64,000 nt of DNA from Streptomyces sp. CMB-StM0423. GTDB lineage: Bacteria > Actinomycetota > Actinomycetes > Streptomycetales > Streptomycetaceae. Where the stretch lies: the NCBI RefSeq assembly GCF_002847285.1, contig NZ_CP025407.1, positions 5,335,001 through 5,399,000 of the forward strand, given 5' to 3'. This document shows, one piece after another, positions 1 to 64,000 of the stretch (the first letter of the stretch is position 1; every line of letters begins with the position of its first letter). The notes beneath the pieces were generated by a model, which worked only from the letters and a program-made list of their open reading frames with translations, did no database searches and was not told the origin of the DNA. Position numbers and translations under genes: made by a program.

Positions 1-2206
<2,206 letters not shown>

Positions 2207-2303
2207 ATAGCTGCTTGCGTCCACTGTGCGGGTTCTGAAACAACAACCCGCCCGCATCACATGCATCCCAGGGGTGTATGGGTGTGGGGGATAGTTTCAT
2301 AGT

Positions 2304-2422
2304 GTTTCGGTGGTCATAGCGTTGGGGAAACGCCCGGTCTCATTCCGAACCCGGAAGCTAAGCCCGACCGCGCCGATGGTACTGCATGGGGGACCGTGTG
2401 GGAGAGTAGGTCACCGCCGAAC
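2304..2422 (+). rRNA. rrf: 5S ribosomal RNA
   Basis: About 119 nt, beginning GTTTCGGTGGTCATAGC and ending GGTCACCGCCGAAC. The two ends are complementary and form helix I, and the internal CCGAACCCGGAAGCTAAG is the usual conserved 5S core. It follows 23S in the standard 16S-23S-5S order of an rrn operon and is followed by a strong terminator. End positions are set by the helix I pairing and could be off by a base or two. Confidence 0.96.
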
Positions 2423-2430
2423 AATTCTTG

Positions 2431-2466
2431 GATTCAACCCCTGGGCTGTCGCCCAGGGGTTGAGTC
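2431..2466 (+). terminator. rRNA operon terminator
   Basis: A 16-bp inverted repeat with a TGTC loop (arms around AACCCCTGGGC and GCCCAGGGGTT, one G-T type mismatch) starts 8 nt after 5S rRNA and is followed by CATTT. It would end the rRNA transcript before mtnA. Confidence 0.85.
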
Positions 2467-2494
2467 ATTTCCGGGGTCCTTGCAGACTGGGACA

Positions 2495-3598
2495 ATGGCC
2501 GAGGAGATAGCCGCGCTTCGTTGGGAAGAGCCGTCGGACGGCAGGGACGGCCCCGTCGTCGTCCTGCTGGATCAGACGCGACTGCCCGCCGACGAGGTGG
2601 AGTTGGTGTGTGCCGACGTGCCGGCGTTGGTGCGGGCGATTCAGACGCTTGCCGTGCGGGGGGCCCCGTTGCTGGGTATTGCCGGCGCGTACGGCGTTGC
2701 CCTGGCGGCTGCGCGGGGCGATGACGTCGGCCAGGCCGCCGAGTTACTGGCCGGGGCGCGGCCGACCGCCGTGAATCTGGCGTACGGCGTACGGAAGGCG
2801 CAGGGCGCCTTTCGCGCGGCTCTGGAGGCCGGGGACGGGGATGCCGGGGCGGCCGGGGCCGCGCTTGCCGAGGCGCGGCGGTTGCATGCCGATGATGCAC
2901 GGGCCAGTGCGCGGATGGCTGAGCACGGGCTGAGGCTGCTGGGCGAGCTGGTGCCCCAGGGTGGTTACCGGGTGCTCACGCACTGCAACACCGGCGCGCT
3001 GGTGTCCGGTGGCGGCGGTACGGCCTTGGCCGTGGTGCTGGCTGCGCACCGGTCAGGGGAGCTGCGGCGGCTGTGGGTGGACGAGACCCGTCCGCTGTTG
3101 CAGGGGGCCCGGCTGACCGCGTACGAGGCGGGGCGGGCGGGGATGCCGTACACGCTGCTGACGGACAACGCGGCCGGGTCGCTGTTCGCGAACGGGCAGG
3201 TGGACGCGGTGATCCTGGGCGCGGACCGGATTGCGGCGGACGGGTCGGTGGCCAACAAGGTCGGGACGTATCCGCTGGCGGTGCTGGCCCGCTACCATCG
3301 GGTTCCGTTCCTCGTCGTCGCGCCGACGACGACGGTGGACTTCAGTACGCCGGACGGCTCGGCCATCGAGGTGGAGCAGCGGGCCGGGGGCGAGGTCACG
3401 GAGTTCTCCGTGCCGTACGCCGCCGGGTCGGGTCCGGGGCAGGCCGCGGTGACCTACGCGGTCGCACCTGCGGGTACGCAGGCGTACAACCCGGCATTCG
3501 ATGTCACCCCGCCGGAGCTGGTGACGGCTCTGGTCACGGAGCGTGGGGTGGCCTCGCCGGTGACGGGGGATTCGCTCACGGAGCTGGTTGTGCGTTGA
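2495..3598 (+). CDS. mtnA: S-methyl-5-thioribose-1-phosphate isomerase
   Basis: 367 residues, the usual size for MtnA, an eIF-2B-like cytoplasmic isomerase that converts methylthioribose-1-phosphate to methylthioribulose-1-phosphate in methionine salvage. Family hallmarks are visible in order: the RGAPLLGIAGAYG N-terminal motif, THCNTGALVSGG with the catalytic Cys, VDETRPLLQGARLTAYE, and ILGADRIAADGSVANKVGT with the catalytic Asp followed by the PFLVVAPTTTVD strand. The ATG at 2495 was chosen because family similarity begins there; the frame stays open upstream only into the rRNA terminator. It sits between the rRNA operon and mtrAB, the same place as in Streptomyces coelicolor as I recall it. 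The paralogous eIF-2B-like families are less likely because the catalytic Cys and Asp are both present. Confidence 0.95.
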   Translation: MAEEIAALRWEEPSDGRDGPVVVLLDQTRLPADEVELVCADVPALVRAIQTLAVRGAPLLGIAGAYGVALAAARGDDVGQAAELLAGARPTAVNLAYGVRKAQGAFRAALEAGDGDAGAAGAALAEARRLHADDARASARMAEHGLRLLGELVPQGGYRVLTHCNTGALVSGGGGTALAVVLAAHRSGELRRLWVDETRPLLQGARLTAYEAGRAGMPYTLLTDNAAGSLFANGQVDAVILGADRIAADGSVANKVGTYPLAVLARYHRVPFLVVAPTTTVDFSTPDGSAIEVEQRAGGEVTEFSVPYAAGSGPGQAAVTYAVAPAGTQAYNPAFDVTPPELVTALVTERGVASPVTGDSLTELVVR

Positions 3599-3702
3599 CC
3601 GTGGGTGATCGTCAGGGGAAGAGGTGCGTGCCGGCGGTGGCCGGGGCGTGACCTGGGACACGGGATTCTCTGTATGGGATGTGTAAATGGGATGATGTCG
3701 TC

Positions 3703-4380
3703 ATGAAGGGACGCGTTCTCGTCGTCGACGACGACACCGCACTGGCCGAGATGCTCGGCATCGTGCTGCGCGGGGAAGGCTTCGAGCCGTCATTTGTCTC
3801 GGACGGTGACAAGGCTCTTGCCGCGTTTCGCGAGTCGAAGCCCGACCTGGTGCTTCTCGACCTCATGCTGCCCGGCCGGGACGGTATCGAGGTCTGCCGC
3901 CTGATCAGGGCGGAGTCTGGTGTGCCGATCGTCATGCTGACGGCGAAAAGCGACACCGTGGATGTCGTCGTGGGCCTGGAATCCGGGGCCGACGACTACA
4001 TCGTCAAGCCGTTCAAGCCCAAGGAGCTGGTGGCCCGTATCCGGGCCCGGCTGCGCCGGTCGGAGGAGCCGGTGCCGGAGCAGTTGGCGATCGGCGATCT
4101 GGTGATCGACGTCGCCGGGCATTCGGTGAAGCGCGGCGGGGAGCCGATCGCGCTGACGCCGCTGGAATTCGACCTGCTGGTGGCGCTGGCGCGCAAACCG
4201 TGGCAGGTCTTCACCCGAGAGGTGCTGCTTGAGCAGGTCTGGGGCTATCGGCATGCCGCCGACACCCGGCTGGTGAACGTCCACGTGCAGCGGTTGCGCT
4301 CGAAGGTGGAGAAGGACCCGGAGAAGCCGGAGATCGTGGTGACCGTCCGCGGCGTCGGCTACAAGGCGGGACCGAGCTGA
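3703..4380 (+). CDS. mtrA: DNA-binding response regulator MtrA
   Basis: 225 residues, OmpR/PhoB type. The receiver domain (about 1-115) has the acidic pocket VVDDD, the phospho-acceptor Asp in LVLLDLMLPGRDG, the switch Thr in MLTAKSD and the Lys of IVKPFKP. The C-terminal winged helix (about 130-225) contains LTPLEFDLL and RLVNVHVQRLRSKVEKDP. The sequence follows actinobacterial MtrA closely throughout. The ATG at 3703 gives the standard MKGRVLVVDDD start; an earlier ATG at 3679 would add eight atypical residues. It is followed after 1 bp by its sensor kinase gene. In Streptomyces and Mycobacterium MtrA controls cell-envelope, division and developmental genes (family knowledge). No clear Shine-Dalgarno sequence precedes the start. 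Confidence 0.97.
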   Translation: MKGRVLVVDDDTALAEMLGIVLRGEGFEPSFVSDGDKALAAFRESKPDLVLLDLMLPGRDGIEVCRLIRAESGVPIVMLTAKSDTVDVVVGLESGADDYIVKPFKPKELVARIRARLRRSEEPVPEQLAIGDLVIDVAGHSVKRGGEPIALTPLEFDLLVALARKPWQVFTREVLLEQVWGYRHAADTRLVNVHVQRLRSKVEKDPEKPEIVVTVRGVGYKAGPS

Positions 4381-4381
4381 C

Positions 4382-6409
4382 GTGTTCCGCGTGCTGCCGC
4401 GGGAAGGCGTGCCCGGCGGGCCGGTGCAGCCGTTCGTCCGGCTGTGCATGCGCTGGGTGCGCCGCCCGTTGCACATCGCGACGAAGCTGTACCGGCGGAA
4501 CATCCAGTTGCGGGTGGTCGCCACCACCCTGCTGATGTCGCTGGGCGTCGTCGTGCTGCTCGGCATCGTCGTCATCGGGCAGGTCCGCAACGGCCTGCTG
4601 GAGGCGAAGCTCGGTGCCGCGCACGGGCAGGCGCAGAGCGGCTTCGCGCAGGCGGAGATACGGGGCGCGTCGGAGGAGCCCGGCAGCGGCAGCGAGGCCA
4701 CGGCGCAGGTGAACTCCGCGGAGTGGCGGGCGGCCCTGGTGGAGCAGCTCATGGGCAGCGGGCAGGGCGTGGTGTCCGTACTCGTGATGAGCTCCAGCGT
4801 GAACAACGAGGCAACCGGCTCGTCCGACAACCCGCGCGGCTCGCTCGTCTCGGACGACACGTCGGTGGACAGCATCCCGGCAGATCTGCGTGAGAAGGTC
4901 GACCGCGGCGGCGGTTCGGGGATCTACGAGCAGTACGCGCGCGTCTGGAAGCGCGGCTCGGACGAGAGCGAGCCCTCGCTGATCATCGGCAAGCGGCTGA
5001 ACGACCCGAACAACAACCCGTACCAGCTCTACTTCGTCTTCCCCTTCACCCAGGAGGAGAAGACGCTGAGCCTGGTGAAGGGGACGCTGGCGACGGCCGG
5101 GGTGTTCGTGGTGGTGCTGCTCGGGGCCATCGCCTGGCTCGTCGTGCGGCAGGTGGTCACGCCCGTGCGGATGGCCGCCGGCATCGCCGAGCGGCTGGCG
5201 GCGGGGCGGCTCCAGGAACGGATGAAGGTCAGCGGCGAGGACGACATCGCGCGGCTCGGCCAGTCGTTCAACAAGATGGCGCAGAACCTCCAGGTGAAGA
5301 TCCAGCAGCTCGAAGAGCTGTCACGGATGCAGCGCCGCTTCGTCTCCGACGTCTCGCACGAGCTGCGTACCCCGCTGACGACGGTGCGGATGGCCGCGGA
5401 CGTCATCCATGAGGCGCGCGAGGACTTCGATCCGGTGACCGCGCGCTCCGCGGAACTGCTGCTCGATCAGGTGGACAGGTTCGAGTCGCTGCTCTCCGAC
5501 CTGCTGGAGATCAGCCGTTTCGACGCGGGTGCCGCGGCGCTGGACGCCGAGCCCGTCGACCTGCGGGAGATCGTGCGGCGCGTCGTGGGCGGGGCGCAGA
5601 TGCTGGCGGACGCCAAGGGCGGGCGGCTGCTCGTCACGGGCGACGAGCGGCCGGTGATCGCGGAGGTCGACTCGCGGCGCGTGGAGCGGGTGCTGCGCAA
5701 TCTGGTCGTCAACGCCGTGGAGCACGGCGAGGGCCGCGATGTCGTCGTACGCCTCGGGGCGTCGGAGAGCGCGGTCGCGGTGGCGGTGCGCGACTACGGC
5801 GTGGGGCTGAAGCCCGGCGAGGCGACGCGGGTGTTCAACCGTTTCTGGCGCGCGGATCCGGCCCGTGCCCGTACCACGGGTGGGACCGGGCTGGGGCTGT
5901 CGATTTCGCTGGAGGACGCCCGGCTGCACGGCGGCTGGCTGCAGGCGTGGGGCGAGCCGGGCGGCGGGTCGCATTTCCGGCTGACGCTGCCGCGGACGGG
6001 CGGGCAGCCGCTGCACGGCTCGCCGGTGTCGCTGGAGCCGGAGGACTCGCGGGCGCGGCGGGCGGCGCGGACGGTGCAGGAGCCGGGCGCGGTGAGCGTG
6101 GCGCAGGTCGGCGGCTCCGCGGGCGGTGAGCTGCTGGGGACCGTACCGGCGCAGGGCGGGCGTGGGACGGCCGCCGCCGCGCGGGCGGCGGCGCCGCGGC
6201 CCGCGGCGCGGGCGGAGGCGGACCCGACGGCGCTGCCGGGCAGCGGGCGGCGGGTCAGCGGGTATGCGGGGGCGGCCGACGAGGTGACGGGTGCCCGGGG
6301 CGAGGATGGGGCCGAGAACGGCTCTGAAGGCGTCCCTGAGGGTGGCGGAGGCGGCGGTGAGGTCCCTAGTGAGGTCGGCGGCGAGGGGGAGCGCGGTGGT
6401 CGCGTCTAG
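4382..6409 (+). CDS. mtrB: Sensor histidine kinase MtrB
   Basis: 675 residues, GTG start 1 bp after mtrA, so the two are co-transcribed. Two membrane helices (about 42-66 and 235-256) bracket an extracytoplasmic sensor domain. A HAMP segment follows, then the dimerisation helix with the phospho-acceptor His at about 326 in VSHELRTPLTT, the N box RNLVVNAVEHGEG, and the ATP-lid motifs DYGVGL and GGTGLGLSIS. MtrB phosphorylates MtrA; LpqB, encoded next, modulates it. After about residue 545 the protein carries a 130-residue Ala/Gly/Glu-rich tail with no recognisable domain. The last part of the tail overlaps the lpqB start. Confidence 0.96.
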   Translation: MFRVLPREGVPGGPVQPFVRLCMRWVRRPLHIATKLYRRNIQLRVVATTLLMSLGVVVLLGIVVIGQVRNGLLEAKLGAAHGQAQSGFAQAEIRGASEEPGSGSEATAQVNSAEWRAALVEQLMGSGQGVVSVLVMSSSVNNEATGSSDNPRGSLVSDDTSVDSIPADLREKVDRGGGSGIYEQYARVWKRGSDESEPSLIIGKRLNDPNNNPYQLYFVFPFTQEEKTLSLVKGTLATAGVFVVVLLGAIAWLVVRQVVTPVRMAAGIAERLAAGRLQERMKVSGEDDIARLGQSFNKMAQNLQVKIQQLEELSRMQRRFVSDVSHELRTPLTTVRMAADVIHEAREDFDPVTARSAELLLDQVDRFESLLSDLLEISRFDAGAAALDAEPVDLREIVRRVVGGAQMLADAKGGRLLVTGDERPVIAEVDSRRVERVLRNLVVNAVEHGEGRDVVVRLGASESAVAVAVRDYGVGLKPGEATRVFNRFWRADPARARTTGGTGLGLSISLEDARLHGGWLQAWGEPGGGSHFRLTLPRTGGQPLHGSPVSLEPEDSRARRAARTVQEPGAVSVAQVGGSAGGELLGTVPAQGGRGTAAAARAAAPRPAARAEADPTALPGSGRRVSGYAGAADEVTGARGEDGAENGSEGVPEGGGGGGEVPSEVGGEGERGGRV

Positions 6410-8300
6410 GCGTACGGGAGGGGCGTCGGCGGTACGCGGGCGGGAGCGCCGGACGGCGGCCCGCACCCGGGGTGCGTACCGGCGCCGCTTGCAGGCCCGT
6501 ACGCGCCGCTACGCCACCTTTGCGCTGCTCGGCGGCTTCCTGCTCCTCGCCGGCTGCGCGTCCATGCCGGACAGCGGGGGCGTGCATCAGGTGCCGTTGT
6601 CGGAGCAGCGCGACGATCCACGCGCGCGTACGTACGCGGAGCGGCCGGAGCCCGGTGCCAGCCCGCAGCGCATCGTGTCCGACTTTATGGAGGCCCTGCG
6701 CAGCGACGACTACGCCACCGTCGCCAAGGCGTATCTGACGAAGAAGGCGCGCACCTGGACTCCCGGCGAGACGACGGTGCTGGCCGAGGCGCCCAGGGTG
6801 GCGGAGCAGCCGGCGGCCGGGGCGAAGCCGGTGAACGGCGACAAGATGACCACGGCGGTCGTCCAACTGAGCGGTGACAAGGTCGCGTGGCTGAACGACG
6901 CGGGCACGTACACGCCCGATGAGCGGGCGTACAACCTGAACATCGAGTTGTCGAAGGAGGGCAAGTCCGGGCAGTGGCGGATCGTGGATCCGCCGCGGGG
7001 GCTGGTGATCAGCCGGGCGGACTTCGAGCGCACCTTCCAGTCGGCGTCCACGTACCACTTCACGGCGCGCAGCAGGGACACGCTGGTGGCCGACCCCGTG
7101 TACGTACGGCGGCGGATCGACCCCGTGACGGACGCGGTGCGCACGCTGCTCGACGGGCCGGGCGGGCTGATCGGCTCGGTGACGGAGACGACGTTCCCGG
7201 AGCGCACCACGCTGGCGAAGAACCAGCGGCTGACGGTCGACGAGGAGGGCACGCTGCGGGTGCGGCTCGCGCTGGAGACGAAGCCGGGGCTGCACACGTG
7301 CGAGCGGATGGCGGCGCAGGTGCTGCATACCGCGGAGAGCCAGGAGGGCGTGCGCGTCGACAATGTGGAGCTGCTGACGGCCAGGGACACCAAGCTGTGC
7401 GACCTGAGCGCGACGGCGGGCGAGCGGTATGAGCCGGACCGGCTGGCGCGGCATCCGTCCTCGCTGTACTTCATCGACGCCAAGAACCGGCTGGTACGGA
7501 CCTCGTCGGGGCCGGACGCGGGCGAGGCCGGGCCGGCGACGGTGATCAGCCCGCTCGGCGACGGCAAACCGGCGTTCGGGTCGGCGGCGGTGGCCCGTTC
7601 GGAGAAGAAGGCGGCCGGTGTGACGGCCACGGGGCGCGCGCTGTACGTGTCGTCGCTGGACGAGTCCTCGGAGCTGGGGGAGCCGCTGCTGACCAGCGGT
7701 GCCACCGAGGCGCAGGCCGAGCAGGGCGACGGGCTGACGGCGGCGAGCTGGGACGGGCTGGGCGACCTGTGGGTGGCCGACCGGGTCGGCGGGGAGTCGC
7801 GGCTGTACTGGATGGCGGGCGGGACCGCGGATCCGGTGCGTGTCGACGTCACGGGTCTTGAGGGGCGGATCGAGGCGCTGCGGATGTCGGCGGAGGGGGC
7901 GCGGATCGCGCTGGTCGTCAGCGAGGGGTCGGAGAGCCGGCTGGTGCTGGGGGCGGTGTCGCTGAAGGACGGCGTGCCGGTGGTGGCGCAGTTGCGCGAC
8001 ACGGGGGCGCTGGAGGAGGTGCGGGCCGTGTCGTGGGCGGGCGAGAGCCGGCTGCTGGTCGTGGGTCGTGAGACCGAGGGCGTGCAGCAGATGCGGCTGG
8101 TGTCGACGGACGGGTCGGTGCCGCCGGCGGCGGAGCTGGGGCAGGGGCTGACCGGGGTGACGTCGGTGGCGGCGGCGGAGGACGGTACGAAGCCGCTGGT
8201 GGCGGCGTCGGAGGACGGGATCGTGCGGCTGCCGCAGAACGCGTACTGGAAGGCGGTGCCGGGCGGGGAAGGAGGCACGGCGCCGGTGTACCCGGGGTAG
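6396..8300 (+). CDS. lpqB: Lipoprotein LpqB, MtrAB accessory factor
   Basis: 634 residues from the chosen GTG at 6396, which overlaps the end of mtrB by 14 bp and has a GAGGGGGA ribosome-binding site 5 nt upstream. An Arg-rich N-terminus precedes a lipoprotein signal with lipobox LLAGC and mature Cys in GCASMPDSGG. A GerMN-type domain follows (around RTLLDGPGGLIGSVTETTF), and the C-terminal half looks like a beta-propeller. LpqB is an extracytoplasmic lipoprotein that interacts with the MtrB sensor domain, and mtrA-mtrB-lpqB is a conserved actinobacterial operon. Earlier in-frame starts exist (6291, 6306) but would lie deep inside mtrB, so the start is moderately certain. Confidence 0.92.
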   Translation: MVASRRTGGASAVRGRERRTAARTRGAYRRRLQARTRRYATFALLGGFLLLAGCASMPDSGGVHQVPLSEQRDDPRARTYAERPEPGASPQRIVSDFMEALRSDDYATVAKAYLTKKARTWTPGETTVLAEAPRVAEQPAAGAKPVNGDKMTTAVVQLSGDKVAWLNDAGTYTPDERAYNLNIELSKEGKSGQWRIVDPPRGLVISRADFERTFQSASTYHFTARSRDTLVADPVYVRRRIDPVTDAVRTLLDGPGGLIGSVTETTFPERTTLAKNQRLTVDEEGTLRVRLALETKPGLHTCERMAAQVLHTAESQEGVRVDNVELLTARDTKLCDLSATAGERYEPDRLARHPSSLYFIDAKNRLVRTSSGPDAGEAGPATVISPLGDGKPAFGSAAVARSEKKAAGVTATGRALYVSSLDESSELGEPLLTSGATEAQAEQGDGLTAASWDGLGDLWVADRVGGESRLYWMAGGTADPVRVDVTGLEGRIEALRMSAEGARIALVVSEGSESRLVLGAVSLKDGVPVVAQLRDTGALEEVRAVSWAGESRLLVVGRETEGVQQMRLVSTDGSVPPAAELGQGLTGVTSVAAAEDGTKPLVAASEDGIVRLPQNAYWKAVPGGEGGTAPVYPG

Positions 8301-8324
8301 GCGGGCGCGGGTTCTGCCGCTGAG

Positions 8325-8350
8325 TTGTCCACAGCCGGGGGTTGTCCACA
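8325..8350 (+). promoter_or_regulatory. Pair of DnaA boxes
   Basis: Two perfect copies of TTGTCCACA, the preferred DnaA box of Streptomyces, lie in the same orientation at 8325-8333 and 8342-8350, 8 bp apart, in the short gap between lpqB and the comF-like gene. They could titrate DnaA or control the downstream gene. No dnaA, dnaN or AT-rich unwinding element is nearby, so this is not the origin. Confidence 0.7.
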
Positions 8351-8390
8351 GGGGTCGCGGGGTGTCGGTGGCGGCGGGCATGGTGGGCGC

Positions 8391-9296
8391 ATGCGGGGGA
8401 CAGGGCGGGAACTGGCGGGGTTGATGCTGCCGGCCGGCTGCGCGGGATGCGGGGCGGTCCGGGGCGCGGTGGCGCTGTGCGCGGGGTGTGCGGAGGAGCT
8501 GACGGCAGGGGCGGTGCGGCGCGTGGTGCCCCGGCCGCGGCCGCCGGGGCTGCCCGCGGTGTATGCGGCGGTGGCGTACGCGGGCGCGGCGAGGTCGGTG
8601 CTGCTGGCACACAAGGAGCGCGGCGCGCTGCGCCTGGCCCGCCCGCTGGGCACGGCCCTGGCGGCGGGGGTGCGGGCCGCGGAGGCGGGTCGGGGCGCGC
8701 GGGGTGGCGCGGGTGTGCGGGAACGGGGCGGGGGTGCTTCGGCGGCGGCGTGCGGCGGCCGGGATGTGCTGACGACTCGCGGTGAGTGCGGCCCGGCTGC
8801 CCCCGGTGATCTCGGGGTTCAGGCGGCGCGGCGGGCGCGGCGGCGTGGGCGGATGCGGATGTTCCCGGACGGTGGGGAGCGGGTGGTGCTGGTGCCGGTG
8901 CCGTCGGCGCGAGGGGCCGTGGTGCGGCGGGGGCACGACCCGGTGCGGCGGCTCGCGCTCGTGGCCGCGGAGCGGCTGCGGCGGGGCGGGATACGGGCGG
9001 AGCTGCTGCCGGTGCTGCGGCAACGGCGGGCGGTGGCCGACCAGGCGGGGCTGAGCGCGGCGGCGCGGCGGCGGAACGTCGCGGGGGCGCTGGAGGTGGT
9101 GCGTGGCGGTGCGCTGCGGTTGCGCGCACCCGGGTGCCGGGTCGTGCTCGTCGACGACGTGCTGACGACCGGGGCGTCCCTTGCCGAGGCCGCGCGGGCC
9201 GTGCGCGCGGCAGGCTGCCATGGCGGGCTCGCGGCGGTCGTCGTGGCCGCGCCGCGCGATGCGTTCGAAGCCGGTCGCGCGTGTTCGCTCCCTTGA
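8391..9296 (+). CDS. ComF family phosphoribosyltransferase-like protein
   Basis: 301 residues from the ATG at 8391. The N-terminus has a four-Cys zinc knuckle (C17, C20, C30, C33) typical of ComF/GntX proteins. The C-terminus carries the type I phosphoribosyltransferase PRPP loop VVLVDDVLTTGASLAEAA. The middle (about 95-160) is a low-complexity Gly/Arg-rich stretch that looks like an insertion relative to compact ComF proteins. ComF in competent bacteria helps DNA uptake; its role in actinomycetes is unknown. It sits between lpqB and hpf, as in Mycobacterium, and two DnaA boxes lie just upstream. Confidence 0.85.
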   Translation: MRGTGRELAGLMLPAGCAGCGAVRGAVALCAGCAEELTAGAVRRVVPRPRPPGLPAVYAAVAYAGAARSVLLAHKERGALRLARPLGTALAAGVRAAEAGRGARGGAGVRERGGGASAAACGGRDVLTTRGECGPAAPGDLGVQAARRARRRGRMRMFPDGGERVVLVPVPSARGAVVRRGHDPVRRLALVAAERLRRGGIRAELLPVLRQRRAVADQAGLSAAARRRNVAGALEVVRGGALRLRAPGCRVVLVDDVLTTGASLAEAARAVRAAGCHGGLAAVVVAAPRDAFEAGRACSLP

Positions 9297-9625
9297 CTGC
9301 AATCTTACGTTTCCGCAGGTAGAAAGGAGGTATAAGCACCTGATCGGACCACAGTCGTCTCAGGGGGTGCCGCAGCATCTCAGGCGAGCTATGTTCGATT
9401 GTGAGGAGGCTGTGAGAACAGTGGATGGGCCGAATCCGCTGGATCCGATGGGGTGTCGATCTTGTCGGTGGGGGAGGAGGAGGTGAAAGCCGGCCCTCCG
9501 TGACTGGGGGACCGGCGGCAGAGAACCCCGAGGCTCCGGCACGAACCGGGGCCCGAGCGCACCAAGGGACCGGCTTCGCCCGTCAGCTCAGCGGTACGCG
9601 GAGCCGCTCCAGAACGGAGTTCTGC
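9297..9625 (+). promoter_or_regulatory. Long leader and candidate stress promoter of hpf
   Basis: This 329-bp gap has no convincing gene. GTTT at 9309-9312, a 15-bp spacer and AGGTAT at 9328-9333 fit the Streptomyces SigB-family promoter pattern (GNNT-N14-16-GGGTAY) with one mismatch, reasonable for a stress-induced hibernation factor. TTGACT at 9293 could instead be a housekeeping -35. Further down, a near-perfect 11-bp stem (GCCGGCCCTCC against GGGGGACCGGC, about 9488-9516) suggests a structured leader. The ribosome-binding site CGGAG lies just before the hpf GTG. Confidence 0.4.
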
Positions 9626-10345
9626 GTGGACATCGTCGTCAAGGGCCGCAAGACCGAGGTTCCCGAGCGGTTTCGTCGGCATGTGGCCGAGAAGCTGAAG
9701 CTGGACAAGATCCAGAAGTTCGACGGCAAGGTGATCAGCCTTGATGTCGAGGTGTCCAAGGAGCACAACCCGCGGCTGGCCGACCGCTGCGACCGGGTGG
9801 AGATCACAGTTCACTCCCGGGGGCCCGTGGTACGCGCCGAGGCGGCCGCGGCCGACCCGTACGCAGCCCTGGACCTGGCGACGGCCAAGCTGGAGGCGAG
9901 GCTGCGCAAGCAGCACGGCAAGCGCAAGACGAGGCGGCCCGGCAAGGACCGCCGCACGGCCGCGGAAGTGGGCGACGTCGTCGCGCACGCGGCGCAGCTC
10001 ACCGACGACGGGGAGCTGACGACCCCGTCGATGGAGACGACGGCGGAGAGCGAGTTGCTGCAGAGCGGCTCCCGGCTCCACCGCCGCGGACCGCTGGAGG
10101 TGGACGGCGACGGCCCGCTCGTGGTGCGGGAGAAGACGCACGCCGCCCCGCCGATGACGCTGGACCAGGCGCTCTACGAGATGGAGCTCGTGGGGCACGA
10201 CTTCTATCTCTTCGTCGACTCCGACAAGAAGCTGCCCAGCGTTGTCTACCGCAGGCACGCATATGACTACGGCGTGATCCACCTCGACCCGTATCTGATC
10301 GAGGAGTCGCTGCCCGACGGTGCAGGGGGCACCCTGGGCGGCTGA
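9626..10345 (+). CDS. hpf: Ribosome hibernation-promoting factor, long form
   Basis: 239 residues, GTG start at 9626 preceded by ACGGAG at good spacing. The N-terminal S30AE/RaiA domain (about 1-110) begins MDIVVKGRKTEVPERFRRH and ends in the basic KQHGKRKTRR segment. After a linker, the C-terminal dimerisation domain (about 180-239) shows MTLDQALYEMELVGHDFYLF and RRHAYDYGVIHLD. Long HPF binds the 30S subunit and joins two ribosomes into inactive 100S dimers in stationary phase or stress. The same position between comF and secA is seen in Mycobacterium. Its long upstream region suggests separate, stress-responsive transcription. Confidence 0.95.
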   Translation: MDIVVKGRKTEVPERFRRHVAEKLKLDKIQKFDGKVISLDVEVSKEHNPRLADRCDRVEITVHSRGPVVRAEAAAADPYAALDLATAKLEARLRKQHGKRKTRRPGKDRRTAAEVGDVVAHAAQLTDDGELTTPSMETTAESELLQSGSRLHRRGPLEVDGDGPLVVREKTHAAPPMTLDQALYEMELVGHDFYLFVDSDKKLPSVVYRRHAYDYGVIHLDPYLIEESLPDGAGGTLGG

Positions 10346-10360
10346 AAGGCGACGGTAGGC

Positions 10361-10388
10361 GGGCGGCGGGGGCGTCACCCCGCCGCCC
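10361..10388 (+). terminator. Terminator after hpf
   Basis: A perfect 11-bp inverted repeat (GGGCGGCGGGG and CCCCGCCGCCC) with a 6-nt loop starts 15 nt after the hpf stop. There is no U tract, which is common in high-GC actinomycetes. Confidence 0.7.
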
Positions 10389-10438
10389 GGTCGTGAAATC
10401 ATGTGCGCGCACGGCAATGTCGGTGCCTGGGGGCAAGC

Positions 10439-11158
10439 GTGGCGGAGTTCGAGCTGAGCGGAGCTGGTGAGGCGAAGGCGACGGTCGGTCCCCGGGAGGA
10501 GCCGATCCGCGTCCTCGTCGTGGACGACCATGAGCTCTTCCGCCGCGGCTTGGAGATCGTCCTCGCGCAGGAGGAGGACATTCAGGTCGTCGGCGAGGCG
10601 GGCGACGGCGCCGAGGCCGTGGACAAAGCCGCCGACCTCCTTCCCGACATCGTGCTGATGGACATCCGGATGCCGCGGCGCAGCGGCATCGAGGCGTGTA
10701 CCGCCATCAAGGAAGTCGCCCCCAGCGCGAAGATCATCATGCTGACGATCAGCGACGAGGAAGCCGACCTCTACGACGCGATCAAGGCGGGCGCGACGGG
10801 CTATCTGCTCAAGGAGATCTCCACCGACGAGGTCTCCACCGCGATCCGCGCCGTGGCCGACGGGCAGTCGCAGATCAGCCCGTCGATGGCGTCGAAGCTG
10901 CTGACCGAGTTCAAGTCGATGATCCAGCGCACCGACGAGCGGCGGCTCGTGCCGGCGCCGCGGCTGACCGACCGCGAGCTGGAAGTGCTCAAGCTCGTGG
11001 CCACCGGGATGAACAACCGCGACATCGCCAAAGAGCTGTTCATCAGCGAAAACACGGTGAAGAACCACGTGCGCAACATCCTGGAGAAGCTGCAGTTGCA
11101 CTCCCGGATGGAAGCCGTCGTCTACGCCATGCGCGAGAAGATCCTCGAAATCCGCTGA
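10439..11158 (+). CDS. NarL/LuxR-type response regulator, orphan
   Basis: 239 residues, GTG start at 10439. The receiver domain has the acidic pair D29-D30 in VLVVDDHELF, the phospho-acceptor Asp at about 75 in IVLMDIRMP, Thr in MLTISDEE and Lys in GYLLKEIS. The C-terminal LuxR helix-turn-helix reads LTDRELEVLKLVATGMNNR...ISENTVKNHVRNIL. No histidine kinase gene is adjacent, so it is an orphan regulator. The acidic N-terminal extension of about 20 residues is poorly conserved in type, so an internal start is possible. The target genes are unknown. It lies in the conserved hpf-secA interval and is followed by a terminator region shared with the convergent gene. Confidence 0.93.
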   Translation: MAEFELSGAGEAKATVGPREEPIRVLVVDDHELFRRGLEIVLAQEEDIQVVGEAGDGAEAVDKAADLLPDIVLMDIRMPRRSGIEACTAIKEVAPSAKIIMLTISDEEADLYDAIKAGATGYLLKEISTDEVSTAIRAVADGQSQISPSMASKLLTEFKSMIQRTDERRLVPAPRLTDRELEVLKLVATGMNNRDIAKELFISENTVKNHVRNILEKLQLHSRMEAVVYAMREKILEIR

Positions 11159-11165
11159 CGCCTCA

Positions 11166-11215
11166 CGGGCGCCGCGGCGGCGCCCGAGCCCCGCGCGCAC
11201 ATCAAGCCGCGGGGC
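11166..11215. terminator. Bidirectional terminator between convergent genes
   Basis: Two hairpins sit between the response regulator and the convergent glycosylase gene: 9-bp arms CGGGCGCCG/CGGCGCCCG at 11166-11186, and 8-bp arms GCCCCGCG/CGCGGGGC at 11188-11215. Either could stop transcription from both sides. Confidence 0.65.
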
Positions 11216-11230
11216 CCGGCGGCCGGGACT

Positions 11231-12430
11231 TCAGCCCGCGGCCACGGCCTTCTCCGCCGCCCGTGCGAGCGGCGTGTGCAGTTCCGGCGGGCTGACCCGC
11301 TCGACCCGCACCGACTGCGCCCCGATCCAGCTCGCCGCCTCCGCGAGCGCCGCCGCCGTGGGCTCCACGGCCTTCGCCGGCGTGACGCCGTTCGGCCGGT
11401 CCGCGCCCAGCGTCACCTGGCGGGCGACGAGCGTGTTGCCCTCGCGCCCCGGGTCGACCCGGCCGACGAGCCGGCCGCCGGCGAGCACCGGCATGGCGAA
11501 ATACCCGTGTATCCGCTGGGGCTTCGGCACGTACGCCTCCAGCCGGTGGGTCAGTCCGAAGATCCGCTCCGTGCGCGGCCGGTCCCAGATCAGGGAGTCG
11601 AAGGGGGAGAGCAGCGTCGTCCTGTGCCGCCCCCGCGGGGCGTCTGCCAGCGCCTCCGGGTCGGCCCACGCCGGCTTGCCCCAGCCCTCGACGTCCACCT
11701 CGACCAGCTCCGTGTCCCCCACGACGGCGGCGACCTGCTCGCCTTTGAGACGGTGATAATCAGCCAGGTCCGCGCGGGTGGCCACGCCGAGGGCGCGGCC
11801 CGCCTGGGCGACCAGCCGGCGCAGGCACTCCTCGTCCGTCAGGTCGTCGTGGAACAGGGCGTCAGGCACGGCGCGCTCCGCCAGGTCGTACACCCGCTTC
11901 CAGCCGCGCCGGGCCGTGACGACCACCTCGCCGGCGTCGAGCAGCGTCTCCACCGCGATCTTCGTCTCCGACCAGTCCCACCACGGGCCGCCCTTCTTCG
12001 CCCCGCCCAGGTCCGTGGAGGTCAGCGGGCCGTCGGCGCGCAGCCGGTCCACGACGGCGGCGCGGGAGCCCTCCGGGTCCTGCAGATAGTGCCAGCGGTA
12101 GCCGCGGGCGCGGCGGTCCCGGCGGCGGAAGGCGAACAGCGGCCACTCCTCGATGGGCAGGATGCACGCCGCGTGCGACCAGTACTCGAACGCGGCCGTC
12201 CCCGACCAGTACGCCGACTCCACGGCCTCGCGGCCGACGGCGCCCAGGCGCGCGTACGGCACCAGCTCGTGCGACCGGGCGAGCACCGAGATCGTGTCCA
12301 ACTGCACCGCGCCCAGCCGCCGCAGCACCCCGCGGGCACCGGCGCGGCGGTCGGGCGCGCCGAGCAGCCCCTGGGCGCGCAGGGCGATACGGCGGGCGTC
12401 GTCGGCGGAGAGAGACACGTTCGCGGTCAT
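11231..12430 (-). CDS. YcaQ/AlkX-type DNA glycosylase (HTH_42 winged-helix family)
   Basis: 399 residues, close to the size of E. coli YcaQ. Family features include the N-terminal catalytic helix AVQLDTISVLARSHELV, WSHAACILPIEEWPLF, YDLAERAVPDALF and the C-terminal DSLIWDRPRTERIFG. HTH_42 glycosylases remove bulky N7-alkyl adducts and unhook interstrand crosslinks. The catalytic tripeptide here is Q43-L44-D45, the Q-x-D form of the YcaQ (AlkX) branch rather than the Q-x-Q form of AlkZ-type self-resistance enzymes. It is therefore most likely a general crosslink-repair enzyme. The ATG at 12430 fits the start of family similarity; a longer 422-residue frame would add an atypical N-terminus. It is convergent with the response regulator gene. 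Confidence 0.88.
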   Translation of the reverse strand: MTANVSLSADDARRIALRAQGLLGAPDRRAGARGVLRRLGAVQLDTISVLARSHELVPYARLGAVGREAVESAYWSGTAAFEYWSHAACILPIEEWPLFAFRRRDRRARGYRWHYLQDPEGSRAAVVDRLRADGPLTSTDLGGAKKGGPWWDWSETKIAVETLLDAGEVVVTARRGWKRVYDLAERAVPDALFHDDLTDEECLRRLVAQAGRALGVATRADLADYHRLKGEQVAAVVGDTELVEVDVEGWGKPAWADPEALADAPRGRHRTTLLSPFDSLIWDRPRTERIFGLTHRLEAYVPKPQRIHGYFAMPVLAGGRLVGRVDPGREGNTLVARQVTLGADRPNGVTPAKAVEPTAAALAEAASWIGAQSVRVERVSPPELHTPLARAAEKAVAAG

Positions 12431-12550
12431 GCCGGCGAGCGTAGAGCCTGCCTCTGACAACCCGGCCCGAAGCCCTGTCCGGCGTCCGGCCTGCGCCACC
12501 GCCCGGTCCCGCTCTCGCCGCCCCGCCTGCCCCGGCGCCCGGCCTGCGGG

Positions 12551-13153
12551 TCAGCCCGCCGTCCGCGCCGGGTACGTCGCACGCGCCCCGTACGGCACCT
12601 GCGGGGCCAGGCCCAGGTCCGAGGGCAGCAGCGAAGCCACCCAGGCGTCCCGCCGCACGCCCCGGTGGATGAGCCGCGAGCGCAGCACGCCCTCCATCGT
12701 GAAGCCGGCCTTGCGTGCCACCGACCGCGACCCCTCGTTCCCCACCTGCGCCAGCCACTCCAGCCGGTCCGCGCCCAGCTCCGTGAACGCCCAGCGGGCC
12801 AGCGCCGCGACCGCCTCGCCCGCATACCCCTGCCCGCGGTGTCCGGGGGCGGTCCAGAAGCCGACCGAGCGGACCCGCTCCTCCGGCCCGGCGGCCCGCC
12901 CGACGCCCGCCGAGCCCACCAGCGCGCCGCTCTCCAGGTCGGTGAGGACCAGGTCGTACTGCCGGTCCTCGCGCCAGCCGGCGGGGATGATCTTCAGTAC
13001 GTACTCCTCCGCGTGCTCCCGCTCGTACGGCGACGGGACCGGCAGCCAGCGCTGGATGCCGGGGTCCTGGCAGGCGGCCAGGACGGCGTCGATGTCACCG
13101 GGCTCCGCGGGGCGGAGCAGCAGGCGCTCGGTGACCAGCGTGATCGGGTCCAT
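12551..13153 (-). CDS. GNAT acetyltransferase, RimJ-like (copy 1)
   Basis: 200 residues from the ATG at 13153. It shows a GNAT fold of the RimJ/RimL type: TERLLLRPAEPGDIDAV at the N-terminus, the acetyl-CoA pyrophosphate loop region GFWTAPGHRGQGYAGEA, and the C-terminal NEGSRSVARKAGFTMEG signature. Such enzymes acetylate protein N-termini, antibiotics or small amines; the substrate cannot be read from sequence. It is clearly paralogous to the next gene upstream, sharing DIDAVLAACQDP, VPSPY, RRDAWVASLLPSDLGL and other blocks. The two look like a tandem duplication, probably co-transcribed with 96 bp between them. Confidence 0.88.
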   Translation of the reverse strand: MDPITLVTERLLLRPAEPGDIDAVLAACQDPGIQRWLPVPSPYEREHAEEYVLKIIPAGWREDRQYDLVLTDLESGALVGSAGVGRAAGPEERVRSVGFWTAPGHRGQGYAGEAVAALARWAFTELGADRLEWLAQVGNEGSRSVARKAGFTMEGVLRSRLIHRGVRRDAWVASLLPSDLGLAPQVPYGARATYPARTAG

Positions 13154-13249
13154 GAAGAAGATTGTCCGCTTCCCCGGCGGGCCGCGCCAGCAGCACAGTT
13201 GGACACCCCGTGCGCTTTCGGACACCCACGGCTACGGCTGCGGCTACCG

Positions 13250-13834
13250 CTACGGCGCCGGCAGATACGGCAGCCGCGACTCCAGCCCGAGGTCCGAGGG
13301 CAGCAGCGACGCCACCCAGGCGTCGCGCCGCGTGCCGTGGTTGACGAACCACGAGCGCAGCGTGCCCTCCATCGTGAACCCCGCCCCCAGCGCCACCGCC
13401 CGCGACGGCTGGTTGCCCACCTCGGCGAACCACTCCACCCGGTCGATGCCGACCTCCGTGAACGCCCACCGCACCACGGCCGCCACCGCCTCCGCCGTGT
13501 ACCCCCGCCGCCGCTGCTCCGGCGCCGTCCAGTACCCCAGCTCCGCGACCCGCTCCGCGTGCCGCGACGGCGTGAAGCCGACGAGCCCCATCGAGCCCAC
13601 CAGCGCCCCGCCGTCGCGGGTGAAGACGCCGAAGTTGTACATGGTGTCCTCGCGCCAGCCCGAGGGGCTGACCTTGAGGACGAAGTCCTCGGCGTGCCCG
13701 CGCCCGTACGGCGACGGTACGCGCGTCCAGCGCTGCACGTCCGGGTCCTGGCAGGCGGCCAGGACGGCGTCGATGTCGCCGGCTTCCATGGGCCGCAGCA
13801 GCAGCCGGTCGGTGTCGAGTGTGACGGGTTCCAT
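13250..13834 (-). CDS. GNAT acetyltransferase, RimJ-like (copy 2)
   Basis: 194 residues, ATG at 13834, upstream partner of the paralogue at 12551-13153. It has the same layout: TDRLLLRPMEAGDIDAV, GYWTAPEQRRRGYTAEA for acetyl-CoA binding, and NQPSRAVALGAGFTMEG. It differs in the central region (MYNFGVFTRDGGALVG), which would shape the acceptor site, so substrates may have diverged. It is transcribed away from secA, whose promoter lies in the shared intergenic region. The region from 13835 to 14140 otherwise holds only the secA promoter and leader. Confidence 0.88.
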   Translation of the reverse strand: MEPVTLDTDRLLLRPMEAGDIDAVLAACQDPDVQRWTRVPSPYGRGHAEDFVLKVSPSGWREDTMYNFGVFTRDGGALVGSMGLVGFTPSRHAERVAELGYWTAPEQRRRGYTAEAVAAVVRWAFTEVGIDRVEWFAEVGNQPSRAVALGAGFTMEGTLRSWFVNHGTRRDAWVASLLPSDLGLESRLPYLPAP

Positions 13835-13958
13835 CCACGGATTCTCCGCCCGCGCCCCCCGCCCCGCCACGGCTTTTCCGCCCCGCCACCCCCGCGTGCA
13901 CACCCCCGTCACGGCGGCCCGGCGCGGCCTTTGCGGCACTTTCCGCGGGGTTCGGGCG

Positions 13959-13987
13959 TTGACACGTACGGTGACGGCACCTAACGT
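13959..13987 (+). promoter_or_regulatory. Promoter of secA, vegetative sigma type
   Basis: TTGACA at 13959-13964, a 17-bp spacer and TAACGT at 13982-13987 form a near-ideal housekeeping promoter. It would give a leader of roughly 145 nt before the secA GTG. The surrounding gap 13835-14140 contains no gene. Confidence 0.7.
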
Positions 13988-14140
13988 CCGTGGGCTGGAC
14001 CTCCCGGGGCGCCCGCGTCCTCGCATACGATGGCCGGTGCGGCCGTGGGCTCCGCGAGGCCCGAGAGGAGCCCCAGAGGACAGGGGCCGCACCAGCGCAC
14101 CCGACCGTGCCAGGCCCGACCGGCAAGGAGCCAGCCCAAA

Positions 14141-16984
14141 GTGTCCGTCTTCGGAAAGATCATGCGCGCAGGCGAAGGAAAGATCCTGCGCAAGCTCAAC
14201 CGCATTGCGGACCAGGTCAACTCCATCGAAGAGGACTTCACCGACCTCTCCGATGCCGAGCTGCGCGCACTGACCGAGGAATACAAGCAGCGCTACGAGG
14301 ACGGCGAGTCCCTCGACGACATCCTGCCCGAGGCGTTCGCCACCGTGCGCGAAGCGGCCCACCGCATCCTCGGCGAGCGGCACTACGACGTCCAGATCAT
14401 GGGCGGCGCGGCGCTGCACGAGGGCTACGTGGCCGAGATGAAGACCGGCGAGGGCAAGACCCTGGTCGGCACCCTGCCCGCGTATCTGAACGCGATCTCC
14501 GGCAAGGGCGTGCACATCGTCACGGTCAACGACTACCTCGCCCAGCGCGACTCCGAGTGGATGGGCCGCGTCCACCGCTTCCTGGGCCTGTCGGTCGGCT
14601 GCATCCTCGCCAACATGCCGCCGGCGCAGCGCCGCGAGCAGTACAAGTGCGACATCACCTACGGGACGAACAACGAGTTCGGCTTCGACTACCTCCGCGA
14701 CAACATGGCGTGGTCGAAGGACGAGCTGGTGCAGCGCGGCCACAACTTCGCGATCGTCGACGAGGTCGACTCCATCCTCATCGACGAGGCCCGTACGCCG
14801 CTGATCATCTCCGGCCCCGCCGACCAGGCCACCAAGTGGTACGCCGACTTCGCCAAGCTCGTCACCCGGCTGGCCAAGGGCGAGCCCGGCGACCCGCGCC
14901 TGGGCAAGCAGGAGACCGGCGACTACGACGTGGACGAGAAGAAGCGGACCGTCGCCATCCATGAGGCGGGCGTCGCCAAGGTGGAGAACTACCTGGGCAT
15001 CGACAACCTCTACGAGTCCGTGAACACCCCCCTGGTCGGCTATCTGAACAACGCCATCAAGGCCAAGGAGCTGTTCAAGAAGGACAAGGACTACGTCGTC
15101 ATGAACGGCGAAGTCATGATCGTCGACGAGCACACGGGCCGTATCCTCGCGGGACGCCGCTACAACGAGGGCATGCACCAGGCGATCGAGGCCAAAGAGG
15201 GCGTCGACATCAAGGACGAGAACCAGACGCTCGCCACGATCACCCTGCAGAACTTCTTCCGCCTCTACAAGCGCCACGACCGCGACGGCAAGGAAGAGCC
15301 CGGCCTGGCCGGCATGACCGGTACGGCCATGACCGAGGCCGCCGAGTTCCAGCAGATCTACAAGCTCGGCGTGGTGCCCATCCCCACCAACCGGCCGCTG
15401 GCGCGCATGGACCAGTCCGACCTGATCTACCGGACCGAAGAGGCGAAGTTCGACGCCGTCGTCGACGACATCGAGGAGAAGTACAAGAAGGGCCAGCCGG
15501 TGCTGGTCGGTACGACCTCGGTGGAGAAGTCCGAGTACCTCTCGCAGCAGCTCAGCAAGCGCGGCGTGCAGCACGAGGTGCTCAACGCCAAGCAGCACGA
15601 CCGCGAGGCCATCATCGTCGCCCAGGCCGGCCGCCGGGGCGCGATCACCGTCGCCACGAACATGGCCGGCCGCGGCACCGACATCAAGCTCGGCGGCAAC
15701 CCCGACGACCTCGCCGAGGCCGACCTGCGCCAGCAGGGCCTGGACCCGGTTGAGCACGCCGAGCAGTGGGCGGCGGGGCTGCCGGACGCGCTGAAGAAGG
15801 CGGAGACGGCGGTCAAGGCCGAGTACGAGGAGGTCAAGGGCCTCGGCGGGCTGTACGTGCTGGGCACCGAGCGGCACGAGTCGCGGCGTATCGACAACCA
15901 GTTGCGCGGCCGCTCCGGCCGCCAGGGCGACCCCGGCGAGTCCCGCTTCTACCTCTCCCTCGGCGACGACCTGATGCGGCTCTTCAAGGCGCAGTTGGTG
16001 GAGCGCGTCATGTCGATGGCCAACGTGCCGGACGACGTGCCGATCGAGAACAAGATGGTCACCCGCGCCATCGCCTCCGCCCAGTCGCAGGTCGAGCAGC
16101 AGAACTTCGAGACGCGCAAGAACGTCCTGAAGTACGACGAGGTCATGAACCGCCAGCGCGAGGTCATCTACGGCGAGCGCAAGCGGGTGCTGGAGGGCGA
16201 GGACCTGCACGAGCAGGTACGTCACTTCATGGACGACACCATCGACGCCTACATCCAGGCCGAGACCGTCGAGGGCTTCGCCGAGGAGTGGGACCTCGAC
16301 CGGCTGTGGCGGGCCTTCAAGCAGCTCTACCCCGTCTCCGTGACGGTCGAGGAGCTGGAGGAGGCCGCGGGCGACCGGGCGGGCATCACGCCCGAGTTCA
16401 TCGAGGACATGGTCAAGGAGGACGTCCGCGCGCAGTACGACAAGCGTGAGGAGCAGCTCGGCCCGGAGATCATGCGCGAGCTGGAGCGCCGGGTCGTGCT
16501 GTCGGTGCTGGACCGCAAGTGGCGTGAGCACCTCTACGAGATGGACTACCTCCAGGAGGGCATCCAACTGCGCGCGATGGCGCAGAAGGACCCGCTGGTG
16601 GAGTTCCAGCGCGAGGGCTTCGACATGTTCAACGCCATGATGGACGGCATCAAGGAGGAGTCCGTCGGCTACCTGTTCAACCTGGAGGTCCAGGTCGAGC
16701 AGCAGGTCGAGGAGGTCCCGGTGCAGGACGCGGCGCCCGCCGACGCCGCGCCGCAGGACGCGGCCCCGGCCCCGGCGATCCTCGCCAAGGGCCTCGACCA
16801 GCCGCAGCGCCCCGACCGGCTGCACTTCTCCGCCCCCACGGCGGAGGGCGGCGTCGAGGAGGGCGAACTGGCCACCGACGGCGCCCAGGCCGCCACCTCC
16901 GGCGGCCCGGGCGACGGCCGTACCCGCGCGGAGCGCCGCCGGGCCCAGAAGGGCGGCTCGAAGGGCAAGCGGCGCAAGAAGTGA
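14141..16984 (+). CDS. secA: Preprotein translocase ATPase SecA
   Basis: 947 residues, GTG start at 14141 with AAGGAG 10 nt upstream. SecA is the cytoplasmic and membrane-bound motor that drives unfolded preproteins through SecYEG. Visible features are Walker A in MKTGEGKT near residue 100, [11 protein letters not shown], the DEAD-box-like [14 protein letters not shown], the MTGTA motif, [10 protein letters not shown] and the [12 protein letters not shown] motif of the second motor domain. The C-terminus is a Pro/Ala-rich linker ending in a very basic [11 protein letters not shown] tail. The Cys/His zinc motif that binds SecB in proteobacteria is missing, as is normal for actinobacterial SecA1. 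It is followed by a strong terminator, so it is probably a single-gene unit. Confidence 0.98.
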
Positions 16985-17004
16985 TGCCGTAGTACGTCAC
17001 CGCA

Positions 17005-17038
17005 CGGCGGGGCCGGTCCGGAAGGACCGGCCCCGCCG
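17005..17038 (+). terminator. Terminator after secA
   Basis: A perfect 15-bp inverted repeat (CGGCGGGGCCGGTCC and its complement) closed by a GGAA tetraloop starts 20 nt after the secA stop. Confidence 0.88.
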
Positions 17039-17207
17039 TCGTCATGCGGGGTCCCCCGTCGTCGTACGCGGCGGAGGGCTCCCTCCCGTACGCCCCAGGC
17101 CGTACCCGCGGCCGCGGGCGCGAACGCCCGCCGCCCGCAAGCCCAACAACGGGATGAGGGGCGGGCGCGGACAGCGCGCCCTGCCCCTCTCGTCCCGAGG
17201 AGGGTTC

Positions 17208-18003
17208 ATGCGGGGAAGGGCCAGACGGGCGGGTGGCGCCACCACCGCCGCGGCCCTGGCGGCAGCGCTGACCGCAGGGCTGATCGGCCCGGCCGGAGCC
17301 CGGCCGCCGCCTTCGGCGGCGGCCGGGGAGCCGGTGCAGGTGACACGCGGCCCGAGCGGGTGGGTGACGCTGCCCACCGGTGACCGGGTACGGGCCGTTC
17401 GCGGGGACCGGGTGCTGATCGAGCGCGGCCCGGGCCGGGAGGGGATGCCGATGCGCACGTACGAGTCGGAGGGCCACACCTACGTCGTAATGAGGGACGC
17501 GGAGAAGCTGATCGCGGACGGCACGGTGGACCGCCAGCTTTTCGACGTGACGTTGCGGAGCCGGCCGGAGTACCTACGGCACGAGCGCGACGGCATCGAG
17601 TTGATCGTCGGCTACCGGGGCAGGCGCCCCACGGCGCGTGCGGAGTTGCACGGGGTGAAGGGCACCGAGGTCGGGCGCGGATTCCCGGCGATCAACGCCG
17701 AGGCGGTCACCACGCCCCATGCGGAAGCCGGCGCGGCGTGGCGGGCGCTGACCCGGGAGGCGGACGGGCCCGGCGGTGCCGGTGGAGGTGCTGGGGCCGG
17801 CGGCCGGGACCGGCCTGAAGTCGCTGGAGGTGTGGGCCTCCGCGGACGGCGGCGCGCAGTGGACGGAACTGGCCGTTGAGGACGGGATGGTGAGGATTCC
17901 GACCCCCGCGGCGGGCGGCTCCGTGTCCTTGAAGGCGAAGGCCGTGGACGAGGACGGGAACACCGTCTCGCAGACGATCACGGATGCCTATCGGGCGCGG
18001 TGA
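17208..18003 (+). pseudogene. Remnant of a secreted subtilisin-like (S8) protease, catalytic domain deleted
   Basis: The ATG at 17208 has a good GAGGAGGG ribosome-binding site and opens a signal peptide (Ala-rich, ending near GPAGARPPP). It continues with the prodomain pattern of large Streptomyces S8 proteases: SGWVTLPTGDRVRAVRGDRV, GHTYVVMRDAEKLIADGTVD and RQLFDVTLRSRPEYL. After WRALTREADG (about 17765) the frame degenerates into Gly/Arg-rich sequence and stops at 17879. In another frame, from about 17776 to 18003, a typical C-terminal end of the same family appears: LKSLEVWASADGGAQW and AVDEDGNTVSQTITDAYRAR. The entire catalytic domain with Asp, His and Ser is absent. I read this as one gene that lost its middle and also shifted frame. 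A functional short secreted protein from the first frame (224 residues) cannot be excluded. Confidence 0.75.
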
Positions 18004-18062
18004 TCTCCGGTACGGGACGGGGCGCCGGCCCCGTCCCGTACCCGCGGGGCCACCGGCCGTCC

Positions 18063-18704
18063 TTATGCGCGGTCGCGCTCCGGGCTGGGGGCCATTTCGA
18101 CGGCGGCGCAGCGCCAGCGGTGGTCGGGGCCCAGTTCCAGGCGGAAGGCCAGGGCGCGGAGCCGGTCGCCCACGGCGATGCGGGCGAAGCCCTCGATGGC
18201 GTCGGGTGCGGGGCGGCAGTAGCCGCAGGCCCGCAGTTCCGGGCGGGGGCCGTCGCGCAGGGGCAGGTCGTCGGCGAACGCCGCGAGTTGGTCGTAGGCG
18301 CGGCCGGTGGTGTGGCCGAGGAGCCAGTGCATCGGCCGCTGGCCGCTGAGCGCGAGCATCAGCCGTTCGGCGAACCACTCGTGCGGGCGCAGTTCCCCCG
18401 CAGGGGGGCGCGCGGGCAGGCGGCCGGGGCGGCGGGTGTCGCGCCGGTTCGGCGGGGCGGTACGGCCGCGGGGCCGCCGGGGTTTCCCCCGCGGTGGCCG
18501 GCGGGCGGGGCTCCGGCGGTGTGCCGCGCCGAACGCCGCGCCGTGCGGAGAGTCGTACGGCGGCCCCTGTGCCGGTTCGTGTGGCCGGCCGGCCGCGGCG
18601 TCCCCGGCCCGTTCGTCCCCGGCCCGTTCGTGCCCGGTTCCCGTGCCGGCGGCCGGCTCGTTCCGCTCCGGCCCGCCTTCCGGCCGGGTGCGTGTGGTCG
18701 TCAC
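18063..18704 (-). CDS. Rv3235 family protein
   Basis: 213 residues from a GTG at 18704 that follows GGGGGTGA. The first 90 residues are low-complexity, charged and Pro/Arg-rich, with a short HERAGDERAGDAAAG repeat. The conserved part is C-terminal: HEWFAERLMLALSGQRPMHWLLGHTTGRAYDQL, then a CGYC pair and a beta-rich end (RLRALAFRLELGPDHRW). This resembles the actinobacterial family typified by M. tuberculosis Rv3235, encoded near secA there too. Its function is unknown. No signal peptide or membrane segment is seen, so it is probably cytoplasmic. It is transcribed opposite to the following gene. Confidence 0.8.
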   Translation of the reverse strand: MTTTRTRPEGGPERNEPAAGTGTGHERAGDERAGDAAAGRPHEPAQGPPYDSPHGAAFGAAHRRSPARRPPRGKPRRPRGRTAPPNRRDTRRPGRLPARPPAGELRPHEWFAERLMLALSGQRPMHWLLGHTTGRAYDQLAAFADDLPLRDGPRPELRACGYCRPAPDAIEGFARIAVGDRLRALAFRLELGPDHRWRCAAVEMAPSPERDRA

Positions 18705-18934
18705 GCTGTCACCCCCGTGATGCGTGTGGTTCGCGATGCACGAAGGTCTACCGGCGACCCTCACCACCCCGCAACGCCCGCCGCCCCCTCGTCCGGCCGC
18801 CGGAGAATTCACCCCTCCAGGTGACGCACCCGCTCCGGCGCCCGCCCGCCGGCCCGTCACGCCTGCGACGGGCCTCGCACACGGTGCCGTCGCCGCGGGC
18901 CCGGCCGGCCCACTCGGACGGGGGACCGCCGCCG

Positions 18935-18946
18935 TATAGTTCGCTC
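18935..18946 (+). promoter_or_regulatory. -10 element of a probable leaderless transcript
   Basis: TATAGT at 18935-18940 ends 6 nt before the ATG at 18947, and no ribosome-binding site is present. This is the spacing expected when transcription starts at the A of the start codon. A -35 element is not obvious. Confidence 0.5.
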
Positions 18947-19459
18947 ATGCGCGTGTACGTACCCATGACCCCGGCCGGCCTGGCGCGGGCGCACGAGGCC
19001 GGTGAGCTGGGCCCGGCGCCGCTGGTTGCCTACGCCGTGACCCCGGCGCTGCGCGAGTGGTACGTCTCGGACAACCTCGAAGAGCTGGAGTACGCGGCCC
19101 TCACCCGCGCGGCCCAGGCGTCGCTGCGGCTGCTGGCGATCGCCCCCGCCCCCGGTGCCCCGCCGCGCCGGGTCGTGGTCGCGGTGGAGCTGCCCGAGGG
19201 CGCCGCGGCGGCCGACCCCGATCGGGGGATGGACCCGGCCGCGATCGGCGAGGTACGGGTCGCGGCGGCCGTGCCGCTGAAGCTGGCGGCGGCGGTGCAC
19301 GTGGACGCGGACGACGCGGCGGCGGACGTCGCGGCGGCCGTGGCCGCGCTGGGCGCCGCGGACGCCGGGGACGACGACGCACGGTTCACGGTCGACGGTG
19401 CGGAGGACCACGAGCTGCTCTGGTACGGCGTACAGGAGATCGAGAACCTGGTCGGCTGA
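18947..19459 (+). CDS. Conserved actinobacterial protein, DUF6912 type
   Basis: 170 residues, ATG at 18947, probably leaderless. It begins MRVYVPMTPAGLARAH, contains ALREWYVSDNLEELEYAALTRAAQASLRLL and ends DGAEDHELLWYGVQEIENLVG. I recognise this as the small conserved protein found next to secA and glutamate dehydrogenase genes in Streptomyces, called DUF6912. It is rich in Ala and acidic residues, with no signal peptide or membrane span. The function is unknown. It is followed by the HAD hydrolase gene after 74 bp and may be co-transcribed with it. Confidence 0.8.
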   Translation: MRVYVPMTPAGLARAHEAGELGPAPLVAYAVTPALREWYVSDNLEELEYAALTRAAQASLRLLAIAPAPGAPPRRVVVAVELPEGAAAADPDRGMDPAAIGEVRVAAAVPLKLAAAVHVDADDAAADVAAAVAALGAADAGDDDARFTVDGAEDHELLWYGVQEIENLVG

Positions 19460-19533
19460 GCCGCCGGGCCGCGCCGGCGCCGCCGGAGCGGCTCTCCGGC
19501 CCGGTTGTCAGACCGGCCGGTTACCGTTCTGGG

Positions 19534-20187
19534 GTGCGTACACACCTCGTCTGGGACTGGAACGGCACTCTCTTCCACGACATCCACGCGGTGATAGAGG
19601 CGACGAACGCCTCCTTCACCGAGCTGGGCCTGCCGCCCATCACGCTGGAGCGCTATCGCGAGCTGTACTGCGTCCCCGTGCCGCGGTTCTACGAGCGGCT
19701 GCTGGGCCGGCTGCCGACGGCCGAGGAGTGGGAGATCATGGACGAGACCTTCCACCGGCACTACTGGGTGCGCGCCGAGGAGGCCGCCCTCGCCGACGGC
19801 GCGGCGGAGCTGCTGGCGCAGCGGCGGGCCGCGGGCCAGACGCAGTCGCTGTGCTCCCTCGCGCCGCACGCGCAACTGCTGCCGATGGTGCGTTCGCACG
19901 GCATCGCGGACCACTTCGTACGGATCGACGGCCGCACCGGCCCGTCCGACAGCGGGAAGGCGACGCACATGGTGCGCCACCTCGGCGAGCTCCAGGGCAT
20001 AGACCCGGCCCGTACGGTCGTGATCGGGGACGCGGTGGACGACGCCACGGCCGCGCGGCACGCGGGGGTACGGGCCGTGCTCTACACCGGCGGTTCGCAC
20101 AGCCGCGCGAGCCTGGAGGCCGCGGGCGTCCCGGTCGTGGACAGCCTGGCGGAGGCGGTCGCCGCGGCGGACGAGCTGGCGGCGTAA
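19534..20187 (+). CDS. HAD family hydrolase
   Basis: 217 residues, GTG start at 19534. Motif I is DWNGTLFHD, with Asp nucleophile and an Asn in place of the usual second-position residue. Motif II is the Ser region in LCSLAPH, motif III a Lys in the GKATHMV segment, and motif IV VVIGDAVDDATAA. The helical cap between motifs I and II (about 20-95) places it in the phosphoglycolate-phosphatase-like subgroup. The likely reaction is dephosphorylation of a small phosphate ester; the substrate is unknown. It is cytoplasmic. It sits between a DUF6912 gene and the NAD-glutamate dehydrogenase gene. Confidence 0.88.
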   Translation: MRTHLVWDWNGTLFHDIHAVIEATNASFTELGLPPITLERYRELYCVPVPRFYERLLGRLPTAEEWEIMDETFHRHYWVRAEEAALADGAAELLAQRRAAGQTQSLCSLAPHAQLLPMVRSHGIADHFVRIDGRTGPSDSGKATHMVRHLGELQGIDPARTVVIGDAVDDATAARHAGVRAVLYTGGSHSRASLEAAGVPVVDSLAEAVAAADELAA

Positions 20188-20725
20188 CGCGCCCCGGGCG
20201 GCCCGTCCGGCACCGGGCTCCACCCCTCGCTCGTACGCGCCGATGGTGACGTTCGCCACCCCGCGGCACACCGGACCCAACAGGGCCATACGGAAGGCTT
20301 TAGTCCAGGTGAAGGACGTTCCGCAGGCTGGAGAAGCTGTGCGAATCGTCAAAGAACAGGGGCTGCGTTTGTACACATTCGGCCGTGGACGGCGACTGGC
20401 CCCTAGGGGATAGCCTGGTGGGCGTGATCAGCCCGATATCTCATGGGGGCGACGGAGGCGGGGCCCGCGGGGCCACCACCGCGCCCCTCCCGGCGTCGGT
20501 CGGCGCCGGGGACCCCGACCGGGGGACGGCTGATCGGCGAAACCGGTGCCGCCGCCCGATGATGGCCGGAAGCGGACCGATGAGTTTCCCGTTCCGGCAC
20601 GATGCCGCGCAGGGCCCGGAGGCATCCGGGCCGCGGTGCCGTGCCCGCTCGTCAGCAAGGGCCGGGGAACACTCCCGGCCCACAAGAACCGTCACGCAAC
20701 GGCGCGCGACAGGAGCCTGAGGACC
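20188..20725 (+). promoter_or_regulatory. Upstream region of NAD-glutamate dehydrogenase gene
   Basis: This is 538 bp between the HAD gene and the dehydrogenase gene. The part from about 20280 to 20415 has lower GC than its surroundings and contains the doubtful small ORF. A GTG frame from 20403 to 20720 ends 5 bp before the dehydrogenase start but lacks normal codon bias, so I do not call it a gene. The promoter must lie here; CTAGGGGATAGCCTGG around 20404 is the most promoter-like segment but no clear -35 accompanies it. Confidence 0.4.
20243..20413 (+). CDS. Possible small protein with a TTA codon (uncertain)
   Basis: An ATG-initiated frame of 56 codons, ending TAG at 20411-20413, encodes a basic peptide that includes IRKALVQVKDVPQAG and GLRLYTFGRGRRLAP. 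Codon 20 (20300-20302) is TTA, the rare leucine codon read by the bldA tRNA in Streptomyces. About one third of third positions are A or T, unlike the neighbouring genes, and no ribosome-binding site precedes the ATG. It may be a small bldA-dependent gene, an imported fragment, or non-coding sequence in the leader of the glutamate dehydrogenase gene. Confidence 0.3.
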   Translation: MVTFATPRHTGPNRAIRKALVQVKDVPQAGEAVRIVKEQGLRLYTFGRGRRLAPRG

Positions 20726-23700
20726 ATGCAGATCAAGCTGGCTGAAGCCAAGAACGAGCTGCTCGCGCGCGCGGCGCGGGTGGACGGGACGGGTGAGGGG
20801 GGATTGCCTCCCGAGACCCTCGACGCGTACCTCCAGCGCTATTACCTGCATACCGCGCCCGAGGATCTGCTCGGCCGTGACCCGGTCGACGTCTTCGGCG
20901 CCGCGCTCTCCCACTACCGCCTGGCCCAGAACCGCCCGCAGGGCACCGCCAACGTGCGCGTGCACACGCCCACGGTCGAGGAGAACGGCTGGACGTCCAG
21001 CCACAGTGTCGTCGAAGTAGTAATGGACGATATGCCGTTTTTGGTGGACTCCGTCACCAATGAGCTGTCTCGCCAGGGGCGCGGCATTCATCTGGTGATC
21101 CACCCGCAGATCGTCGTCCGCCGGGACGTCACCGGCAAGCTGCTGGAGGTCCTGGACGCCGGCCGCGACCCGAACGCCTCGCCGCCCTACGCCCGCGGCC
21201 TCGAAGACCTGCCGCACGACGCCGTGATCGAGTCCTGGATCCACGTCGAGATCGACCGCGAGTCCGACCGCGCGGACCTCAAGCAGATCACCGCCGACCT
21301 GATGCGGGTGCTGTCCGACGCCCGCGAGGCCGTCGAGGACTGGCAGAAGATGCGCGACTCCGCCCTGCGCATCGCCGACGACCTCGACGAGGAGCCGCTG
21401 CCGGACGACATGCCCACGCAGGAGGTCGAGGAGGCCAGGGAGCTGCTGCGCTGGCTCGCCGCCGACCACTTCACCTTCCTGGGCTACCGGGAGTACCGCC
21501 TGACGGTCAACAGCGACGGCGAGGAGCTGACCGCCGTCCCCGGCACCGGCCTCGGCATTCTGCGCGCCGACCCGTCGCACGCCGCGTTCGCCAAGGACGA
21601 CGGCAAGCCGCAGCCCGCCTCCGAGTCCTTCCACCGGCTGCCCGCCGACGTCCGCGCCAAGGCCCGCGAGCACCGCATGCTGGTGCTCACCAAGGCCAAC
21701 AGCCGCGCCACCGTGCACCGCCCGGCCTACCTCGACTACGTCGGCGTGAAGAAGTTCGACGCCGACGGCAACGTCGTCGGCGAGCGGCGCTTCCTCGGCC
21801 TGTTCTCCTCCGCCGCGTACACCGAGTCCGTACGCCGCGTGCCCGTCGTCCGCCGCAAGGTCGCCGAGGTCCTCAGCCGGGCCGGCTTCACGCCCAACAG
21901 CCACGACGGCCGCGACCTGCTGCAGATCCTGGAGACGTACCCGCGCGACGAGCTGTTCCAGATCCCCGTCGCGGAGCTGCAGTCCATCGTCATCAGCGTG
22001 CTGTACCTGCAGGAGCGCCGCCGGCTGCGGCTGTTCCTCCGGCAGGAGGAGTACGGGCGCTACTATTCGGCGCTCGTCTACCTGCCGCGCGACCGCTACA
22101 CCACCTCGGTGCGGCTGCGGCTCGTCGACATCCTCAAGGAGGAGCTGGGCGGCACCTCCGTCGACTTCACCGCCTGGAACACCGAGTCGGTCCTGTCCCG
22201 GCTGCACTTCGTCGTCCGCGTCGACCCCGGCACCGGGCTGCGCGAGCTGACCGAGACCGACGTCCACCGCATCGAGAACCGCCTCGCGGACGCCTCCCGC
22301 TCCTGGAACGACGGCTTCACCGAGGCGCTGGTCGCCGAGTTCGGCGAGGAGCGCGCCGCCGAGTTGGGGCACCGTTACGCCGGCGCCTTCCCCGAGGGCT
22401 ACAAGGAGGACTTCGCGCCCCGCGCCGCCGTCTCCGACCTCCAGCACTTCGAGAAGCTCAGTTCGCGGGGCGGCACCGCCAAGTTCGCCCTCAGCCTCTA
22501 CGAGCCGGTGGGCGCCGCGCCCAACGAGCGCCGGCTGAAGGTGTACGGGGCGGGCGCGCCCTTCTCGCTGACCCGCGTGCTGCCCGTGCTGCACAACCTC
22601 GGCGTCGAGGTCACCGAGGAGCGGCCGTACGTGCTGCGCTGCGGCGGCGTCACCGACGCGTGGGTCTCGGACTTCGGGCTGCTGTTCCCGCCGTCGCAGA
22701 ACGGCGGCGGCCTGGAGGTCGGCGAGGACGCGCGCGAGCGCTTCCAGGAGACGTTCGTCGCGGTGTGGAACGGCGAGGCGGAGGACGACGGGCTCAACTC
22801 CCTCGTGCCCGTCGCCGGGCTGACGTGGCGGCAGGCGATGGTGCTGCGCGCGTACGCCCGCTATCTGCGCCAGGCCGGCTCGAAGTTCAGCCCGGCGTAC
22901 ATGGAGGACACCCTCCGTACCAACGTGCACACCACCCGGCTGCTGGTGACCCTCTTCGAGGCGCGCATGGCGCCGGAGCGGCAGCACGCCGGGCGGGAGC
23001 TGACGGACGGCATCCTGGAGGAGCTGAACGGCGCGCTGGACCAGGTGGCCTCGCTCGACGAGGACCGCATCCTGCGCTCGTTCCTCACCGCCATCCAGGC
23101 CACGCTGCGGACCAACTACTTCCAGCACGACGGCGACGGGAAGTCCTGGCACTCGTACCTGTCGCTGAAGCTCGACCCGCAGGCCATCCCCGGACTGCCA
23201 GAGCCGCGCCCGGAGTACGAGATCTGGGTGTACTCACCGCGTGTCGAGGGCGTGCACCTGCGCTTCGGCAAGGTCGCGCGCGGCGGGCTGCGCTGGTCCG
23301 ACCGGCGCGAGGACTTCCGCACCGAGGTCCTGGGCCTGGTGAAGGCGCAGGAGGTGAAGAACACCGTCATCGTCCCGGCCGGCGCCAAGGGCGGCTTCGT
23401 CGGCAAGCGGCTGCCGGACCCGTCGGCGGACCGGGACGCCTGGCTGGCCGAAGGCATCGCCTGCTACAAGACGTTCATCTACGGCATGCTCGACATCACC
23501 GACAACCTCGTCGGCGGCGAGGTCGTGCACCCCAAGAACGTCGTCCGGCACGACGAGGACGACACGTACCTGGTCGTCGCCGCCGACAAGGGCACCGCGA
23601 CCTTCTCCGACATTGCCAACGAGGTCGCCGTCTCGTACGACTTCTGGCTCGGCGACGCGTTCGCCTCCGGCGGCTCCGCGGGCTACGACCACAAGGGCAT

Positions 23701-25720
23701 GGGCATCACCGCCCGCGGCGCCTGGGAGTCGGTCAAGCGGCACTTCCGCGAGCTGGGCGTGGACTGCCAGACGGAGGACTTCACCGCCGTCGGCATCGGC
23801 GACATGTCGGGTGACGTCTTCGGCAACGGGATGCTGCTCAGCGAGCACACCCGGCTGATTGCCGCGTTCGACCACCGGCACATCATCGTCGACCCCGACC
23901 CGGACCCGGCCGTCTCCTACGCCGAGCGCCGCCGGCTCTTCGAGCTGCCGCGCTCGTCCTGGGAGGACTACGACAGCCGCAAGCTCTCCGAGGGCGGCGG
24001 GGTGTTCTCCCGCAAGGCCAAGGCGATCCCGGTGAACGCGAAGATGCGCCGGGCACTCGGCATCCGCGACGGCGCCGCGAAGATGACGCCCGCCGAGCTG
24101 ATGAAGGCGATCCTCCAGGCGCCGGTCGACCTGCTGTGGAACGGCGGCATCGGTACGTACGTGAAGTCCTCGGCGGAGGCGCAGGCCGACGCGGGCGACC
24201 GGGCGAACGACGCGATCCGGGTGGACGGCATCGACGTACGGGCGCGGATCGTCGGCGAGGGCGGCAACCTCGGGCTGACGCAGCTCGGCCGGATCGAGTT
24301 CGCGCGGTTCGGCGGCCCCGGCGGCAAGGGCGGCAAGATCAACACCGACGCGATCGACAACAGCGCGGGTGTGGACACGTCCGACCACGAAGTGAACATC
24401 AAGATCCTGCTCAACCAGGTCATCGGCGACGGCGACATGACCGTCAAGCAGCGCAACAAGCTGCTGGGGGAGATGACCGACGAGGTCGCCGCGCTGGTGC
24501 TGCGCAACAACTACGCGCAGAACACCGCCCTGGCCAACGCCGTCGCGCAGGCCCCCAGCCTGCTCCAGGCCCACCACCGGTACATGCGCAAGCTCAGCAA
24601 GGAGGGCGCGCTCGACCGGGACCTGGAGTTCCTGCCCGGCGAGAAGCAGGTGCGCGAGCGCCTCACCGCGGGCCTGGGCCTCACCCAGCCCGAGCTGGCG
24701 GTGCTGCTGGGCTACACGAAGATCACCACGGCGGAGGACCTGGTCGCCACCGTGCTGCCGGACGACCCGTATCTGGAGCGGCTGCTGTTCGCGTACTTCC
24801 CGCAGCCGCTGCGCGAGCGCTTCCCCGACCAGATCCGCGCGCACGCGCTGCGCCGCGAGATCGTCACCACCGTGCTGGTCAACGACACGGTCAACACCGG
24901 CGGTACGACGTTCGTGCACCGGCTGAAGGAGGAGACCGGCGCGTCGACCGAGGAGATCGTACGGGCGCACACCGCGGCCCGCGCGATCTTCCACCTCGGC
25001 GACTTCTGGGACGAGGTCGAGACCCTCGACAACGTCATCGCCGCCGACATCCAGACCCGTATCCGGCTGCACTCGCGCCGGCTGGTCGAGCGCGCCACCC
25101 GCTGGCTGCTCAACAACCGGCCGCAGCCGCTGCAACTCGGCGAGACGATCGACTTCTTCAGCGAGCGCATCGGGCAGGTCTGGGCGGCGCTGCCGAAGCT
25201 GCTGCGCGGCACGGACCTGGAGTGGTACGAGCGCAACCAGAACGAGCTGACCGACAACGGCGTCCCGGCCGAGCTGGCGCAGCGGGTGGCCACGTTCTCG
25301 GCGGCGTTCCCGGCGATGGACATCGTGGCCGTCGCCGACCGCACCGGGCACGAGCCGCTGGACGTCGCGGAGGTGTACTACGACCTCGGTGACCGGCTGC
25401 ACATCAGCAACCTGATGGACCGCATCGTCGAACTCCCGCGGGCAGACAGGTGGCAGTCCATGGCCCGCGCGGCGATCCGCGAGGACCTGTACGCGGCGCA
25501 CGCGTTGCTCACCGCCGCGGTGCTGTCCGCGGAGCCGGAGGCGGAGGGCGAGGCGATCACGCCGGAGCTGCGGTTCAAGACCTGGGAGGCGAAGAACACC
25601 GCGATCCTCGGGCGGGCGCGCAGCACGCTGGAGGAGATCCAGGGGTCGGAGTCGTTCGACCTGGCGAACCTGTCGGTGGCGATGCGGACGATGCGCACGC
25701 TGCTGCGGACGAACCGGTAG
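20726..25720 (+). CDS. NAD-specific glutamate dehydrogenase, 180-kDa class
   Basis: 1664 residues, ATG at 20726, with GAGG about 4-7 nt upstream. It belongs to the very large (L-180) NAD-dependent glutamate dehydrogenases first characterised in Streptomyces clavuligerus, which convert glutamate to 2-oxoglutarate and ammonium, mainly in catabolism. The long N-terminal regulatory half contains DDMPFLVDSVTNELSRQGR and LLRWLAADHFTFLGYREY. The catalytic core is in the second half: FGKVARGGLRWSDRREDFR, VIVPAGAKGGFVGKRLP with the active-site Lys, DMSGDVFGNGMLLSE and LLWNGGIGTYVKSS. The length matches the family. It is cytoplasmic and probably monocistronic, as the next gene has its own spacing of 66 bp. 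A long antisense frame across it is a GC artefact. Confidence 0.96.
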   Translation: MQIKLAEAKNELLARAARVDGTGEGGLPPETLDAYLQRYYLHTAPEDLLGRDPVDVFGAALSHYRLAQNRPQGTANVRVHTPTVEENGWTSSHSVVEVVMDDMPFLVDSVTNELSRQGRGIHLVIHPQIVVRRDVTGKLLEVLDAGRDPNASPPYARGLEDLPHDAVIESWIHVEIDRESDRADLKQITADLMRVLSDAREAVEDWQKMRDSALRIADDLDEEPLPDDMPTQEVEEARELLRWLAADHFTFLGYREYRLTVNSDGEELTAVPGTGLGILRADPSHAAFAKDDGKPQPASESFHRLPADVRAKAREHRMLVLTKANSRATVHRPAYLDYVGVKKFDADGNVVGERRFLGLFSSAAYTESVRRVPVVRRKVAEVLSRAGFTPNSHDGRDLLQILETYPRDELFQIPVAELQSIVISVLYLQERRRLRLFLRQEEYGRYYSALVYLPRDRYTTSVRLRLVDILKEELGGTSVDFTAWNTESVLSRLHFVVRVDPGTGLRELTETDVHRIENRLADASRSWNDGFTEALVAEFGEERAAELGHRYAGAFPEGYKEDFAPRAAVSDLQHFEKLSSRGGTAKFALSLYEPVGAAPNERRLKVYGAGAPFSLTRVLPVLHNLGVEVTEERPYVLRCGGVTDAWVSDFGLLFPPSQNGGGLEVGEDARERFQETFVAVWNGEAEDDGLNSLVPVAGLTWRQAMVLRAYARYLRQAGSKFSPAYMEDTLRTNVHTTRLLVTLFEARMAPERQHAGRELTDGILEELNGALDQVASLDEDRILRSFLTAIQATLRTNYFQHDGDGKSWHSYLSLKLDPQAIPGLPEPRPEYEIWVYSPRVEGVHLRFGKVARGGLRWSDRREDFRTEVLGLVKAQEVKNTVIVPAGAKGGFVGKRLPDPSADRDAWLAEGIACYKTFIYGMLDITDNLVGGEVVHPKNVVRHDEDDTYLVVAADKGTATFSDIANEVAVSYDFWLGDAFASGGSAGYDHKGMGITARGAWESVKRHFRELGVDCQTEDFTAVGIGDMSGDVFGNGMLLSEHTRLIAAFDHRHIIVDPDPDPAVSYAERRRLFELPRSSWEDYDSRKLSEGGGVFSRKAKAIPVNAKMRRALGIRDGAAKMTPAELMKAILQAPVDLLWNGGIGTYVKSSAEAQADAGDRANDAIRVDGIDVRARIVGEGGNLGLTQLGRIEFARFGGPGGKGGKINTDAIDNSAGVDTSDHEVNIKILLNQVIGDGDMTVKQRNKLLGEMTDEVAALVLRNNYAQNTALANAVAQAPSLLQAHHRYMRKLSKEGALDRDLEFLPGEKQVRERLTAGLGLTQPELAVLLGYTKITTAEDLVATVLPDDPYLERLLFAYFPQPLRERFPDQIRAHALRREIVTTVLVNDTVNTGGTTFVHRLKEETGASTEEIVRAHTAARAIFHLGDFWDEVETLDNVIAADIQTRIRLHSRRLVERATRWLLNNRPQPLQLGETIDFFSERIGQVWAALPKLLRGTDLEWYERNQNELTDNGVPAELAQRVATFSAAFPAMDIVAVADRTGHEPLDVAEVYYDLGDRLHISNLMDRIVELPRADRWQSMARAAIREDLYAAHALLTAAVLSAEPEAEGEAITPELRFKTWEAKNTAILGRARSTLEEIQGSESFDLANLSVAMRTMRTLLRTNR

Positions 25721-25786
25721 GAGGAGGGCGGCGGCGCGGGGCGTTGCTCGAAGTCCGGGGCGGGCGAATGACGTAGTTTGTCCCGC

Positions 25787-27346
25787 ATGGGGCAGACAGC
25801 CACGGACCAGCGACCGCCGCGCGTCGGCCCCGGCACGGCGTCCGTCGTCGCCGCGTACCGCCGCGCGCTTCCCCGCGCCGTCCGCCGCCACCTCGCCGTC
25901 CTCACCGCGCCGCACCACGCCGACCGGCTCCGCGCCGCGATCAGGGCCCGCCGCGAGCAGGCCGCCACCGAGGCCCCCGGCCACGTCGTCATCACCGTCG
26001 ACGGCCGGCCGCGCATCGCGCATCTGCAGCGCACGCTCTCCCCGGTGCAGGCCCGCCGCGTCGGGGTGCTCAAGGTCACCCGGGCGCTGCGGAACGCCGG
26101 CGTCCCGCACTTCGCGGTACGGGGCCGGGCGTGCGGCCCCTCGGTCGTCGCCGTGCCCGCGGACCAGCGCCGCCGGGCGTGCCGGGCGCTGGCCCGGCTG
26201 TGCCGGGTGCAGCCGGCGTACGTGACGGTGGTGGCGGGCGAGGGTGCGGGCGCGGGGTCTGGTGCGGGGCACGGGGCCGGTCTGGCGGGGGGCGGCGCGG
26301 CCGGTGCGTACCCGCGCCTCGTGCCCGGCTACGAGCCGGGCGTCTGGCAGCAGTTGGAGAAAGCCGACGTGCTGCGCCTCACCTGGTACCGCACCGAGCC
26401 CGGCCTGCGGCTCGTCATCGGCGCCGACTCCGGCTGCGAGGTGGAGTTCTGGCACGAGGACGCCACCGGCGACCGGCTGCTCGCGCCCCGCCCCGGCCGC
26501 GTCGCCGACAGCGTCCCGGCCGGTGCCACCGCCGTGAAGATGACCGACCGCGGCTCCTGGGGCTGCGGCCGGCTCACGCTGCGTACCCGCGAGGAGTTCG
26601 CGCACCCGCTGCCCGAGGACGTCACGTACGCGATCGATGCGGTGTTCACCTGGACCGACCCCGAACTGCGCTACGCGCTGCGCTCCCTCGCCACCTACGC
26701 GCCCTGGCTCCGCCGCATCTACCTGCTCACCGACGACGGCGAGCCGTCGTGGCTGGACACCGCGCACCCGGGGCTGAAGGTCGTCGGGCACCGCGAGGTC
26801 TTCGCCGACCCGACCGTGCTGCCGACGTCCAACCCGCGCGCCGTCGAGAGCCAACTGCACCACATCGAGGGCCTGGCCGAGCACTTCCTGTACTTCGGCG
26901 ACCGCCTCTTCCTGGGCACCGAGACCGTCCCCGAGCAGTTCTTCCTCGCCAACGGCCTCACGCGGTTCTTCGTCTCGCCCGTACAGGAGCCGCTGCGGCA
27001 CGCCCCGCACCCGCTGCGGCGCAGCGTGCTGTGCGAGATCGAGCGCGAGTTCGGCGACCGGCACGTGGCGACCGCCGCCCACCGCGACCCGCGCCGCGAC
27101 GACCTCGCGATCCCGTCGTCGCTGTACCGCCACTACGCCGCCCACACCGGCCGCGCGGCGGCCGCGACGCTGCGCTACGCGGACGTCGACCTGGCGGCAC
27201 CCGGCGCGGACGCCGTGCTGCGGGGGCTGCTTGCGGCGCGGAACCGGACGGTGATCCGGGCCAGGGGCACGGGGGCGCCGGGGCTGCTGGGGGCGTTCCT
27301 GGAGGCGTACTTCCCGGTGCCGAGCGCGTACGAGCTGCCGGGGTGA
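25787..27346 (+). CDS. Stealth-type protein lacking catalytic signature
   Basis: 519 residues, ATG at 25787. It is paralogous to the Stealth protein at 30126-32075: both share an N-terminal domain with HFAVRG and a core with YAPW, WLDTAHP, ESQLHHI and LAEHFLYF. Stealth proteins transfer sugar-1-phosphate units to build capsule or wall polymers. Here the first conserved region is cut short (IDAVFTWT at 283-290 runs straight into PELRYALRS, about 32 residues missing). The catalytic NDDVFLG motif reads GDRLFLG (371-373), and about 30 residues before the third conserved region are also gone. The frame is otherwise intact with normal codon usage. It may be a pseudoenzyme with a regulatory or structural role, or an early stage of decay. 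Confidence 0.8.
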   Translation: MGQTATDQRPPRVGPGTASVVAAYRRALPRAVRRHLAVLTAPHHADRLRAAIRARREQAATEAPGHVVITVDGRPRIAHLQRTLSPVQARRVGVLKVTRALRNAGVPHFAVRGRACGPSVVAVPADQRRRACRALARLCRVQPAYVTVVAGEGAGAGSGAGHGAGLAGGGAAGAYPRLVPGYEPGVWQQLEKADVLRLTWYRTEPGLRLVIGADSGCEVEFWHEDATGDRLLAPRPGRVADSVPAGATAVKMTDRGSWGCGRLTLRTREEFAHPLPEDVTYAIDAVFTWTDPELRYALRSLATYAPWLRRIYLLTDDGEPSWLDTAHPGLKVVGHREVFADPTVLPTSNPRAVESQLHHIEGLAEHFLYFGDRLFLGTETVPEQFFLANGLTRFFVSPVQEPLRHAPHPLRRSVLCEIEREFGDRHVATAAHRDPRRDDLAIPSSLYRHYAAHTGRAAAATLRYADVDLAAPGADAVLRGLLAARNRTVIRARGTGAPGLLGAFLEAYFPVPSAYELPG

Positions 27347-27519
27347 GGGCGGCGGCCGGCCGGCTGGACGCCGAGCACCTGACGGTGCTGGACGGGCGGA
27401 CGCCGAACGTGTGCGTGCGGCTGCCGGCGGACGGGGCGGGACGGTCGGGGCCGTGGCTGCGGGTGGGGGGCCGGGCGCTGCCGCTGGAGGTGGCGCGCGC
27501 GAGCGTGCCGCCGCGCTGA
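27343..27519 (+). CDS. Short hypothetical protein coupled to Stealth-like gene
   Basis: 58 codons starting at a GTG that overlaps the TGA of the preceding gene (GTGA), so translational coupling is possible. The peptide includes GRLDAEHLTVLDGRTPNVC and PWLRVGGRALPLEVARA. It has high G/C at third positions, as expected for coding DNA. I do not recognise it; it could be the C-terminal scrap of a larger glycosyltransferase-like protein or a genuine small partner. Confidence 0.4.
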   Translation: MRAAAGRLDAEHLTVLDGRTPNVCVRLPADGAGRSGPWLRVGGRALPLEVARASVPPR

Positions 27520-27578
27520 CGCGGGCGGTGGCCCGTCGCGTACGAACCGCGCGCCCCGACCCGGTGCGTACGGCAGCG

Positions 27579-29126
27579 CTACGGGACCGGGGCACCCGCC
27601 GTGCCGCGGGGCGCCGGGGCCCTGGTGGACGTCCGGGGCCGCGGTGCACCCGCCGGGCCCGGGCGGCGGCCGGACACCGCCGCGGAGAGCGGCAACTGCT
27701 CGTGCAGGCCCGCGCACAGCAGGGCCACGGGCGCGAGCGCCAGCAGACCGTAGAGCAGCGCGGGACCCGGGTCCGCCGCCGCCGAACCGGCCAGCGCCGC
27801 CAGCGCCCCGGCCGCCGCCCCGATGCCGCCGTGCACCGCGTGCGCCCGCAGCACCTCCCGTACCCGCACCAGCCCGCACCGCCCCCACCGCACCAACTGC
27901 AGCGCGTGCCCCGCGGCAGGACCGGCGGCCGCCGCGCAGGCCAGCAGCGGCAGGGCCGAGCCCGAGCCGCGCCACGGGAGGACGAGGGCGAGGGCGGCGG
28001 CGGTGACGAGGAGCACGACCAGGTGCGTACCGAAGAGTTCGCGGCGGCGGCCGCGGGCGAGGTCGAGGGAGCAGCCCGCGGAGTAGACCAGTTGCAGCGC
28101 CGCCGCGGCACAGATCCACGGCACGAGCGCCGTCGCGGACTCCCAGCCGGGCCCGAGGAGCAGCGCGAGCGCGGCGGGCCCGGCCCCCGCGGCGGCGCCG
28201 AACCCGGCGAAGCCGGCGGCGGAGGCGGCGGTGACGGCGAGGCGCGCGGTGGGCACGTCTACGCGGCGTACGGGACGGGACGGCGGGTGAAGATCGGCCT
28301 CCCGGCGCCCGCCCGGCGCCCGGTTCGCCACCCGGCCGTACACCGTCACCGGCACCTCGCACAGCACCCAGGCGCGCGAGTACACGCCCGCCGCGCCCGG
28401 ACCCAGCAGCCCGCAGACCGCCCACAGCGGCGCGCCCGCGGCGACCAGCCGCAGCAGCCCGAACCCGGCCGCGAACCGGGAGACGCGGATCAGCGAGGCG
28501 GCCTGCACCGGAGGGCCGTCCGGCAGCGGCGTACGGGACAGGAGCAGCGCCGCGGCGCCGAGGGTGACCGCCGCCGAGACCGGCAGCACGGCGGCCAGGC
28601 CGAGGGGGTTGACGCCCCCGGCGAGCAGCAGGATGCCGGTTGCGGCACCGGCCGCCTGGCTGCCGGCGTCCGTCAGTACGGCGGCGCGGGGGCGGCCGGC
28701 GCGGCGGAGCGCGGTGAGCGCGGCTTCGGCGGCGGGCCGGCAGAGGAAGGCGCAGGCGAGGAGGCGGAGGAGGGGGGTGGTATCGGGGGTGTGCAGGAGC
28801 AGCGCGGGCAGTGGGGCGGCGAGTTGGGCGACGGCGAAGCCGGTGAGCCCGGTGATCGCGGCGAGCCGGAGTGCGGCGTGGGCGGTGGGCCGGGCCGGCG
28901 GCCCCGGGCGGCGCAGGGAGTCGGCGATGCCGCTGCCGGCGAGGTGGGCGAGGAGGTGGACGGCGGTGAGGGCCACGGCGTACGCGCCGAGGGCGGCGGG
29001 GGAGACGTGGCGGGCGGCGTAGGCGACGCAGCAGAGCTGGAGCAGCAGCCCGAAGGCGGCACCCCCCAACCGCCAGCCGCCCGCGGCGTCTTCCGCGTGG
29101 ACCGTACGGGTCGCGTCCCCGCTCAC
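27579..29126 (-). CDS. Polysaccharide flippase (Wzx/MOP-like membrane protein)
   Basis: 515 residues from a GTG at 29126 that overlaps the stop of the upstream FkbM gene by 4 bp (GTGA), indicating translational coupling. The protein is highly hydrophobic, with about 12-14 predicted membrane helices; examples are GAAFGLLLQLCCVAYAA, GAYAVALTAVHLLAHLAG and LLGPGAAGVYSRAWVLCEV. The overall layout fits MOP-superfamily exporters that flip lipid-linked saccharides across the membrane. Being last in a run of envelope-polymer genes supports this. It ends in a Pro/Arg-rich tail. The exact substrate is unknown. Confidence 0.72.
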   Translation of the reverse strand: MSGDATRTVHAEDAAGGWRLGGAAFGLLLQLCCVAYAARHVSPAALGAYAVALTAVHLLAHLAGSGIADSLRRPGPPARPTAHAALRLAAITGLTGFAVAQLAAPLPALLLHTPDTTPLLRLLACAFLCRPAAEAALTALRRAGRPRAAVLTDAGSQAAGAATGILLLAGGVNPLGLAAVLPVSAAVTLGAAALLLSRTPLPDGPPVQAASLIRVSRFAAGFGLLRLVAAGAPLWAVCGLLGPGAAGVYSRAWVLCEVPVTVYGRVANRAPGGRREADLHPPSRPVRRVDVPTARLAVTAASAAGFAGFGAAAGAGPAALALLLGPGWESATALVPWICAAAALQLVYSAGCSLDLARGRRRELFGTHLVVLLVTAAALALVLPWRGSGSALPLLACAAAAGPAAGHALQLVRWGRCGLVRVREVLRAHAVHGGIGAAAGALAALAGSAAADPGPALLYGLLALAPVALLCAGLHEQLPLSAAVSGRRPGPAGAPRPRTSTRAPAPRGTAGAPVP

Positions 29127-30118
29127 CGTCCCACCGCCTGCCGCCACATCCGCGGCAGCCGCGCCTCCAGCCCCCGCCGCGGCCCGGGCGGCGCCCCCGG
29201 CGCACCGTGCGGCGCGTTCCACCCCCGCGGGAACGGCTCGCCAGGCGGCACCAGCACATTCTCCTCCTTGCCGCACGCCAGCACCGCCCGCAGCCACGTG
29301 CGCTGCGCCGCGTAGAACTCGTCCGTCAGCGGCTCGGGCGCGAACAGCCAGTCGCGGCACTGCCCCTGGACGTGCGGCGCGTAGCTCTTCGCGTCGTGCG
29401 CGCGCCACGGCGTCTCCGGATGGATGAGGTGCAGTCCGTACCCCAGCTCCGTCAGGTGCGACAGCGCCGCGCCCATCGCCGCCGCGTCCGTGCCCGGCAG
29501 GACCTCGCAGACGATCCACGGGCGGTGCTCGCGCAGCACTCCGGCCGCGCCCGCGAGGACTTCGGGCTCGTGCGTCTCGACGTCGATCTTGATGAGGTAC
29601 GGCGCGTGCCCGTGCCGCTCCGCGAAGCCGTCGACCGTGCCGACCGGCACCCGCACCGACTCCGTGTGCGCGCGGTGCGCGGCGTTGAGGGAGTTGGAGC
29701 TCTCGGCCTTCAGCGACAGGAACAGCTCCGCCGTGCGGCTGCGGTCCGACAGCGCCATCTGCCGCACGTCGAAGCCCAGTCCGTTGCCGTCGCGCAGACC
29801 ACGGCACAGCTCCGCCGTGCGCGGGGTCGGCTCGAAGGCGACGGTCTGCAGCCGCTTGGCGCCGTGGACGAGGTCGACGAGGGCCGCGTACAGCCCGATG
29901 TGCGCGCCGATGTCGTACACGGCCGCGTGCGGGGGCGCGTACTGCGCGACGGTCAGCAGCGTCGCCTGCGTCAGCGGCTCGTACCCCGCGAGGCCCGCGC
30001 GGCGCAGTTGGCGCTGGACCGCGGTCTCCTTGCGGCTGAGCACGTTCAGCGCGCGGGGGTACGCGCCGGTGCCGGGCGGCGCGGCCGGGTTCACCGGGGT
30101 GCGGACGGCCAGGGGCAT
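29123..30118 (-). CDS. FkbM family methyltransferase
   Basis: 331 residues, ATG at 30118 preceded by GGAGAGGTGA, 7 bp after the stop of the upstream Stealth gene. The SAM-binding motif is VYDIGAHIGLYAALV, followed by VAFEPTPRTAEL and the family-typical LIKIDVETHEPEVLAGA. FkbM enzymes O-methylate sugars or other hydroxyl groups. In this setting the likely target is a sugar of the surface glycopolymer. It is cytoplasmic. The C-terminal 60 residues are Pro/Gly-rich and poorly defined. Confidence 0.85.
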   Translation of the reverse strand: MPLAVRTPVNPAAPPGTGAYPRALNVLSRKETAVQRQLRRAGLAGYEPLTQATLLTVAQYAPPHAAVYDIGAHIGLYAALVDLVHGAKRLQTVAFEPTPRTAELCRGLRDGNGLGFDVRQMALSDRSRTAELFLSLKAESSNSLNAAHRAHTESVRVPVGTVDGFAERHGHAPYLIKIDVETHEPEVLAGAAGVLREHRPWIVCEVLPGTDAAAMGAALSHLTELGYGLHLIHPETPWRAHDAKSYAPHVQGQCRDWLFAPEPLTDEFYAAQRTWLRAVLACGKEENVLVPPGEPFPRGWNAPHGAPGAPPGPRRGLEARLPRMWRQAVGR

Positions 30119-30125
30119 GACCTGC

Positions 30126-32075
30126 TCACCTCTCCAACGGGCTCGGGCCGGGGCCCGAGCGCGTGAACGGGATCTCGAACGGGCTGGGGTCGGGGAAGTA
30201 CGCGTCGAGGAAGGGGCGGACCAGCTCCACCTGCCGGTCCAGGTCGCCCGCGCCGGAGAGCGTGTCGTTGAGGCAGAAGACGTTCCGGTCGCGGCGGCGC
30301 AGCAGCCGCTGGAGGCGGGCGGCGAGGTCCGGGTGGGCGAGGTCGAAGTAGTCGTACGGGATCTGCCCGGGCACCGCGCGGCCGGTGAACGCCGCGTAGT
30401 AGTGGTGGAACGCGGACGGGATGCTCAGGTCCGTCGCGCTGCGGAAGCGGCTCGCCGCGGTCTGCCGGTGCCGTTCGGGGAAGCGCTCCTCGATCTCGGC
30501 GAGGGTGCTGCGCCGCAGGGCGTGCGGCGTGTGCTTCATCTTCTGCGTGATGTACGTGCCGAACCTCTGCTGGAGCAGCGCCCTGTTGTTCTTTCCCGCG
30601 ACCGACACCGGCACGTCGCCCGCGTCCGGCGGCCCGGAGGGCAGCAGCGCGCGGGAGGGGAAGTAGCGGGTGATGCCGCCGGGGAGGAAGAACCGGTCGG
30701 GCAGCAGCGGGGCGCCGAGGAAGACGTCGTCGTTGAAGTAGAGGAAGTGTTCCGCCAGGCCGTCGATGTGGTGCAACTGGCTCTCGATGGCGTGCGAGTT
30801 GAACGTCGGCAGGACGCCGGGGTCGGTGAAGATGTCGCGGTGGTCGACGACCGTGAGGTGGGGGTGGGCGGTGTCGAGCCAGTCGGGGGCCTGGTCGTCG
30901 GTGACGAGGTAGACGTGCCGGATCCAGGGGGCGTACAGATGCAGTGAACGGAGCGAGTAGCGCAGCTCGTCGCGGTTGAGGTAGCGGGCGTCGTTCGCGG
31001 CCTCGGCGTGGTACGGGACGCCGCCCGCGGCGGCGCGGCGGCGGCGCCAGGCGGGGTCGTCCCCGTCGACCCAGGTGTAGACGGCGTCGACGGGGAAGGG
31101 GAGGTCGTCGGGGAGCGGGACCGTCATCTCGGGGCGGGTGCGGACGTCGGGGACGGTGCCGAGGGAGCCGGGGAGCACGAAGCGGGTGAAGAGGTGCCCG
31201 GGCGCGGTGACATGGGTGCCGTCGTGCGGTACGGACTCGACGACGCGGTTGAAGCGCGGCGCCACCAGCCGGCTGCCGCCCGGCGCCCGGTCGCCGGGAT
31301 CGCTCTCCTCGTACGGTTCCTCCGCCCAGAACTCCACGTCGCAGCCGTAGCCGGCGCCGAGCAGGGTGTGCCCGCCGCGATCGGCGTAGTAGCAGGCGAA
31401 CCGGACGACGGCCGCCCCGGCGAGCGCGTCCCACGCGGCGGGGTCCCCGGCGGGACGCACCCGGCGCTCGGGGCGCTTGCGGCGGTCGGGGAGGCAGACG
31501 TAGCCGGGGTGCGCGGCGCACAGGGCGGTGAGCGCGGCGACGGCGCGGGCGCGGGCGGGGGCTGGGACGGCGACGGCGGTGGAGACGCTGCCGTAGCCGC
31601 GGACGGCGAAGTGCTCGACGCCGGCGGCGTCGAGGGCGCCGGTGACCAGGCGCAGGTTCTCGTTGCGGGCGTGCAGCGGCGTGGGGGAGCCGACCACGAC
31701 GGCGAGCCGGGTCTGGCCGCGGTAGTGGACGACCCGGCGGTCGGGACGGCCGAGTTGGCCGGTGGCGCGCAGGGCGCGCAGCACCGAGCGCTGCCCCGGC
31801 TCGGGGACCCGCCGGGAGACGGCGCCGAGCGCGCGCTCCACCCGGTGCCGGGCGGCGGGGCCGGCGACGGCGACGACGAGCCGGCGCACGCGCCGCGGCA
31901 CCGCGCGCCGGTAGCGGGCCACGAGCCACGGCTGCCCGGGCTTCGCGCCGTTGGCGTCCGTGGCGTAGGCGGGGTAGGGGCCGTTCCGCGCGGGACCGGG
32001 GCGGGGGCGGCCGACTCCGGTGGCGGGGGGCGCCGTCGGCGGGGCGGCGGGTCGCTCGCTGCGGGTCTGTGTCAT
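30126..32075 (-). CDS. Stealth family sugar-phosphate transferase
   Basis: 649 residues from the ATG at 32075, which has GGAGGT 6 nt upstream. All four conserved regions appear intact. Region 1 is DAVYTWVDGDDPAW (about 330-343). Region 2 runs from ELRYSLRSLHLYAPW to the catalytic NDDVFLG (448-454). Region 3 includes GKNNRALLQQRFG and RRSTLAEIEERFP, and region 4 is the C-terminal RNVFCLNDT. Stealth proteins are hexose- or hexosamine-1-phosphate transferases making phosphodiester-linked polysaccharides. The first 60 residues are Pro/Ala-rich. It heads a tight three-gene run with FkbM and the flippase. Confidence 0.9.
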   Translation of the reverse strand: MTQTRSERPAAPPTAPPATGVGRPRPGPARNGPYPAYATDANGAKPGQPWLVARYRRAVPRRVRRLVVAVAGPAARHRVERALGAVSRRVPEPGQRSVLRALRATGQLGRPDRRVVHYRGQTRLAVVVGSPTPLHARNENLRLVTGALDAAGVEHFAVRGYGSVSTAVAVPAPARARAVAALTALCAAHPGYVCLPDRRKRPERRVRPAGDPAAWDALAGAAVVRFACYYADRGGHTLLGAGYGCDVEFWAEEPYEESDPGDRAPGGSRLVAPRFNRVVESVPHDGTHVTAPGHLFTRFVLPGSLGTVPDVRTRPEMTVPLPDDLPFPVDAVYTWVDGDDPAWRRRRAAAGGVPYHAEAANDARYLNRDELRYSLRSLHLYAPWIRHVYLVTDDQAPDWLDTAHPHLTVVDHRDIFTDPGVLPTFNSHAIESQLHHIDGLAEHFLYFNDDVFLGAPLLPDRFFLPGGITRYFPSRALLPSGPPDAGDVPVSVAGKNNRALLQQRFGTYITQKMKHTPHALRRSTLAEIEERFPERHRQTAASRFRSATDLSIPSAFHHYYAAFTGRAVPGQIPYDYFDLAHPDLAARLQRLLRRRDRNVFCLNDTLSGAGDLDRQVELVRPFLDAYFPDPSPFEIPFTRSGPGPSPLER

Positions 32076-32091
32076 CCGTACCTCCGGCTTC

Positions 32092-32130
32092 CGTGCGTCG
32101 GGTGTGCGTGCGTCGGGTGTGCGCGCGTCC
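32092..32130. repeat. Short tandem direct repeat
   Basis: CGTGCGTCGGGTGTG occurs twice in tandem (32092-32106, 32107-32121) with a partial third copy. It lies just upstream of the Stealth gene, in the 166-bp gap to the GT2/TagF gene, and could encode nothing more than replication slippage. Confidence 0.7.
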
Positions 32131-32241
32131 GGCCCGGGTGTCTGCGGTGTCCGTGCCTGAGTCGTCCGTACGACCGGCTGCCGCGCCCTTCGTACGGCGG
32201 GTGTTCGCGCCGCCGGCTCCGTACGTCCCGCTGCCGCACCG

Positions 32242-34536
32242 TCATTCGCTGCGCACCACCGCACTCCCCGCCGGCCGCGGCAGCACCCCCGGAACGCCCC
32301 GCGCCACACCCCCGGGCCCCGGCACCGGCGGGCGCCCCGCCTCGCCCAGGAACACGTGCCGCACCACGCGCTCCGCGGCGTGCCCGTCGTCGTAAGGGCA
32401 GAACCGCCGCCGGAACGCCGCGAGCTGCGCCGCGGCGGCGGGGGCGGCGTGGGCGCCGGTGGCGAAGGCGTCGGCGATCTCGCCGGCGGTGCGGCAGACG
32501 CGGCCGGGCGGCTCCGCGGTGAGGTCGAAGTACGTGCCGCGCGCGAGCCGGTACGCCTCCCAGTCGGCGGCGTGGATCACGATGGGGCGGCCGAGCAGGG
32601 CGTAGTCGAACATCACGGACGAGTAGTCCGTGAGCAGCGCGTCGGAGGCCAGGCACAGCTCGGTGAGCGAGGGGTGCGCGGTGACGTCGAGGACGCCGGC
32701 GGGCGGGGCGCCGGCGGGCGCGGCGTCGTGGAAGTAGTGCGCGCGGGCCAGCAGCACGACGTGCGCGCCGCGTTCGCGCAGCGCGCGGGCGAGGGCGCCG
32801 AGGTCGAGCGCGGGGACGTGGCCGGGCAGGTAGTCGCGGTGGGTGGGGGCGTAGAGGACGGCGGTGGCGCCCTCGGGGATGCCGAGCCGGGCGCGCAACC
32901 CGGCACGCGCGGAGGGCGCGAGGGGCGGCCCGGCGAGGGCGTCGTTGCGCGGGTAGCCGTACTCCAGGGTGGTGTGCTCGGCCGGGTAGGCGCGGCTCCA
33001 GGCCAGGGTGGAGTGGCGGTTGGCGGAGAGGCTGTAGTCCCAGCGGTCGACGCGGGTCATGAGCGCGGCGAAGTCCATGCCCGCCGCGCCCGCGGGATGG
33101 TCGGCGAGGTCCAGGCCCATCTTCTTCAGCGGGGTGCCGTGGTGGGTCTGCACGTGGATCTGGCCGCGGCGCTTCACCACGTCCTGCGGGAAGTTGACGT
33201 TGTTGACGAGGTACGTGGCGCGCGCCAGGGCGCGGTGGCAGGCGCGCGAGCCGGGGCGCAGCACCCGTACGCCCGGCGGCACGGTGTGCGCGTACGCGGG
33301 GCGGGCGATCCAGGCGGTGGCGAGTCCCGGGACCAGCTCGCGGGCCCTGGCTTCGAGGGCGGCGGGGTTGCAGGAGTAGCCCCGGTACCAGTACGCGGCG
33401 AAGACCGCCAGGTGCGGGTCGAGGGGCAGGCGGAGCTGGAGGCGGTAGTAGAGCAGGCCGCAGCCGGCACGGGCGCGCCGGACGGCGCGGGCGGCGAGGT
33501 CGCGGGTACGGGAGAGGAGCCGGCCGGTGGCGCCGAGCAGTTGGAAGGCGCGCCGGGTGCCGAGCCGCACGAGGAGATGCCGCGTCCGGGCCCGTACCCC
33601 GTGCCCGGCCCGTACCGCACCGCCGGCGTCACCCCGGGCCCGTACGCCGTCCTCCGCACCCGCAGCAGCCCCATACCGCACGTACAGCGCCCGCGCCCGC
33701 CGGAAGAACTCCGCCCGCTTGTGCCGCGGCACCCGCTCGCCCTTGTTGAAGATCGTCGTCAGATGGTCCACCATCCGCACGAACAGCACCGGCCGCCACC
33801 GCTCCAGCCGCCGCGCGGCGAGGAACGCGAACACCCGGTCGTACTGCTCGAAGACGTCGAGGTGCTGCTCCCCCGGCGTGCCGAGGATGTTGCCGGACCG
33901 CCGCTGCCGGTAGTGCACGCACACCCGGTCCAGCACCGCGATCCGCTCGGCCGACAGCAGCGCGGGGTACGTCCACGGGGTGTCCTCGTAGTAGCCGGGC
34001 GGGAAGCTGAGGCCCTGCGCGGCGACGAAGTCCCGCCGGTACGCCTTGTTCCACACCACCATCAGCAGCCGCAGCAGCTCCGGCCGCTCCGCCAGCCGGA
34101 AGACCTGCGGGTCGCGCTCGGCGAGCAGGTCGGCGCGGACGTTGCGGGCGTGCCGGCCGTCCCAGTAGGCGCGCGCGTAGTCGTAGACGAGGACGTCGGG
34201 GGCGGCGGTGGCGGCGAGCCGGTCGGCGATGGCCTGGAGCGCGCCGGGGACGAGGGTGTCGTCGCCGTCGAGAAAGAGGACGTAGTCGCCGGTGGCGCGC
34301 TCCAGTCCGGCGTTGCGGGCGCGGCCGAGGCCGACGTTGGCGCTCAGGTGGACGGCGGTCAGCCGCGGGTCGCGGGCCGCCGCGGCGTCGATGATCTCGC
34401 CGCAGAAATCGGGGGAGCGGTCGTCGACCGCGATGACCTCCACGTCTGTGAAGGACTGCGTGAGCACGGACTCCAGGCACTCGTCGAGATATGCCTGGAC
34501 CCTGTACGCGGGGACGATGACGCTGAACCGGGGCAC
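32242..34536 (-). CDS. Bifunctional GT2 glycosyltransferase / CDP-glycerol glycerophosphotransferase (TagF-like)
   Basis: 764 residues from a GTG at 34536, with AGGGA 7 nt upstream. The N-terminal domain (1-230) is a GT-A family 2 transferase: FSVIVPAYRVQAYLDECL, EVIAVDDRSPD and the DxD motif in LFLDGDDTLV. The C-terminal domain (about 400-740) resembles TagF/TagB polymerases of teichoic acid synthesis: QTHHGTPLKKMGLDL, AVLYAPTHRDY and LLTDYSSVMFDYALLGRPIV. It likely builds a poly(alditol phosphate)-type or related wall polymer at the cytoplasmic membrane face. It lies upstream of the Stealth-FkbM-flippase run in the same direction. A GTG at 34542 is an alternative start. Confidence 0.88.
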   Translation of the reverse strand: MPRFSVIVPAYRVQAYLDECLESVLTQSFTDVEVIAVDDRSPDFCGEIIDAAAARDPRLTAVHLSANVGLGRARNAGLERATGDYVLFLDGDDTLVPGALQAIADRLAATAAPDVLVYDYARAYWDGRHARNVRADLLAERDPQVFRLAERPELLRLLMVVWNKAYRRDFVAAQGLSFPPGYYEDTPWTYPALLSAERIAVLDRVCVHYRQRRSGNILGTPGEQHLDVFEQYDRVFAFLAARRLERWRPVLFVRMVDHLTTIFNKGERVPRHKRAEFFRRARALYVRYGAAAGAEDGVRARGDAGGAVRAGHGVRARTRHLLVRLGTRRAFQLLGATGRLLSRTRDLAARAVRRARAGCGLLYYRLQLRLPLDPHLAVFAAYWYRGYSCNPAALEARARELVPGLATAWIARPAYAHTVPPGVRVLRPGSRACHRALARATYLVNNVNFPQDVVKRRGQIHVQTHHGTPLKKMGLDLADHPAGAAGMDFAALMTRVDRWDYSLSANRHSTLAWSRAYPAEHTTLEYGYPRNDALAGPPLAPSARAGLRARLGIPEGATAVLYAPTHRDYLPGHVPALDLGALARALRERGAHVVLLARAHYFHDAAPAGAPPAGVLDVTAHPSLTELCLASDALLTDYSSVMFDYALLGRPIVIHAADWEAYRLARGTYFDLTAEPPGRVCRTAGEIADAFATGAHAAPAAAAQLAAFRRRFCPYDDGHAAERVVRHVFLGEAGRPPVPGPGGVARGVPGVLPRPAGSAVVRSE

Positions 34537-34647
34537 GGACACATCCCTGGGCGGGCGGCGGCGGAAGGACAGTCCGCTGGTCGGAATGTCCTTATTTCTG
34601 GTATCCGCCACCGTAACGGCGGCCCCACGCACTCAGCCGTACGACAG

Positions 34648-34682
34648 TACGGCCGCCCGGGTGATCCACCCGGACGGCCGTA
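34648..34682 (-). terminator. Terminator of the sugar ABC operon
   Basis: Arms of 16 bp (TACGGCCGCCCGGGTG against CACCCGGACGGCCGTA, one mismatch) enclose an ATC loop, 35 bp beyond the stop of the last permease gene. It also insulates the following glycopolymer genes. Confidence 0.8.
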
Positions 34683-34716
34683 TCGCCTCGCTGCGCTCGC
34701 CTCAGCGCGTACGCAC

Positions 34717-35640
34717 CTACTTCACCGCGCCCGCCATCACGCCGGACACGAACTGCCGCTGGAAGGCGAAGAAGACGACCAGCGGGATGATCATCGAGAT
34801 GAACGCGCCGGACGCGATCAGCTCGATGTTGCTGTCGAACTGCCGCGTCTGCTGCTGCACCGCCACCGTCAGCGGCGGCTTCCCCGGGTCGGCGAAGACC
34901 AGGGCCACCAGCATGTCGTTCCACACCCACAGGAACTGGAAGATGCTCAGCGCCGCGATCGCGGGCCCGCCCAGCGGCATCACGACGCGGAAGAACAGCC
35001 GCAGCTCGCTCGCCCCGTCGATCCGCGCCGCCTCCAGCAGCTCCCGCGGGATCTCCGCGAAGAAGTTCCGCAACAGGAAGATGGCGAAGGGCAATCCGAA
35101 CGCGGTATGGAAGAGCACCACGCCCGTGATGGTGTGGAACAGGTTCAGATCCCGGTACAGCGACGCGATCGGGATCAGCGCCACCTGCACCGGCACCACC
35201 AGCAGGCCCACCACCGCGAGGAACACCCAGTCCCGGCCGGGGAAGTCCATCCACGCGAAGGCGTAACCCGCCAGCGCGCCGATGACCACCACCAGCAGCG
35301 TGGACGGCACGGTGATCCAGATCGTGGTGGGCAGCGCGCCCATCACGTCGTCGTTGCCGAAGAGCGCGTCGTACGTGTCCGTGGTGAGCTGCCCCGGATC
35401 GCCGAAGACCTTCCACCAGCCGGTCGTCGCGATGTCCGCCGGATCCCGGAACGACGAGATCAGCAGGCCCACCGTCGGGGTCAGCCACAGGAACGCCACG
35501 ATCACCAGGAACGCCCGGACCGCGCCGCCGCCCGCGTACCGGCCGATGCGGGCGGCGAGCGACTCCTTCGCCGGCGCCTCTGCCTCCGCCTTCTGCGGTT
35601 CCGGCTTCGGTGCGGTCTCCGCCGCTGCTGCGGTGGTCAT
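34717..35640 (-). CDS. Sugar ABC transporter permease, MalG type
   Basis: 307 residues with six membrane helices after a charged N-terminal segment. The EAA loop that contacts the ATPase reads EAARIDGASELRLFFRVVMPL, with the conserved Gly. The start codon overlaps the upstream permease stop by 4 bp (ATGA). With the binding protein and the other permease it forms a CUT1-type carbohydrate importer. The ATP-binding subunit is not encoded here; in Streptomyces the shared ATPase MsiK usually serves such systems (family knowledge). The substrate is probably an oligosaccharide or alpha-glucoside, but this is inference. Confidence 0.9.
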   Translation of the reverse strand: MTTAAAAETAPKPEPQKAEAEAPAKESLAARIGRYAGGGAVRAFLVIVAFLWLTPTVGLLISSFRDPADIATTGWWKVFGDPGQLTTDTYDALFGNDDVMGALPTTIWITVPSTLLVVVIGALAGYAFAWMDFPGRDWVFLAVVGLLVVPVQVALIPIASLYRDLNLFHTITGVVLFHTAFGLPFAIFLLRNFFAEIPRELLEAARIDGASELRLFFRVVMPLGGPAIAALSIFQFLWVWNDMLVALVFADPGKPPLTVAVQQQTRQFDSNIELIASGAFISMIIPLVVFFAFQRQFVSGVMAGAVK

Positions 35641-37034
35641 CGGCCGGACTCCTTTCGCAGGCGGCGGATATTGAAGATCATCACGGGGATGACGAGGAGC
35701 AGCAGCACGACGGAGATCGCGCTGCCCACGCCCAGATCGGGCTCGGTGCCAGCGAACGCCTGCTGGAACAGCTCGACGGCCAGCACGTTGCCGTCCTCAA
35801 GACGGGCGCTGGGCACGATGATGTAGACGAGGTCGAAGATCTTCAGCACGTTGATCATCAACGTGACGAGCACCACGGCGAGCACCGGCGCCAGCACCGG
35901 CACCGTGATCCGCCGGAACACCTGCCACTCGTTCGCGCCGTCGACCCGCGCCGCCTCCATCAGCTCCCGCGGCACCGACGCCAGACCCGCGGCGATCAGC
36001 ACCATCGCGAACCCGGCCCACATCCACACGTACGCCGCGATCACCGCCGGCGTCACCAGCGACGGGCCGAGCCAGTCGACGCCGCCGTACGCCTCCGCGA
36101 AGTTCGAGGAGGGCAGCCGCAACTGGGCGCCGTCGGCCGCGGCCGGCAGCGTGAACGTACCGTCGGACGCCGTCGTGGCCGAGGCGACGACCTTGCCGTC
36201 CTTGACCGCCTCGACCTTGATGTCCTTCAGCGCCTTCTCACCGCTGTCGACGACGTCGGGCTCGCCGCCGCCCGGCTTGAAGTCCAGCCACACCGTGCCG
36301 CTCACGCCGTCGCCCGCGGCCTGCGGCTTCGCCGCCGACTGCTCGCCGGCCACGTCCTGCGGCTTCACGGCGACCAGCGGCAGCAGCGCCGTCTGCCCGG
36401 CGCTGACGGTCGCGTCGCTGGTGAAGGGGCCCTTGTCGGGACCCTTCAGATCGGCGTTGGGGCGCGGGCGGGCGCCCGGCCAGGGCGCGGGGTCGCTGAA
36501 CGTGTCGTGGATCGTCGTCCACGCCGCGTTCGCGGCACCGCGCTCCGGCTCGTTCTGGTAGACGAGGCTGAAGATGACGCCCGCCGCCAGCATCGAGATC
36601 GCCATCGGCATGAAGACGACCATCTTGAACGCCGTGCCCCACCGCACCTTCTCGGTGAGGACGGCGAAGATCAGCCCCAGCGCGGTACAGACCGCGGGCG
36701 CGACGAGCACCCAGATCAGGTTGTTGCGCAGCGCGGTGCGGATGCGGTCGTCGCTGAACAGCTCGGTGTAGTTGTCCAGGCCGATGAATTCGTCGCCGGA
36801 GACGTCGAAGAGGCTGCGGTAGACCGAGTACACGATCGGATACAGCACCAGGGTGCCGAGCAGGACCACGGCGGGCAGCAGGAACGCCACCGTGATCCAG
36901 CTCTTGGTCCGTACCACCGACCTCGGCGGCTTGCTCTGCTTCTTCTCTTCCGACTCTTGTGACTTGCTGCCCGGCGGGGCGAGGGGGGAGGGTGCGGCGG
37001 ACTCCGCCGCACCCCCCGCCGACGAGGTCGACAT
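35637..37034 (-). CDS. Sugar ABC transporter permease, MalF type, with inserted domain
   Basis: 465 residues from the ATG at 37034. It has helices at about 46-67, 105-125 and 134-157, then more after residue 300, with the EAA loop MEAARVDGANEWQVFRRITVP. The loop after the third helix, usually short, is expanded by over 100 residues (about 160-285). The insert includes GTVWLDFKPGG and DIKVEAVKDGKVVASATT followed by SDGTFTLP, a pattern like beta-sandwich CNA-B or carboxypeptidase-regulatory domains. It would sit outside the membrane, near the binding protein. Normal permease sequence resumes at GGVDWLGPSLVTPAVIAAYVW. It lies 22 bp after the binding-protein gene. Confidence 0.88.
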   Translation of the reverse strand: MSTSSAGGAAESAAPSPLAPPGSKSQESEEKKQSKPPRSVVRTKSWITVAFLLPAVVLLGTLVLYPIVYSVYRSLFDVSGDEFIGLDNYTELFSDDRIRTALRNNLIWVLVAPAVCTALGLIFAVLTEKVRWGTAFKMVVFMPMAISMLAAGVIFSLVYQNEPERGAANAAWTTIHDTFSDPAPWPGARPRPNADLKGPDKGPFTSDATVSAGQTALLPLVAVKPQDVAGEQSAAKPQAAGDGVSGTVWLDFKPGGGEPDVVDSGEKALKDIKVEAVKDGKVVASATTASDGTFTLPAAADGAQLRLPSSNFAEAYGGVDWLGPSLVTPAVIAAYVWMWAGFAMVLIAAGLASVPRELMEAARVDGANEWQVFRRITVPVLAPVLAVVLVTLMINVLKIFDLVYIIVPSARLEDGNVLAVELFQQAFAGTEPDLGVGSAISVVLLLLVIPVMIFNIRRLRKESGR

Positions 37035-37056
37035 CAGGGTCTCCCTGCTCCGTCCG

Positions 37057-38436
37057 TCAGCTCTTGTAGGCCGCGGCCGCGGCCTTCTCGAGGTCCTGCT
37101 GCGCGCCCTCGACGTCCTTCGGGTCGGCCAGGAAGTCCTGCAGCGCCTTCCACTCGCCCTTGCCCGCGGTGCCGCCGAAGTCGGCGGGCGCCTGGTCGGA
37201 CATGTCGAAGCGGAAGTCGTCCCCGGCGTCGACGAGCGCCTGCGCGATCTCACGCTGCACGTCGTTCGGGTACGCGCCCGTGTCCATGTTCTTGTTCGGC
37301 GAGACGAAGCCGCCGGGCGCCGCCCACGCCTCCGCCGCCTCGGTGGACGACAGGTACGTCAGCAGGGCCTGCGCGCCCTTGGAGCCGGTCAGCGTCACGG
37401 CCGCGTCGCCGCCTGTGACGACCGGCTTGTCCGGGCCGACCGCCGGGAACGGGAAGATCTTCGCGTCCTCGCCGACCTTCGCGTCGGTCTCGTTGACGAA
37501 CGCGCCGACGAAGTCGGCCTCGAAGACCATGGCGGCCTTCGGGTCGTCCAGGTCGGCGAACGGGGCGATCGCCGAGTCCGGGAACGCCATCTTCGTCGCC
37601 TTCTTCTGGCCGCCCGCGATCAGCGTGTCGTCGCCGAACAGCTCGCCGAGGGTGGTCAGCGCGTCCTTCACCGACGGGTCGGTCCACGGGATCTCGTGCG
37701 CCGCGAGCTGATCGTACTTCTCCGGGCCCGCCTGCGAGAGGTAGACGTTCTCGAACCAGTCGGTGAGCGTCCAGCCGTCCGCGCCCCCGATCGCCACCGG
37801 CGGCACGCCGGAGTCGGAGACGAGCTGCGCGGTGTCCAAGAAGCCCTGCCAGTCCTCCGGCTCCTGGGCGCCCGCGTTCTCGAAGGCCGTGGTGTTGTAC
37901 CAGACCAGCGACTTGTTGGCCGCCTTGCAGTACACGCCGTACTGCTCGCCGTCCACCGCGCCCAGATCCTGCCAGCCCTGCGAGAAGTTCTTGCCCAGCT
38001 CCTTCTTCGCGGCGGCGTTCAGCGGCTTCGCCCAGCCCTCCTTGACGAACTCCTGCAGCACGCCCACCTGCGGCGCGAACACGACGTCCGGCGGCTTGCC
38101 GCCCGCGACCTGGGTCCGTACGAAGGACGCGACGTTGTCGCCGGTGGGCACGTACTCCACCGTGGCGCCGGTCTGCTCCTCGAAGCCGTCGATGACCTTC
38201 TCGAAGTTCTTCTGCTCAGGCCCCGTCCACACGGCGCCGACGCGCAGGGACTCGCCGTCCAACTTCGGCAGCGTGACGCCGGCGCCGGACTTGTCCGCCT
38301 TGCCGCCGTCCCCGCCGTTGTCGTCACCGTCGTCGCCGCACCCGGCGGCTGTCACGGCGAGGGCGCCGGCGGCGACGATCGCCACCGCGGCCCGCACGAC
38401 TCTCACCTGCTGCAGTGTATGCAGCGAACTGCGCAT
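37057..38436 (-). CDS. Sugar-binding lipoprotein of ABC importer
   Basis: 459 residues, ATG at 38436. A signal peptide with Ala-rich core leads to a lipobox TAAGC, followed by an Asp/Gly-rich linker. The body is a CUT1-type extracellular solute-binding protein: GFEEQTGATVEYVPTGDN, PPDVVFAPQVGVLQEFVKEG, VYCKAANKSLVWYNTTAFE and the C-terminal KNMDTGAYPNDVQREIAQ. It resembles AglE-like alpha-glucoside-binding proteins. It is the first gene of a three-gene operon with both permeases. No LacI-type regulator is adjacent, but an inverted repeat lies about 45 bp upstream of the ATG. Confidence 0.9.
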   Translation of the reverse strand: MRSSLHTLQQVRVVRAAVAIVAAGALAVTAAGCGDDGDDNGGDGGKADKSGAGVTLPKLDGESLRVGAVWTGPEQKNFEKVIDGFEEQTGATVEYVPTGDNVASFVRTQVAGGKPPDVVFAPQVGVLQEFVKEGWAKPLNAAAKKELGKNFSQGWQDLGAVDGEQYGVYCKAANKSLVWYNTTAFENAGAQEPEDWQGFLDTAQLVSDSGVPPVAIGGADGWTLTDWFENVYLSQAGPEKYDQLAAHEIPWTDPSVKDALTTLGELFGDDTLIAGGQKKATKMAFPDSAIAPFADLDDPKAAMVFEADFVGAFVNETDAKVGEDAKIFPFPAVGPDKPVVTGGDAAVTLTGSKGAQALLTYLSSTEAAEAWAAPGGFVSPNKNMDTGAYPNDVQREIAQALVDAGDDFRFDMSDQAPADFGGTAGKGEWKALQDFLADPKDVEGAQQDLEKAAAAAYKS

Positions 38437-38966
38437 CCCAGCCTCCCCAGGAACGCGGGGCAGATGGGGTTGTCCCGTACCGGCACAAACCTGCCCCGCG
38501 GGGTCTGTGCCGTTTTACCGGTGCGAAATGCTGTGGGGTATGTCCTACGCCCGGACCGGCGGGCCCGCAATAGGCCCTCGTACGCAAACCCCGTCAGCGG
38601 CCGTTTCGTGATCCGTCCGTGACAGGGGAGCGTTCGGAACCTGAAGGCGGGCCTTGGCGGGCTGGAGGCCGGAGGAGGCGCAAAAACCGCTGGTGGGAGG
38701 CGACTTGAAGAGAAGTGAGTGCGGTCGTGGAGCGTGGGGGCAGAGTTCGGCCGTTGGAGGGAGAGCAGTTGCCGTGGATTGACGGCGGAGACGCGCGGGG
38801 TGGCAGATTGTTGCTGTAGGGACGGGTGGGACGGATGGTGCGAGTGGGACGTTGAGGGCAGGAGCGTGCGAGGGCGGGCGCGCACGGAAGCGTGCGAGAG
38901 CCGTACGTGCCGACCGCGCGGCCGTGGGGCGAAGGCGCGGGTCGGCCGGGGCGGAGGCCGCGGGTC
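38437..38966. promoter_or_regulatory. Upstream region of sugar ABC operon with inverted repeat
   Basis: This 530-bp gap separates the binding-protein gene (start 38436) from the end of the FHA-FtsK gene. At 38482-38511 a 10-bp inverted repeat (GGCACAAACC and GGTCTGTGCC, one mismatch, 10-bp spacer) lies 46-75 bp upstream of the binding-protein ATG and could be an operator. Farther out, TTGACG near 38779 faces the wrong way for either gene. I see no convincing gene in the rest. Confidence 0.4.
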
Positions 38967-41900
38967 CTACGGGGACGGGGTGCGGGTGTCGTCCTGCTGG
39001 GCGGCGGGGGTGCCCGCGGCGCGCTGGAGGGCGCTGGCGAGCAGGGCCAGGTCCGTGGGCCCGTTCCCGAGTTCGCGCAGGGGGCGGCTCGTCGGGGGTG
39101 AGCCCATGCGGGCCCACTCCAGCGGCACGACGGTGGGCCGTGCGGTCGCCGTACGGGGGATCCGGCCGGTGACCCGCGCCGCCTGGAACGGCACCGGCTC
39201 CGCCCCGGCGGCGCACAACAGCCCGCGACCGGGCGGCACGTCGTCGCCGCCGAGCACGACGTGGTGCGCGGCGCCGGAGACGGCGGCGGTGGCGGCGGTC
39301 GCCTCCGGCTGCGCGGAGGCGGTGACAAGGTGCATGCCGAGCGGGCCGCCGTCACGGGCGATGGCCTCGACGACGCGGACCACCGACCCGGCGGCGGGCC
39401 GGGCGGGGCTGCCGAGGGCGGGGGCCACGAGGGCGTCGTAGTCGTCGACGACCAGCACGACGACAGGCGGCGCGGCCCGCCGCCCGGCGGGCGCGGGGGC
39501 TCCGGCGGGGGCCTGGGCGGCGTACGGCGGGGCGGTGCCGCGGTGCTGGGGCGCGCCCGGCGCGGGGGCGCCGTGCGGCGGTGTGGCGCCCGGGCGTTGC
39601 TGCGGTGCGGGCGTCCGGGTGCCGTGGGGCGGGGTCGCACCGCGGCCGCCGGGGGCGCCTTCCGTGCCCGTACCACCTCCGGTCCCGGGCCCTGCGCCTG
39701 CTCCCGCGCCCGCGCCGGATCCGGCCCGTGCTCCTGCCCCCGGTGCCTCCTCCGCGGCGGGTCTCGGGCGCAGCCGCAGCGTGTTGCTCTGCGCGGCGTG
39801 TATGTCCGCCGCGCCGCCCGGGCGCTGCTCGCCCGCCGCGCGGGGGCCGGGGATCGCCGGGCCCTGCGGCGCCGGTTCGCCCCCCGGGGCGTGCCCCGCG
39901 GCCCTGCGCTTGAACTCCGCCCACAACTCCTGCGCGAACTCCCGCATCCGCACCGGATCGGACGCCACCAGATACCCCGAGACGTGCGGCAGGTCCGCCG
40001 CCGCGCCCAGCGCGTCGCCCCGCTCCCGGCCCGCGCCGTCGACCAGCACCAACTGCAGCCGCTCCGGCGGCTCCCCGGCCGCCAGCGCCGCGGCGAACGA
40101 GCGCAGCAGCTCCGACTTGCCGCCCCGCGCGGCGCCTTCGACCGCCAGCGGCCCGGCGCCGAGGTCGGCCATGAGCCGCCCGGCGGGGGCCGCGCCGAGC
40201 ACCGCGCCCACGCGCGGGGCGCCCGAACGGGACTCCAGCCAGCGGGCGGTGAGCGCGGTGGGGGTGGCGCGGGCGAGATCCAGCTCGTCCAGGAGGCGTA
40301 CGGCACCGGGGAGGGCGCCGCGGCGGACGGAGTGGAGGCCGTCCGCGTCGTCGCGCTCGCCGTACGGGGCCAGCGCGCGGGCCAGCCGCTCCGCCCACGC
40401 GGCGGACACGGCGTCGACCGTCCCGGCCGGTCCCGCAGCGGCCGGGCCGGAGGCGGCGGCCTCGAACCAGCCGCCGGCCGCGGCGGGTTCTGCGGGCGCC
40501 GCGTAGCCGTCGCCGCCGAGGCGGGCGCGGCCGGTGCCGTAGGCGGTCGCGGGGGAGCCGCCGTCGGGGTCGTCGTGGGCGTCGTCGTACGGACCGGCCG
40601 CGGGCGGCTCCGCGGGCCCCGGCGGCGGCGCCGCGGCCCGGGGGGCGCCCGGCTCCGTGGCGGCGCTGTCCTGTGCTGCAGACGCCGGGCGCTGGAGGAG
40701 CCGCAGGCTGGTGGCCACGTCACCGCTGAGCAGCCCGACCGCGCCGCAGGCGGCGAAGCCGGGCGCCGCGCTGCCGGCCGCCGCGTACGTCGCGGTCAAC
40801 GGCGAGGCGGGGGTGGCGGGTGCGGTCTCGGCGAGGCAGACGAGGTGCACGCCCGCGGCGGGCCCGCGCTCGGCGAGCCGGGCGACGGCGTCGCGGACGG
40901 CGGCCGTCCCCGGATCGCCGTCGACGACGACCACGCTGCGCGTCCCCGGCACTGGCTGCTCAAGACGCCGCTGCAACTCGCCCACGCGCGCGGCGGCCTG
41001 CTCCCGGTCGTACGCGAGCAGCAGCCGGCAGTCCTGGCCCTGCCGCGGCCGTACGTGGGGGAGCCAGCCGGCCCACGACCAGTCCTCGACGCGCGACTCG
41101 TGCGGCCGGGTCGGGTCGGCGGCGATCAGCACCAGCTCCAGGGCGTCGGGCCCGTGCAGCGCGGCGAGTTGGGCCACGACGGAACGGGCGAGCCCGGCGA
41201 GCCGCCCGCGCGGCCCGGCCAGCGCGAGCGACCCGGCCCGCCGCAGGTCGACGGTCAGCGGAGCGGTGCCGCCCCCGGGGCGGAACTCGGTCCCCAGCCG
41301 GACGACGAACGCGTCGGCGTGCGCACTGCCGCGCCGGAACACGAGCCCCCGCCCACCGGCGGCGTCGGCGGGGCGTGCCGCGCCTCCGGAGCGGCCGGGT
41401 GCGCCCGCATCCGTACCGGCGTGCGGGAATCCGCCCGCGCCCGCGGGGCGGTGGGCCGGGGTGTCGTCCGGGGTGTAGAGGAAGCCGGGCCGGTACGCCG
41501 CCTCGCCGGCCAGTGCTGCGAGCAGGACGGTGGCGGCGTCCGGGTAGCGGTCGTGCAGGCCGGGGGTCCCGCCGGGCTCGGCGGTGGTACGGGCCGTGGC
41601 CGGGGCGGTGGCCGCCAGCTCCACGGCCTCCTCCCGGCCGCCGAGCCGCCGGGCCCACGCCCGGATCCCGCGCCGCGGCGGCTGCGGTACGGAGGCCGCT
41701 CCCGCCGTCCCGCCGCGGGAGCGCAGCTCCGGCGGCACGACCGTGCCCCGCGTCGGCGTACCGCTTCTGCGCGGCGCGGCGTCGCCCGGTGCACGCGCCC
41801 CATCGGCGGCGCGCCCGCGGGCCCGTGCCGCGTGCCCCGCGCCACGGGCTTCGTCGGCGCCAGGATCGCTCGGGCCCGCGTCCGCACGCCCTCCGCCGTA

Positions 41901-43103
41901 CCCGGGTGCCGCCCCCGGGCCGGAGGCGGCATGTCCGTCGTCGTCTCCGGCGCCCGGTCCCGTCCGTTCGTCGGACGCGTGCCCCCCGCCGTACCCGGGG
42001 CCCGTCTCCGGGGGGCCGTTCCGGTCGGAGGCGACGCGGCGCTCCGGGTATCCGGGGTCCGCGCCCGTGCCCCGTCCGCTCCGGCCGGGCCTCTCGTGTA
42101 CCTCGCCGTACGCGGAGCCGCGTGCGGCCCGCGCGTCGCCGCCCCCGGCTGCGTCCCCGCGGACCGCCTCGGAGTCCGCCAGGCCGTGCACCCCGTGGGC
42201 ACCGGCGTGCGTATGGTCCGCTTCCGCGGCGCCGTACGCGGCGGCCGCGGAGGTGCCCTGGCGCCCGCCTCCGCGGTGCCCGGCGCCGTGCGCCCGGTCC
42301 GCCCCGCCGTCTCCGTACTCCGGGCCGCCGCCCGCCGGCCAGCCGCTGCCCGGGCCCGCCGTCGTCGTGCCCTGATCCTGCGGCCGGCGCTGCTCCGGGA
42401 CCCGGCTGTGCTCCGCCGACCCGGACCAACTCCCGTGCTCTGCCCCACCCGCGTCCGTACGCCCGGAACCCGCGCCCTGCGCCGGCCCGGTGATCCGCAG
42501 TGCCGACTCCCCGACCCGCAGCACCGCGTCCGCGCGCAGCGGCACCGGGGTCGTGCCCACCGCCACCCCGTCGACCGTCGTGCCGTTCGTGGACCCCAGG
42601 TCCGCCACCGTGACGCCGCCGTCCGGCGCGACCGCCAGCGCGCAGTGGAGCCGCGAGACGTCCGGGTCGTCCAGCGGGACGTCGGCCTCGGCCGATCTGC
42701 CGATCCGGATCTGGCCGCCGTGCAGCAGGTGGACGCCGCCCGCGTCGGGGCCGGCCACCACCCGCAGGCTGGTGACCGCCGCTGCGTCGGCCGCCGGGGG
42801 CTGGCCGTGGCCCGGGTCCGCGGGGCCGCCGAGGCTCAGGACCGCGCCGTCGACCAGCGGGGGTTCGCCGAGGAGCGTGCGGTCAGGATCGAGCAGCCGC
42901 TGTCCCGCGAAGACCGCGATGCCCGCGCCGCCGCCCGTGCCGCCCGCGGTGCCCCCGCCGCCGCTCGCGGCGGCCGCGGCGGCGTCCAGTAGGCCGCCCG
43001 CCACGGCGCCCAAGGTCGTGCCGGCAGGTGCGGTGACGATCACATCGCGACCGCGGGCGGCGGCGCCGCCGCGCGCCGCCTGGACGGTCAGCCGGATCTG
43101 CAT
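38967..43103 (-). CDS. FHA domain-FtsK/SpoIIIE (EccC-like) ATPase
   Basis: 1378 residues from the ATG at 43103 (GGTGA 5 nt upstream). The order is an N-terminal ubiquitin-like region, an FHA domain (about 120-205: IRIGRSAEADVPLDDPDVSRLHC, DLGSTNGTTVDG), and a long disordered Gly/Ala/Arg-rich linker (about 210-480). Two FtsK-like segments follow. The first has no Walker A motif; the second has VEGAARGGKSELLRS (P-loop) and VVVLVVDDYDAL (Walker B). FHA domains bind phosphothreonine, and two Ser/Thr kinase genes are divergent from it, so the kinases may control it. EccC-type ATPases power type VII secretion, but no WXG70 or other Ecc genes are present here. The role in this organism is unknown. 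Confidence 0.85.
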   Translation of the reverse strand: MQIRLTVQAARGGAAARGRDVIVTAPAGTTLGAVAGGLLDAAAAAASGGGGTAGGTGGGAGIAVFAGQRLLDPDRTLLGEPPLVDGAVLSLGGPADPGHGQPPAADAAAVTSLRVVAGPDAGGVHLLHGGQIRIGRSAEADVPLDDPDVSRLHCALAVAPDGGVTVADLGSTNGTTVDGVAVGTTPVPLRADAVLRVGESALRITGPAQGAGSGRTDAGGAEHGSWSGSAEHSRVPEQRRPQDQGTTTAGPGSGWPAGGGPEYGDGGADRAHGAGHRGGGRQGTSAAAAYGAAEADHTHAGAHGVHGLADSEAVRGDAAGGGDARAARGSAYGEVHERPGRSGRGTGADPGYPERRVASDRNGPPETGPGYGGGHASDERTGPGAGDDDGHAASGPGAAPGYGGGRADAGPSDPGADEARGAGHAARARGRAADGARAPGDAAPRRSGTPTRGTVVPPELRSRGGTAGAASVPQPPRRGIRAWARRLGGREEAVELAATAPATARTTAEPGGTPGLHDRYPDAATVLLAALAGEAAYRPGFLYTPDDTPAHRPAGAGGFPHAGTDAGAPGRSGGAARPADAAGGRGLVFRRGSAHADAFVVRLGTEFRPGGGTAPLTVDLRRAGSLALAGPRGRLAGLARSVVAQLAALHGPDALELVLIAADPTRPHESRVEDWSWAGWLPHVRPRQGQDCRLLLAYDREQAAARVGELQRRLEQPVPGTRSVVVVDGDPGTAAVRDAVARLAERGPAAGVHLVCLAETAPATPASPLTATYAAAGSAAPGFAACGAVGLLSGDVATSLRLLQRPASAAQDSAATEPGAPRAAAPPPGPAEPPAAGPYDDAHDDPDGGSPATAYGTGRARLGGDGYAAPAEPAAAGGWFEAAASGPAAAGPAGTVDAVSAAWAERLARALAPYGERDDADGLHSVRRGALPGAVRLLDELDLARATPTALTARWLESRSGAPRVGAVLGAAPAGRLMADLGAGPLAVEGAARGGKSELLRSFAAALAAGEPPERLQLVLVDGAGRERGDALGAAADLPHVSGYLVASDPVRMREFAQELWAEFKRRAAGHAPGGEPAPQGPAIPGPRAAGEQRPGGAADIHAAQSNTLRLRPRPAAEEAPGAGARAGSGAGAGAGAGPGTGGGTGTEGAPGGRGATPPHGTRTPAPQQRPGATPPHGAPAPGAPQHRGTAPPYAAQAPAGAPAPAGRRAAPPVVVLVVDDYDALVAPALGSPARPAAGSVVRVVEAIARDGGPLGMHLVTASAQPEATAATAAVSGAAHHVVLGGDDVPPGRGLLCAAGAEPVPFQAARVTGRIPRTATARPTVVPLEWARMGSPPTSRPLRELGNGPTDLALLASALQRAAGTPAAQQDDTRTPSP

Positions 43104-43640
43104 GCCGGTCACCGCTCCCTTCCCTGGGCAGGGCCGATTCGAGGGCCGCCGTCATATTCCCATCTCCCACCGACAGCCCGCTGCGAGACCGGTGTTGGCG
43201 GATCTTGTATGGCCGCTTCCTGCCCCGACTCCGACTTAAAAGTTGCCGTTACGGACCATTGTTGACGCCTTCGTCAGCCCTACGGGGCAACCAACGACCG
43301 GGTGGCTGACGTCCTTTCTTCGCACAGGCGTCACGGAACGACCGCGGACGGGCGATACGGCGGTACGGCACGGGTGAGACGGCGCCGTGCACGGGTACGG
43401 CGTCCGCGGGGGGTACGGGGACGAGCACGGCGCCCCGGGCACGCGGCGGCCGAGGGCACGGCACAAAACAGGAGGCGCCTTCCGGAAAACCGGTGGCCAG
43501 GGGCGGACCGGGCAGCCGGACCCCGGGTCCTGCCCGACCCCGGCGGGCGCCGCGGTGACGCCACTAGAGTGGTGCAGATGGCGCACGGACCGACCGGTCC
43601 GCGGGCCGGCAGGAACGATCACGACCAGGGAGCGCATGAC
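43104..43640. promoter_or_regulatory. Divergent promoter region between FHA-FtsK gene and kinase gene
   Basis: This is 537 bp with no clear gene. An AT-richer island at about 43230-43265 (ACTTAAAAGTTGCC, CCATTGTTGACG) probably holds the promoter of the minus-strand gene. TAGAGT at 43565-43570 lies 7 nt before an in-frame ATG at 43578 and may be the -10 of a leaderless transcript for the kinase gene, giving it 21 extra residues. Confidence 0.45.
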
Positions 43641-45362
<1,722 letters not shown>

Positions 45363-45558
45363 CCGAAGGGCCGTTGGCCGAAGGCCGGTGACCGAAGGCC
45401 GGTGACCGGCCGTCGGCATCCGTGGACCGGTGACCGAAGGGCCGCCCGGGGCCCGGACTACCCCCTGGCCTTTGAGCATGCCGACAAGTCGACACCCGCG
45501 GGGGGTTTCCGGGCCGGTCCGGCACCCAACGTCCGCGGCGCCGCGTAGCTTTGTTGTC

Positions 45559-46929
45559 ATGGCACGCAGAATCGGCAGCCGATACGCCGCCCATCAGGTG
45601 ATCGGACGCGGCAGCGCGGGCACGGTGTGGCTCGGCGAGGGCCCGGACGGGCCGGTCGCCATCAAGCTGCTCCGCGAGGACCTGGCCGAGGACCGGGAGC
45701 TGGTCGAGCGCTTCCTCGGGGAGCGCGCCGCACTGATGAGCCTGGACCACTCGCGCGTCGTCGGCGTCCGCGACCTCGTCGTCGACGGCCGCGACCTGGC
45801 GCTCGTCATGGACCTCGTCCGCGGTACGGACCTGCGCACCCGGCTGGAGCGCGACCGCCGGCTGCTCCCGCAGGCCGCCGTCGCCATCGCCGCCGACATC
45901 GCCGAGGCCCTGTCCGCCGCGCACGCCGTGAGCCTCGTACACCGCGACGTCAAGCCCGAGAACGTCCTGCTGGACTCCGACGCCCCCGCGGGTGCGGGCG
46001 GCGCGCCGCCCGCGCTGCTCACCGACTTCGGCGTCGCCAAGCTCATCGACGCCCCCAGCCGCGCCCCGCAGCCCCCGCCCGCGCCCCGCGGGCGCGGCGG
46101 CACGGCGGCGGGCACCCGGGTGCCGGCCCAGCGCCGCGTCATCGGCACCCCCGACTACGTCGCCCCGGAGATCGTCGAGGGCCTGCCCGCGCGCGCGGCC
46201 GTCGACATCTACGCCCTGGCCACCGTGCTGTACGAATTGCTGGCCGGCTTCACCCCCTTCGGCGGCGGCCACCCCGGCGCCGTGCTGCGCCGGCACGTGA
46301 CGGAGACCGTCGCGCCGCTGCCCGGCATCCCCGACGAACTGTGGGAGCTGCTGCTCCAGTGCCTCGCCAAGGCGCCCGCCTCCCGGCTGCGGGCGGTGGA
46401 GCTGGCCGCCCGGCTGCGCGAGATCCTGCCGGACCTGGACGGGCTGCCGCCGCTGGACGTGGAGGAGTCGGCGGACGGTGCGGACGAGGCGGGCGGCCGG
46501 TCGCCGCACACGACGCGGCTCGGCGGGGACCGCGAGGCGGCCCCTGCCGGCGCCCTCGCCGCCGCGGGCGAGCCGGGCGTGACCGGCGCCGGCGGCCGGC
46601 CGCTGCGCGGCTCGGTGCCGCTGGTGCGGTCCGCGGCCCCGGACTCGAACCGGGACACCCACACGAGCATGCGCATGCCCAGCGCCGACGAGCTGGCCGG
46701 CGGCGCCCGCGGCACCGCGCGCGTACCGCGGCTGGCCGGCCAGCCGCGGCCGGGCTCGGCCCGCGCCGCCCGCGCGACCACGATGCGTGCGAAGCGGCTG
46801 AAGCTCACGGTCGCCGCGGCCGTCATCGCCCTCGCGGGCGTCGGCGGCTGGCTGGTCGCGTCGGGCGGCGACGACGGCGGCGGGGGCGGGAGCGGCGGCG
46901 GCGACCGCTCCACCACCTCGGAACCCTGA
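45559..46929 (+). CDS. pkaB: Membrane Ser/Thr protein kinase, PkaB-like
   Basis: 456 residues from the ATG at 45559. TAGCTT at 45546-45551 is close enough for a leaderless transcript, and there is no ribosome-binding site. The kinase domain shows [40 protein letters not shown] and [13 protein letters not shown]. The activation segment contains an added Pro/Arg-rich stretch of about 30 residues between DFGVAKL and the GTPDYVAPE motif. One membrane helix near residue 430 is followed by a short Gly-rich outside tail. It is a paralogue of the kinase just upstream and lies before prfB as in S. coelicolor. Short GGTGACCGAAGGCC repeats occupy the gap before it (45363-45445). Confidence 0.87.
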
Positions 46930-46991
46930 TCCGCCCGGGTCCGCGGATACGCGCCACCTGCGGTCGGAGCGCGCAGCGGTACTCTGGTGGG

Positions 46992-48113
46992 GTGGCAGCA
47001 CCTGATGTATCCGAATCGCTCAAGGCCCTCGGCTCCACCATGGACTCCATCGAGGCCGTGCTCGACCTCGACCGGCTGAGGGCCGACATCGCCGCGCTCG
47101 AAGAGGCGGCGGCGGCCCCCGCCCTCTGGGACGACCCGGAGAACGCGCAGCGGGTCACCAGCCGGCTCTCCCTCCTCCAGGGTCAGTTGCGCAAGATCGA
47201 AGAGCTGCGCGGGCGGATCGACGACCTCGAAGTCCTCTTCGAGCTCGCCGAGAGCGAGGGCGACGCCGACACGCAGCGCGAGGCCGAGGGCGAGCTGACC
47301 GCCGTCCGGCGCGCGGTCGAGGAGCTGGAGGTGCGCACGCTGCTGTCCGGCGAGTACGACCAGCGCGAGGCGATGGTCAACATCCGCGCCGAGGCGGGCG
47401 GCGTGGACGCCGCCGACTTCGCCGAGCAGTTGCAGCGCATGTATCTGCGCTGGGCCGAGCACAAGGGCTATCCGACGGAGGTGCTGGACACCTCGTACGC
47501 GGAGGAGGCCGGCATCAAGTCGACGACCTTCGCCGTCAAGGCCCCGTACGCGTACGGCACTCTCTCCGTCGAGCAGGGGACGCACCGCATGGTGCGCATC
47601 TCCCCGTACGACAACCAGGGCCGCCGCCAGACGTCGTTCGCCGGCGTCGAGGTGCTGCCCGTCGTGGAGCAGACCGACCACATCGAGATCCCGGAGAACG
47701 AGATCCGGATCGACGTCTTCCGCTCCTCGGGACCCGGCGGCCAGTCCGTCAACACCACGGACTCCGCGATCCGCATCACGCACCTGCCGACCGGCATCGT
47801 CGTCTCCTGCCAGAACGAGAAGTCGCAGATCCAGAACCGCGCCGCCGCCATGCGCGTGCTGCAGGCCCGCCTGCTCGCCAAGCGCAAGGAGGAGGAGCAG
47901 GCGAAGCTGAACGCGCTCAAGGGCGACAGCGCCGGCTCGTGGGGCAACCAGATGCGGTCGTACGTGCTGCAGCCCTACCAGATGGTCAAGGACCTGCGCA
48001 CGACGCACGAGGTGGGCAACCCGCAGGCGGTGCTGGACGGCGAGATCGACGGCTTCCTGGAGGCGGGCATCCGCTGGCGCAAGCAGCAGGAGCAGGCGGC
48101 CGCCGAGGGCTGA
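46992..48113 (+). CDS. prfB: Peptide chain release factor 2
   Basis: 373 residues from a GTG at 46992; TACTCT at 46980-46985 suggests a leaderless transcript. It has the class I release factor layout: N-terminal helical domain, the catalytic GGQ in [20 protein letters not shown], and the tail motif [10 protein letters not shown]2 reads UGA and UAA; its anticodon tripeptide is normally SPF. Here it is Ser-Pro-Tyr (47601-47609, in [16 protein letters not shown]). The other RF2-specific blocks are normal, so I still call RF2, not RF1 (which has PxT). The E. coli-type programmed frameshift site is absent, as is usual in actinomycetes. Confidence 0.95.
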
Positions 48114-48268
48114 TATCCGCCGGTCGCCGGAGAGCGTCCGCGGGCCGTCCTGCCGCTGCAATTCCACGGCTGACCGCGGGCGTTGCGGGTCCGGGCGCGA
48201 GTGTCACAGTCGTGCACCACTTGCCCCGGACATTGGCCGGAAAAGGGTACAACCCAGTCTCAACTCGC

Positions 48269-48297
48269 TTGACGCTCCTGCGAATCCCCGAGAGGCT
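48269..48297 (+). promoter_or_regulatory. Candidate promoter of the LAxTG protein gene
   Basis: TTGACG at 48269-48274, a 17-bp spacer and GAGGCT at 48292-48297 resemble a vegetative promoter and would give a leader of about 115 nt. The rest of the 305-bp gap 48114-48418 shows no gene; GGGTAC at about 48245 and GGGTAA near 48345 could belong to stress-sigma promoters. Confidence 0.45.
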
Positions 48298-48418
48298 TGC
48301 CGCCGAGCTTTCTGCAGGTGTGTGGGGTTCGTGTGACTCAGGGGGGTAAGCCCGCCGCGAACAGGCCCCGTACCGACGCCAGCCCACTGACGAGTACGGC
48401 TACTGGGGGTAGCGAGCA

Positions 48419-49240
48419 ATGACGAACAAGGTGCGTGTACGGGTGGCGCGAGTCGCCGCCAGCGCGCTGATCGCCGGCGGAGCCTCGCTCGCCGCCGCCG
48501 GTGCCGCGCAGGCCACCGGCGACGACGGCGGCGGCAACGGCCGCCAGGGCAACGGACTTGAGGTCAGCGCGATCGCGGGTGTTGCCGGCATCGGCGACAC
48601 CGACAGCGGCGGCGACGTCGCCGGCCCCGGTGGCGTCGATGACGGCGGGACCACCGACGACGGCGGGACCACCGACGACGGCGGGACCACCGATGACGGT
48701 GGTACGACCGATGACGGCGGGACCACCGATGACGGTGGCACCACGGACGACGGCGGCACCACCGATGACGGTGGTACGACCGACGACGGCGGGACCACGG
48801 ACGACGGCGGCACCACCGACGACGGCGGCACCACGGACGACGGTGGTACGACCGACGACGGCGGGACCACCGATGACGGTGGCACCACGGACGACGGCGG
48901 CACCACCGACGGCGGTGCCGATGACGGCGGTTCCGGTGACGACGGCGGCTCCGGCGACGACGGCGGTCAGCAGACCGGCGGCCAGCAGACCACCGGCGGC
49001 ACCGGCGGCGGCGACACCGACTGCGAGCTGGACGGCGACAGCGTGATCTGCGAGGCCGAGTCGACCTCCGGCGGCAGCGAGCCCTCGCCGGCCGGCGACA
49101 GCGAGCCGCAGGAGCAGCTCGCCGACACCGGTTCCAGCGGCACCACGTACCTGCTCGTGGGTGCGGCCAGCATCATCGCCGGTGGCGTCGGCTTCCGGCT
49201 GCTGCCGCGGCTGATGACCCGCAACGAGTCGGCTGCCTGA
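48419..49240 (+). CDS. LAxTG surface protein with DDGGTT repeats, sortase substrate
   Basis: 273 residues, ATG at 48419. A signal peptide (basic start, then ALIAGGASLAAAGAAQA) leads into a short unique segment and then fifteen tandem DDGGTT hexapeptides (about residues 74-163). A Gly/Gln-rich part with one Cys pair (CELDGDSVIC) follows. The end is a sorting signal: LADTG at about 234-238, a hydrophobic helix and RLMTR. LAxTG is the motif preferred by class E sortases of actinomycetes, so the protein should be linked to peptidoglycan. The repeats are strongly acidic and may bind cations or act as a spacer. The function is unknown. A terminator follows. Confidence 0.85.
   Translation: MTNKVRVRVARVAASALIAGGASLAAAGAAQATGDDGGGNGRQGNGLEVSAIAGVAGIGDTDSGGDVAGPGGVDDGGTTDDGGTTDDGGTTDDGGTTDDGGTTDDGGTTDDGGTTDDGGTTDDGGTTDDGGTTDDGGTTDDGGTTDDGGTTDDGGTTDDGGTTDGGADDGGSGDDGGSGDDGGQQTGGQQTTGGTGGGDTDCELDGDSVICEAESTSGGSEPSPAGDSEPQEQLADTGSSGTTYLLVGAASIIAGGVGFRLLPRLMTRNESAA
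48638..48907. repeat. Fifteen tandem 18-bp repeats
   Basis: 270 bp made of an 18-bp unit, GATGACGGCGGGACCACC and close variants, in frame and coding for DDGGTT. Copies differ mainly at synonymous third positions (GAC/GAT, GGC/GGT, ACC/ACG), so the amino-acid repeat is preserved while DNA copies have drifted. Confidence 0.95.
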
Positions 49241-49268
49241 CCCGCAGCTCCGCTGCACAGGCGACACG

Positions 49269-49299
49269 AAGGGCCCGGAGTGATTCGCTCCGGGCCCTT
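49269..49299 (+). terminator. Terminator after LAxTG protein gene
   Basis: Perfect 12-bp arms AAGGGCCCGGAG and CTCCGGGCCCTT with a 7-nt loop, 28 bp after the stop codon, followed by a T-containing stretch. Confidence 0.88.
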
Positions 49300-49432
49300 C
49301 CGCGTCTTTCGTAGCGCTGTATGGTGTTTTCCGGCGCTGCGTTACGCACCGTAGGGCAAGGATGTGACGTAGATCACATGCCCGGATTTCGTGGGCGCCG
49401 CACGCCCCGCTTCCCCCGCGGACTCCGCCGCG

Positions 49433-49630
49433 CTACGCCGTCCGCTGCTGCAGGAACAGCACCGCCGCCACGGCCGCCAGCAGCGCCAGCAGTATCCACA
49501 CCGTCGTCGGCGTCACGCCGCGCCAGCCGTTCTCCTGGCGCATGCGCTCCCTGCTCGCCCGGCAGACGGGACAGCGGCCCTCGCTCACGGGCCCCGCACA
49601 GCTCGCGCAGACCAACCAGTCGCGTGTCAT
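49433..49630 (-). CDS. Small membrane protein with zinc-ribbon-like Cys pairs
   Basis: 65 residues, ATG at 49630 preceded by GGGAGGAGGA. The N-terminal half has two CxxC pairs (CASC and CPVC) suggesting a zinc ribbon; the C-terminal half is one membrane helix, TVWILLALLAAVAAVLFL, followed by QQRTA. It is divergent from ftsE, with 215 bp between them. Orientation is probably Zn domain in the cytoplasm. Function is unknown. Confidence 0.7.
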   Translation of the reverse strand: MTRDWLVCASCAGPVSEGRCPVCRASRERMRQENGWRGVTPTTVWILLALLAAVAAVLFLQQRTA

Positions 49631-49845
49631 GTGCTTCCTCCTCCCGCTTCGCTCTCCGTGTACCGCCGCTTCCGTTTCCCCTCTACCACTGTGCCAGGTC
49701 CGGGCCGAATCGGCGCGTGTCAACGGATTCCCCGACGGCGCACGGGACGGTTTGTCCGTGACGAAACGCACCAACCGCCCACGGCGACTGCGCGCCCCCG
49801 CCGCATTCGCGTAAGGTCACCTGCGACCGCGACAGGGAGCCCAGC

Positions 49846-50535
49846 GTGATCCGATTCGACAACGTCACCAAGCTGTACCCCAAGCAGAACCGCCCCGCGC
49901 TCCAGGACGTCTCGCTGGAGATCGAGCGCGGCGAGTTCGTGTTCCTCGTGGGGTCCTCCGGCTCCGGCAAGTCCACGTTCCTGCGGCTCATCCTGCGCGA
50001 GGAGCGGACCACCCACGGCCAGGTGTACGTGCTCGGCAAGGATCTCGCCCGGCTGTCCAACTGGAAGGTGCCGCAGATGCGGCGCCAGTTGGGCACGGTC
50101 TTCCAGGACTTCCGGCTGCTGCCGAACAAGACCGTCGCGGAGAACGTCGCGTTCGCCCTCGAAGTGATCGGCAAGCCCCGCGGCCAGATCCGCAAGACCG
50201 TCCCCGAGGTGCTCGACCTCGTGGGCCTGTCCGGCAAGGGCGACCGGATGCCCGGTGAGCTGTCCGGCGGTGAGCAGCAGCGCGTCGCGGTCGCGCGGGC
50301 GTTCGTCAACCGGCCGATGCTCCTCATCGCGGACGAGCCGACGGGCAACCTCGACCCGCAGACCTCGGTCGGCATCATGAAGCTGCTCGACCGCATCAAC
50401 AGGACCGGTACCACAGTGATCATGGCCACGCATGATCAGCAGATCGTCGACCAGATGCGCCGGCGCGTCATCGAACTCGAGTTGGGGCGGCTGGTCCGCG
50501 ACCAGTCGCGCGGTGTCTACGGATACCAGCACTGA
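49846..50535 (+). CDS. ftsE: Cell division ATP-binding protein FtsE
   Basis: 229 residues, GTG start at 49846 with AGGGAG upstream. It is an ABC ATPase with Walker [11 protein letters not shown] loop FQDFRLL, signature [15 protein letters not shown], Walker [14 protein letters not shown] and the switch His in MATHDQQ. With FtsX it forms the complex that activates peptidoglycan hydrolases at the division site. It works at the inner face of the membrane. It is followed by ftsX after 30 bp, the normal operon. Confidence 0.97.
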
Positions 50536-50565
50536 GCTGCTGCCCCCGGAGCTGAAAGGACGGGC

Positions 50566-51477
50566 ATGCGCGCCCAGTTCGTCTTCTCGGAGATCGGTGT
50601 CGGTCTCCGCCGCAATCTGACGATGACCTTCGCGGTGATCGTCTCCGTGGCCCTGTCACTGGCCCTGTTCGGAGCCTCCTGGCTCATGGGCAAGCAGGTC
50701 GACACCATGAAGGGCTACTGGTACGACAAGGTCAACGTCTCCATCTTCTTCTGCAACGAAGTGGACGCCGAGACCTCGCCCAACTGCGAGAAGGGCGCAG
50801 TCACGGCGGAGCAGAAGAAGGAGATCCGGGCCGACCTCAAGGCCCTCGACGTCGTCGAGAGCGTGCAGTACGAGTCCAGCGAAGACGCGTACACGCACTA
50901 CAAGGAGCAGTTCGGCGACTCCCCGCTGGCCTCCTCCCTCACGCCGGACCAGATGCAGGAGTCCTTCCGCGTCAAGCTGACGGACCCCGAGCGGTACGAG
51001 GTCATCACCAGTGCCTTCGCAGACAGACCCGGCGTCCAGGAGGTGCAGGACCAGCGCAATGTGCTGGAGAGCCTGTTCAACCTGCTCAACGGCATGACGT
51101 ACGCGGCCATCGGCGTGATGGCGCTGATGCTCGTCGTGGCGATCATGCTGATCGTCAACACGGTACGGGTGTCGGCGTTCAGCCGGCGGCGGGAGACCGG
51201 GATCATGCGGCTGGTGGGCGCGTCCAGCGTCTACATCCAGTTGCCGTTCATCGTCGAGGCCGCGGTCGCCGGGCTGATCGGCGCGAGCTTCGCGGCCGTG
51301 CTGCTGGTCGGCGGCAAGCACTTCCTGATCGACAACTGGCTCGCCGACAAGATCCTGTTGATCAACTTCATCGGCTGGGACGAAGTGATCCGGGTGCTGC
51401 CGCTCGTCGTCGCGATCGGGCTGCTCATGCCGGGTATCGCGGCGTTCTTCGCACTGCGCAAGTACCTCAAGGTCTGA
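50566..51477 (+). CDS. ftsX: Cell division membrane protein FtsX
   Basis: 303 residues, ATG at 50566 preceded by GAAAGGACGGGC. Four membrane helices are visible: near residues 21-43 (MTFAVIVSVALSLALF), then AAIGVMALMLVVAIMLIV, FIVEAAVAGLIGASFAAVLL and PLVVAIGLLMPGIAAFFAL. The extracellular domain between helices 1 and 2 has a Cys pair (FFCNEVDAETSPNCEKG). FtsX passes the ATP-driven signal of FtsE to cell-wall hydrolases. The length fits the actinobacterial family. Confidence 0.96.
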   Translation: MRAQFVFSEIGVGLRRNLTMTFAVIVSVALSLALFGASWLMGKQVDTMKGYWYDKVNVSIFFCNEVDAETSPNCEKGAVTAEQKKEIRADLKALDVVESVQYESSEDAYTHYKEQFGDSPLASSLTPDQMQESFRVKLTDPERYEVITSAFADRPGVQEVQDQRNVLESLFNLLNGMTYAAIGVMALMLVVAIMLIVNTVRVSAFSRRRETGIMRLVGASSVYIQLPFIVEAAVAGLIGASFAAVLLVGGKHFLIDNWLADKILLINFIGWDEVIRVLPLVVAIGLLMPGIAAFFALRKYLKV

Positions 51478-51567
51478 CAATCAGGGCGGGTGTGGCGTAG
51501 GCCACGTGCGTGCCGTGGCGGGGTCAACTCCCCCTGCCGCACCCGCCGCTGTCCTACACTCAGCGGC

Positions 51568-52746
51568 ATGTCGGGCCCGACTGACAGCGACAGGCCCCGC
51601 AGCGCCTTCCGCCGCGGGGCCTCCCTGACGTTGGTCTTCGTCAGCGTCCTGGCCACCGGCGCCGCCACCGGGTCCTGGCCCGGCGAGGCCGAGCGCCCGC
51701 CCAAGGTGCTGACGGGACACGTCGCGGACGAGCAGGTCTACGAGCCGCGGGCCGGTGAGGGCGGCACCGCCGACTCGGCCGGCGAGCTGGTCAGCCGCAG
51801 CGGAGACCGCTGGTCGACGGCGTACAGCGCGCGCGAGTACGAGTCGGTCCAGCAGATGCTGGCGGGCAAGTACGTCGGCGTCGGGCTGTGGATCAAGACC
51901 GACGAGGCCGGCCGGATGGAGATCGCCCAGGTCGGCGAGGGCAGCCCGGCCGCCGAGGCCGGCATCCGCGCCGGCGACACGCTGCGCGCCGTCGACGGCA
52001 CCCCGGTCGGGGGCCGCCCGGTCACCGAGGTCGTCGCCCTGCTGCGCGGCGACGAGCTGGGCGAGGGGGCGCGCGGAAGCACGGTGGTGCTTGCGCTGCA
52101 GCGCGGCGAGCGGCGCTGGGCGCGGCCCGTGCGCCGGGTGGAGCTGACGACCGAGCCCGTGACCGTACGGCAGGACAGGCCCGGGGGCGTGGGCGCCGCG
52201 ACCCCCGTGATCCGGGTGGAGAGCTTCACCCGCGGCAGCGGCGCCGAGGTGCGCAGGGCCGCGGCGGAGGCCCGCGGCAGCGACGGCCTCATCCTCGACC
52301 TGCGGGGCAACTCCGGCGGCCTGGTCGTGGAGGCCGTCGAGGCGGCGTCCGGCTTCCTCGACGACGGGGTGGTGGCGACGTACGACCTGGAGGGCCGCCA
52401 GCAGGTGCTGTACGCGAAGCCGGGCGGGAACACCCGGACGCCGATGGTCGTCCTCGTCGACAGCGGCACGATGAGCAGCGCCGAGCTGCTGGCCGGGGCG
52501 CTCCAGGACCGCGGCCGCGCCGTCGTCGTCGGCAGCCGCACGTTCGGCAAGGGCTCGGTGCAGATGCCGAAGGCGCTGCCGGACGGCTCGGTCGCCGAGC
52601 TGACGGTCGGCGAGTACCGCACCCCGGCCGGCCGCAGCCTGGAGGGCGTCGGCGTCACCCCGGACCTGGACCTGGCCGTCACCGGCGACCGGAGCGCCGA
52701 GGAGGAGGCCCGGACGGTTTTGAGTGGCCTCGGGAGCGGCGTCTAG
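51568..52746 (+). CDS. S41 family C-terminal processing peptidase
   Basis: 392 residues from the ATG at 51568. TACACT at 51555-51560 lies 7 nt before it, so the mRNA may be leaderless. A signal anchor ([18 protein letters not shown]) is followed by a PDZ domain ([20 protein letters not shown] ... [13 protein letters not shown]) and the protease core. The nucleophile Ser is in [15 protein letters not shown] and the general-base Lys in [18 protein letters not shown]. Such CtpA-type enzymes trim or degrade proteins outside the membrane. It lies between ftsX and smpB, the usual Streptomyces position. Confidence 0.92.
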
Positions 52747-52763
52747 GCGACAATGGCCCGGCT

Positions 52764-53243
52764 ATGGGTAAAGACACGGGTCGCAAGCTGATCGCGCAGA
52801 ACAAGAAGGCGCGGCACGACTACCTCATCCTCGACACGTACGAGGCGGGGCTCGTGCTGACCGGGACCGAGGTCAAGTCGCTCCGCGAGGGGCGGGCCTC
52901 GCTCGCCGACGGCTTCGCGCACCTCGACGGCGGCGAGATCTGGCTGCACAACGTGCACATCCCGGAGTACTCGCAGGGTACGTGGACGAACCACACCGCC
53001 CGCCGCAAGCGCAAGCTGCTGCTGCACCGGGCCGAGATCGACAAGCTGATCGGCAAGACGCAGGAGACCGGGCTGACGATCGTGCCGCTGGCGCTGTACT
53101 TCAAGGACGGCCGGGCGAAGGTGGAGATCGCGCTGGCGCGCGGCAAGCGGGAGTACGACAAGCGGCAGGCGCTGCGGGAGAAGCAGGACAACCGCGAGGC
53201 GCAGAAGGCGATCTCCGCGGCCCGCCGCAGGTTCCGCGGCTGA
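52764..53243 (+). CDS. smpB: SsrA-binding protein SmpB
   Basis: 159 residues, ATG at 52764. It has the typical SmpB sequence: [62 protein letters not shown] and the basic C-terminal tail [16 protein letters not shown] that folds into the mRNA channel. SmpB delivers tmRNA to stalled ribosomes. Its RNA partner is encoded 111 bp downstream. Confidence 0.97.
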
Positions 53244-53354
53244 CCTGCGCGGACGGGGCCGCGCGGGGTGGAATACGGTGGCACGCCGCGGCGTTCTTCC
53301 AGTAGGCTGTCCACAGCGGCTCCTGGTGGGCTGCGCACCTTGAAAACACCACAT

Positions 53355-53721
53355 GGGGATGATCGGTTTCGACAGCGGCTGTCGGAGCAGGAGAAGCGAG
53401 CCGAGGAAGCGGCCATGATCTCGTTAACCACAGGCCGAAACAAATAATCGCCAACACCAAGCGCGATTCCTTCGCCCTCGCTGCCTAAGTAGCGACTTGC
53501 GAAGTGTCAGCCCGGGGCTGTTCCCGACCCGGATCCTGGCATCAGCTAGGGGACTCCACTGCTAGACCCGGTCACGGGGTGTAGCGGGACAAACCACAGT
53601 GACTGAGCCCGTCGGAGACTTGTCCGCGTGATCTCCGGGGCCGAGAAAAACGTAGCGGACTGCGCTCGGAGAAGTCCTGTCCCTGCACCGTTGGACGCGG
53701 GTTCGATTCCCGCCATCTCCA
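53355..53721 (+). ncRNA. ssrA: Transfer-messenger RNA (tmRNA)
   Basis: About 367 nt. The 5' end GGGGATG pairs with CATCTCC at 53714-53720 to form the tRNA-like acceptor stem; position 53721 is the discriminator A and CCA is not encoded. The T-arm GGGTTCGATTCCC is at 53699-53711. The tag reading frame starts at GCC 53450 and reads ANTKRDSFALAA, ending TAA at 53486-53488. The tag is the Streptomyces type. It rescues stalled ribosomes together with SmpB, encoded just upstream. A TAGGCT at 53303 could be its -10, implying a trimmed 5' leader. Confidence 0.97.
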
Positions 53722-53735
53722 CGAATGCGATAGGC

Positions 53736-54010
53736 GACGTGTGCCCGCGGAAAGCGCGGGCCTCGTCGCCTTCGTCGTTTCTGCGCGGCTTCGCCGCGCG
53801 AGGCGGGGGCTCCGCCACCCGCACCCCCCCTTGTGCGGGGTGACCGGTGACGTGTGCCGGCGGGGAGCGCGGGCCTCGTCGCCTTCGTCGTTTCTGCGCG
53901 GCTTCGCCGCGCGAGGCGGGGGCTCCGCCACCCGCACCCCCCTTGTGCGGGGTGACCGGTGACGTGTGCCGGCGGGGAGCGCGGGCCTCGTCGCCTTCGT
54001 CGTTTCTGCG
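53736..54010. repeat. Tandem 112-bp repeat behind tmRNA, about 2.5 copies
   Basis: Copies begin at GACGTGTGC at 53736, 53849 and 53961; the third stops near 54010. The first two are nearly identical. The first is one base longer because of a C homopolymer, and differs near its start (CCCGCGGAAAGC against CCGGCGGGGAGC). Each unit contains hairpins GCGCGGCTTCGCCGCGC and a larger GGCGG/CCGCC pairing. The region has no gene; it fills most of the gap between tmRNA and the next gene. Confidence 0.93.
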
Positions 54011-54021
54011 TCGCCTTGTCG

Positions 54022-54666
54022 TCACTGTCTCCCGATGTGGTCCAGCAGGTGGGTCAGCAGGGGCTGGGCCACCGGCGTGCGGCGGTACAGGAGTACCGGT
54101 GGGGACGTGAACCCGCCCAGGGCGTGGGCGCCGGGGCGTTCCTTCGGGGACGTCCTCGTCAGCGTGACGCAGAACTCCCCGCCCGCCACCCGGCTCTCGT
54201 GGAAGTCCGCCGCGGCCACCGCGTAGAAGCGGCCCGGTCCCAGCAGCCCGTCCTCCACGACCTCCAACTCCGCGACCTCCTCCGTGCGTTTGAGCACGGA
54301 CAGCCGCCCTCCTCCCTCCGCCCGGTACAGCGGCCCGCGCAACCCTCCCGGCGCGGCGCCGAACCGGCGGTTGCGTAACTTCCCGTCGATGACCAGGCTT
54401 TCGAGCGCGTACGCGTGCCGGTGCACGGTCAGCGCCGGTGCCGCCGGGTGCCGTTCGGCGCGCGGCCAGCAGTGCAGCGCGTACCGCCGGCGTGACTCGT
54501 CCCCGGCCAGTTCGAGGCGGAAGAAGCCCAGCGGGTGCCACAGGGCCGGGAGCCGGCCGGTGGCCTGCGTTTCGAGCAGTTCGCCGAGTGCGGCGACGGC
54601 CTTGCCGGCGTCCTGGTCGTCGAAGGCCGCGGCGAGCGGGGGCATGACGGACTCGTCGCCGGACAT
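54022..54666 (-). CDS. Hypothetical protein, possibly cupin-like
   Basis: 214 residues from an ATG at 54666 with GGAGA 5 nt upstream; an ATG at 54684 lacks such a site. I do not recognise the family with certainty. The sequence has a helical N-terminus (AVAALGELLETQATGRLPALWHP), then beta-rich segments with His residues: TVHRHAYALESLVIDGKL, RFYAVAAADFHESRV and EFCVTLTRTSPKER. The spacing would suit a small cupin barrel with a metal site. It has no signal peptide or membrane span. It is the downstream neighbour of the SpoIIE-type phosphatase on the same strand, 133 bp away. Confidence 0.6.
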   Translation of the reverse strand: MSGDESVMPPLAAAFDDQDAGKAVAALGELLETQATGRLPALWHPLGFFRLELAGDESRRRYALHCWPRAERHPAAPALTVHRHAYALESLVIDGKLRNRRFGAAPGGLRGPLYRAEGGGRLSVLKRTEEVAELEVVEDGLLGPGRFYAVAAADFHESRVAGGEFCVTLTRTSPKERPGAHALGGFTSPPVLLYRRTPVAQPLLTHLLDHIGRQ

Positions 54667-54799
54667 CGAGGTCTCCGCGGGCATGTGGGAGGTGGACCGT
54701 CGGTCTGCGGTGCGTTCAATATGCAAGCAAGTCCGCGCCCCGGGCAATGGCGCATGGGCGTGGACCGATCGCTTTCGGACGGCCGGGCGCACCGCCCGG

Positions 54800-55948
54800 T
54801 CAGAGCGGTGGCGGCGTGCTCGGGAGACGTTCGATGACCAGCAGCGCCGCGTCGTCGGCCAACTGCCGGCCGGCGTGCCGCAGCAGGTCCGCGCGCAGGG
54901 AAGCGACGAGGTCGGCCAGCGAGCCGTCGGCGTGGCGGGCGGCGCTGGCGGCGAGGGGGAAGTAGACGCCCTCCTCGTCGCGGGCCTCGATGAACCCGTC
55001 CGTGTAGAGCAGCAGCCGGGCACCGGGGCGGAAGGCGATGGTCTGCGGCACCGGCAGCGTGCCGACCAGGCCGCCGAGCCCGATCGGGACGCCAGGACGG
55101 TCGGGCATGTGGCTGGTGACGGTGCCGCCGTCGATGAGCAGCGGCTCGGGGTGGCCCAGGTGCACGATGCGGGCGACGGGCTCGTCCGGCGGGATCTCCA
55201 CCAGCAGGGCGGTGGTGAAGCGCTCGCTGTACGCCTCCGACGGGTCGTCCCGGGCGATCTCCCGCCGCGCGGTCTCCTCCAGCCGCCCGGCGACCTCGCC
55301 GATCGTCGGCTCCCGGTACGCGGCCTCGCGGAAGCACCCGGTCAGCACGGCGGAGACGCCGACGGCGGGCAGCCCCTTGCCGCGTACGTCGCCGATGAGT
55401 ACCCGGGCGCCGTACGGCGTCGGCAGCGCCTCGTAAAGATCCCCGCCGATCTGGGCCTCCGCCTCGGCGGCGAGATAGACGCTGTGCAGGGCGAGCCGGT
55501 CGATCCGCGGCGGCAGCGGGCGCAGAAGTGCCCGCTGCGCGGCCCCGGCCACCGATCTGACCTGCCGCAGTTCGGTCTCGCGCTTCGTCCGGATGGCGGC
55601 GCCGACGATGCTGGCGATGCCCACCGCGCAGGCGGACGCGAAGGTCATGTCGGAGCTGAGCCGGCCCCAGACGTCGTGGTAGACGTTCATCGCCACCGTC
55701 AGTGCGACGACGAGGGACGAGATCGCGGCGGTGGTCCGTACCGAGAGGGTAGCCGCGGCCACCACCGGGGCGGCGACGAGCAGCGGGGCGGCCTGCGTCG
55801 TGCGGGGCGTCGAGAGGTCGATGACGACGGTGATGGCGATGATCAGCAGGGGGAACAGGACGCGCGGGATCGGGGACGCGCCGGGTGGGGCCGGGTCCTC
55901 GGCGCCTCCGACATCGCGGCGGTGGCCGCCGCGGAGCGGGAGTCGCAT
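54800..55948 (-). CDS. Membrane PP2C/SpoIIE-type phosphatase
   Basis: 382 residues, ATG at 55948. Four membrane helices occupy about 30-120 (VLFPLLIIAITVVIDL, APLLVAAPVVAAATL, AAISSLVVALTVAMNV, FASACAVGIASIVGAA). The cytoplasmic SpoIIE-type PPM phosphatase domain (about 150-382) has metal-binding Asp residues in AQIGGDLYEAL, VLIGDVRGKGL, LLLYTDGFIEARD and LADDAALLVIE. Such enzymes dephosphorylate anti-anti-sigma factors, so it may feed a partner-switching pathway controlling a SigB-like factor. No anti-sigma gene is adjacent. The upstream gap 55949-56159 holds nothing recognisable apart from its promoter region. Confidence 0.88.
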   Translation of the reverse strand: MRLPLRGGHRRDVGGAEDPAPPGASPIPRVLFPLLIIAITVVIDLSTPRTTQAAPLLVAAPVVAAATLSVRTTAAISSLVVALTVAMNVYHDVWGRLSSDMTFASACAVGIASIVGAAIRTKRETELRQVRSVAGAAQRALLRPLPPRIDRLALHSVYLAAEAEAQIGGDLYEALPTPYGARVLIGDVRGKGLPAVGVSAVLTGCFREAAYREPTIGEVAGRLEETARREIARDDPSEAYSERFTTALLVEIPPDEPVARIVHLGHPEPLLIDGGTVTSHMPDRPGVPIGLGGLVGTLPVPQTIAFRPGARLLLYTDGFIEARDEEGVYFPLAASAARHADGSLADLVASLRADLLRHAGRQLADDAALLVIERLPSTPPPL

Positions 55949-56159
55949 GGTGGTGGCGTCCTTCGGTTGGTTTGTTCCCTATGTTCCGATTATCGAGGAT
56001 AGGCCACGGTAGGGGAGGGGACGCGAACGCACGACCCGATCGGGAGCCGGGGAGGCCGCCGGGGGCCGGAGGGCCGGTGGCGTACGGGCCCGGAGGCCGG
56101 GTCCGTACCGGAGCGTGGGGCGGGGTGGCCGGGCTCCGCCCCTGTTCCACGGCGGTGTG

Positions 56160-56882
56160 TCAGCGGGTGCCGGGTGTGGCGCGCAGCGCCAGGGTCTCGG
56201 GCGCGGTGATCTCGATTTCGCCGTGCGCGTACGTCACCACGCCGTCGCGGCGGAGTCCGGACAGCGCGCGGTTGAGGGTGACGCGGGTGACCCCGAGGTG
56301 GTCGGCCAGGGCCTGCTGGCCGCCGGGGAGGGGGACGCGGCGGGAGCGGCGGCGGGCGGCTTCGGCGAGCAGCCAGGCCGCGAGCCGGGCGGGCGCGGGG
56401 AGCGTCGCCGCCGCGGTGAAGCGGGTCTGCTGGTCGCGGGCCTGGGCGGCGAGGGTGCGCAGGACGTGGGCGCGGACGGCGGCGGCGCCGTCGACCAGGG
56501 CGAGGAAGTCCGCGCGGGGCAGGCTGCGAACGGTGCAGGGGGTGAGGGCGGTGTACGTCGCGGTGTGCCCGCGGTCGTCGATCACCGCGACCTTGTCCAG
56601 CGCGCACGGCCCCGCCCACGCCCCGACCCGTACCACCCGCCCGCCCGCGGACACGACGGTGGCGGCGACCCGGCCGCCGAGGAGCAGGAGCAGGTGCCCG
56701 GCGGGGTCCCCGGCGGCGCGCAGGACGCCCCCGGCGGCGTAGCGCCGCGGGACGGAGGCGCGCCACAGGGCGCGGAGGCGGTCCGGGGGGAGGCCGCGGA
56801 GCAGCGGTACGTCCCGGAGCGCGGCGCACGCACCGGGCTCCGCGTCCGGCGCCGGTGTATCGGGTGATACAGATCCCCTCAC
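56160..56882 (-). CDS. Crp/Fnr family transcription regulator
   Basis: 240 residues from a GTG at 56882. The N-terminal cyclic-nucleotide-binding-like domain (about 20-135) has LRAAGDPAGHLLLLLGGRVAATV and GHTATYTALTPCTVRSL. The long dimerisation helix follows, then a winged helix with LADHLGVTRVTLNRALSGLRRDG. It lacks the clear phosphate-binding cassette of true cAMP receptors and has no Cys cluster, so the effector is unknown. The start region contains a perfect palindrome (56856-56871) that also lies in the promoter of the divergent YCII gene, pointing to autoregulation. Because the palindrome is within codons 4-9, the true start could be downstream. Confidence 0.82.
   Translation of the reverse strand: MRGSVSPDTPAPDAEPGACAALRDVPLLRGLPPDRLRALWRASVPRRYAAGGVLRAAGDPAGHLLLLLGGRVAATVVSAGGRVVRVGAWAGPCALDKVAVIDDRGHTATYTALTPCTVRSLPRADFLALVDGAAAVRAHVLRTLAAQARDQQTRFTAAATLPAPARLAAWLLAEAARRRSRRVPLPGGQQALADHLGVTRVTLNRALSGLRRDGVVTYAHGEIEITAPETLALRATPGTR
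56856..56871. promoter_or_regulatory. Palindromic operator candidate for the Crp-type regulator
   Basis: TGTATC-GGGT-GATACA is a perfect 6-4-6 palindrome. It overlaps the start of the crp-like gene and lies 36-51 bp upstream of the YCII ATG, next to the -35 position relative to TACCGT at 56892-56897. Symmetry and position suit a Crp-type dimer controlling both directions. Confidence 0.55.
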
Positions 56883-56906
56883 GCCCCCGACCGTACCGTC
56901 GCCCCC

Positions 56907-57167
56907 ATGCTGGTACTCGAACTGTCCTTCAGCCCCGCCCCCGAACGTCTCGCCGCCCGGCCCGCCCACCGCGAGCGGCTCGCCCGACTGCACCGCGACA
57001 AGGTCCTCCTCGCCGCCGGGCCCTGGGCCGACGGCTCCGGGGCCCTGCTCGTCTTCGACGCGACCCGCGGCCGGCTCGACGCGCTCATGGCCGGCGACCC
57101 GTACTACCGCACCCCCGGCGTCCGGGTCGTCGGCGTCCGCGAATGGCACCCCGTCGTCGCCCCTTGA
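56907..57167 (+). CDS. YCII-domain protein
   Basis: 86 residues, ATG at 56907. A small ferredoxin-like fold protein: MLVLELSFSPAPERLAARPAHRERL, then DKVLLAAGPWADGSG and the paired His/Asp region ALMAGDPYYRTPGVRVVGVREW. YCII proteins are of unknown or hydrolase-like function, often fused to or next to regulators. TACCGT 10 nt before the ATG suggests a leaderless or very short leader. It is divergent from the Crp-type regulator and followed after 33 bp by an MFS gene, probably one transcription unit. Confidence 0.85.
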   Translation: MLVLELSFSPAPERLAARPAHRERLARLHRDKVLLAAGPWADGSGALLVFDATRGRLDALMAGDPYYRTPGVRVVGVREWHPVVAP

Positions 57168-57200
57168 CCTCGACCTTGGTTCAACCACCACGCTGGCGGC

Positions 57201-58529
57201 GTGACCCGTACCCTCGTGCCGCGCGCCTACCGCCCCGTGCTCGCGCACCCCCGGCTGCGCCGGCTGCTGCCCGCCTTCGTGGCCTCGGACTTCGGCGGCG
57301 GCATGAGCATGGTCGCGGTGGCGTGGCTGGCCATCCAGATCGCCCCGGACGGCCGCGAGGGCCTGCTCGTCGGCGCCGCGCTCGCCGCGTACGCGCTGCC
57401 GGGAGCGGCGGGCGTGCTGCTGCTCGGGCGGTGGCTGCGGAAGCTGCCCGCGCGCCGGCTGCTCATGGTGAACTGCGCGCTGCGCGGCACCCTGCTGGGC
57501 TGTGTGCCGCTCGCCTGGGGCCTCGGCGTCCTGGACCCCGTGACGTACGTCGTGCTGCTCGGCTGCTCGTCGGTCCTGACCGCCTGGGGCAGCGCGGGGA
57601 AGTTCACGCTCGTCGGTGAGCTGCTGCCGGAGCGGCACCGGCTGGCCGCCAACGCCCTGCTCGGCGCCAGCATGTCCACGAGCATCGTCGCGGGACCCGC
57701 GGTGGCCGGGTTCCTCGCCACGGCCGTCAGCCCGGCGTGGATCATCGGCCTGGACGCGCTGACGTACGCGGTCCTCGCCGTGCAGACCGCACGGCTCGGT
57801 CCCGGCGGCGAGGAGCGCCCGGACGCGGCGGCGGCCCGCCCCGCCGGGCGCGGGCTGCGGCTCCTCGCCACCCAGCGCGAACTGCTCGCGATCCTCGTCC
57901 TCACCTGGCTGTTCTTCGCCCTCTACGGCCCCGTCGAGGTCGCCCTGCCGCTCTACGTCACCGGTGCGCTCGACGGCGACGCCGGGCTCCTCGGCCTGTT
58001 CTGGACCGCCTTCGGCGTCGGCGCGGTGGCCGGCGGGCTGACGGTGGGCGCGCTGCGGCGGCTGCCGCTGTGGCCGGTGACGCTCGGCATCGTCGCGGGC
58101 TGGGGAGCGACGCTGCTGCTGCCGTACGGGCTCGGGGCCGGGACCGCCGCGGCGATGGCCTGCTTCGCGCTGGGCGGCGCGGTGTACGGCCCGTACCCGG
58201 CGCTGTCGTTCACCCTCTTCCAGAACCGCACGCCGCGGGGCTGGCTGACCACGGTGCTCGCGGCGCGGGGCGCGGTGCTGCTCACGTCGACGCCGGTCGG
58301 GGCGGCGCTCGGCGGGCCGCTGGTCGCGGCGTTCGGGGCGCGGGCGGTGCTGGCGGGTTCCGGGGCGGCGACGGTGGGGGTGGCGGTGGTGGGGACGGGG
58401 GTGTGGCTGGCGACGCGGGGGGCGCGGCCCGTAGCGGAGGCGGATGACGGGCCGGACGACGACGGGGCGGGCGACGGCGGGCCGGACGACGACGGGGCGC
58501 GAGGGGACGGGGCGCGGGCCCCGGCGTGA
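57201..58529 (+). CDS. MFS transporter
   Basis: 442 residues, GTG at 57201. Twelve hydrophobic segments are visible, starting DFGGGMSMVAVAWLAIQI, with a short basic loop GRWLRKLPARRLLM between helices 2 and 3 and a second half beginning ELLAILVLTWLFFALYGP. The C-terminus is an Asp/Gly-rich charged tail. It belongs to the drug or metabolite efflux type of the major facilitator family; the substrate is unknown. TTGACC...GGTTCAA upstream (57164-57183) is an imperfect dyad that could bind a regulator. It is close behind the YCII gene, so it may share control by the Crp-type protein. Confidence 0.85.
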   Translation: MTRTLVPRAYRPVLAHPRLRRLLPAFVASDFGGGMSMVAVAWLAIQIAPDGREGLLVGAALAAYALPGAAGVLLLGRWLRKLPARRLLMVNCALRGTLLGCVPLAWGLGVLDPVTYVVLLGCSSVLTAWGSAGKFTLVGELLPERHRLAANALLGASMSTSIVAGPAVAGFLATAVSPAWIIGLDALTYAVLAVQTARLGPGGEERPDAAAARPAGRGLRLLATQRELLAILVLTWLFFALYGPVEVALPLYVTGALDGDAGLLGLFWTAFGVGAVAGGLTVGALRRLPLWPVTLGIVAGWGATLLLPYGLGAGTAAAMACFALGGAVYGPYPALSFTLFQNRTPRGWLTTVLAARGAVLLTSTPVGAALGGPLVAAFGARAVLAGSGAATVGVAVVGTGVWLATRGARPVAEADDGPDDDGAGDGGPDDDGARGDGARAPA

Positions 58530-58557
58530 CCCGCGCGTGCCGGCGCCCGGCGGTTCC

Positions 58558-59490
58558 TCAGCCCGCCGCCAGCACCTCCCGCAGCCGCCCGTACGTCGGC
58601 GCAAGCCTGCGCAGCACCTCCGCCAGCGCCGCCCCGTCGCCCCGCACCAGCGGATACTGCACCGCCCCCAGCAGCCGCGCCTGCCCCTGAAGCACCCCCG
58701 CCGCCCCGTCGAGCCCCGCCCGCCGCACGTACGCCGAGGCGTCCGCGAGCCGGCGCGCCCCGACCCGTACCGCGAACGCCGCCAGCAACTCCCGCACCCC
58801 CGCGTCGAGCCCGGCCGCGGCCCGCGCCGCCAGCTTCTCCAGCGCCTCCGCCCCGCCCACCGTCCCCGGCGGCACCGGCAGGTCGGCGCGGCCCGCGAGC
58901 CACGCGACGGCGCCGGGGAGCGCGGCCCGTACCGCCTCCTCCGCCGTGACCGTACGGACCCGCTCGAAGCCCGCCCGCATCACGTACGGCTCCGCCGTGT
59001 ACTCCACCGCCTCCGCCCGCCAGGACGCCAGGAACTCGTCGACCGGCAGGGTGGCGTACGGGTGGCCGTGCGGGTCGTGCAGGAGGACCGTGTCGTCCTC
59101 GGCGGCCAGCGCGACCACGTAGTGGTCGCTGCCGCCGGCCGCGGGGCCCCACGGGGTGCCGGGGTGGTACAGCAGCAGGCCCATGTCGACAGGCCCGACC
59201 AGCACGGGACCGCGCGCGCACGCCGTCCGCAGCCGCGCCATCGCCTCGTCGGCGGACCCGCCCGAGGTCCGGTCGCAGCGCAGACCGAGCAGGGTGACGG
59301 CGTCGTCGAGGCCGATCTCGGGGTCCCAGCCGTACGGGTCGAAGAGCGGGACGGTGCCGCCGAGGAGCTGGACGCCGAAGGGGGAGCCGGTGAGGGTCTC
59401 CACGAGGGCAGGGGAGGGGCCGGGGCCGGGGAGGGACATGACGAGGGAGTCGGCGTAGCAGTAGGGGCCTGAGCCCGTGTAGTCGGTCAT
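58558..59490 (-). CDS. C39-peptidase-like (BtrH-N type) protein
   Basis: 310 residues from the ATG at 59490. The first part resembles papain-like C39/BtrH domains: GPYCYADSLVMSL with a candidate catalytic Cys at 11, DPYGWDPEIGLDDAVTLLGL, and DHYVVALAAEDDTVLLHDPHG with His and Asp positions. No signal peptide is seen, so it is probably an intracellular acyltransferase or peptidase-like protein rather than an exported protease. The C-terminal 100 residues are helical (LRRLAPTYGRLREVL). It lies between two MFS genes but on the opposite strand from the first; a functional link to transport is only a guess. Confidence 0.68.
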   Translation of the reverse strand: MTDYTGSGPYCYADSLVMSLPGPGPSPALVETLTGSPFGVQLLGGTVPLFDPYGWDPEIGLDDAVTLLGLRCDRTSGGSADEAMARLRTACARGPVLVGPVDMGLLLYHPGTPWGPAAGGSDHYVVALAAEDDTVLLHDPHGHPYATLPVDEFLASWRAEAVEYTAEPYVMRAGFERVRTVTAEEAVRAALPGAVAWLAGRADLPVPPGTVGGAEALEKLAARAAAGLDAGVRELLAAFAVRVGARRLADASAYVRRAGLDGAAGVLQGQARLLGAVQYPLVRGDGAALAEVLRRLAPTYGRLREVLAAG

Positions 59491-59535
59491 GCGGCCAGGC
59501 AACGGCCTGACACCGGGGGAGAGTCCAGCCCGGGC

Positions 59536-60792
59536 CTAGGAGACGGCGGAGGTCCGCGGCACCCGGCCCAGCAGCGTCACCGCGACCGCGCCCAGCGCCA
59601 GCGCGCCGCCGAGCCACAGCACCGACCGCGTACCGAACCCGTCCACCATCCGGCCGCCCGTGAACGCCCCTAGGGCGATGGCCCCGTTGAACACCGCCAC
59701 GAACAGCGATGTCGCGCCCTCCCGGGCCCGCGGCGCGGCCAGGCCCAGCCACGTCTGCGTACTCACCGACACCCCTCCGTACGCCAGCCCCCACACGACC
59801 AGCAGCGCCGCCGCACCCGCCACCGACAGCCCGAGCAGCGGCACGAGCAGCAGCGAGGCGGTCAGCACGGCGCCGATCACCAGCACGGTGCCGCGCAGCC
59901 GCCGGCCCACCAGGGCGCCGGCCGCGAAGTTGCCGGCGATACCGGCGATTCCGTACGCGAGCAGGAGGGTCCCGATCATCGGCGCCCCGACGCCCGAGAG
60001 GTCCTCCAGGATGGGGCGTACGTACGTGTACGCGGCAAAGTGCCCCGTCACCAGCAGGGACACCACCGCGAGCCCGGTGGCCACCCGGCGGTCGCCGGCC
60101 AGCCGCACCACCCCGCCGAGGGCGACCGCCTCCGCCGCGGGCAGCGGCGGCAGCAGCACGGCCATCGCGGCGCTCACCAACAGCGCGAGGCCGCCGACGG
60201 CGAGGAACGCGGCGCGCCAGCCGACGAGTTCACCGAGGTACGCGCCCGCCGGCACGCCCACGACCGAGGCGACGGCGACGCCGCTGAAGATCAGGGAGGT
60301 CGCTGCCCCGACGGCCGCGGCCGGCACCAGCCGCACCCCGAGACCGCCGGCGAGCGACCAGACGCCGCCGAGCCCGACGCCGACGAGGACGCGGGCGGCG
60401 ATCACGACGGCGAAGCCCGGCGACCAGGCGGCGAGCACGTTGGCCGCGGCCAGGAGCACCATCAGGGAGCAGAGGACGAGCCGCCGGTCGAGCCGGCCGA
60501 CCGCGGCGGTGACGAGCGGGGCGGAGAGGGCGGCGACCAGGCCGGTGACGGTGAGGGTGAGGCCGGCGGTGCCTTCGCTGACGTACAGCGAACCGCTGAT
60601 GGGGGTGAGCAGACCGACCGGCAGCATCTCGGAGGTGACCACGGTGAAGGTCCCGGCGGCCACGGTCGCCACTGCGGGCCAGCCGCCTTCGGCGGTGGCT
60701 TCTGCGGGCGGGGCTGCGGACAGCTCGTCGACTTTTGCCATGACGTCAGCCAAGCCCGGCGGGAGGGAGGGGAACAAGCGCGAAGTGCTCAT
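59536..60792 (-). CDS. MFS transporter, DHA1/AraJ-like
   Basis: 418 residues, ATG at 60792. After a 40-residue cytoplasmic start, twelve helices follow. Motifs are typical of the drug:H+ antiporter-1 group: TSEMLPVGLLTPISGSL in helix 1, AAVGRLDRRLVL between helices 2 and 3, and the antiporter motif region in helix 5 (IFSGVAVASVVGVPAGAYLG). Likely an exporter of a drug, sugar or metabolite. It is divergent from a LysR regulator gene with 65 bp between, including a classical LysR box, so regulation by that protein is very likely. Confidence 0.88.
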   Translation of the reverse strand: MSTSRLFPSLPPGLADVMAKVDELSAAPPAEATAEGGWPAVATVAAGTFTVVTSEMLPVGLLTPISGSLYVSEGTAGLTLTVTGLVAALSAPLVTAAVGRLDRRLVLCSLMVLLAAANVLAAWSPGFAVVIAARVLVGVGLGGVWSLAGGLGVRLVPAAAVGAATSLIFSGVAVASVVGVPAGAYLGELVGWRAAFLAVGGLALLVSAAMAVLLPPLPAAEAVALGGVVRLAGDRRVATGLAVVSLLVTGHFAAYTYVRPILEDLSGVGAPMIGTLLLAYGIAGIAGNFAAGALVGRRLRGTVLVIGAVLTASLLLVPLLGLSVAGAAALLVVWGLAYGGVSVSTQTWLGLAAPRAREGATSLFVAVFNGAIALGAFTGGRMVDGFGTRSVLWLGGALALGAVAVTLLGRVPRTSAVS

Positions 60793-60794
60793 GC

Positions 60795-60817
60795 TTCCAT
60801 GAGGTGGGCTAATGGAA
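60795..60817. promoter_or_regulatory. LysR-type T-N11-A operator
   Basis: TTCCAT, an 11-bp spacer and ATGGAA form a perfect inverted repeat with the T-N11-A architecture of LysR binding sites. It lies in the 65-bp region between the divergent MFS and LysR genes, only 3 bp from the MFS start codon. Confidence 0.7.
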
Positions 60818-60857
60818 ACGCGGCGCGCGACGGCGCCGGGCGGAAGGGCGGCGGCGG

Positions 60858-61802
60858 ATGGCGAGCGCAGGTCAGGGGGGTGGGGACGGGAAGCCGGCGG
60901 CGGTGGGCGGGGTGGAGATCCGCGAGCTGGAGTGCTTTCTGGTCCTGGCGGAGGAGCTGCACTTCGGACGTACCGGCGAACGGCTGTATGTATCGCAGAG
61001 CCGGGTCAGCCAGCTCGTCCGCGCGCTCGAACACCGCATCGGCGCCCGCCTCGTGGACCGCACCAGCCGCCGGGTCCGGCTCACCGCGGCGGGCGAGGAC
61101 TTCCTCGCCGCGCTCCGCCCGGCGTACGCGGCGCTGCGCGCGGCCGTCGACGACGCCAGGGCGGCGGCGCTGGGGGTGGGCGGGCCGCTGCGGATCGGGT
61201 TCCAGGGGGTGGTGGGGTACGGATTCATGGACGCGGTCGGGGAGTTCGAGGACCGGCACCCGGGGTGCGCCACGCGGCTGACCGAACTCCCGCTGTCGGA
61301 CCCCTTCGGGGCGCTGCACCGCGACGAGGTGGACGCGGCGGTGGTGCTGCTGCCGGTGGCGGAGCCGGGGCTGGCGCTGGGGCCGGTCTTCTCCGTACAG
61401 CCCCAGTACGCGGCGGTCTCGCGGCGGCACGCCTTCGCGGGGCTTGTGGAGGTGGACGCCGAGGACCTGGCCGGGACCCCGCTGATAGGCGTGACGGCTC
61501 CGGCGCCGCCGTACTGGCGCGAGGCCCAGTCCCCGACGCACACCCCGTCGGGCGCGCCCGTCCCGCGAGGTCCGGAGGTGGGAACGCTGCAGGAGGGCCT
61601 GTCGCTGGTGGCGGCGAACCGGGGGGTGATGCTGCTGTGCCGCCCGACGGCGGAGCACCACCCGCGGGGGGATGTGGCGTACGTACGGGTAAGGGGCCTG
61701 CGGGAGTCGGCGCTGGGCCTGGTGTGGCGGGAAGACGGGGCAGGCGCGGCGGTACGGGCGTTCGCGGGGACGGTGGGGGAGACGATGAGGGGTGCGGGGT
61801 GA
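60858..61802 (+). CDS. LysR family transcription regulator
   Basis: 314 residues, ATG at 60858; a GTG about 19 codons later is an alternative start nearer the conserved domain. The N-terminal winged helix reads IRELECFLVLAEELHFGRTGERLYVSQSRVSQ...LEHRIGARLVDRTSRRVRLTAAG. The C-terminal effector-binding domain (about 105-300) begins PLRIGFQGVVGYGFMD. It most likely controls the divergent MFS exporter gene and itself through the box at 60795-60817. The inducing ligand is unknown. Confidence 0.92.
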   Translation: MASAGQGGGDGKPAAVGGVEIRELECFLVLAEELHFGRTGERLYVSQSRVSQLVRALEHRIGARLVDRTSRRVRLTAAGEDFLAALRPAYAALRAAVDDARAAALGVGGPLRIGFQGVVGYGFMDAVGEFEDRHPGCATRLTELPLSDPFGALHRDEVDAAVVLLPVAEPGLALGPVFSVQPQYAAVSRRHAFAGLVEVDAEDLAGTPLIGVTAPAPPYWREAQSPTHTPSGAPVPRGPEVGTLQEGLSLVAANRGVMLLCRPTAEHHPRGDVAYVRVRGLRESALGLVWREDGAGAAVRAFAGTVGETMRGAG

Positions 61803-62439
61803 GGGGAGGGGGCGCGGGGGGTGGAAACTCACGGAAACGGCACCGGCAAACCCGGGCAGAACACCCGGTCAGCCCGACTTTCGCCGCACGGGACGCAGGG
61901 GCGTCGGCGAGGCGGGCTGACGCGGCACGGGGTGAGGATCCCGAAGGCCCGCACACTCGGGAGACGGGTGGCCCGGTGGGTCACGACGCGGTACGGGCAA
62001 ACCCCGACGCCCCGCCCCGCCCGATCGGTGCACCCCGCACATGGCGCCATCCCCGACTCCGCAATCCCCGCGGAGCGGGCCCGGTTCGGGGCGTGCGGCG
62101 TCGGGGTGTCCGGGCTCGTCCGGGGGCTGCCGTGCCGTGGGTTTCGAGCATCGGGCCCACCTCCCGCGGCCGCCGCTTCCGCAGCAGCGCCGGCACCGAC
62201 CTCGCGGCGACCGTCCGGCACCAGCGGCGCTGTGCCCTCGGGGGCTGGAGGCATGGCTTCGGTGGTTGCGTGCGGTCGGGTGGCTTGTCGCGCCCAGGGC
62301 GGGCGAATGCGGTCGTAATTCGCGGTAACGCCTCCTGATTCGGGCCTGATTGGGGGGAGGGGGCGACTTTCGCCCCCCGACGTGCCCCGCAACCCGCCGG
62401 CGACCGGCCCCCCGTAGCCGGTCGCCGGCTTCTCGGCGG
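61803..62439. other. Gene-free interval with terminator hairpins
   Basis: This 637-bp stretch between the LysR gene and the convergent hexosaminidase gene has several short frames, but none has a start, codon bias and family signature together. It may be decayed coding DNA. Near its right end are two hairpins: GGGGGCGA/TCGCCCCC at 62359-62377 and the stronger one at 62397-62428. Confidence 0.6.
62397..62428 (-). terminator. Terminator of hexosaminidase gene
   Basis: Perfect 12-bp arms CCGGCGACCGGC and GCCGGTCGCCGG around an 8-nt loop, 11 bp past the stop codon of the minus-strand hexosaminidase gene. Confidence 0.82.
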
Positions 62440-64000
62440 TTACCTGATGTTCCTCGTGTCCGCCTCCACCTCCGCCAGGTACTCCTCCAGCGTCACCGGC
62501 CTCCCCCGCACCCCCGGGCGCCGTTCCCACGGCCTCGGGCCCTCCGGGCTCCGGTACTCCACCCCCAGCGCCTCCAGCCGGCCCAGGTGGTGTGCCAGCC
62601 GCTCCGCGAAGGCCGCGCCGTCCCTCGTCGCGTCGCACCACACCGTCTCCGCGAACGCGCTCATCCGCGGGAACGCCTGGTAGTCCAGCGCCCGGACGTT
62701 GTCGATCGCCTCCGTCCACAGGCCGCACTGCGCGCCGATGACCAGGTCCGCCGCCGGGGTGCCGCGGAGTTCCTCAGGGACCGGTTCGAAGGCGTAGACC
62801 TCCTCGACCGGCAGGACCGTGCCCACCGGCACCGGTTCGTCCGCCGAGTCCGACGCGCGATAGTCGAGGTAGACCTGGCGGGCCGGGCTCGTGATGACCT
62901 GGTGGCCCTCGCGGGCCGCCCGTACCGCGCCGTGGTTGTCGCGCCACGACACGATCGTCGCGGCCGGCGGCAGGCCGCCCTCCAGGATCTCGTCCCAGCC
63001 CAGCAACTGCCGTCCCCGCGCCTCCAGATGGTCCGAGACCTGCCGGATGAACCAGCTCTGCAGCTCGTCCTCGTTGCGCAGCCCCAGCTCCGCCATCCGC
63101 GCCTGCGCCGCCGGGCTCGCCTTCCACTGGTCCTTCGGGCACTCGTCGCCGCCGACGCAGATGATCGGGCTGGGGAACAGCTCGATCACCTCGTCGAAGA
63201 CGTTCCGTACGAAGTCCAGCGTCCCGTCCGCGACGTTGAGGATGTCCGACTTCACGCCCCAGCCGGTCTCCACCGCCAACTGCGCCCCGGTGTTGCCCAG
63301 TTCGGGGTACGCCGCGATCGCGGCCTGCGTGTGTCCCGGCACGTCGACCTCCGGTACCACCAGGATGTGCCTGGCCGCCGCGTACGCCACGATCTCGCGG
63401 ATGTCGTCCTGCGTGTAGTAGCCGCCGTGCGGCCGGCCGTCGCCCGTCTCGTTCCAGCCCGGCTTCGACTCCGTGCGCCAGGAGCCGATCTCCGTCAGCC
63501 GCGGGTAGCGCTTCACCTCCAGGCGCCAGCCCTGGTCGTCGGTGAGGTGGAAGTGGAGCACGTTCAGTTTGTGCAGCGCCATCTGGTCGAGCACGCGCAG
63601 CACGTCGCGCTTGGTGAAGAAGTGCCTGGCCACGTCCAGCAGCACGCCCCGCCACGCGAACCGCGGCCGGTCCTCGATCTCGACGCCGGCCACGTCCCAC
63701 GGGCCCTCGTCGAGCGCGCTGTGGCGCAGGGTGTGCGGCGGCAGGAGCTGGCGCAGCGTCTGCACGCCGTAGAAGGCGCCGGCCGGGCCGCCCGCGGCGA
63801 TGCGGATGCCGTCGGGGCCGATCGTCAGGCGGTACGACTCCGGCCCCGCACCCGGGTCCGCGGCCAGCTCCCCGGACAGGGCCAGCTCGATCCCGCCCCG
63901 GCCCGGCGGCAGCGTGCAGCCCGTGCCGGGCAGGAGCTGTTCGCGCAGGACGCGGGCGACCGGGGCGAGCGCCGGATCGGCGACGTGCAGCGGGGTGTCC
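62440..64000 (-). CDS. Beta-N-acetylhexosaminidase, GH20 (5' end outside window)
   Basis: The frame is open to the window edge, so the N-terminus is missing; the visible part is about 519 residues. First comes part of the GH20b domain (LTIGPDGIRIAAGGPAGAFYGVQTLRQLL), then the GH20 barrel: FAWRGVLLDVARHFF, HLTDDQGWRLEVKRYP, VPEVDVPGHTQAAIAAYPEL and the catalytic Asp-Glu pair in ICVGGDECPKDQW. Trp residues GWDEIL and CGLWTEAI shape the substrate pocket. These enzymes release N-acetylglucosamine from chitooligosaccharides or peptidoglycan fragments by substrate-assisted catalysis. A secretion signal would be in the missing part. S. coelicolor encodes similar enzymes in this chromosomal neighbourhood. 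Confidence 0.93.
   Translation of the reverse strand, partial: DTPLHVADPALAPVARVLREQLLPGTGCTLPPGRGGIELALSGELAADPGAGPESYRLTIGPDGIRIAAGGPAGAFYGVQTLRQLLPPHTLRHSALDEGPWDVAGVEIEDRPRFAWRGVLLDVARHFFTKRDVLRVLDQMALHKLNVLHFHLTDDQGWRLEVKRYPRLTEIGSWRTESKPGWNETGDGRPHGGYYTQDDIREIVAYAAARHILVVPEVDVPGHTQAAIAAYPELGNTGAQLAVETGWGVKSDILNVADGTLDFVRNVFDEVIELFPSPIICVGGDECPKDQWKASPAAQARMAELGLRNEDELQSWFIRQVSDHLEARGRQLLGWDEILEGGLPPAATIVSWRDNHGAVRAAREGHQVITSPARQVYLDYRASDSADEPVPVGTVLPVEEVYAFEPVPEELRGTPAADLVIGAQCGLWTEAIDNVRALDYQAFPRMSAFAETVWCDATRDGAAFAERLAHHLGRLEALGVEYRSPEGPRPWERRPGVRGRPVTLEEYLAEVEADTRNIR

Follow-up and report, generated by a model that had tools for sequence, protein, structure and literature searches.

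Gene content and catalytic residues

In the window, the 64,000-nucleotide stretch of Streptomyces sp. CMB-StM0423 DNA analysed here, an open frame on the plus strand (25787..27346) encodes a 519-aa protein annotated as a Stealth pseudoenzyme, with an N-terminal domain (residues ca. 15–280) and a degenerate Stealth domain (residues 281–519). A NAD-glutamate dehydrogenase gene (20546..25720, plus strand) is located upstream, and a remnant of ca. 150 bases of a gene designated gene X (27343..27495, plus strand) follows. The minus strand then carries genes for a polysaccharide flippase-like protein (27579..29126; Polysacc_synt_3, 36.3 bits; start uncertain), an FkbM-type methyltransferase (29123..30118), an intact Stealth phosphotransferase (30126..32075) having CR1–CR4 and the NDD, KNNR, FRS, and CLND motifs, and a teichoic-acid-type fusion of glycosyltransferase 2 (GT2) and CDP-glycerol:polyglycerophosphate phosphotransferase (32242..34632), whose NCBIfam TarF match is under the cut-off. 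Beyond the GT2 fusion are genes of ABC transporters, encoding permeases and a solute-binding protein. Stealth enzymes include the human mucolipidosis II enzyme and bacterial capsule and wall-polymer synthases, and the gene content appears to fit a teichoic-acid-like wall polymer. The sequence-only reading, which had spoken of a phosphopolymer locus, was fair in this respect, given the CDP-glycerol phosphotransferase domain and the flippase-like gene. The degenerate gene (plus strand) and the active Stealth gene (minus strand) face each other and share no operon.

The same reading had regarded the 519-aa protein as a Stealth paralogue of the protein at 30126-32075; this was borne out, with coordinates exact from the likely ATG and the paralogue on the minus strand. 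Pfam searches with the 519-aa protein gave Stealth_CR2 (4.2e-33, 114 bits; cut-off 39.4) and CR3 (3.8e-10, 40 bits; cut-off 24.2), Stealth_CR4 at 20.3 bits, under the cut-off of 27.4, and no Stealth_CR1 at E ≤ 1; CR1 of the S. aculeolatus orthologue reached 11.9 bits against a cut-off of 27.2. The full CR1–CR4 set found by Pfam in the intact paralogue is not present in the 519-aa protein. In the alignment, one residue lies between TW[VT]D and ELRY, compared with 32 in the intact paralogue. The missing 32-residue stretch, announced by the sequence-only reading as a loss from region 1, comprises the second part of CR1, the spacer S1, and the first CR2 residues. At the resulting junction, IDAVFTWTDP (26633..26662, plus strand), the R322 equivalent of active Stealths is also absent; when residues are counted backwards from the NDD of the human protein in a printed alignment, R322 falls inside the deleted segment. 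In CpsY of Mycobacterium tuberculosis, deletion of S1 abolishes activity, as do R419K and R419Q, and E305A, N322A, and D324A lower activity 200- to 500-fold (PMC10668966).

The remaining positions were read from the same alignment, all on the plus strand. NPRAVES stands for NSHAIES (26831..26851), which keeps the equivalent of CpsY E305 (Glu354). FGDRLFLG stands for FNDDVFLG (26894..26917), so that N322 is replaced with G and the metal-binding D324 with R (CpsY numbering). RHAPHPLRRS (26996..27025) keeps the general-base His (His405, equivalent to human H956), and ca. 33 residues before CR3, including the preceding KNNR helix, are gone. DPRRDD stands for FRSATD (27086..27103), with P at the position of CpsY R419 and human R986, and TVIRARG stands for the CR4 stretch NVFCLND (27248..27268), with R at the human N1151 position. 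The alignment thus confirmed GDR for the catalytic NDD and the missing segment ahead of region 3, both noticed from the sequence alone, and added two losses, FRS to DPR in CR3 and CLND to RARG in CR4. PMC11418123 gives R322, D408, H956, R986, and N1151 as the five key residues of human GNPTAB; four of these are lost in the 519-aa protein (R322 deleted, D408 to R, R986 to P, and N1151 to R) and H956 is kept. Codon usage had been called normal, and the GC contents at the three codon positions of 25787-27346 (0.78/0.56/0.96) are indeed similar to those of neighbouring genes. The 519-aa protein is a Stealth by descent; most of the tested features of an active Stealth phosphotransferase are missing from it, and we infer that it is unable to transfer sugar phosphate.

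Orthologues and selection

Four other full-length orthologues were obtained, from G207 (94% identity), G128 (90%), S. aculeolatus (86%), and Streptomyces sp. CNH099 (78%), the values for the latter two being those of the best segments. In S. phytophilus, only the first 57 residues of the 519-aa protein were matched, at a contig end. The gene was present in three of the 199 genomes of the genus sample, the window's own counted, and in the window's own genome alone in the 197-genome order sample. All four other orthologues are without the NDD and the region-1/S1 segment, and the frame, already described as open by the sequence-only reading, is open in all five. S1 is deleted in 5/5. The NDD position holds GDR in four of the five and GDH in CNH099, the CR3 Arg column holds P in all five with an Arg two positions later, and the column of the CR4 Asn (human N1151) holds R in four and G in one. 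His405 and Glu354 are kept in 5/5. The D373 position is basic throughout (R, R, R, R, and H), and H351R and C491R occur in every orthologue. The nearest Stealth ORFs were aligned (58 rows, after two out-of-frame ORFs were dropped), and the NDD was kept in 49/49 rows outside the degenerate groups; these 49 rows are nearest matches, not a random pick. Because four other full-length orthologues bear the same changes and the other 49 Stealth rows keep the NDD, chance is excluded. A sequencing or assembly artefact is likewise of negligible probability, since the genome is a single contig and the same losses occur in other assemblies.

To estimate selection, we used a one-ratio codon model with F3x4 frequencies in our own script. 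With third positions at 96% GC, Nei–Gojobori ratios (0.30–0.54 for the window family) were set aside in favour of this model; those for the intact paralogue and T3 had also taken in out-of-frame sequence upstream and were left unused. The five taxa of the 25787-27346 family gave an omega of 0.134 (LRT against 1 = 294). The comparison of dN/dS across relatives proposed in the sequence-only reading therefore indicates purifying selection. By part, the five-taxon omega was 0.119 for the N-terminal domain and 0.159 for the Stealth half (LRT 110), and removal of CNH099 gave four-taxon values of 0.117 and 0.111, respectively. For the intact paralogue, omega was 0.126 in the N-terminal part (four taxa) and 0.038 (four taxa) or 0.047 (five taxa) in the Stealth part; the intact-type Stealth of CNH099 has a frame break and was therefore omitted from the N-terminal estimate. 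Compared with the active paralogue, the Stealth half is thus roughly threefold less constrained yet far from neutral, and the N-terminal halves are about equally constrained. Branch omegas were 0.122 for the window, 0.197 for CNH099, and 0.115 for the rest (three-ratio LRT 4.8, 2 df), and placing the window and CNH099 under one ratio against the rest gave an LRT of 4.1 (1 df). Relaxation is mild on the CNH099 branch and absent on the window branch (0.122 versus 0.115).

Frame controls gave omegas of 1.2–5.4 in frames +1 and +2. Low values (0.10–0.26) were also obtained in the antisense frame rc1, whose wobble position is the same, so the strand is not fixed by omega alone; it is fixed by homology. 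Third-position changes exceeded those at first and second positions in every pair compared. An antisense frame of 1625 aa (23234-28111, minus strand) spans the glutamate dehydrogenase and degenerate Stealth genes; such a frame is expected from GC-rich wobble positions and has no support as a gene.

In S. aculeolatus, the degenerate gene is followed by gene X, a second degenerate Stealth gene (T3), and a GT4 gene, over ca. 3.9 kb (L033 10781-14648). Gene X encodes 352 aa there and has no Pfam match. X and T3 are also found in G207 and G128, and neither was matched in CNH099, whose left edge differs. As the outgroup, CNH099 may have lost X and T3 or never had them. In the window, the remainder of X, T3, and the GT4 gene are absent; since the window's sister G207 retains X and T3, this loss is the window's own. 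Separately, the intact-type Stealth of CNH099 (L034 13483-18020, minus strand) is split over two frames just ahead of CR1 in a draft contig.

These losses bear on whether the gene is a slow pseudogene, in decay since its role passed to another intact Stealth. The missing X, T3, and GT4 genes, the weaker constraint compared with the active paralogue, the slight relaxation of CNH099, and the frame break in its intact-type Stealth would agree with decay. However, omega is 0.11–0.13, stops and frameshifts are absent in five species, third-position changes dominate every pair, and the window branch is not relaxed. We therefore consider a slow pseudogene very unlikely. The sequence-only reading had reserved simple decay for the case of orthologues with an intact NDD and region 1 together with relaxed selection here; with the losses shared by 4/4 orthologues and an omega of 0.134, isolated decay is rejected. 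The same two results support its description of the gene as a maintained pseudoenzyme, of which inactivity itself is the inferred part.

We further compared sites of the Stealth half among the five orthologues. Of the sites that are conserved in active enzymes and have been retained, 63/68 were invariant, compared with 93/149 of the unconserved sites (Fisher p = 1.4e-6). Replaced sites were invariant in 13/20 cases, no different from unconserved ones (p = 1.0). In the N-terminal domain, 19 of the 22 conserved sites are kept in all five. With the scaffold sites frozen and the replaced sites changing at the background rate, it is the fold that is selected, not the old chemistry: selection protects the scaffold, with no detectable protection of the former active site.

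Predicted fold, origin, and further degenerate Stealths

An AlphaFold2 model of the 519-aa protein, built from a 38-row alignment (mean pLDDT 83.4, pTM 0.80), was compared with known structures using Foldseek and VIA-align. In this predicted model, the Stealth half superposes on CpsY (8j2n) with Z 33.4 and an rmsd of 1.3 Å over 230 residues at 41% identity (VIA-align), and reaches Z 27–29 against animal GNPTAB-type enzymes. The model thus indicates that the 519-aa protein retains the Stealth GT-A-like fold. With CpsY (PDB 8J2N) and GNPTAB (7SJ2 and 9BGF), the protein has in common the predicted fold, CR2, CR3, the end of CR4, and the general-base His; unlike them, it is without S1, the NDD, the CR3 Arg, CLND, and the KNNR helix, and carries the Streptomyces type-A N-terminal domain. 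It shares this domain with intact type-A Stealths (L036, L074, L037, and the window's 30126-32075), and the aligned type-A rows, unlike the 519-aa protein, keep NDD, FR, and CLND-type motifs. The N-terminal domain had no Pfam match at E ≤ 10, and no NCBIfam match was obtained at E ≤ 0.1 for the whole proteins P0001, P0002, and P0006. This domain (25787-26626, plus strand), common to Streptomyces type-A Stealths and without a Pfam family, has an order of helices and strands that recalls nucleotidyltransferase folds, as an impression only.

After Stealth enzymes, the best structural match was 4ayl (Z 13.3), titled a metal-independent glycosyltransferase. It would suit a remodelled enzyme, in which the metal-dependent reaction is lost, basic residues replace the metal, and another, metal-independent transfer or hydrolysis takes place in the GT-A pocket. 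With R or H at the metal-Asp position and an Arg two residues past the lost CR3 Arg in 5/5, such activity is conceivable, and the retention of His405 and Glu354 and the uniform H351R and C491R changes point the same way. However, Z values of 10–13 were reached by many other GT-A folds in the same match list, several features of active Stealths have been lost (S1 including the R322 equivalent, the Asn of CR4, and the Arg of CR3), and invariance at the replaced sites is no higher than at unconserved ones. We regard a remodelled enzyme as unlikely. The idea that a conserved pocket lined by arginines signals new chemistry was rejected, since conservation of the replaced sites does not exceed background.

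We inferred a tree under a mixture model with a quick search (48 rows, 472 columns), after thinning out 19 intact rows and taking six of the seven P0006-family sequences then known (G205 was left out). The five orthologues form one clade within the intact type-A Stealths (SH-aLRT 97, with L036, L074, L037, L070, and L083), and FastTree gives the same placement (support 0.969). Because the clade is nested in intact type-A Stealths, the loss of catalytic residues is derived. The window's intact Stealth sits elsewhere in the mixture-model tree; this placement indicates that the degenerate gene arose from an active type-A ancestor and is no recent copy of its present neighbour.

T3, located at L033 11632-13290 (plus strand), L068 7456-9702 (minus strand), and L069 6788-8734 (plus strand), groups with type-B GT4+Stealth fusions in the mixture-model tree. 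T3 is without S1, has ADD at the NDD position in 3/3 rows, and its CR3 is not matched by Pfam. Its omega of 0.165 shows that T3 is under constraint too. To the eye, the N-terminal part of T3 resembles half a GT4 domain; a Pfam search for GT4 was negative. From its sequence, both catalytic parts of T3 may be dead. One dead ancestor for T3 and the 519-aa family, despite near-identical S1 junctions, was rejected by the AU test (p = 0.0078) on an alignment in which the T3 rows occupy 44–46% of columns. As judged from these alignments, T3 appears to be a dead Stealth derived independently of the 519-aa family.

P0006 (544 aa in G033), a third family of degenerate Stealths, was found at L040 8408-10042 (minus strand), L084-L090, and L100-L104. 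It occurred in 7/199 genomes of the genus sample and 8/197 of the order sample (14 distinct genomes, G195 being in both; 63–100% identical to P0006), and all members from the 197-genome order sample belong to the genus. P0006 was also matched in G346 (34%, residues 14-535). We checked the flanks of 12 of the 14 loci, leaving out G277 and G243; in 12/12 the NDD position holds RPG, and an NDD-bearing Stealth gene lies on both sides of the degenerate gene. Like the 519-aa protein, the P0006 family has lost S1, the NDD, the CR3 Arg, and CLND, keeps the fold in its model (pLDDT 79.3; CpsY matched at E 1.1e-17), and is under purifying selection. It differs in having RPG for NDD, a pre-CR3 stretch that is present but altered, and a location between active Stealth genes. 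A single dead clade of P0006 and the 519-aa family was not rejected by the AU test (p = 0.38).

In four P0006 pairs with dS < 2, omega was 0.036–0.080 for the N-terminal part and 0.082–0.090 for the Stealth part. The flanking genes, with Stealth-part omegas of 0.025–0.052, show the opposite tilt between the two parts. A similar tilt in the five-taxon estimate of the 519-aa family, along with the kept N-terminal sites, would be expected if the function resided in the N-terminal domain and the Stealth half were a tolerated structural remnant. The difference between the halves of the 519-aa family depends on CNH099 and vanishes without it, which weakens this explanation. Moreover, the Stealth half is itself clearly constrained, with frozen scaffold sites, and none of the five orthologues has lost it or shows a frame break. 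A function confined to the N-terminal domain is therefore rather improbable.

Possible roles of degenerate Stealths

The observations establish that catalytic residues are lost, that the same losses recur in 5/5 full-length orthologues, that selection is purifying, that the position in the tree is derived, and that the predicted fold is kept. We lean towards the reading that 25787-27346 encodes a maintained pseudoenzyme that serves an active Stealth, either as a scaffold without catalysis or as a regulatory partner. In this reading, selection would have kept the N-terminal domain and GT-A-like scaffold of a type-A Stealth sugar-1-phosphate transferase while its sugar-nucleotide and metal site was dismantled. 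The surface that remains and the N-terminal domain could bind either the active Stealth encoded by the opposing operon or the growing phosphopolymer. The dead Stealth might determine which acceptor is used, how long a teichoic-acid-like wall polymer becomes, or where it is placed. The location of P0006 between two intact NDD Stealths in every locus checked favours a partner role for dead Stealths. On the other hand, the weaker constraint on the Stealth half, the relaxation in CNH099, and the lack of a shared operon with the active Stealth count against the partner reading, and the retention of His405 and the E305 equivalent in 5/5 counts against a pure scaffold, which needs neither.

The idea of a polymerase aided by a silent homologous subunit has a likeness in EXT1-EXT2, paired active and inactive glycosyltransferases with active and silent domains; the EXT1-EXT2 entry 7uqy was among the structural matches of the 519-aa model. 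The two differ in family and chemistry, and a Stealth complex at the present locus is hypothetical. In the characterised Stealths GNPTAB and CpsY, the Stealth chain is of a single kind. Human GNPTAB is a dimer in an α2β2γ2 complex whose γ subunit comes from a separate gene, and CpsY variants behaved as monomers (PMC10668966). A literature search, mostly of papers outside subscription, found no Stealth pseudoenzyme or dead Stealth. A maintained dead paralogue, together with a family placed between two active ones, would mean a non-catalytic homologous subunit in some Stealth systems. As a tentative extension, which we hold to be possible and somewhat doubtful, Streptomyces may have made Stealths into non-catalytic subunits at least twice, perhaps three times, and may build wall polymers with mixed complexes of active and dead Stealths; the genomic traces of such complexes would be gene triplets of the order active-dead-active and, in the window, a dead Stealth opposite an active one. 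If so, bacterial phosphopolymer machinery would include a structural pseudo-polymerase. Of Streptomyces wall biogenesis, PMC11481543 says that 'we know very little', and dead Stealths would offer a testable handle on polymer length, acceptor choice, and localisation in these walls.

In the plasmid collection, 46 records matched, all below 60% identity. On a plasmid of Streptomyces sp. NBC_01643 (L099 7839-10069, plus strand), a Stealth gene that is missing from the PLSDB gene table is broken over frames, and IS630 genes lie ca. 3–5 kb off.
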